The position numbers and the translations under genes were made by a program. Positions 1-25,631 of a stretch of DNA of 25,631 nt are shown here, one piece after another. Source of the DNA: a virus. Location: the IMG/VR virus record IMGVR_UViG_3300030106_004315, positions 1 to 25,631 of that record; one strand, 5' to 3'. The notes under the pieces were generated by a model. That model searched no databases and was not told the origin of the DNA. It saw only the letters and a list, made by a program, of their open reading frames with translations. Numbering within the stretch: the first letter of the stretch is position 1; every line of letters starts with the position of its first letter.

Positions 1-93
1 ATACGGCGTGACGTAGAGGCTGGTCAGTACTCGAATAGACAAGCGCGTAAGACTTTAGAGGGTTTTGAAGATGCGCTCCGTCGGATTGAGTAA
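1..93 (+). CDS. 3' end of an upstream gene, product unknown (partial)
   Basis: Frame 1 is open from the first base and stops at TAA 91-93, giving the last 30 residues of a protein that begins outside the window. The visible residues are charged and look helical (they include RQARKTLEGF and ALRRIE), so this may be the end of a coiled-coil or DNA-associated protein. There is too little to assign a function. It runs in the same direction as the gene at 173 but is separated from it by a 79-base gap with its own promoter-like sequence, so the two need not share a transcript. It could also be a chance open frame, but it ends cleanly before a plausible promoter. Confidence 0.5.
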   Translation: MRRDVEAGQYSNRQARKTLEGFEDALRRIE

Positions 94-111
94 GTTCAGT
101 CATTGAAAAAG

Positions 112-120
112 TGATATAGT
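112..120 (+). promoter_or_regulatory. Possible extended -10 promoter element for the 173-847 gene
   Basis: The sequence TGATATAGT fits an extended -10 box (TGn followed by TATAGT, 5 of 6 bases of TATAAT). It lies in the gap after the upstream gene stops. No good -35 hexamer sits 16-18 bases upstream, which is tolerable for an extended -10 promoter. Transcription would start near 126-128 and leave a leader of about 45 bases. This is a motif match only. Confidence 0.4.
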
Positions 121-148
121 TGTGCCACGCGATTTTGCGTATTGAAAC

Positions 149-160
149 CCCCTTGAGGGG
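149..160 (+). other. Small hairpin in the leader, just before the ribosome binding site
   Basis: CCCCT and AGGGG form a perfect 5-bp inverted repeat around a 2-base centre (in RNA probably a 4-bp C-G stem with a TTGA tetraloop). No T-run follows, so it is not a terminator. It ends three bases before the GGAG ribosome binding site at 163-166 of the 173-847 gene. It could stabilise the 5' end of the message or keep the binding site open. That role is inference. Confidence 0.45.
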
Positions 161-172
161 CTGGAGAATCAA

Positions 173-847
173 ATGGCTACTTTTAAGCAATCACAAATCC
201 GTCCTGGTGTAACCAAGAACCGCTCGAACGCGATCAAGGTTTACGTCGCTTCTGCTGTCGCTGAGAACGACATTATCGTCGCTACTGGTATGCAGGGTGA
301 CTTCCTGTCGGTTGAGCCCGCAGACCACACTGATATTTCTAAGTCTCGCGGTCCTTTCTTTGTCGCAGACTACGCTGCTGCTGCTGGTGAGTACACCGCT
401 CTGGCTGTTCCGAGCAAGACGATTACAGGCAAGGACACTTCTACTGCCGCTCAAACTGGTGATGCTGTCTACCTGAGCACTGGTGGCGATGTCATTCTGG
501 GTTCGCTTCCTGCAGTTTCAACCCACGACACAGCCTTCAAGCTGAACGTACGTGTTGGTCGGGTCACCAAGGTACACGCAAGTGAGGGTGCTTACGTTCT
601 CGAGCCTGGCGTAGCCAATGGTGCCCCACTAATCGGTCGCTCTCTGGGTAACTCCTCAGCTAATGTTACGGCGCTGGTCACCGGGTTCACTCCTGAGCTT
701 GCAGGCGCTCCATGTTTCGCTCAGATCCAGGGCGACAGTGATCGGTCTCTTGTTCGTATCTTCGTCCACACTGATGGAAAGCTTACGATGGAGTTCAGCG
801 ACACCGTCGATGCCTCAGACATTATCAACTATATGGTTGTAGGCTAA
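173..847 (+). CDS. Putative head decoration / capsid-surface protein, 224 aa
   Basis: The start ATG is preceded by GGAG at 163-166 with a six-base spacer. The protein is small, has no signal peptide or membrane segment, and is rich in Ala, Gly, Val, Thr and Ser with regular beta-like alternation. Residues about 1-150 have the look of phage head decoration/cement proteins of the DUF2190 type: short strands, a GDAVYLSTGGDV turn, and VRVGRVTKV followed by YVLEPGV. Residues about 155-224 form a separate, probably beta-rich domain that the other decoration-like protein of this window (9329-9853) lacks. The gene stands alone, with its own promoter-like sequence and a strong terminator right behind it, as expected for a product needed in high copy. 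It could instead be a capsid fibre or another virion surface protein. The structural role is inferred; no exact family is proven. Confidence 0.55.
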   Translation: MATFKQSQIRPGVTKNRSNAIKVYVASAVAENDIIVATGMQGDFLSVEPADHTDISKSRGPFFVADYAAAAGEYTALAVPSKTITGKDTSTAAQTGDAVYLSTGGDVILGSLPAVSTHDTAFKLNVRVGRVTKVHASEGAYVLEPGVANGAPLIGRSLGNSSANVTALVTGFTPELAGAPCFAQIQGDSDRSLVRIFVHTDGKLTMEFSDTVDASDIINYMVVG

Positions 848-862
848 GCAGCATAGACAAAG

Positions 863-899
863 AAAAACCCCCGATAGCTTAGGCCGTCGGGGGTTTTTT
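863..899. terminator. Bidirectional intrinsic terminator between convergent genes
   Basis: CCCCCGA at 868-874 pairs with TCGGGGG at 887-893 around a 12-base loop. The stem is flanked by five A (863-867) and six T (894-899), so it reads as a GC-rich hairpin plus U-run on both strands. It sits 15 bases after the stop of the rightward 173-847 gene and two bases beyond the stop of the leftward scaffold-like gene, and therefore closes both transcription units. Confidence 0.9.
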
Positions 900-901
900 A
901 T

Positions 902-1837
902 TTATCCGTTGCGGATGATGTCGGCTTCTCTCTGTCCCTCTTGTTTGAGGGCCATCATCATTTCTTCGAATGATTTAGCGTTACCTCCCTCGGTAGCCGC
1001 TGCAGCATCAGGCTTCATGTTCATAAGCTTCATGCCTTCAGGCAGTGGCTCAGGCTCAGGCTCTGGCTCAGGCTCTGGCACTGGCTCAGGTTGTGGCAGC
1101 ATGCCACGGACCATCTTGATGGATTGATCGATGTCAAACCCGCCCTTCCAGGCCATCAGAAAAGCTTCGAACGCTTCATCGTTTTCGTAGATGTCAGACC
1201 CGTTATCCATCAAGTACTGCTCAATTGAGTCTACTTGACTTTCGGTAATTTGATCTTCGAAACTATCCAATTGCTTCTGAAGTTCTACGTGCTGCTGAAG
1301 TGCTTGATCACGAGCGGTTTGAGCCTCTTGTAGTTCGACACCAAAAAGCTTCTTTGCTTTCTCGTGCTCCATCTCGGCTCGCTCACGCAGAGTTTCGAGT
1401 GCCGCACGGTGAGCGACTTTCAGGTTTTCGATCTCTCGCTGCTTTTCGACCATCGGGTCCACGTCTCCGTGAAGCCACTTCATGACCTTTCGCTCTTGCT
1501 CTCTCGCAGCCTCCAGGACACGATCTGCTTCGCGTCGCTGACTCGAAAGCTCATCGAACTTCTTTTGGTATCCGCGAGCCCAGTTTTGGTACTTTGACTC
1601 AAATCCGTGGAGCATCGACTGGCGCATGTTGTCGTCCAGTTTATTGAACCACTGTTCTTGCTTTAGGCTTTCAAGCTCTCCGTTCCAGTCAAACACCTCA
1701 GGTGCCGCTTCGGAAGCTACCTCAACAGGTTCTGCTGGTTCCGGTGCAGCCGGTGCTTCTGCGGGTTCCGCCGCTTCAGCGGTCTCCGCCACCTCAGTTT
1801 GCTCGCCCTCAACGGCTTCGTTGTCTTCGTCCCACAT
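902..1837 (-). CDS. Putative capsid scaffolding protein, 311 aa
   Basis: The protein is very acidic at its N-terminus (Glu/Ala/Pro-rich to about residue 50), then mostly long charged helix likely to form coiled coil (about 75-215). A Pro-Glu repeat at about 250-267 is followed by a short C-terminal helix (SFEEMMMALKQEG) and a basic end. Acidic, helical, low-complexity proteins with a C-terminal helix are typical of phage scaffolds, where that helix binds the capsid protein. It is the last gene of the leftward operon that starts with terminase and portal, which fits an assembly role. The start ATG lies one base after the stop of the preceding gene and has AGAAGG about eight bases upstream. No scaffold family signature can be named from sequence alone; a different assembly chaperone is possible. 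Confidence 0.62.
   Translation of the reverse strand: MWDEDNEAVEGEQTEVAETAEAAEPAEAPAAPEPAEPVEVASEAAPEVFDWNGELESLKQEQWFNKLDDNMRQSMLHGFESKYQNWARGYQKKFDELSSQRREADRVLEAAREQERKVMKWLHGDVDPMVEKQREIENLKVAHRAALETLRERAEMEHEKAKKLFGVELQEAQTARDQALQQHVELQKQLDSFEDQITESQVDSIEQYLMDNGSDIYENDEAFEAFLMAWKGGFDIDQSIKMVRGMLPQPEPVPEPEPEPEPEPLPEGMKLMNMKPDAAAATEGGNAKSFEEMMMALKQEGQREADIIRNG
1044..1097 (-). repeat. Hexamer-based tandem repeat encoding Pro-Glu repeats
   Basis: Repeats of GGCTCA/GGCTCT on the + strand run through this stretch and encode alternating Pro-Glu in the scaffold-like protein on the - strand. The repeat is slightly degenerate at both ends. It probably forms a stiff, extended, acidic linker before the C-terminal helix, and its length may vary between relatives by slippage. 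Confidence 0.8.
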
Positions 1838-1838
1838 A

Positions 1839-2327
1839 CTACATACCTTCTGGCGGCATCATTTGACCTGGAGGCATCCCGCCTGGGGCTGCTCCTGGGC
1901 CTGCTGGCATTTGTCCTGCTGCTGGTGGTTCCATGGCTCCGCCTTGACCACGGGCTGCCACCATTTCAAGTTGCATTAGAACATCAAAATCTGAGGCAAT
2001 CATGTCAGCCAATTCTTTTGGCGTCTTGCCCTGTGTCTGTTGTAGCTGTTGCGCGGCGTCGTACAGCATCTGAGCGCGTTCTTCTGTCGCCCCGAGGGTC
2101 TCCATAAGGGGGGCCAGGTCAACGCCTGCTGTAGCCGCCTCTTCCTCTACAGCACCAGCCTGCTGCTCTTCAGCACCAGCCTCTTGCATAGCGGCACCTT
2201 CTTCGGCGCTAGGAGCGTCCGCAGCACCCTCTGCCTCCGCTTGTGCGTCAGCGGCATCGAAGAGAGCCTTAAGGTCGGCCATCTCTTTCTTTTCTTCTTC
2301 GGGCGATAGTGGTTTCTGTTCAGCCAT
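1839..2327 (-). CDS. Conserved-type phage protein of unknown function, Ala/Glu-rich, 162 aa
   Basis: I cannot assign a function. Residues 1-65 are strongly acidic and rich in Ala/Glu/Gln. Residues about 70-125 look like a compact helical domain (GATEERAQMLYDAAQQL, then TPKELADMIASDF and VLMQLEMVAAR). The last 30 residues are Pro/Gly/Met-rich and probably disordered. It sits directly before the scaffold-like gene (one-base gap), and its acidic helical composition resembles that gene, so an accessory assembly role is plausible. The ATG at 2327 has AGGA about nine bases upstream. It is the only gene in the operon preceded by a gap of more than a few bases, and that gap holds a perfect palindrome. 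Confidence 0.7.
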   Translation of the reverse strand: MAEQKPLSPEEEKKEMADLKALFDAADAQAEAEGAADAPSAEEGAAMQEAGAEEQQAGAVEEEAATAGVDLAPLMETLGATEERAQMLYDAAQQLQQTQGKTPKELADMIASDFDVLMQLEMVAARGQGGAMEPPAAGQMPAGPGAAPGGMPPGQMMPPEGM

Positions 2328-2347
2328 GGGAGCATCCTATTGCATAG

Positions 2348-2361
2348 TGGTAATATTACCA
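2348..2361. other. Perfect 14-bp palindrome in the only sizeable gap of the leftward operon
   Basis: TGGTAATATTACCA is a perfect inverted repeat in the 43-base gap between the 84-residue and 162-residue genes. In RNA it can form a 5-bp stem with an ATAT loop. No T-run follows on either strand, so it is unlikely to terminate transcription. It might be an operator, an RNA processing site or a translational control element; the sequence does not decide. Confidence 0.6.
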
Positions 2362-2370
2362 GTGGGGTTA

Positions 2371-2625
2371 TTAATTTTGTTGTCGGTATTCCTGAAAAAG
2401 ATCAGGTCTCATAAGTTCAAACGCAGAGTTGATGCCGATTGAAAGTATAAATTTGTTGGGTACGGAGATCTGTTCTCCTGTTGCTCGATCTTGAATGACC
2501 TTTGCGTCTCGCAAAGTATCGTCCTTTACTTGCCGCAGAGATCGATTCTTTCTGCCGGCTTCTCGTTGAGCGTACTCAACAAGCTCGAGGTCAGACAATA
2601 GGCTCTTGGTACTTGGGTCTGGCAT
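2371..2625 (-). CDS. Small hypothetical phage protein, 84 aa
   Basis: I do not recognise this protein. It is a charged, mostly helical soluble protein with no membrane segment or cysteines, and it ends in a Phe/Tyr/Gln-containing tail (DLFQEYRQQN). Its ATG at 2625-2623 shares a base with the TAA of the zinc-ribbon gene upstream (TAATG), so its translation probably depends on that gene. Its position between portal and scaffold suggests a late role. Confidence 0.7.
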   Translation of the reverse strand: MPDPSTKSLLSDLELVEYAQREAGRKNRSLRQVKDDTLRDAKVIQDRATGEQISVPNKFILSIGINSAFELMRPDLFQEYRQQN

Positions 2626-3086
2626 TACTTACCTCCCACAAGTTGTGCGGCACTTTTAGTTTCTGTGCGTCCTTCTGCCTTGAGCCGCTTTGAATGTGTC
2701 GATACCTCTTTGAGGATCTTATCGTTCAAGCTCTTGGCTTTCTTACGTTTCCAGCTTTCGTGGCGCTTGGTGTCCAAGCGAGTTTGTTTCTGTGCCTCGC
2801 TTTCTCCCTCGATGTGAACCTTTTTGCCGGGAAAGCGCTTTTCAATCATGGCCACGCACCGATCGTAGTCTTCTTTGGTTTCGGCTTTGCCGAGTACGCC
2901 GAAGTCGACTGCGGCGAATGATCCTGGTCCTTGACCATGGATAGCATAGCGAAGTCCGCGGAAACTCATCTTACGTTCGCTGCCGCACTCAGGGCACGGG
3001 CCTGGTCCGTCTGCTCTACGGTAGATCGCTTCTTCTTCAAAGAAGTCGCAACCCGTACACTCAACGTTGTTCATTATCAAGCTCAT
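2625..3086 (-). CDS. Zinc-ribbon protein with basic C-terminal half, 153 aa
   Basis: Two CxxC pairs near the N-terminus (C10/C13 in ECTGCDFFEE and C31/C34 in CPECGSERK) form a typical zinc ribbon of the kind used for nucleic-acid or protein binding. Residues about 42-90 form a small mixed domain. From about residue 95 to the end the chain is Lys/Arg-rich and probably helical, which suits DNA or RNA contact. Its ATG overlaps the stop of the preceding gene as ATGA, with AGGG four bases before it. A second Met at residue 5 is a possible alternative start. The function is unknown; it could be a transcription accessory, a packaging cofactor or a small virion protein. Confidence 0.75.
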   Translation of the reverse strand: MSLIMNNVECTGCDFFEEEAIYRRADGPGPCPECGSERKMSFRGLRYAIHGQGPGSFAAVDFGVLGKAETKEDYDRCVAMIEKRFPGKKVHIEGESEAQKQTRLDTKRHESWKRKKAKSLNDKILKEVSTHSKRLKAEGRTETKSAAQLVGGK

Positions 3087-3352
3087 GCCACCCTACTCGT
3101 AACTGCGTCTTTAATTTTTTGTCGTTTAGCCTTTTTCTTGTACTTAGCGTACTGCTCGCCTTCCTTTGTTGCCTTGCGCTTGGCCCGCGTGTCTGCCGCA
3201 GTTTCTTCAGGTGAGTCGTCGGCGTGATCTGCCTTTGGCTTATATCTTTCACCCGTAGCGTCAGGACCTTGAGTACTGGGCTTACCTGACTTGGTACCCC
3301 AGTCTTCATCCGTCCATTGTTTTAGGTTTTTTTGCGACTTAGCGAGTGCCAT
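3083..3352 (-). CDS. Small basic phage protein, DUF5872-like, 89 aa
   Basis: The N-terminal half contains WTDEDWGTKSGKPSTQGPDA followed by TGERY. I recognise this as the signature of a small phage protein family (DUF5872 in my recollection) found in many aquatic phages. Its function is unknown. The C-terminal half is a Lys/Arg-rich tail (about 55-89), which suggests nucleic-acid binding. The start ATG shares a base with the stop of the 61-residue gene (TAATG), and the stop overlaps the next start (ATGA), so it is tightly locked into the operon. The family number should be confirmed by profile search. Confidence 0.75.
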   Translation of the reverse strand: MALAKSQKNLKQWTDEDWGTKSGKPSTQGPDATGERYKPKADHADDSPEETAADTRAKRKATKEGEQYAKYKKKAKRQKIKDAVTSRVA

Positions 3353-3537
3353 TAGTTTTTGTAACCCCCGCCCTTCGCTTTGTACCGCTTGGCCAACATT
3401 TGAGCTTTACGTGCGGACCACTGACCTGGCCTGCCGCCCTTGCCGCCAGCCTTAATCCTTTCGAACATGCGTTTACGCATCCCTGGCTTTGTGTAGTTAC
3501 CAGCCTCGTTCACTCTACTTTTAGACTTTTTTGCCAT
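3352..3537 (-). CDS. Very small basic phage protein, 61 aa
   Basis: The frame is open upstream to 3585, but the ATG at 3537-3535 is chosen. It shares a base with the TAA of the previous gene (TAATG) and has a strong GGAGGG seven bases before it. The product carries NEAGNYTKPGMRKR and then GGRPGQWSARKAQMLAKRYK, a pattern I know from a small conserved family of phage proteins (possibly DUF6321; number from memory). It is highly basic, Gly-rich and probably binds DNA or RNA. Its function is not known. Confidence 0.8.
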   Translation of the reverse strand: MAKKSKSRVNEAGNYTKPGMRKRMFERIKAGGKGGRPGQWSARKAQMLAKRYKAKGGGYKN

Positions 3538-3956
3538 TACACTGCCCTCCCCGCCCAGATTATGCAGACTCTTTGAGACGCGCATTTGAAGTCGAGTGCA
3601 GAGCAGTACCCCAACTCGCCTGCATCTACAGCCTGCTCAGGGTCGCCGTCTTCGCCGATTCCGGTTTCAATGCACTCCTTCATACTTTCAGACGTATCAA
3701 AGAAGGAGCAGTTGCCGCAGCGCATGCTCATTACGTTCTCGACGGTGTCGTTGAACCGGTCAGCATACCGCTGCCAAAACTCTTCGTTGCCACCTTCGTC
3801 ATCGAGTCCTGGGTTCGCAGGCCCGTACTCTTTGGTGTCGAGCGCCTTTTGTCGGTTCTCTAGATTTAGTTCTACGTCTTGTGTTGCTGCCGGGCATGAC
3901 TCTGCCTTCTGGGCACCTTGACGCATCTCGTCCATCATTTCTTGAAACGTAGCCAT
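3537..3956 (-). CDS. Cys-rich conserved phage protein, 139 aa
   Basis: It belongs to a recognisable phage family with an N-terminal CPAATQDVELN motif, a central FWQRYADRF element, and then RCGNCSFFD, CIETG, LGYCSALDFKC and a final C before IIWAG. Counting from the chosen start the cysteines are at 21, 80, 83, 95, 118, 125 and 131. Four or more of them could bind zinc or an iron-sulfur cluster; relatives are sometimes annotated as high-potential iron-sulfur-like, which I treat as unproven. The ATG at 3956 fuses with the preceding TAA (TAATG). An in-frame GTG six bases upstream (3962) is a weaker alternative. Its place among packaging and head genes suggests a virion or assembly role. Confidence 0.8.
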   Translation of the reverse strand: MATFQEMMDEMRQGAQKAESCPAATQDVELNLENRQKALDTKEYGPANPGLDDEGGNEEFWQRYADRFNDTVENVMSMRCGNCSFFDTSESMKECIETGIGEDGDPEQAVDAGELGYCSALDFKCASQRVCIIWAGRAV

Positions 3957-4264
3957 TACCACTTCACCTTGTCCGCCCAGTAAGCGGCGCTCATTTTTCC
4001 TTTGGCGATGTTCTTGCGGTGACGAGACTTGAAGCTCTTGCGCTTCTTCTTCATGCGTTCGCCTTCACCCTTTTTCGGCTTGCCCGCTGTACTGGCACCT
4101 TGCTCGCCGAATCGAATCAGCTTGAGTTGGCTCCCTTCCTGGGCAAGAACAATGTGGCTTTTAGTAGGGTGATCAGGCGTCCGCTTGGGTATGTTTACAC
4201 CCTTGAGCCTATGCTTTTTGAGCAGGCTCGCCTTACGGATCTTGTCTCGTTTGGAGAGGGCCAT
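3956..4264 (-). CDS. Small, very basic conserved phage protein, 102 aa
   Basis: The middle contains KRTPDHPTKSHIVLAQEG and LIRFGEQGASTAGKP. The C-terminus contains KSFKSRHRKNIAKGKMSAAY followed by WADKVKW, a block I recognise from small proteins in many podovirus- and T4-like aquatic phages. Lys and Arg are spread over the whole chain, implying nucleic-acid contact. No function is established for the family to my knowledge. It starts three bases after the preceding stop, with AAGGAAG upstream, and its own stop is fused to the next start (TAATG). Confidence 0.8.
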   Translation of the reverse strand: MALSKRDKIRKASLLKKHRLKGVNIPKRTPDHPTKSHIVLAQEGSQLKLIRFGEQGASTAGKPKKGEGERMKKKRKSFKSRHRKNIAKGKMSAAYWADKVKW

Positions 4265-4267
4265 GAC

Positions 4268-4612
4268 TCATTTCTTCCTTTTCACGCCGAGAGGAAAACT
4301 CAGTGACGCCGTTGCGTACCTACCAGTAACGGATTTCCCGCCAGGGTCAGGCGTATAGCTGTGTTTACCTGCGTCAAAAACAAGCATCGGTGATTTTTCC
4401 GTCTTACCGAGTTTAATTTTTGAGGGGTCGAAACCACCGGACTTTTGCGTTTTTCTACGCTCTATTGCCGAGCTTCGAATATCCCGCCGACGCCCTCCAG
4501 GACTATCATCTTTAGCCACCTTCTTTTCCGACTCTTTCTTTGGCGGCTTATCGTCTGTCTTTTTTTCCGTTGTACTCTTTTTTTCCGTTGTACTCTTTTT
4601 TTCGTCAGACAT
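4268..4612 (-). CDS. Hypothetical protein with Lys/Ser/Thr repeat N-terminus, 114 aa
   Basis: The first 40 residues are low complexity with a repeated KKSTTE unit and many Lys/Glu, almost certainly disordered. The C-terminal part (about 60-114) looks beta-like (SPMLVFDAGKHSYTPDPGGK, TASLSFPLGVK). I do not recognise a family. The start ATG shares a base with the portal stop (TAATG), so it is probably translated by ribosomes finishing the portal. The repeat in the N-terminal tail reflects an 18-bp DNA repeat. Confidence 0.7.
   Translation of the reverse strand: MSDEKKSTTEKKSTTEKKTDDKPPKKESEKKVAKDDSPGGRRRDIRSSAIERRKTQKSGGFDPSKIKLGKTEKSPMLVFDAGKHSYTPDPGGKSVTGRYATASLSFPLGVKRKK
4559..4603 (-). repeat. 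18-bp tandem repeat, about 2.5 copies
   Basis: The + strand unit is C, seven T, then CCGTTGTACT. Two exact copies lie at 4559-4576 and 4577-4594, followed by a partial third copy. It keeps the reading frame and encodes the KKSTTE repeat of the 114-residue protein. Slippage in the T-runs could cause length or frame variation. Confidence 0.85.
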
Positions 4613-6417
4613 TATGCTTCTCCTCCAGGTGCTGGGGATGCCGGAGCAGCTTGAGCCGCGCCGGCTTGAGCTTGTAGCTCAGGCGGGATCGGTATTTGTA
4701 CTCCAGTTTCGGCCTCAACCTTCTCCTTGAAGCGCATGGCGTCTTCGAGCGGCATCTGTGAGATAGCTTGCTGGATAGCTGCCATCTGCTTGGCCTCAAG
4801 GAATGGCTTCCCTCCTGCGGCCCCACCTAGAGATGCTTGTTGTTGCGCCTCTACTGCAGCGCCTTGCTGTGCCATAGCTTCGGCCTGCATTGCTTCCAGT
4901 TCGGCTTGCGGTACCATAATCCGCCGTGACAGACCCATACCAGAAACAACCTCCTCGGTGAGTTGTCGAATGTCGACATTTGGGTTCTCTGCAAGGAACG
5001 GAATCAACTGAAGTAGGCTCTCGATCATGACGCTTGGGTTTTTTCTGATGGGGTTGTAGGACACCATCTCAAAGTCCATCTCAATGTTTCTTAGATCCTT
5101 GTGCGCCAATTGTGCCCAGCGACGGTCACCCGCGATACGAACGAGGCGAGGCTCGCGCATGTACTTTTTACTCAGGTAAAAAATCTTACGCGCTACATCT
5201 TCAATAGCGTCATTGAGGTGCCCTTCTCGAGTTGCGAGTCTTGTTCTCATTTGGGCATCAATGATTGCCATCTCGGTTGCGGTTCTGGCACCGACAACTT
5301 GGCCTCGAGCGGCTTCCGCAAGTGCTGAAATAAACGCAGCGTCATCTTCCTGGCGGGCGATAAACTCTTGTACGCCTGCTGGATTTTGCGGCATCGGCAT
5401 CTCATAAAACAATGCAGCCATTGTTCGGAGAGCTTCACTGTTTGAGGGGTTGATACCGACAAATGAGCCAGCACTAGCCTCGACAGCCTTGTTCAAATCT
5501 TCTTCTGAAATTCGTCCGGAATCATACAGGATTCTGGGAATCTGAAGATAGGTGATCTGCTTCATGTGTGTCAGCAGATCGTTGATTGTTTCTTGTTGTT
5601 TGAGAACAAGCTGAACCTCACTCAAACCCAAACAATCAATTCCTGATTGGTTCAGGCTGAACATTGAGTATGGGATGTAGTCGATCTTATCTTCGAAGAC
5701 GATGGCGTCAGCTTGCTTGACGTAGTGTTGAATGAGCCCACGTTCTCGATCGTAGTACTCGTAGATTGTTACCCACTGAAACGCATCACGTACTTGTTGT
5801 GTGTCACTCTGTTGATTCTTGTCCATCAACCATTTCGGGAAGCGATCGGGCTCAACATCTTGGACCAGTTCAGCTTTGTACAGCCCCGAGCGGACACGAT
5901 CCTTAAACTCTTCGAATGAAATAACTGTGGCTTCAATCCAGTACCGGATGTCATCGGGATCTCTTGCCGTGAGGTCGAAGAATAGAGATGACGGGTTCAC
6001 TGACCGAACAATCGGCAAGTCTCTTTCTGCATCCCACCCAGTCTTAAAGATTCCGCGCTTACAGAGAACCGCGTCAATCAAAGCTGTGGCTGCTTTGCGT
6101 CGAAATCGGTTGGTCCGAAAGATGTAATCCAGCAGTCCCGTAACTGAGGGGGCTGAATCTTGAGAATTCGGCGTTCGAGCAATAGCTGCTACCGTGGGGT
6201 TAGGTCCAAGCAATGCGCTCACAGCAGTGTCTGCGATTGCGTAGATCAAGTTCTTAGAACACAAAAACGAATTCATCTTCGACGTGTTGACGTCGCTGTC
6301 TGAAGCCGTGAAAAAATCACCACGATAGAATCTTCGCGCCTTGTCGAATTGGACTTTTTCTGAGCGCTTGTAGAAGTCTAGGTGCCGATCAATCAGTTTC
6401 GATAACTTGGATGACAT
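4612..6417 (-). CDS. Portal protein, 601 aa
   Basis: The portal forms the 12-subunit ring at one capsid vertex through which DNA is pumped in and later released, and on which the neck assembles. The sequence shows the usual portal plan. An N-terminal helical wing begins LSKLIDRHLDFYKRSEKVQF. The core includes GLSEVQLVLKQQETINDLLT, and a long helix reads ARGQVVGARTATEMAIIDAQ. A Gln/Ala/Pro-rich C-terminal tail (about 500-601) may form a barrel-like extension. The length is normal for portals. It follows the terminase gene with a two-base gap, the classic pairing. The ATG at 6417 is chosen; an in-frame TTG at 6429 would add four residues and overlap the terminase. There is no strong ribosome site before either, so translation is probably coupled to the terminase. 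Confidence 0.88.
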   Translation of the reverse strand: MSSKLSKLIDRHLDFYKRSEKVQFDKARRFYRGDFFTASDSDVNTSKMNSFLCSKNLIYAIADTAVSALLGPNPTVAAIARTPNSQDSAPSVTGLLDYIFRTNRFRRKAATALIDAVLCKRGIFKTGWDAERDLPIVRSVNPSSLFFDLTARDPDDIRYWIEATVISFEEFKDRVRSGLYKAELVQDVEPDRFPKWLMDKNQQSDTQQVRDAFQWVTIYEYYDRERGLIQHYVKQADAIVFEDKIDYIPYSMFSLNQSGIDCLGLSEVQLVLKQQETINDLLTHMKQITYLQIPRILYDSGRISEEDLNKAVEASAGSFVGINPSNSEALRTMAALFYEMPMPQNPAGVQEFIARQEDDAAFISALAEAARGQVVGARTATEMAIIDAQMRTRLATREGHLNDAIEDVARKIFYLSKKYMREPRLVRIAGDRRWAQLAHKDLRNIEMDFEMVSYNPIRKNPSVMIESLLQLIPFLAENPNVDIRQLTEEVVSGMGLSRRIMVPQAELEAMQAEAMAQQGAAVEAQQQASLGGAAGGKPFLEAKQMAAIQQAISQMPLEDAMRFKEKVEAETGVQIPIPPELQAQAGAAQAAPASPAPGGEA

Positions 6418-6419
6418 AG

Positions 6420-8069
6420 TTATGACCAACTCAACGATGCGGGTTTAAAAGGTGAACTTGCTTGACTGCGCTTAGCGCGTTTATGGTTGTCAAGCTGCCT
6501 GATTGTAACTTGTCCCGCAGTATATGTGGATTCTGTTTCCCGTACAGGCGCGGTAAATCGTCGTTTAGAGAATATATCCGCAGCCATAACAGCGGTTCTC
6601 GCGCGGTCAAAGTGATGGAGAATGCCGTCTTCGCCCCGCACACGTTTCTTTTTTGACCCATCATAGTTCAGTAATTGGTGAAGTGTTCCGCGACTCTGAA
6701 TAAATATGTCTCCTTCGCGGAGCATTTGAACAAGTCGGGCCTCAGATTCCTGAACTCGTTTTTGGGTTGCGTACCAACCAGGATGGTTTCGATCGGTCCA
6801 CAACAGGTTTCGATTGTTCTGATCTTTTAGGATCGCAATGCACGCAGTTGCGTTGGACTCAACCGCCAAAAGCGCCTGGTTGTACCTATCTTGAACGCGC
6901 ACAAGTCTTTGAGCAAATCGATCAGGAGCTTCTCTGTCTTCCCAAAAAGCAACTTCGCGCCAATCCTCTGCATCCCAAACGGTCAAAGCAGACTTATCAC
7001 CTGTGCTTCCGAATCCTGCAGGGTCAGCAGTTATTAGATACCTACGTCCCGGTAGTGGCCCTTCAAACTCATGACAGCCCCACGCAGACATTTCGGGATC
7101 CGCTTTTGCTTTGGCCAGCCAGGGCTTCAAAACTTCAGCCGGCATCACAGGGTTAGTCGTACCCAGCCAGCCGTCATATGGATCCGAGGGGTATTTACAT
7201 GAGAACAGTCGGGTATCACCGACAAACTCTGTGTTGAGACCTCGCCGCCTGAACGCGAGGTTATCCATACTCATACCGGGATGCCGCTTTATGTAGTCAA
7301 TCTCAGTTGCTGTTGCTTTGAAGTCTTGCACAACTTCGCGACAGCTATCGTCTTCCCACCATTCGAGGAACAGCGGTGTAAACCTACTGGTTCCCTCCAA
7401 GGCTGATCGCCACATTTGCTCGTGGTGCGAACCTGCTCGACCAGGCGTCGACTCTAGAATTACTTTAGCGTTGGGCCGCTTGTTGACGGTCGGGAAAATG
7501 TTGATGGCTGCTTTACGCTGCCATTGCGCCTCACCAAACTCCGTGATGACGAGGCGGTCAATCGAACGTCCAATCGCTGGTGACCTACCACCAGCCGTGA
7601 GAACTTTGATACCTCCACCATGTATGAACTGCATTTGAGTTGCCCCAGCTTTTTTACCTGGAGCTAGCGGCATTTTGACGTCATCGGGGAGTCTGTTGTA
7701 GGCAAACAGTATGCGCTCAAAGATGTCTTCTGCTGTGTCTTGACGCTCTGCGATAAGCAGACCTTTGACACCGCTAAGGTACATGCAGTCTCTGAGCAAA
7801 AGCATTACCGAAACAGTTGTGATCTTCGCCTGGCGAAATTTATTTACCATGATCCAACGATTTTCATCGTAGGCTTTCAGCAGTTTCTTTTGTGTATGCG
7901 TAGGCTCCATGTAGCCTGTAGACTCATCTTCTCGGACAATCTGACACATAGAGACGAATGCATCGGGCGTAGAAAATAACGCTTTAATTTTGCCTTGGTG
8001 TAGCCCTGGAGCCTCAGCAAACTCCGCCCCACTGGTTTCGCTAGTCTGTTTTTTCTTCGCATTAGCCAT
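6420..8069 (-). CDS. terL: Terminase large subunit (packaging ATPase and nuclease), 549 aa
   Basis: This motor drives DNA into the prohead and cuts the concatemer. The ATPase half has a deviant Walker A at 76-85 (NKFRQAKITT; R79-Q80 conserved, with K77 or K82 as the possible phosphate-binding lysine). Its Walker B-like strand is LVITE at 173-177, with Thr176 where Asp is usual and Glu177 as the catalytic base. The coupling motif is EST at 206-208. The nuclease half has ADPAG around D349, GDKSA around D358, E404 in AVESN, and FDRARTAVMAAD (D488, D498). The length is typical. It is the first gene of the leftward operon, followed directly by the portal. The ribosome site is weak (GAG about 11 bases upstream of the ATG at 8069). 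No small terminase subunit is recognised next to it. Confidence 0.9.
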   Translation of the reverse strand: MANAKKKQTSETSGAEFAEAPGLHQGKIKALFSTPDAFVSMCQIVREDESTGYMEPTHTQKKLLKAYDENRWIMVNKFRQAKITTVSVMLLLRDCMYLSGVKGLLIAERQDTAEDIFERILFAYNRLPDDVKMPLAPGKKAGATQMQFIHGGGIKVLTAGGRSPAIGRSIDRLVITEFGEAQWQRKAAINIFPTVNKRPNAKVILESTPGRAGSHHEQMWRSALEGTSRFTPLFLEWWEDDSCREVVQDFKATATEIDYIKRHPGMSMDNLAFRRRGLNTEFVGDTRLFSCKYPSDPYDGWLGTTNPVMPAEVLKPWLAKAKADPEMSAWGCHEFEGPLPGRRYLITADPAGFGSTGDKSALTVWDAEDWREVAFWEDREAPDRFAQRLVRVQDRYNQALLAVESNATACIAILKDQNNRNLLWTDRNHPGWYATQKRVQESEARLVQMLREGDIFIQSRGTLHQLLNYDGSKKKRVRGEDGILHHFDRARTAVMAADIFSKRRFTAPVRETESTYTAGQVTIRQLDNHKRAKRSQASSPFKPASLSWS

Positions 8070-8099
8070 ACGGTAACTCTATCACGGAAATACTTTTTC

Positions 8100-8119
8100 G
8101 CCGAAATCATCAATTCGGC
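8100..8119. other. Stem-loop in the leader of the leftward operon
   Basis: GCCGAA and TTCGGC form a perfect 6-bp stem around an eight-base loop. On the leftward strand it is followed by GAAAAAG rather than a U-run, so it does not look like a terminator in that direction. It lies about 30 bases upstream of the terminase ATG and would be in the 5' leader if transcription starts further right. A role in message stability or regulation is possible. Confidence 0.5.
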
Positions 8120-8174
8120 TGCTTGCACATCGAATAAGAATAATGTAAACAGAAACTACGCACCCATTTTAGCG

Positions 8175-8199
8175 GTCAGGTAGCTCAAGTGAGTCTGAC
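8175..8199. other. Nested inverted repeat, possible operator
   Basis: GTCAG at 8175-8179 mirrors CTGAC at 8195-8199, and inside them CTCA (8184-8187) mirrors TGAG (8190-8193) around AG. The two arms are not symmetrically spaced (four bases on one side, one on the other), so it is an imperfect dyad. Its place midway between the divergent operons fits an operator, but this is a pattern observation only. Confidence 0.35.
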
Positions 8200-8261
8200 T
8201 TAACGCACCGGGCAGGCGTGAAAATCGTTTAATTTCTTCAAACACTTTATGTGAGAACACA

Positions 8262-9317
8262 ATGACTATCAGTACTGAACTACTGAATACTACGTTCGCG
8301 GATCTTCGCGGACCTCTGGTGAACTCGTTTGTTCGTAGCAATGAACTGTTCGAGGCACTTAACTCGAAAGCACGTATGCCTATGGAAGGCGGAACGAAGA
8401 TTGAGCGTTCCTTCTCCGGTGGCGCACCTGCTCGCGGTGTTGGTGTCTACGTCGGTGATGAGCTACTGAACATGACCCGTCGTCAACAAATCCGGAAGTT
8501 TGAGGTTGAGCCTCATCGTCTGGTTATGGCGATCAACATTCCTAAGCGTGAGCTTGCTCAAAACTCGGGTAAGTTGGCAATCATTCGTCTGATTGAGGAG
8601 TACCCTCAAACGTCGATGGAAGCCGCTAAGGCAGACATCAACAAGTACCTGCTTACAGGTGTGAGTCGCGGTCTTGCTTTCAACACCTCCGAGCTTCAGG
8701 GTATGATGACTCTTAACGGTCAGTTTAACTCTGGTATTGGAACAGGCGTTACTCACGGTCTGCTTGACTTCCTCGCTCCGGGATCGCAAACCGAAGAGGT
8801 TCAAAGCGTTGCCAAGAGCAGTAGCTACTTCCACTTCAACCAGTTCCAAGACATTGGTAGTTGGTCGGGTGAGGGTATGAACAAGCTCCGTAAGTGCTAC
8901 CGTCAATGCTCTCACTACGCTGGCGGAATTGGTAAGGGTCCAGACATGATTTTCATGGATGACGACACCTACACCAACTTCGAAGAAGAGCGTAGTCAGA
9001 ATGTTCGCGTAAGCATCATTGATGAGAAGATCGACAAGAGCAACACCCTTGGCCTCAGCCTTGGACTCGCTTCGGTCACCTCTTCAATTGATCTGGATCG
9101 TGCCGACTTTACTGCTGGTACCGCTCCTGCTGATGGTGTGACTTACATGCTCAACACGGATTACATCGAGTTCCCAATGCTTGAAGCCCCGAGTGTCTCG
9201 GAGTTCAAGGAGCGGGTTGGCGATCAAGACGTGGTGACAGCAATCTTCGCAATGCAAGGCAACCTGATCTGCACCAAGCTTGTGGCGCAGGGATGTGTGT
9301 CTGGCGGCGCGGTTTAA
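8262..9317 (+). CDS. Major capsid protein, 351 aa
   Basis: This is the shell-forming protein, by inference with the HK97-type fold used by tailed phages. The order of elements fits: an N-terminal arm (TELLNTTFADLRGPLVNSF), a GGTKIERSFSGG strand, a long central helix region (KLAIIRLIEEYPQTSMEAAK then ADINKYLLTG), a loop-rich middle, and C-terminal strands ending in FAMQGNLICTKLVAQG. Length and soluble composition are typical of major capsid proteins. The small decoration-like gene immediately downstream supports the call. The ATG at 8262 has only a weak site (GAG about eight bases upstream). The gene starts the rightward operon, divergent from terminase, portal and the scaffold-like gene, although those products must work together. 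Confidence 0.85.
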   Translation: MTISTELLNTTFADLRGPLVNSFVRSNELFEALNSKARMPMEGGTKIERSFSGGAPARGVGVYVGDELLNMTRRQQIRKFEVEPHRLVMAINIPKRELAQNSGKLAIIRLIEEYPQTSMEAAKADINKYLLTGVSRGLAFNTSELQGMMTLNGQFNSGIGTGVTHGLLDFLAPGSQTEEVQSVAKSSSYFHFNQFQDIGSWSGEGMNKLRKCYRQCSHYAGGIGKGPDMIFMDDDTYTNFEEERSQNVRVSIIDEKIDKSNTLGLSLGLASVTSSIDLDRADFTAGTAPADGVTYMLNTDYIEFPMLEAPSVSEFKERVGDQDVVTAIFAMQGNLICTKLVAQGCVSGGAV

Positions 9318-9323
9318 GGAGGT
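9316..9323 (+). promoter_or_regulatory. Full-consensus ribosome binding site deciding the start at 9329
   Basis: AAGGAGGT overlaps the last two bases of the capsid protein stop codon and lies five bases before the ATG at 9329. It rules out the longer frame open from 9293 and predicts very strong translation of the decoration-like protein, coupled to the end of the capsid gene. Confidence 0.9.
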
Positions 9324-9328
9324 ACATC

Positions 9329-9853
9329 ATGGCTGGAACATTTAAGGATGCAGTGCTTGACGGCTCAGCTTTTTCCCGCGTCTATACGGATGAGGTCTAC
9401 CCTTTGGGCACCATTCGCACACAGGCGTCGGATGAAGTTGAAGCTGCTGAGCATACCGACGGTACTGCGCTGGGGCTGAAGGGAGATCGTACATGGGTCT
9501 TCGTAAAGGCAACAACCGCACTGACCATCTACGACTGTGCTATTGTTAAGGCAGCAGACACGGCTACAGCTTCTTATGAAGTTGCTCCGTCTGACGCTGC
9601 TGGCGACAACTCACTGGATGTCGTTGGTGTCGCACAAAACGCAATCGCTCTTAACTCCTACGGTTGGGTTGTTTGTCACGGTGAAGCCGTGGTTAACGCT
9701 GCCGCAGGCGTTACCGCCGGTTTGTTTATTGATACGCACACTGGTGGTCAAGTAGACGATAGCACTGCTGCAGGAACTCTGATTGGTAAGGCTCTTTCCG
9801 CAACCGATACTCCGGTTACGGGAACGATCCGCGCCCGGATTCGACTGCCGTAG
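9329..9853 (+). CDS. Putative head decoration / cement protein, 174 aa
   Basis: The protein is small, Ala/Thr/Val/Gly-rich and beta-like, with turns such as LGLKGDRTWVFVKA and DNSLDVVGVAQ. It carries GEAVVNAAAGVTAGLFIDTH and a strand-rich C-terminus (GTIRARIRLP). This composition, and its position directly after the major capsid protein with a perfect ribosome site, match decoration or head-stabilising proteins, which bind the outer shell in hundreds of copies. It resembles the protein at 173-847 in style but is shorter and lacks that protein's C-terminal domain; whether they are homologous cannot be shown by eye. The gene ends just before a strong terminator, so it shares a short, insulated transcript with the capsid gene. 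Confidence 0.62.
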   Translation: MAGTFKDAVLDGSAFSRVYTDEVYPLGTIRTQASDEVEAAEHTDGTALGLKGDRTWVFVKATTALTIYDCAIVKAADTATASYEVAPSDAAGDNSLDVVGVAQNAIALNSYGWVVCHGEAVVNAAAGVTAGLFIDTHTGGQVDDSTAAGTLIGKALSATDTPVTGTIRARIRLP

Positions 9854-9875
9854 TATTTCACTACGTGATACACTT

Positions 9876-9914
9876 AGGGGGCGTAGCTTTCGGGTTACGC
9901 CCCCTTCGTTTTTT
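9876..9914 (+). terminator. Intrinsic terminator after the capsid-decoration pair
   Basis: AGGGGGCGTA at 9876-9885 pairs perfectly with TACGCCCCCT at 9896-9905 around a 10-base loop, followed by TTCGTTTTTT. The ribosome site of the next gene (GGAGGT at 9915-9920) begins at the base after the T-run. Any downstream transcript must therefore come from read-through, antitermination or an unseen promoter. Confidence 0.88.
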
Positions 9915-9923
9915 GGAGGTCCT

Positions 9924-11747
9924 GTGGACGTTTCTTTGTCTAGTTTGAAGTCTCAACTATTGTCGATGCGCTCCTGGGATTCGAGCGGAGCGACTCAAGA
10001 CAACCGTATTCGAAAGGCTATCAACGTAGCCCTCAATCGAATGTCGAATGATGTTCCTGAGGCGCTCGTGCCCAGAGAAGAGCATGTTGTGTTGTTTCCG
10101 GATGTAGTCAGCACCTCTGACTCGGTGTCGGCCCGTGTCGTTACTCTTGATAGTGACAAGCGTCTGCTTGAGTTTGTAGATACTTCAGGAACCAAAATTG
10201 CGGCGTCGGGCAGCGCTACTAGTTGGCGGCCCACGATTACAGGAGAGTGGGACTCCGTCATGCATATCGAGATTACGGATGCGTCGGGTCGAATCCATCG
10301 ACGCCAATGCCTCGAGTGGTTCAAAGACGTCGTCTCATCCAACCCCGATGACATCATTACTTATGGGGTGACGCTAGATAGACCGTACCCAGATATTATT
10401 ACTTCGAGTAACCAAGGTGTTGGTGCTCTCGAGTTCCGAATTCACCAACCAGAGTTTTTTGTCGCCGACGACGTGATTGAGGTCATGGAGCCCGCAACCA
10501 TTTTTGATGGTACTCGTCAGCAAGTTTGGAAGATTGACACTGCCGGCGCGAGCCGACAAGACATGCTTGACTACAAAGGTAGTGCTACGGGCCGACCGTA
10601 TCGTTGCTGGAGAGGCAGGCATTTTCAGTTGCCCGCCCCCACAGAGCCCCCTCATGTCATGGAGGCGGGATATACGTCTGGAGACTTTGAGCGTCCAACT
10701 GACGATGTTGAGGCAATCCAAGCGTTTATTGATTGGTTGGTAGACGTTTACGAGGCGTCAACAGGGATGCCTATTGGGTCGACGCTCGAAGATGCGTATG
10801 CTTGGGCTGATAGCAAGGGCTTGCGTCGGGGTGAGTGGGGCATTTGCTACACCTACGTCATGGGCAGGAGAGATGAGGAGTGGCAACAGTCACCACTGAT
10901 TACTCCTGGCGGAGACGTTGACCAGGACAGTAACTACGGGGTGACCTGGGCATACAACAAAGACTCGTCACCTCTGACTGGAGAAAACATTTATTCGGGT
11001 ATTCATGACCCAGTATTCGAAAGCGCTCCGTCGCCGATGACAATTATCCGGCAGGCCCAGGATGGCCCTAAGGGTGCGTTGGTTTTGTCAGCTACAAATA
11101 TTGATCAGATGTTGGGTTTCGGTGATCCAGCGTACAAGCGGTATGGGCGATCTGGTGTTCGGATTCGTTATTATGTGGCGCACCTGAAGAAGTATCAGAC
11201 TGGTTTAGGTACTTTCAATCGTGTCGAGACGAATCCGAGACTTCACCTTCTGTGTGAAGTTGAGCCTACGTTCGATATGGTTACGTCTCTTGAGTCCGCA
11301 GGTACGGGTGTCCCGGAATCGATTCTTGAACTTGGGTCGTCAGACTCTACGGCAGCACGAGTTGTGTGGAATGGTGATCAGTTGTATGACTATCATCGTC
11401 AGTTGAAGTACAGCACGGGCTATTACGCTTGGAAAGTTTTTCCCCACCAAGACGCTCGTTACGAGTTGGATTTTAGGGTTTCAGCGCTGCCTAAGCCATT
11501 GCTCGATCCCGCAGATTGCGCTCCGATTCACCCGGAGTCGATACCAACTTTGCTCGAGCTTGCGCTGTATTATGTCAGTTTATCTGACGGAAATGACCAA
11601 GTCAGCGCTCAAGCACATCTGACTCGGTACCACGATTTGTTGCGTGTATTCCGCGATAGGTATGCAAATACGGGCGGTGTTGTCGAACCGTCGTCGATTT
11701 TGGGTTATCCTCACAGGCACCGTTACGGTACGTTTAGTTCATCATAG
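9924..11747 (+). CDS. Putative neck / head-to-tail adaptor-like protein, 607 aa
   Basis: The frame is open further upstream, inside the decoration gene and across the terminator. GTG at 9924 is chosen because GGAGGT lies directly before it (four bases from GGAGG to GTG, slightly short). TTG at 9936 is an alternative. The N-terminus (LSSLKSQLLSMRSW, then NRIRKAINVALNRMSNDVP) and the C-terminus from about residue 536 (HPESIPTLLELALYYVSL, AHLTRYHDLLRVFRDRYA) look like the helical parts of phage adaptor proteins that bind under the portal. About 450 residues of beta-rich sequence lie between them, far more than in usual 150-200 residue adaptors. Its location after the capsid genes and before the nozzle-like gene fits a neck role. 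The adaptor call is inference; another tail-hub role is possible. Confidence 0.5.
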   Translation: MDVSLSSLKSQLLSMRSWDSSGATQDNRIRKAINVALNRMSNDVPEALVPREEHVVLFPDVVSTSDSVSARVVTLDSDKRLLEFVDTSGTKIAASGSATSWRPTITGEWDSVMHIEITDASGRIHRRQCLEWFKDVVSSNPDDIITYGVTLDRPYPDIITSSNQGVGALEFRIHQPEFFVADDVIEVMEPATIFDGTRQQVWKIDTAGASRQDMLDYKGSATGRPYRCWRGRHFQLPAPTEPPHVMEAGYTSGDFERPTDDVEAIQAFIDWLVDVYEASTGMPIGSTLEDAYAWADSKGLRRGEWGICYTYVMGRRDEEWQQSPLITPGGDVDQDSNYGVTWAYNKDSSPLTGENIYSGIHDPVFESAPSPMTIIRQAQDGPKGALVLSATNIDQMLGFGDPAYKRYGRSGVRIRYYVAHLKKYQTGLGTFNRVETNPRLHLLCEVEPTFDMVTSLESAGTGVPESILELGSSDSTAARVVWNGDQLYDYHRQLKYSTGYYAWKVFPHQDARYELDFRVSALPKPLLDPADCAPIHPESIPTLLELALYYVSLSDGNDQVSAQAHLTRYHDLLRVFRDRYANTGGVVEPSSILGYPHRHRYGTFSSS

Positions 11748-11766
11748 AAATTCAAAAGAGGTATTT

Positions 11767-12267
11767 ATGATCCAAAAGTTTTATCCCACTCTGACCTCCA
11801 TCCCCCGCGTAGCCGTAGGCGACGTTATGAAACGTCTCACGCTTGTGAAGCAGTACGAAGAAGCCATGGTGGTAAGTGTCTTGGGGTCTAGTCCAACTTC
11901 TGAAGCTTGGACTGCAACATTGATGACTAAGAACGGCATTGAGTTTGTCAGTAGTGCGGTTGAGCATCGTACGGTCCACGACTGGATGCCCCTGGGTTGG
12001 ACGTACGACAAAGAAAAGGTCGGCTGGATTCCACCTAAGAGTGCTCTTCGGGACGATTCTAAGGATGCTAAGCATGAGGATCCTGAGTTGGCTGAGAAGG
12101 CTGCTTTGGCTCAAGTGTTTACTATTCCCGCTCCTTGGGCAGAGGAAAAGTACATGTCTTGGCGATCTCGTGTGATGAAGTCACAACCCCTACTCAAGGG
12201 TCACGAAAACATCTATGATAAGCTTTCTGCAGCGTGGAAGCAGAAGCAGTATGAGATTACACTCTAA
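11767..12267 (+). CDS. Hypothetical protein in the neck/tail region, 166 aa
   Basis: The frame is open from further upstream, but the ATG at 11767 is chosen because GAGG at 11758-11761 precedes it by five bases and the earlier ATG lies deep in the previous gene. The N-terminal half (about 1-75) has small-barrel-like strands (AMVVSVLGSS, AWTATLMTKNGIEFVSSAV). The C-terminal half is charged and helical with several Trp/Tyr. I do not recognise a family. Being between an adaptor-like and a nozzle-like gene, it may be a head-completion or tail-assembly protein. Confidence 0.7.
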   Translation: MIQKFYPTLTSIPRVAVGDVMKRLTLVKQYEEAMVVSVLGSSPTSEAWTATLMTKNGIEFVSSAVEHRTVHDWMPLGWTYDKEKVGWIPPKSALRDDSKDAKHEDPELAEKAALAQVFTIPAPWAEEKYMSWRSRVMKSQPLLKGHENIYDKLSAAWKQKQYEITL

Positions 12268-12280
12268 ATGAGGTGATTCT

Positions 12281-14758
12281 GTGGGTGGGCCAACGGAGCA
12301 AAAGACAGATACTGTATTTATCCCTCCAGGTGAGGGTAGGCAGACCTTTTCTCCGATGCCTCTCGCATGGCAGGTAGAGAACTTCGAGTTGGGGTCTGAC
12401 GGCATTTTAAGTAGTGTCGTCGGACCTTCTATTTTAAGGGTCAAGGCTCAGGCGTTTATTTCGACGAACAAAGATGGATTTGAGGGGGCAGAAGTCACTC
12501 TCGATGACTTTGCCGTGTCTGCGTTTCCAGAGGACATGAACGACACGTCATTTAAGACCGGCGTCCCACAAAGCATCTTTTCAGCCGAGCTTCTCAACGG
12601 TGGCTGTCATATGCTGCTGTTTCGGATCGGCTCTCGCCTGTACTCTTTTAATGGCAGTTTTGGTGATGCTGACGAGGTTTTAGTTTCGGATCTTACGACT
12701 AGCGCGTCACCTGAAACAATGGATCAGTACGTCGTAATTAACGACAAGGTTGTCTTTTTCAACGGTTTAGACCGACCAAAAGTAATCACTTACGATGGTC
12801 GTGTGACGCCACTAGGGTTTAGTCAGCGGGCACCTGCGCCGGCAGTAAGTAGTCCTGGTCAGCCGGCTGAAGACGATGAATTAAACTACTACCCGAACTC
12901 TAGCGGATATTCTTGGAAGGGTCGGATTGGTACCCCAGGTGACGAGCTTCTAGGTAAGAAAGCTTCGCTGCTTAAAGGTAATTGGTACTATTACGTTCAG
13001 CATGAAGACATCAATGGAGACTTGTCGCAGATTTCAGTTCCCAGTGAGCCGGCGACGATCCATACAAATCAAGCCGACCCATTTGAAGGTATGTCCGTTG
13101 TGCCTGTTACCCAATTTGCGGCAAGTGTATCAGGCATGTTGAAGGGTATCGTAGGAAAGTCTGGCAAGCGTATAACGGCTAATACTTTACCTGATGGCAC
13201 TGAAGTAGATGACCTTACACGACGGTTCCTTATCCGTACTGTCGGTGAAGCTCCTGAGCATACGGTTGCAATACGTCTTTACCGCACTCCAGACACGCTA
13301 CATTCTGATGGGGTGCCTCGGCTCGTAGCTCGTATTCCTGGGGCAAGGCAGTTCTTTTTCGATGATAACGTTGCCGACCAAGAATTAGGATTTGAGTGGA
13401 CGGAGACTATTCCAGTTCCAATTTTTCGTGTCGCTTGCGCGCATCAGGGCCGACTTATCATTGCGAACGTGGACGGCAATCCTGGAATAGTCCGGCGCTC
13501 TCAGCCTGGATTTCCTGGAACGTTTAGTCGTGACGAGTATATTTTTCCTGACAGCACAGGCGACGAGATTACAGCACTTGCGTCGCATAACGGACAACTT
13601 GTCGCGTTCACGAAGGATTCTACGTATCTTATCGGGTCCGATTTTCAGTCGCCGGTACCCCTGTCTACCGGGATCGGCTGCATCGCACCCAAGTCTGTTC
13701 AATCGTTTGGTGACGGTAGCTTGATTTGGTTGGCTCACGATGGGTTTTATGGTTTGTCACCTCAAGGTGCGCTGGCTAAAATTAGTGATCCCATCAATAA
13801 GATTTTTACTGACGAGCTGAATAAATCTCGCTTTAAGTATGCGTGTTCCCTAGTCGACCCTATATCAAAAGAGTATCGTTGCTGTGTTGCGCAGAATGGT
13901 TCCTGGGAAAACTCATTGATGCTCTGTTTTGACGGTACTTATTGGCGTCGGCAGACTCTGGGGATTCACATCGCTGACATGTGTGTTCTGAGAGATCATA
14001 CTAAGCAATCGGTGGCGGTTGGATCTGATCCAAGAGAACGGAATGTGTTTCTTAACGGAACAGCTATAGGTCCTGTTTCGGGTTCGGTTGGAGTCCGTAA
14101 CCTTGTTGATTGTTCTCGGATTTTTGTTTTAAATCGTCAATCGACAGACTATTTCGGGCCTTCAAGGCGAGTTCGTTATCGGTCCAATTGGCTTCGTTCG
14201 GGTGAGTTCGGTTTGGTTCCGACACATGTTAGAACTTTGTACCTGGGCATGATGGACGCTTGGGTAGGAAAAGCAACGGTTCGATTCTTCCGCAACGGTT
14301 CTTGGGAGCCCATTGCAGAGATCAATGACTTGACGCTTTGTGGTCCTGACGATGGTTCGGGCATCGTCGTTGATCAAGCTGGTCAAGCTGTTGTGGGTAA
14401 AGCTCGGACTCGTAATTCTCGAGTTTTTTGGCGTCAGATTCCTGTGGGTATTGAAAACGCTAACTCGTGGGCTTTTGAGATTGAAATTGTAGGTAATCCT
14501 TCACCTGAGCCCGTGCAGCCGTTCGAGGGTGTTCCACTTGCAGGTTTTTCAACGGCTGATTTTTTCGCTCCGGAAAGAAAGATCTGGTCTTCGATTTACC
14601 GGAATCCTAAAGTTGGTAAAGAAGCGTTTAATGAGGCGATCAAGAAGCCGGAAACTTGGGAGCTTGGTAGAATTAGAATATTTGGGTTTGCTTTCGATCT
14701 TAGTGTCGCCACACAAGGAACACCACTTGGTCGAGTACCTTACCGTAAGGATACGTAA
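12281..14758 (+). CDS. Putative tail nozzle / stabilisation protein with beta-propeller, 825 aa
   Basis: The start is GTG at 12281 with GAGGTG five bases before it. The sequence has repeated four-stranded units with Trp/Tyr/Phe and Gly turns, as in beta-propellers: LLFRIGSRLYSFNGSFGD, QYVVINDKVVFFNGLDRP, ITALASHNGQLVAFTKDSTY (from about residue 430) and SLIWLAHDGFYGLSP. Then comes SDPINKIFTDELNKSRF (from residue 502) with YACSLVDPISKEYRCCV, a pattern I associate with P22 gp10-like phage stabilisation and tail-nozzle proteins. Such proteins form a hexameric tube below the adaptor and plug DNA. The last 200 residues look like an added domain. The gene is followed by a TAATG-coupled structural gene. 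Propeller fold is fairly clear; the nozzle role is by family resemblance and position. Confidence 0.62.
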   Translation: MGGPTEQKTDTVFIPPGEGRQTFSPMPLAWQVENFELGSDGILSSVVGPSILRVKAQAFISTNKDGFEGAEVTLDDFAVSAFPEDMNDTSFKTGVPQSIFSAELLNGGCHMLLFRIGSRLYSFNGSFGDADEVLVSDLTTSASPETMDQYVVINDKVVFFNGLDRPKVITYDGRVTPLGFSQRAPAPAVSSPGQPAEDDELNYYPNSSGYSWKGRIGTPGDELLGKKASLLKGNWYYYVQHEDINGDLSQISVPSEPATIHTNQADPFEGMSVVPVTQFAASVSGMLKGIVGKSGKRITANTLPDGTEVDDLTRRFLIRTVGEAPEHTVAIRLYRTPDTLHSDGVPRLVARIPGARQFFFDDNVADQELGFEWTETIPVPIFRVACAHQGRLIIANVDGNPGIVRRSQPGFPGTFSRDEYIFPDSTGDEITALASHNGQLVAFTKDSTYLIGSDFQSPVPLSTGIGCIAPKSVQSFGDGSLIWLAHDGFYGLSPQGALAKISDPINKIFTDELNKSRFKYACSLVDPISKEYRCCVAQNGSWENSLMLCFDGTYWRRQTLGIHIADMCVLRDHTKQSVAVGSDPRERNVFLNGTAIGPVSGSVGVRNLVDCSRIFVLNRQSTDYFGPSRRVRYRSNWLRSGEFGLVPTHVRTLYLGMMDAWVGKATVRFFRNGSWEPIAEINDLTLCGPDDGSGIVVDQAGQAVVGKARTRNSRVFWRQIPVGIENANSWAFEIEIVGNPSPEPVQPFEGVPLAGFSTADFFAPERKIWSSIYRNPKVGKEAFNEAIKKPETWELGRIRIFGFAFDLSVATQGTPLGRVPYRKDT

Positions 14759-17406
14759 TGCCTCACATTTTTCCTCGACGTTTTTTGCGTACTCGAGACA
14801 TTCTTGATCCGCGTGAGTTCAACGATGATATTCAACCTGCTCAGCAACTAATTGCAGGCAATCTTGACCGAACTAATTTTGACGCTAACAGCCTCAAAAC
14901 AGGGTTGCGACCAAGTCCGACAAGCGACACTCCAGAGCCTGAAGGTCCTTGTGTTGCTGCGGGTGCGTACTTTAATGTGTACACATCGAACGTTGAAAGT
15001 AAGCTACCCTTATACATATCTGGCTCCGACTACTCTACTAGATATAGCGATCGAAACCCACCTAACTTTGTTAAGCTTGACGGTTCTACATTTCGTCGAC
15101 CTGCTGCCGAAGATAACACTGACGCTAAGCCTTTTATTATTCCCAACAATGGTGCTTGGGCAGCGGTAGAGAATGCCGATTTATCTGCCGCAGAACAGAT
15201 TACATTTAGTTCTGGGTCGACCAAAGTTTGGATCACAGCCTATGCGCAGTATATTTGGCAAGGTTTCTATGAGTATAAGTCTCCATACATTTCGGGAACG
15301 AAAAGGTTTGCCTATAACGAAAACGTGACGACGCCAGATGTCGGTACTGGTCCGGAAAACACTTGGAGCGGTCATCACATGGCTAATCTCGCTCTGGCTG
15401 AGCAGAGATCGCTAAATCGTTTTTACCCAAGTGAGACTTGGGAAGCTTTGCCTACGGCAGAAACGCCCAATAACATCGCTAATTTAGAAGTGTACGATGC
15501 GTCATTTGCGTGGCCGTTAAACGAGGCTGAATCGGCACAGCAGGAACGTAGACGACCTAACCGTCAAGGCTACCATCACATCTCTCAAGGTTTTGAACCT
15601 TGCATGGTTCAGTTCGCACTGCGCGTAGACGGAAAAATCATTGAGGAAACAATTACGGGTAAGAATTTACCGTTTGAGGAAACCTCGCACGGAATCAGAG
15701 TCACCGACAGCCCGCCGGTAAAAACGGCATCCCAAGAGTCTATGGAGATGTTTAAGCAGTTGCGCGCTGAATTCATAGGTGACACCATTCATGAATTCTT
15801 GGACATTGACAACGATCCGCTTCTTGACTTTGTACGAACAGGCCAAAAGTCGTATCACTCGACCTCGACCTTAAAAGAGTCGTCGGAAGCGATACCAGGT
15901 CAAAAAATTAGATCATCTCGATCAGTCGCATATGGGCCAGAGGTGATGCCCGTCAGGCTTGGTTGTGTTGTTAGTTTGGAGCCGGGTAACCACACCATCG
16001 AACTAGTAGTTCGGCGTTTAGAACGTAAAAAAGGTCAGTTTAAAACTGGGGACTATGTTGGCGTGTTTAGTCGTCGGATGCTTGCTTTCGAGTGTCCGGT
16101 CCAGGCGCTGAGGTCTGAGAACGATTCCGAAGGTGCGAGTAGATCAGGTATGCGATCTCTCGATAATCTATCGGTACCTAACTTTTTGACTGAGGACCTA
16201 ATTACGCCGGAAAGAATGAACCAAGGCCGGGAGACGTTGGCGGCACGGGTCAACCAGGTCAGTGAAACTTACATTACGTCAAACTCGTTGTCTAATAAGT
16301 ATCTACCGTCGAAAGTAACTTTCAGCGCAACTGAGACTATTTCGCCAAGTTTCAGTATCAATAAGTACACGGGACTGTATGAATCTTTTGTGGACGAGAC
16401 ATATTGCCAGGCAATTTTTCCCGGTCGCATTTACGAGGGAACATCTTCCGGCAAACAAAACAATATTCTTAGTGACCGAGATGATGGTTGGTCGGATTAT
16501 AGTGGTGGAGCGGCTGCGACCACCGATAATGTCGGCTGGTATCAAGTACGTCGAACTACTGGCCAAGAATTAGGTATTGTCGACACTACCGGAGATATGA
16601 AAGTCGAACCCGGTGAGAAGTTGATTCTTTTTATGGATCTCGATGTGCGTAATATTGTACCGATTTACTCTCAAGAAGCAGAGGAAATGAGATCATCTAT
16701 TTTCTCTCTTACGGCTGAGGATACTCGAGAAAACTGGAACATGTGGGTTCAGCATCTTTTAGCCGAACGATATTTAGATTTGTTTGCCTTGTTTGCGATT
16801 GGTTACAAGCAAGACGGTGCTTGGAATATTATGACTGACCACGTACCTGCGATGTTAAACAACTTCAATTGGGTCAACCGAAAACCTACGTTTAATTGCT
16901 ACGAGAATGATGTGCCGATGAGTACTCTCGAGCTTGGTAATGAACACTGGTGGGACGCAGAGCCGGGATGGGAGTACCGAGAAGACATGGACTGGCACAG
17001 GCTGCTTAGGAAGACACATTTTTTTAAGGTAACTACGGACGCTCTCTTTTTCAGTGAGACAACCAAGGATTTTACGTTTGAATGTGATGGACGAGGCGAT
17101 CGAGTTTTTCCAAGTAACCTGGGAGTCAACGTACCGATTATGCAGGTTATTGAAAACAATACTGATACAACCATGAATATCAATGAGATCGGAGCGTTCG
17201 CGTCTACGTATGTTCCTGATGATTGGACACGAGGAATAAAACCAGGCACAGAAAGAGATTATCTTTTTGAAGTTGCTGAGATGTATCTACATTATAGCAG
17301 AGCGCATTCTGCCTGGGCTTCTCCCGTGGGAGGCCGCAAAATACTTGATGGTGTATTGGTGCGGTGGGGTGAAGGTCGACTAACTGCAATAAAGGTTACC
17401 AAGTGA
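14758..17406 (+). CDS. Virion structural protein, probably tail/collar fibre-type, 882 aa
   Basis: The ATG shares its A with the TAA of the previous gene (TAATG) and has AAGGA six bases upstream. The N-terminal DPREFNDDIQPAQQLIAGNL followed by DRTNFDANSL resembles an attachment segment I associate with tail proteins of aquatic phages. Residues about 160-440 hold strand-rich sequence with W167-QG-Y, a VDG turn at 290-292 and SLEPGNHTIEL at 406-416. The same landmarks occur in the same order in the next gene (323 aa), so the two seem related. Residues 450-882 are unique to this protein, rich in Trp/Tyr/Asp, and could contact the host or form a spike. There are no membrane segments and no obvious enzymatic motif. 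Confidence 0.6.
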   Translation: MPHIFPRRFLRTRDILDPREFNDDIQPAQQLIAGNLDRTNFDANSLKTGLRPSPTSDTPEPEGPCVAAGAYFNVYTSNVESKLPLYISGSDYSTRYSDRNPPNFVKLDGSTFRRPAAEDNTDAKPFIIPNNGAWAAVENADLSAAEQITFSSGSTKVWITAYAQYIWQGFYEYKSPYISGTKRFAYNENVTTPDVGTGPENTWSGHHMANLALAEQRSLNRFYPSETWEALPTAETPNNIANLEVYDASFAWPLNEAESAQQERRRPNRQGYHHISQGFEPCMVQFALRVDGKIIEETITGKNLPFEETSHGIRVTDSPPVKTASQESMEMFKQLRAEFIGDTIHEFLDIDNDPLLDFVRTGQKSYHSTSTLKESSEAIPGQKIRSSRSVAYGPEVMPVRLGCVVSLEPGNHTIELVVRRLERKKGQFKTGDYVGVFSRRMLAFECPVQALRSENDSEGASRSGMRSLDNLSVPNFLTEDLITPERMNQGRETLAARVNQVSETYITSNSLSNKYLPSKVTFSATETISPSFSINKYTGLYESFVDETYCQAIFPGRIYEGTSSGKQNNILSDRDDGWSDYSGGAAATTDNVGWYQVRRTTGQELGIVDTTGDMKVEPGEKLILFMDLDVRNIVPIYSQEAEEMRSSIFSLTAEDTRENWNMWVQHLLAERYLDLFALFAIGYKQDGAWNIMTDHVPAMLNNFNWVNRKPTFNCYENDVPMSTLELGNEHWWDAEPGWEYREDMDWHRLLRKTHFFKVTTDALFFSETTKDFTFECDGRGDRVFPSNLGVNVPIMQVIENNTDTTMNINEIGAFASTYVPDDWTRGIKPGTERDYLFEVAEMYLHYSRAHSAWASPVGGRKILDGVLVRWGEGRLTAIKVTK

Positions 17407-17413
17407 GGTTTTG

Positions 17414-18385
17414 ATGCCAAGAATTACACTACCTACATTGCCCGCTACAAACGAGCCTTTGCTTAGAGAAAAAAGTTTTAGTGACGTCAACGACGCTTAC
17501 ACAGCATCCGTTTATGCGCGCACAGATGCTGCCGATCCAGACTCTGGGATCATGTCTACTCTCAATGGACGGTTAACAGTTAATAACTTGGGTAATCAAT
17601 TTGAGGTCAAGGCAGAACACATTCAACCCGAGCAGGCTACTTTAGCTCGGTCTGCTTCGATGTTAGACACTTCTACGATTTACGGAAACGGGACAGTTGA
17701 CCCAGTTATTGGTATTCAGGCAGGTGAAAGATTTTTTACTTTACCTGGCTGTTCTCTTCGCTGGTATCAACCATACGCGACCACTGTTTCTTTGATGAAT
17801 TGGTCATTTTTCGTAAGTTTTAACTGTTGGAGAGGTGCATATCTAAGTTTAGAAAGCGAGTTTAAAGATAACGTCAATACACCGATTACGCTCCGCTGTG
17901 TGCTCGATGGATCTGTAGTTTCGGGTAGTCGGCGTTACTTGGGGCAGAACATGTTTCACTGTTTGTCTCCTGGCGCTAAAGGTGGATCTGATGGACCGAC
18001 TGTTGGGCCTGGATGCGAGGCAGTTGATTTTTGGAAACGAAAACAACAACCCGACAAACTAGAGCTTGCTTCATTTTCTCTACCGTCTACCGCTCTTGAC
18101 ATTCCGTACATAGAAAACCGCGGCAAAAACGGCGGTAATCCACAATACGTTCAAACAGAGGCGCACAGTGCGACTCAGTTCGACTTGCATCACATGACGT
18201 CACTTTCTAAGGGCTGGCATGAAATAAACGTTGAGTGCTCGATTGCGACGCCGGATGACCCAGGCGTACTAGTTCAAAATAAAGGCAACAAAAGCCGAGG
18301 CCCCCTAAAAGGCAGGGGTTATTTTAATTTGTTAGGTAAACTAAGCCTTGGTATTCGAAACGCTCGCGTACTAAACTTGTTATGA
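17414..18385 (+). CDS. Shorter relative of the 882-residue structural protein, 323 aa
   Basis: The ATG at 17414 is preceded by GAGG at 17405-17408 (five-base spacer, overlapping the previous stop region); a TTG directly upstream is rejected. The N-terminus has a similar attachment-like stretch (NNLGNQFEVKAEHIQPEQAT). It then follows the landmarks of its neighbour: W139-RG-Y, LDG at 164-166, and SLSKGWHEINVE at 263-274. It ends after a strand-rich tail (GKLSLGIRNARVLNLL) where the neighbour goes on for another 430 residues. It is probably a minor virion protein of the tail or collar. The relation is judged by eye from motif order and is not an alignment score. Confidence 0.6.
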   Translation: MPRITLPTLPATNEPLLREKSFSDVNDAYTASVYARTDAADPDSGIMSTLNGRLTVNNLGNQFEVKAEHIQPEQATLARSASMLDTSTIYGNGTVDPVIGIQAGERFFTLPGCSLRWYQPYATTVSLMNWSFFVSFNCWRGAYLSLESEFKDNVNTPITLRCVLDGSVVSGSRRYLGQNMFHCLSPGAKGGSDGPTVGPGCEAVDFWKRKQQPDKLELASFSLPSTALDIPYIENRGKNGGNPQYVQTEAHSATQFDLHHMTSLSKGWHEINVECSIATPDDPGVLVQNKGNKSRGPLKGRGYFNLLGKLSLGIRNARVLNLL

Positions 18386-18405
18386 TTTTTTAGTTGGGGT
18401 CTGGT

Positions 18406-19164
18406 ATGAACCTATTGTTTCCTGATTTTCGGCTATCGCACTGGCTTGGATTTTTTGCAGCGTACATTTTTTGTTTGCTGGACGTCAGCCCTGAATATCC
18501 TGATACGTCTCTTGCATTTCTGCCCGTTCTCGGTGGTATTGCTCTAGCTGCAGGGGTCGGAACCTCTATTTACGGTGCCTACAAGGCGGATCAGCGGCAG
18601 AAAGAGGCCATTGCTGCACAGAAGGCGGCGGAGAAACAACGTCGAGCCGACATTAAAAAGGCTTATGGTGGTGAGGCGAAGGCCGCTAAATCCAGGCTTA
18701 AAAGGCCCGACCAGTATGGCTTGAGCAAGGCGCGTCAGCGTGAGGGCACTCAAGAAATTACGCGCTCGGCACAGGCGGCAACGAAGAGTCAGTTGGCTGA
18801 GCTTGATCGTGGTGCGGGGGCCGCTCCTTTTGCTTCTGGTCGACGTGAGGCCATCAAGCGAAACGTTGCAGGCCAAACGCTTGCTGCGACGGGTGCTGGT
18901 CGCCTGGGCACTGCGCGACTTTCCGAAGATGTGGCCCAACAACAGCAGGCTGCTGACAGGGCGATCACATCGAACTATGCATCTATGCTGGCCGGTCTCC
19001 CCGCTTCCCAGGTTCCGAGCATGATGATGCAATCGAAAGGCATGGGAGAGCGCATGGCTGGGATTGCGGGTCAAGCAATAACAGGCGCAGCGATTATGGG
19101 AGCGTTCTCTGGTCCAGGTAAGCCTGCCCTTGGCGGCGCGTCACAGTACGCTGGGCCTGTATAG
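18406..19164 (+). CDS. Putative small internal/ejection virion protein with membrane-prone N-terminus, 252 aa
   Basis: ATG at 18406 is chosen over the in-frame TTG at 18394; GGGGT lies five bases upstream. Residues about 13-25 (WLGFFAAYIFCLL) and 35-59 (a Gly/Ala-rich segment, VLGGIALAAGVGTSIYGAY) could span a membrane. Next come a charged helix (60-85), a basic Ala/Gln-rich middle, and a final Gly/Ala/Met-rich tail with a third mildly hydrophobic stretch (AGIAGQAITGAAIMGAF). This plan, and its place before two giant soluble proteins, resemble T7 gp14, which forms a pore in the outer membrane during DNA ejection. The resemblance is in architecture and gene order, not in proven sequence identity. 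Confidence 0.55.
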   Translation: MNLLFPDFRLSHWLGFFAAYIFCLLDVSPEYPDTSLAFLPVLGGIALAAGVGTSIYGAYKADQRQKEAIAAQKAAEKQRRADIKKAYGGEAKAAKSRLKRPDQYGLSKARQREGTQEITRSAQAATKSQLAELDRGAGAAPFASGRREAIKRNVAGQTLAATGAGRLGTARLSEDVAQQQQAADRAITSNYASMLAGLPASQVPSMMMQSKGMGERMAGIAGQAITGAAIMGAFSGPGKPALGGASQYAGPV

Positions 19165-19173
19165 GAGATTTAA

Positions 19174-22083
19174 ATGTCAGGCTTTAATTCTATTCAACTG
19201 GCTACGGCTATACGCACGGGTAAACGTCCGGAAGATGTGAACTCGACAGAAGTTAAGCAGACAATTGCTGACTTGGGGTTTACCGAGCAAGTTGATGTTA
19301 CGACTAAGCTTTCAAAAGAAATACGTTTGGTCGAAAAAGAAATTTACCTCCGAAAGAAAGACTACCTGAATGACGCGCTTGCGTATCAGAAGACTCAGTC
19401 TGATTTGGTTAAGAAGTTTAGTGATCCGCTTCACGCGAACTTACGAGCTAGTCGAAAGGATTTCGCTGCTAGCGCACGAAAAACAGCGCAGGCATTTGAC
19501 TCGCTGCTGGAAAAAATGAAGGTCCCCGATCGCAGACCATTATCTAAGTACGAAGATGCGATAATTAAAGATACGCCCACGGTGGGGTCGAAAGCTCAGG
19601 CAGCAGTTAATTTTTTGACGCGGCCCAACCCGTTTGACTCGGGTATGAGTTTTGTTGATCAGACTCAGCCTGACGCGAACGCGGGCGTTTTTCAGTTGCT
19701 GGAAAAATTCAACGATGATTTTGGTGCGGAACTCATCCAGTTCGACAAAAACAACAACATTACGAACTTAGATGAGTTGTTTGACTATCGAAACTCTCCG
19801 CTAATTAGAACAGGAGCATTGACTCCAGCGCAAGTAAAGCGTTTGGCGGATACTGAGACGAACGTCATTAGGGAGTATCAACGAAACAAAGATCGAATCG
19901 ATGCCACGTACACCAAGCTCAGAGACGCAAACGATAAGATAAAATTTGCCGCCACGCAGTTGGAGGCTCCCGCCATGACGGCGGATCAAATCATGGACAT
20001 CAACGACGGGATCGCGGATCGCCTGACCTCGATGCAAGAAATTGCCATGGAAGGTGGCGGGTTCGACGCTCTCGATTCGGATCAGCTTCGTGATGACGTA
20101 CAGCAAACGAAGTATCTTGAGAAGTCTCGAGACCGTCTCTATGCGTTGATGGATGCCGAGGAAGGCGAAGGTCCCGTCCAATCTAGGTATCAGAAGACCC
20201 TGGCTAAGATTATTGGTAGCGATGCTTATCAGGCGTGGGCCGCGGACCATGGTTTCGACGAGCTTGGTCGTGTTGATCGAGACGCTGACGGCAACATTGA
20301 CCCGAGCACGTATGTACAGGGTCGCGATGATCTTTCTTCAGTTCGGGCTTTCAACCGCGAACAAAAGCGGGGTGCAGGTCGCTATGGTTTCCGGAGTATT
20401 GGCACTGGTGAGATCGTACGTTTTGAGCTTGGCGGTCAGCAGTACATTGGCGAGCGTCTCAAGTATCACGCGTCAGACCCCCCAGGAGCCGTTCGTGTGA
20501 TGGTCGGTGAAGGCGAACCCATGCTGGTTATGCCTGGTGATGTCCCGCACATTGATGTCATTGAGCGTCGACCTGATAGGGTCTCACCCCTGGCGAGGAA
20601 AGCAACACGTCGGTTCCAGCGGATGAAGGGCAAAATTGATGCGGCACGCCGACGGGCCAGCGGAGATGATCCTGGCTACACTGGTGATGCGGCAATCACG
20701 GACGACGGTAGTTTGATTACCGACGCGGAAGGCCGCTATATTAGTGCCGAAGAATACGACACCATGCGGGAAGAAGCTTTGGCGAAGGGTCAAGTTTCAG
20801 GTCAGCTTGTCGATGGTGTTCCTTATCTGACTACGGGTGACGAACGTGTTTTTCGTTTGGAACCGGACGCTAAAGCAGGCGGTCTAAACTTGGTTGAGGT
20901 AATGCAAGACGGTGCCGAAGATGGTGGACAAGAGTACGCTAAGGTTTTCGGTATTGCTGACAAGCGTCGGGCAGGGATACCTGTTTATGATAAAGATGGG
21001 AATCTTGTCGAAATCAAACCCGTCACAGCAGAAGATATTGCTTCCGGTCGAATAGACAATTTTGGCCTCGAAATGAGAGAGGGTGAAGAGGGGTATGATC
21101 CTGAAGATCAGGCAAGATTTGATGCTGTTACTGAGCAGCAAAAGTTGTCGGTAACTCCAGAGTCTTTGAACCTTAAAGTTACTACGGGCGAGTTTGATCC
21201 TATGGCGGGTGCCCCTGTTGATCGTGAGACAACGATTAACGGTATGACTATGCGCTACATTAGTGACCAGCCGAAGTCTCCAGCCCGGAAAGCTGAGGAG
21301 GCTAAGCCTCCGCCGAGAGAGACACCCGAGACGGATCCTCCGATCGGAACAGATGAGGAAGATATAAAGGAAACTGTAGAGGCTGAAGCTCAGGCTAAGG
21401 TCGATGCGACTGCGACTGACGCGGCGAAGAAGGCGGCCACGGCGGCGGCAGAGGACACTCCACCGACTCCTGCGGAAGAGAAGCCTGGCGAAGCTGTGAT
21501 TCCTACAGCAGTTGCTGATGCGCCTGCGGGCACGACTAGCTTGGAAGCTTCTATTGCCTTTAGAGATCAGGGGCCTGCGGCGCTTGAGGCTGCTCGTGCT
21601 GCGGCTACACTTGGTCAGCCTAATGCTAAGGAATTGGCTCAGAAGTACATGAATATGGCGAAGGCTGCGGGGTCTGAGCCTGAGCCGATCACGATGTTTG
21701 ATGATAAAGAGCGAGAAGCTTATAAGTTGAAGCTCGCGGGACAGAGAACTCAATCATCGGATCAATCTAAGCGGCAAGAGCTTGTTAAGGCGTTCAAGGA
21801 AACTGGCCTCGATGATTCGAAGCCGCCACCACCAGCCCCGCCAGCGACTACAACACCTCCGGTAGTAGCTCCGAAGTCTACGGATGATCCGAGTAGTGAC
21901 GCGCAGAAGCCCGTAACTGCGACGGCTCCCGGTCAGGGTGGGCCGCCCAGGGGTAATCCGGTCGATATGGGTGGTAGTCCTGATGAACTCAAGAAAAGAC
22001 TTGAAGAAAACCGGCGAATCAGAGAAGCGGCGAAACAAAGAGCGGCTGCCCAAGAGGGGTCTTCAGCAGGAGGAACACCATGA
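19174..22083 (+). CDS. Putative large internal/ejection virion protein, 969 aa
   Basis: The ATG follows AGGAG (19163-19167, overlapping the previous stop) by six bases. Residues 1-340 are charged and helical with likely coiled coils (KLSKEIRLVEKEIYLRKKDY; YQRNKDRIDATYTKLRDAND). An EF-hand-like calcium loop, DRDADGNIDPST, lies at 368-379. Residues about 390-700 are mixed and beta-rich, with a basic patch near 480-510. From about 700 to 950 the chain is low complexity (Glu/Ala then Pro-rich) and probably disordered, ending in a short charged helix. It lacks membrane segments. By order and size it matches the second ejection protein of T7-like phages (gp15 position). No family match is claimed. 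Confidence 0.5.
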   Translation: MSGFNSIQLATAIRTGKRPEDVNSTEVKQTIADLGFTEQVDVTTKLSKEIRLVEKEIYLRKKDYLNDALAYQKTQSDLVKKFSDPLHANLRASRKDFAASARKTAQAFDSLLEKMKVPDRRPLSKYEDAIIKDTPTVGSKAQAAVNFLTRPNPFDSGMSFVDQTQPDANAGVFQLLEKFNDDFGAELIQFDKNNNITNLDELFDYRNSPLIRTGALTPAQVKRLADTETNVIREYQRNKDRIDATYTKLRDANDKIKFAATQLEAPAMTADQIMDINDGIADRLTSMQEIAMEGGGFDALDSDQLRDDVQQTKYLEKSRDRLYALMDAEEGEGPVQSRYQKTLAKIIGSDAYQAWAADHGFDELGRVDRDADGNIDPSTYVQGRDDLSSVRAFNREQKRGAGRYGFRSIGTGEIVRFELGGQQYIGERLKYHASDPPGAVRVMVGEGEPMLVMPGDVPHIDVIERRPDRVSPLARKATRRFQRMKGKIDAARRRASGDDPGYTGDAAITDDGSLITDAEGRYISAEEYDTMREEALAKGQVSGQLVDGVPYLTTGDERVFRLEPDAKAGGLNLVEVMQDGAEDGGQEYAKVFGIADKRRAGIPVYDKDGNLVEIKPVTAEDIASGRIDNFGLEMREGEEGYDPEDQARFDAVTEQQKLSVTPESLNLKVTTGEFDPMAGAPVDRETTINGMTMRYISDQPKSPARKAEEAKPPPRETPETDPPIGTDEEDIKETVEAEAQAKVDATATDAAKKAATAAAEDTPPTPAEEKPGEAVIPTAVADAPAGTTSLEASIAFRDQGPAALEAARAAATLGQPNAKELAQKYMNMAKAAGSEPEPITMFDDKEREAYKLKLAGQRTQSSDQSKRQELVKAFKETGLDDSKPPPPAPPATTTPPVVAPKSTDDPSSDAQKPVTATAPGQGGPPRGNPVDMGGSPDELKKRLEENRRIREAAKQRAAAQEGSSAGGTP

Positions 22084-22412
22084 CAGCACCAGCAAAACCC
22101 ACAGCAACTGATCCTGCAGCAGCATCGAAGAAGCTTAAGGAGCGACGCGAGAAGTCGGGTCTCGCAAAGCTTTTTAGTAAGAAGGATAAGGAAGAGACTG
22201 ACGAAGAAAGGAAGTTGAGGTTCTACGATAAGCAAAACTTTGACCGCGAAGAGCACTCTAAGAGAATGGCTTCCGGTATTGGTGTGATGACGGGTGTCGG
22301 TAACCCTTATGCCGCACCCTCTTCGGGCTCTGGTGGTGGAACCGGCGGGTCTCAAGGCTCGATTGTTGACTTGGCGGCTGCACTACGGCAGGCCAAAAAG
22401 GATCAGGCGTAA
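22080..22412 (+). CDS. Small hypothetical protein with Gly/Ser-rich linker, 110 aa
   Basis: The ATG overlaps the stop of the 969-residue gene (ATGA) and has a strong AGGAGG six bases before it, so it is well translated and coupled. Residues 15-62 are very charged and helical (KKLKERREKSGLAKLFSKKD). Then follow a short hydrophobic stretch (ASGIGVMTGVG), a Gly/Ser linker (SSGSGGGTGGSQGS) and a final helix (IVDLAAALRQAKKD). It has no recognised family. Its place within the ejection-protein block suggests a small virion component or assembly partner of its neighbours. Confidence 0.7.
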   Translation: MTAPAKPTATDPAAASKKLKERREKSGLAKLFSKKDKEETDEERKLRFYDKQNFDREEHSKRMASGIGVMTGVGNPYAAPSSGSGGGTGGSQGSIVDLAAALRQAKKDQA

Positions 22413-22416
22413 CGTT

Positions 22417-23511
22417 ATGAAGGTTTTCGGTGTAGTCAAGAAAGCTCCAGCAGTTGCTCGTAACGTTGGCGGCAACCAAGGCGGCGGCACGGGCGGCGGC
22501 TCTGGCTCATTAGGCAATGGTGCAGACGCGGGCACGGGCGACGGCACGAGTTCCGGGAACAATGACATAGCAACAGACTCAGATACGGGTGCGTTTTTTG
22601 GCCCTGAACTAGCTACGCCTGAAGAGACGGCCCGCGAAAAATCCTTTCAGGATATGAAAGATAAACACGCAAAACAGTTGGCTTCGGCAACAACAAATGA
22701 AGAACGGGCGGCGCTGGCACAACAGCACGCTGCAGAATTGGAGCAGGAACAACGCAAAGCCAAACAGGCTGGCATGGCGGCTACAATGAAAAAGCGGAGG
22801 GCTGCTAAGCTTGGCGACAAAAAGATAAATCTACCCCGTGTTAGAAGCTTCAGGCCTCCGCACGCAATGGTCGCAGAGTACATCGCTCGAAAACTCGCGA
22901 CTCCTGCGGGCCAAGATACGGTTGAAGACTTCGGAGAAACAACACTTAAACGTGGTCAGATCTTTCAACCTGCACGTAAAAGTGCGGCGGACATAAAGGT
23001 CGGCGTTGACAGAATACAAACTAAAATTGATGAGTTGGACGAGAGTTTGGATATTGACAACGTAAGGACTCGCAAGGAATTCATGGAGGGCAGGCTCGAG
23101 CTATTGTCTTCGCCTGAAGTTATGAAATACATCGGCCATATCGAGAGGAGTCCTCAGCCGATACTGTATGGTGGCTACCCAGAGCAAACGAAGTATCTGA
23201 GGCGTGATATTGGTGAGGACACGCTTGCTTTGTACAAGCAAATTCCCGGTGCCGTCAGGGAAGTTGGCGATGATTACGTCACGCTGGATCCGTTCATCAT
23301 TAAAAAAGAAATTGATAAAGCAAAGGCCGCGATTAGCCCGCTTGATGAGAAAATACGTCGGGTCAAACAGAGACGAGACGAACTTCTTAGGCAGAAGGCT
23401 AATTACAACCGACTTCTTGAACCAGAATCTAAGCAAGAGGTTACGGAGTCTAAGGAAGAAGGTGCGGAGCCGAAGCAAAAAAGTACGGAAAAGACCAGCA
23501 TCAGGCAGTAA
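22417..23511 (+). CDS. Hypothetical virion-region protein, Gly-rich N-terminus and coiled coil, 364 aa
   Basis: The frame is open from 22294, but the upstream part lies inside the preceding gene; ATG at 22417, four bases after the preceding stop, is chosen. Its ribosome site is weak (AGG about ten bases upstream), so coupling to the previous gene is likely. Residues 20-50 form a Gly/Ser/Asn linker. Residues 68-130 are charged helix (TTNEERAALAQQHAAELEQE). Then comes a mixed domain (about 140-290), a second helical region (KAAISPLDEKIRRVKQRRDE), and a Lys/Glu-rich disordered tail. It has no membrane segment and no known motif. It is probably a virion or ejection-associated protein by context. 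Confidence 0.65.
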   Translation: MKVFGVVKKAPAVARNVGGNQGGGTGGGSGSLGNGADAGTGDGTSSGNNDIATDSDTGAFFGPELATPEETAREKSFQDMKDKHAKQLASATTNEERAALAQQHAAELEQEQRKAKQAGMAATMKKRRAAKLGDKKINLPRVRSFRPPHAMVAEYIARKLATPAGQDTVEDFGETTLKRGQIFQPARKSAADIKVGVDRIQTKIDELDESLDIDNVRTRKEFMEGRLELLSSPEVMKYIGHIERSPQPILYGGYPEQTKYLRRDIGEDTLALYKQIPGAVREVGDDYVTLDPFIIKKEIDKAKAAISPLDEKIRRVKQRRDELLRQKANYNRLLEPESKQEVTESKEEGAEPKQKSTEKTSIRQ

Positions 23512-23527
23512 TTACTGAGGTAGTGTT

Positions 23528-25631
23528 GTGGCGCAGAGTCAGGAAACTAAAGAAACTGAAAACGTTGTCGAACCAGTCATTGATTCTGATTCGGATGCGG
23601 CGATTCAAGAAATTGAATTTGACAGCCTCGACCTAAAGCTTGACAATCTCGTCGATACAATCAAAGAAAAGCGTGAACTTGCGTTTAGTCCCGACGTTCT
23701 TGAGGGTGCGGCTGACCAAATTATGTCTCTCCCTGAAATCATGGGCGAGCATGGCCGTCACTTGGGCTTGACGGAGAAACAGTTTGCTCGCGCAGCAGAG
23801 AACCAGGGCCTCGACTTGAATAGTCTTATCCAGGCTGTTGGTCGCGAAGGCCGAGATGCGTCAGATGTTTTCAAGGAGCTTGAATCTGACGGCATGGTTT
23901 CACTGAAGCCATTGGCTGAACGCAAAGAGGGAATGAAACAGCTTCAACGGAAGCGGATGGTTCGAAAGCGTGGTCAGCAAATCAAAGATCTTGGTAAGAG
24001 GCGTTTGCTGTCTGGTGAAAAGCAATTCAAGTTCACGCCTGAAGAACTTGAGTCCGCTAAGGCAGTAGCGCCTGTTGATTTTAAGAAGATCAAAGATTCG
24101 AGTAAGCGCCAGGCTGCTGTGGCCCAGGTCGTCTACGATATGGGTTCTGCCGCAGGTTTAAGCAAAGATCAGATGGCTGCGATCCTGGCGAATGGTTTTT
24201 CTGAGAGCTTGTTGGATCCTTTTGCTAAGCCACCAGGTAAGGAAGACTCGCATGGTGTTTGGCAATTCAACCGTAGTGCGGGTGAGGGAAAGGGTTTTAC
24301 GGTAGAGCAACTTCAAGATCCACGATTCCAGATGGAACGAATCGTTGAGGCCGTCAAATCGCGTGATGAGTTGGAGGGTTTTCGTAATCCTGAAGCTGAC
24401 GCTAAGCAGCTAACAACGCTGTTTATGTCTCAGTTTGAGAAGCCTGATGTTCAGGACGATAAGGAAATCAGGCGACGTCAAAATTATCTTGGTCAGGCAA
24501 ATAGACTTTTGGACCAGGCGGCCAAGACCGCCCCGAAACGCGGCAAGAGTCTTGCGGCACTTGATCGAGAGAAGCGTATTGAAGCGCTCAACATCATCGA
24601 AAGAGGTGCTGGCCCCGCCTATGTCTTGAAGACCGACAAGGAATCTGTTGGTGGCGATGTTCAAAACGAGATTGCGCGTCGAGGATCTGCCGAGTGGCAA
24701 TCTTACTGGAATGAGTCAGAAGAGTTGACGAACTACGAGAAATCCAGCAATCCCGAGCGGGCTAAGATAATCGCTCAGATTCTATCTGAGGTAGAGGATT
24801 CAGGTTTGAAGAGCGCGTTCGAGGGCGCAGCGTTTCAGAAACTGATGACGGCTGGAATTAAATACGACACTGGTGTGGTGGCTAAAAAGCTTGGTATGAG
24901 CCAAGGCGCTTTTATGGCGGCTGCTGAGCAGGAAGGGACGCAAGAAAAGGAGTTGTACGATCAAATCCTTAAGGCCAATAAGCGTCATGTGGCCTTGTAT
25001 TTGACTGTGGGCAAACTGAATGTACCTGCAATGATGTCGTATGAATTCATGGATCCAGACAACGACATGGAGGAGTATCGAACATCTGACCAGGACAGCT
25101 ACTTTGAGCGTCTGTTCGAGACTGCTGGTCGCAACCGAGTACAGCTTATTGGACTGAAAAACGGCATGCCGGTCTACCGTGCCGAGGACAATCTCGAGTC
25201 CGTTTTCAACAAACTCAACTTGCACCTTAGCCTTAGCGCTGGAGCCCTTCGCAGATTGATGGACGGACCCGAAGGCGAGTCCATTTTGGAGGCTCTCCAG
25301 GAGGGGTCTCTCGAAGGAATTAAGAACGCAGACGACTTTACAAAGCTTATGCTTTCTCGTGAAGGCGCTAACGATAGTGACCTTCAAGCTTTTGCTTACG
25401 GCTCTTTAGGTTTTCTTGTCGATGTGTTGGCTCCAGACCCAACTCTAGGTTTGGCCAAGGCGGCGTCTAAGGCGCGAACACTGGTGAAGGGGATTCAACC
25501 TCTCATCAATAAGAAGTATGTACCTGCAGCACTCGATAATATGGCTACTGCGGCGAACGATATGGTTGAGACCCAGAAGCTAATTAATCGTGCTTCGGAG
25601 GCATTTGCGGCGGGTCAACTAGACGATGGTC
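23528..25631 (+). CDS. Large ejection-type virion protein with lysozyme-like domain (partial, runs off the window)
   Basis: The frame opens at GTG 23528, seven bases after GAGG (23517-23520), and has no stop before the window end, giving at least 701 residues. Residues 1-45 are acidic and disordered; 50-200 are helical. Residues about 213-320 look like a phage tail-lysozyme domain (the Phage_lysozyme2 type). GLSKDQMAAILANGFSES has Glu226 at the catalytic position, and HGVWQFNRSAG at 242-252 forms the substrate-cleft motif. FRNPEADAKQLTTLFMSQFE then leads to a final helix (RRRQNYLGQANRLLDQ). Such domains cut peptidoglycan so that DNA can pass. A lysozyme or transglycosylase domain near the N-terminus of a giant internal protein parallels T7 gp16. 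A mildly hydrophobic segment (GSLGFLVDVLAPDPTLGL) appears near residue 630. Confidence 0.72.
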   Translation, partial: MAQSQETKETENVVEPVIDSDSDAAIQEIEFDSLDLKLDNLVDTIKEKRELAFSPDVLEGAADQIMSLPEIMGEHGRHLGLTEKQFARAAENQGLDLNSLIQAVGREGRDASDVFKELESDGMVSLKPLAERKEGMKQLQRKRMVRKRGQQIKDLGKRRLLSGEKQFKFTPEELESAKAVAPVDFKKIKDSSKRQAAVAQVVYDMGSAAGLSKDQMAAILANGFSESLLDPFAKPPGKEDSHGVWQFNRSAGEGKGFTVEQLQDPRFQMERIVEAVKSRDELEGFRNPEADAKQLTTLFMSQFEKPDVQDDKEIRRRQNYLGQANRLLDQAAKTAPKRGKSLAALDREKRIEALNIIERGAGPAYVLKTDKESVGGDVQNEIARRGSAEWQSYWNESEELTNYEKSSNPERAKIIAQILSEVEDSGLKSAFEGAAFQKLMTAGIKYDTGVVAKKLGMSQGAFMAAAEQEGTQEKELYDQILKANKRHVALYLTVGKLNVPAMMSYEFMDPDNDMEEYRTSDQDSYFERLFETAGRNRVQLIGLKNGMPVYRAEDNLESVFNKLNLHLSLSAGALRRLMDGPEGESILEALQEGSLEGIKNADDFTKLMLSREGANDSDLQAFAYGSLGFLVDVLAPDPTLGLAKAASKARTLVKGIQPLINKKYVPAALDNMATAANDMVETQKLINRASEAFAAGQLDDG

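Follow-up and report, generated by a model that had tools for sequence, protein, structure and literature searches.

The window, a 25,631-nucleotide stretch comprising positions 1 to 25,631 of IMG/VR virus record IMGVR_UViG_3300030106_004315, carries a run of seven small open reading frames (61–153 aa) between its portal gene and genes for acidic, scaffold-like proteins. As a previous sequence-only reading of this DNA had reported, all seven lie on the minus strand within positions 2371–4612. The genes, named g1 to g7 from the portal side, and their neighbors are as follows:

4612..6429, minus strand: portal (head-tail connector) gene, the upstream partner of the cluster (phrog_332, E 7.1e-19; phrog_156, E 4.7e-17)
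4268..4612, minus strand: g1, 114 aa, pI 10.1, lysine-rich, with an STTEKK repeat; an orphan
3956..4264, minus strand: g2, 102 aa, pI 11.2, cysteine-free (phrog_7595, E 1.6e-38)
3537..3956, minus strand: g3, 139 aa, acidic, net charge −16, seven cysteines
3352..3537, minus strand: g4, 61 aa, basic (phrog_17747, E 8.1e-34)
3083..3352, minus strand: g5, 89 aa, basic, pI 9.7 (phrog_14910, E 3.9e-18)
2625..3086, minus strand: g6, 153 aa, zinc ribbon (CxxC...CxxC) with a basic tail, pI 9.2; a core gene
2371..2625, minus strand: g7, 84 aa, net charge 0; a core gene
1839..2327, minus strand: s162, an acidic protein, set as the far border of the interval
902..1837, minus strand: s311, an acidic protein, scaffold-like by composition and position

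The near-gapless packing and tight linkage to the portal gene noted in the sequence-only reading are evident at the junctions, five of which (portal–g1, g2–g3, g3–g4, g4–g5 and g6–g7) of a total of seven read TAATG, with a 1-nt overlap; g5 and g6 overlap by 4 nt, and a 3-nt gap separates g1 from g2. The zinc ribbon with a basic tail (g6) and the seven-cysteine protein (g3) that it had pointed out are likewise present. The g3 protein has 139 aa if started at the ATG at 3956 and 141 aa if started at the GTG at 3962. For g4, the ATG at 3537 gives 61 aa, and the list of open reading frames has a longer form of 77 aa (net charge +18) that begins at an upstream ATG. Profile searches gave no family match that would confirm s311 as a scaffold.

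The profile searches proposed in the sequence-only reading assign g2, g4 and g5 to PHROG families 7595, 17747 and 14910, all of unknown function, and the phage matches bear out its view that the basic families recur in aquatic phages. These three families are listed separately, whereas the g4–g5 fusion and the link between family 7595 and Tlr6F described below come from the present analysis. All of g2 to g7 were found again in IMG/VR contigs. Median dN/dS against relatives, with pairs whose dS lay outside 0.1–2 left out, is below 0.2 for g2 (n = 2 usable pairs), g3 (n = 2), g4 (n = 9), g6 (n = 20) and g7 (n = 5), and 0.43 for g5 (n = 10). Because of the PHROG matches of g2, g4 and g5, the recurrence in IMG/VR and the low dN/dS values, we take g2 to g7 to be real genes.

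Constant and exchangeable genes of the interval

Among 80 portal loci of relatives, 45 span the region from portal to s162 and were counted, and 35 were left out. The loci are mutually non-independent, and only counts made by TerL clusters allow for kinship. In the fully spanned relatives g6 is present in all 45, s311 in 43 and g7 in 42. The genes g2, g3, g4 and g5 are variably present across the same set, and 16 of the 45 have none of them between portal and s162. One of those 16 (L076), as well as a locus outside the 45 (L080), has a fused g4–g5 gene upstream of TerL on the opposite strand. Both g2 and DUF5872 are individually dispensable in near relatives. A search of 84 loci found no relative of g1 beyond its own genome record, and nine candidate stretches in IMG/VR yielded none.

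Portal, g6, g7, s162 and s311 are a constant block, in which g6 and g7 behave as core head-block genes. The genes g2 to g5 are an exchangeable cassette, and g1 occurs in this genome alone among those searched. The seven genes are not one unit, and the single coordinated function suggested for them is not borne out, given the variable presence of g2 to g5. Genes scattered or freely lost among relatives, a pattern that the sequence-only reading had named, alongside their absence from virion proteomics, as an argument against coordinated head assembly, are what we find for g2 to g5, and not for g6 and g7.

Other small open reading frames of the interval (≤170 aa) mostly have a pI ≥9.5 (28 of 36), and the interval of relative L082 contains a member of DUF5824, a giant-virus family, at 49.8 bits (cut-off, 25 bits). 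The proposition that all small interval genes are unusually basic holds to a moderate degree only: 78 of 171 have a net charge of at least +0.10 per residue versus 43 of 163 elsewhere, and 85 of 171 versus 70 of 163 have a pI ≥9.5. Basicity is higher in the interval in 27 of 41 loci (paired Wilcoxon P 0.006), which are not independent.

Family relationships of the small proteins

The genes g4 and g5 are the N- and C-terminal halves of a split DUF5872-like protein. Among the IMG/VR matches listed, g5 lies within 3 kb of g4 in 112 of 118 g4 loci, in all 112 on the same strand and 3′ of g4, and it follows g4 in 21 of the 21 g4 loci that offer 3 kb of room. The two are fused in this order in at least 28 open reading frames of relatives, 21 of which make up our alignment A1, and g5 is fused to g2 in L115. 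Fused g4–g5 proteins align with DUF5872 (PF19197), which occurs in giant viruses, over nearly the whole model, with the parts in matching order (best E 3.5e-5), whereas the window has two overlapping genes in place of one polypeptide; g4 carries a GGxPGQWSARKAQ motif. Four of eight fused relatives scanned match PF19197 (best 24.8 bits, below the 27.5-bit cut-off), as do two of eight g4-holding records at E up to 0.01 (best 25.1 bits, none above the same cut-off). A Pfam profile search with the window's g4 and g5 singly gave no match to PF19197.

DUF5872-like genes are also found in bacterial genomes. In the class searched they are rare, occurring in 5 of 289, the center genome included, and g2 occurs in 0 of 289; among virus records, the same g2 profile does detect matches (7 of 16). 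A tree of 101 DUF5872-like proteins, from which 1 of 80 bacterial loci was left out, separates 73 of 79 bacterial-genome proteins from those of phages, with weak deep support (22/79), and places the other six, from MAG contigs, among the phage proteins. The neighbors of the bacterial genes were considered as a guide to function, but no conserved neighbor emerged; the commonest real-looking cluster occurs in 16 of 80 loci, in a survey containing many spurious open reading frames from GC-rich DNA. A literature search found almost nothing on DUF5872, DUF5754 or DUF5824. Neither PF19197 nor PF19058 appears in the main text of PMC8715426, despite a match in the paper search, and a passage of PMC12085832 records both DUF5872 and DUF5754 genes in CpV-BQ1.

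Profile comparison likewise places g2 in the Tlr6F/DUF5754 superfamily, as a sister branch without cysteines; the superfamily is carried by polinton-like viruses, virophages, giant viruses and some phages. An alignment of the g2 branch (A2; the window plus 61 of 100 non-redundant g2 relatives) matches one of the cysteine-bearing phage branch (A3; 33 of 42 retained sequences) by hhalign with E 1.3e-18 and a probability of 99.1, over 79 columns at 35% identity. Among the matches listed, the g2 profile also detects 77 of 121 open reading frames of the cysteine branch at E <1e-3. Both branches have the RFG and KSFxARH...YW...W motifs. In contrast to the H-x-C...YWxC of the cysteine branch, in whose alignment H75, C77 and C91 are invariant, the window's g2 lacks both cysteines and reads RHRK...YWAD. 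Ten of 33 cysteine-branch members match PF19058 at E up to 0.05 (best E 2e-7); the first member scores 14.8 versus 27.4 bits, a figure given for that member only. The window's own g2 has no PF19058 match at E up to 1 in a Pfam profile search. Tlr6F is described in passages of PMC4642659, from 2015, as conserved in nearly all PLV with a role unknown, and as conserved among DNA viruses of very different kinds without detectable similarity to domains of known structure or function.

Structural searches matched none of these basic proteins to a solved fold. For an AF2 model of g2 (pLDDT 81.5, pTM 0.67) and a model of a fused g4–g5 (from L128; pLDDT 87.5, pTM 0.55), Foldseek detected nothing significant in the PDB, and VIA-align Z values were at most 3.2 for the fused protein and 2.6 for g2, which is not proof of new folds. 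The g2 model matches related predicted viral proteins, two with E <0.001, and among its weaker matches are a protein named XkdF and another named ChaB (probability 0.85 each, E 0.13–0.18). Profile searches of the PDB gave no match for g4–g5 at E up to 1, and for g2 weak baseplate and L24 matches only, at E 0.17 or worse.

The cysteine-rich g3 is matched by seven phage records, and the annotation given to its kin is high potential iron-sulfur protein. Five cysteines (C80, C83, C118, C125 and C131) are invariant in 31 sequences, one of which matches the HIPIP profile PF01355 (E 0.061); no PDB match was obtained for g3 by profile search at E up to 1.

Both CxxC pairs of the FmdB-type zinc ribbon (TIGR02605) are present in g6 and invariant in 33 sequences (C10, C13, C31 and C34). 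However, g6 scores 16.9 bits (E 0.0048) against a cut-off of 31.3 bits, and its long conserved C-terminal part lies outside the model. In the PDB, its profile finds GATA-type zinc fingers (best E 0.0029). Neither g6 nor the window's portal has a match in the phage collection, and a zinc-ribbon-named gene of phage MW202701, considered as a g6 homologue, was rejected for lack of an HMM match. An alignment of 27 sequences was made for g7, for which we found no family match and no credible PDB match, designed proteins being the only hits.

Taken jointly, the constant g6/g7 block, the g2–g5 cassette with g1 confined to this genome, the split DUF5872-like g4/g5 and the placement of g2 as a Tlr6F/DUF5754 sister form a description that is very probably correct.

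Placement relative to the terminase and other phage genes

Nearness to TerL was assessed among the matches listed, at the 37 of 106 g2 loci and the 42 of 118 g4 loci where TerL was detected. Of the 37 g2 loci, 28 have TerL within 1.5 kb, compared with 14.5 expected, a value that none of 2000 random draws reached; g2 is upstream in 23 of those 28, and counting by TerL clusters gives 11 of 15. For relatives of g4 the nearness is not significant: 20 of 42 have TerL at this distance, versus 16.8 expected (P 0.15). The above-chance nearness of g2 supports the suggestion of packaging accessories, and the g4 result speaks against it. Nearness to the portal gene is not significant for g2 (10 of 25, P 0.14) or g4 (6 of 31, P 0.85). 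The same strand as TerL is used by 36 of 37 g2 and 42 of 42 g4 genes, versus 78% of other genes, again among the matches listed. It is probable that phage copies of these genes run on the TerL strand, with g2 near TerL.

Individual phages illustrate the range of positions. In KBS-S-2A, g2 lies between a minor head protein and the coat protein, and in L147 g2-type and DUF5872-type genes lie between a MuF-like gene and scaffold/capsid-like genes (names assigned from the list of open reading frames). Adjacent g3 and g2 genes are upstream of a virion protein, TerS and TerL in MW202701, g4–g5 directly precedes TerL in MEP402, and g3 adjoins capsid maturation protease genes in DSL-LC01. Elsewhere, cluster-type genes are placed around a metabolic gene (HMO-2011), beside lysis genes (S-CRES1 and ICBM2, the latter with g2 at the lysis end) and near replication-type genes (S-EIV1). 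No head gene is annotated in the stretches examined around g4–g5 in HTVC035P, HTVC033P and S-EIV1. Cultured carriers include KBS-S-2A on Synechococcus WH7803 and ICBM2 on Lentibacter SH36, both with g2, as well as HMO-2011 and CRP-1, the latter with g2, g4 and g5.

Possible roles in genome packaging

We tentatively favor the explanation that the interval is a swap site in a packaging operon and that its basic proteins are nucleic-acid-binding packaging accessories, although for this reading as a whole we would claim somewhat less than an even chance. The seven genes would be translated in step with the portal gene, late in infection; the basic proteins would act around the packaging machine by binding nucleic acid, so that the genome might be held, neutralized or condensed by them as it enters the head, and the zinc-ribbon protein g6 would be a constant partner to portal and scaffold. 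In favor of this explanation as a whole are the presence patterns and the mostly basic small open reading frames of the interval, the pairing and fusions of g4 and g5, the above-chance nearness of g2 to TerL, the strand shared with TerL, the positions among head or terminase genes in KBS-S-2A, L147, MW202701, MEP402 and DSL-LC01, and g2-type domains in L411 and L409 proteins with weak similarity to head maturation protease. The specific proposal that the basic proteins bind nucleic acid in packaging is plausible but, on balance, doubtful. Several observations weigh against a packaging role: the loose constraint on g5 (dN/dS 0.43), the lack of g4 nearness to TerL and of g2 or g4 nearness to portal, the three phages without an annotated head gene by g4–g5, the lysis-end g2 of ICBM2, the dispensability of g2 and DUF5872 in near relatives, the bacterial DUF5872-like genes, and the joining of a g2-type domain to a cytidyltransferase, an enzyme without evident packaging role, in L348. 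A literature search that included passages of PMC6775973 turned up no virion proteomics for any phage that carries these genes.

Alternatively, g1 to g5 could be morons that serve host takeover or counter-defence and for which the operon is no more than a landing site, with the basic proteins acting on host nucleic acid or ribosomes and not in the virion. The presence and absence of g2 to g5 in near relatives, the move of fused g4–g5 in L076 and L080 to the opposite strand, ahead of TerL, the sites beside metabolic, lysis and replication-type genes and the bacterial DUF5872-like genes all fit such a role. It nonetheless seems unlikely to us, as the genes strongly share the direction of TerL, g2 is near TerL, members occupy head modules of unrelated phages, and the related families in protist viruses have no common bacterial host target.

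Head-assembly chaperones or minor capsid parts, with g6 and the basic proteins as bridges among portal, scaffold and capsid that make no contact with DNA, would account for the constancy of g6 and g7 beside the portal and scaffold-like genes. They would also agree with a weak match (E 4.7e-5) of g2 to phrog_220, annotated as minor head protein and DNA pilot, and with g2-type domains in proteins of L411 and L409 weakly similar to head maturation protease (phrog_80, E 0.002–0.003), that of L411 adjoining portal- and MuF-like ORFs. Yet some relatives whose portal and scaffold-like genes are the same lack g2 to g5, which therefore cannot be required parts of that head. Moreover, a passage of PMC4642659 places g2 relatives in viruses with unrelated capsids. 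We regard this assignment as improbable. The differing families and charges, together with the annotation of g3 kin, might instead reflect a redox or iron-sulfur protein (g3) among unrelated genes gathered by chance, with no common process. This is very improbable in view of the g4–g5 and g5–g2 fusions and the co-occurrence of g3 and g2 in four of seven g3-holding phage records (two of the four equal in length and possibly one genome).

Sister forms of families known mainly from polinton-like and giant viruses, giant viruses of algae among them, are co-inherited, fused and swapped within a phage packaging operon, which offers a simple genetic system for testing their role. If the proteins do bind packaged DNA, the description of phage genome packaging would change, and gene exchange, or a common constraint, between phages and protist viruses in water would be indicated. 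A bolder and quite unlikely version holds that g2, g4–g5 and perhaps DUF5824-type proteins constitute a chromatin-like kit of small basic proteins, timed with the portal, loaded on DNA during packaging, swapped as cassettes and drawn from a pool common to giant and polinton-like viruses. Such a kit, if real, would overturn the view that small cations almost alone neutralize packaged phage DNA. A passage of PMC3281028 states that phages give no evidence of much neutralization by basic proteins, and proposes this function for the DNA-binding basic proteins in the virion of chlorovirus PBCV-1. Their likeness to g2, g4 and g5 is one of proposed role, and the PBCV-1 proteins may provide a working analogue for the phage proteins described here.

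Gene content between portal and s162

The window is part of a virus record of 37,108 bases. Its minus-strand series is headed by TerL (terminase-type gene), and a capsid-type gene runs in the opposite direction:

starts at 8262, opposite direction to the series: capsid-type gene (phrog_9953)
6420-8069, minus strand: TerL
4612-6429, minus strand: portal, directly after TerL
2371-4612, minus strand: seven small genes, g1 to g7
1839-2327, minus strand: s162, acidic
902-1837, minus strand: s311, acidic and scaffold-like

All seven small ORFs that the sequence-only reading had placed in the 2371-4612 run are present as it described them. Their junctions overlap or nearly touch (TAATG at five, a 4-nt overlap at one and a 3-nt gap at one), and because of these junctions the seven genes are probably carried on one transcript and translationally coupled to portal. 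The ATG at 3537, giving 61 aa, is the most likely start of g4, since its overlap with the g3 stop matches the type of the other junctions. A 224-aa protein encoded at 173-847 (+), convergent with s311, shows weak similarity (E 0.022) to PF09956, a phage cement protein.

Relatives were sampled through the portal protein in IMG/VR (the best 80 of 118 confirmed), and the interval counts rest on the 45 of these 80 that cover portal to s162. A constant core is accompanied by exchangeable genes: g6 is present in 45/45, s311 in 43/45 and g7 in 42/45, while the counts are lower for g2 (29), g4 (25), g5 (25) and g3 (18).

Gene orders from portal to s162 in the 45 spanning relatives
g6-g7 alone: 16
g2-g3-g4-g5-g6-g7: 13
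g2-g4-g5-g6-g7: 11
g2-g3-g6: 3
g2-g3-g6-g7: 2

Fused g4-g5 is found upstream of TerL and opposite to it in strand in locus L076, one of the 16 with g6-g7 alone, and in L080. Portal and s162 are 926 to 4443 bases apart, with 68 other ORFs in 28 clusters between them; among extra ORFs of 170 aa or less, 28 of 36 have a pI of at least 9.5. One of these extra ORFs, placed right after g2 in L082, belongs to DUF5824 (49.8 bits vs a 25-bit cut-off). At least one of g2 and a DUF5872-like gene is carried by each of seven relatives of at least 65 kb; two of nine smaller records searched have one of them, and since these are fragments, absence from them is weak evidence. A 314-aa protein of L011 (9523-10464), without a Pfam match in that form, is positioned between g5 and g6 there, and its cluster occurs in the interval of 22/45 spanning loci.

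Four cysteines of g6 are kept in 33/33 sequences, together with a conserved middle part; the phage collection search returned no match to it, and the libraries searched held no relative of known function for g7. Seven relatives of g3 are annotated "high potential iron-sulfur protein", a name that was not confirmed, with Pfam HIPIP matching 1/31 members at E 0.061. In IMG/VR and the fetched loci, g1 is an orphan with no relative outside its own record. By eye, the ends of Lys-rich ORFs in L009 (9915-10157) and L019 (9939-10151 and 10151-10435) are similar to that of g1, which may belong to a group of this kind and evolve rapidly.

Families of g2 and of the g4-g5 pair

Searching by a DNA pattern that represents only the g4 motif gave at least 120 stretches, 118 of those listed holding a g4 match. 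In 112 of these 118, g5 lies within 3 kb, always 3' and on the same strand, and it is present in 21/21 loci that extend 3 kb to either side of g4. Neither gene occurs without the other in the 45 spanning relatives, and g4 is also present in 13/13 g5-holding records of the phage collection. Both parts, in the order g4-g5, share a single ORF in 28 cases (two with a weak, partial g5 match) among the 176 g4-matching loci fetched. Judged by sequence, g4 and g5 represent the two parts of a single split protein. Queried against the phage collection, the fused form matched 20 records, 10 of them shared with the g2 list. Four of eight fused proteins scanned match DUF5872 (PF19197; best E 3.5e-5, 24.8 vs a 27.5-bit cut-off). 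This link is significant but remote, because PF19197 as query matched only 2/8 g4-holding records, none above cut-off.

Three arrangements of the pair stand apart. In HMO-2011 (L002, 8901-10670), the conserved pair is split by a natural insertion: two small genes and a gene for methanesulfonate monooxygenase lie between g5 and g4. The g5-type part of L156 (5761-7122) is continuous in frame with a long ORF (454 codons in total), a putative fusion or read-through, and L189 (905-1402) encodes, in frame after its g5-type part, a zinc-finger-like tail bearing CxxC.

DUF5872-like genes also occur in bacteria, where the 80 retained of 403 confirmed loci (L447-L526) include many from Sphingomonas, Methylobacterium, Aureimonas, Azospirillum and Stutzerimonas and have no conserved neighbours. 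By record titles, several of these bacteria are of leaf and lichen origin. The gene is rare in the bacterial class searched (5/289 genomes), and g2 was not found in the same 289.

A g2 profile built from 62 sequences detects a Cys-bearing branch (77/121 ORFs at E <1e-3), and hhalign of the two profiles gives E 1.3e-18. That branch leads to DUF5754 (PF19058), matched by 10/33 members (best E 2e-7). One source names PF19058 Tlr6f and reports it from PLVs, giant viruses and phages (PMC12220804), and another lists a DUF5754 gene and a DUF5872 gene for the algal virus CpV-BQ1 (PMC12085832). The g2 of the window lacks both cysteines of the branch and has no PF19058 match of its own, and we therefore file it as a sister branch, not a member, of Tlr6F/DUF5754. 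At about the positions of the two cysteines it has K and D; possibly, a metal site or disulfide was swapped for a salt bridge.

Proximity to packaging and head genes

Among the matches listed, TerL was detected in 37/106 g2-pattern and 42/118 g4-pattern loci, and distances were compared with 2000 draws of random genes from the same loci. Within 1.5 kb of TerL we found g2 in 28/37 (random mean 14.5; 0/2000 draws as high) and g4 in 20/42 (random mean 16.8; P 0.15). Per TerL cluster (35% identity), g2 is near in 11/15 and g4 in 3/7. The strand of TerL is shared by 36/37 g2, 42/42 g4 and 78% of other genes. From these counts against random genes, the packaging link holds between g2 and TerL; for g4-g5 it is weaker and one of strand only. 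Closeness to portal (g2 10/25, P 0.14; g4 6/31, P 0.85) and to a capsid gene (g2 0/2; g4 1/4) was also scored.

The g5 part is fused to g2 in L115, and in some loci the Cys-bearing branch is part of long proteins. Those of L411 and L409 match phrog_7595 (E 2e-9 and 8.8e-11, respectively) and have a part weakly resembling head maturation protease (E 0.0031 and 0.0023 to phrog_80), no single stretch being significant; that of L348 is joined to a cytidyltransferase (phrog_3041, E 3.8e-95). DUF5824 is above cut-off in 4/10 long proteins and below it in two more. As named by reading ORFs, L411 has portal- and MuF-like ORFs upstream of its long protein and an acidic scaffold-like ORF on the downstream side, and g2-type and DUF5872-type genes of L147 lie between a MuF-like gene and scaffold-/capsid-like genes. 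In KBS-S-2A, g2 is flanked by minor head and coat protein genes; in MW202701, g3 adjoins g2, with virion protein, TerS and TerL downstream; in MEP402, g4-g5 is immediately upstream of TerL.

Proposed role and known systems

DNA (or RNA) would be the likeliest common target of these proteins, and packaging the likeliest time of action, because they are small, basic and K/R-rich, would be produced together with portal, and are related to proteins of viruses that, in capsid and host, have little in common except DNA. Some settings speak against a role in packaging, however: no head gene is annotated in the stretches fetched around g4-g5 in HTVC035P, HTVC033P and S-EIV1, and g2 adjoins lysis genes in ICBM2 and S-CRES1. 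That the genes are morons is a close rival to the packaging role, since they are dispensable and mobile.

The literature searched yielded no virion proteomics of a carrier phage, although one may exist beyond that search. According to a paper on chlorovirus DNA, there is no evidence in phages of much basic-protein contribution to DNA neutralisation, whereas virions of the chlorovirus PBCV-1 contain several basic DNA-associated proteins (PMC3281028).
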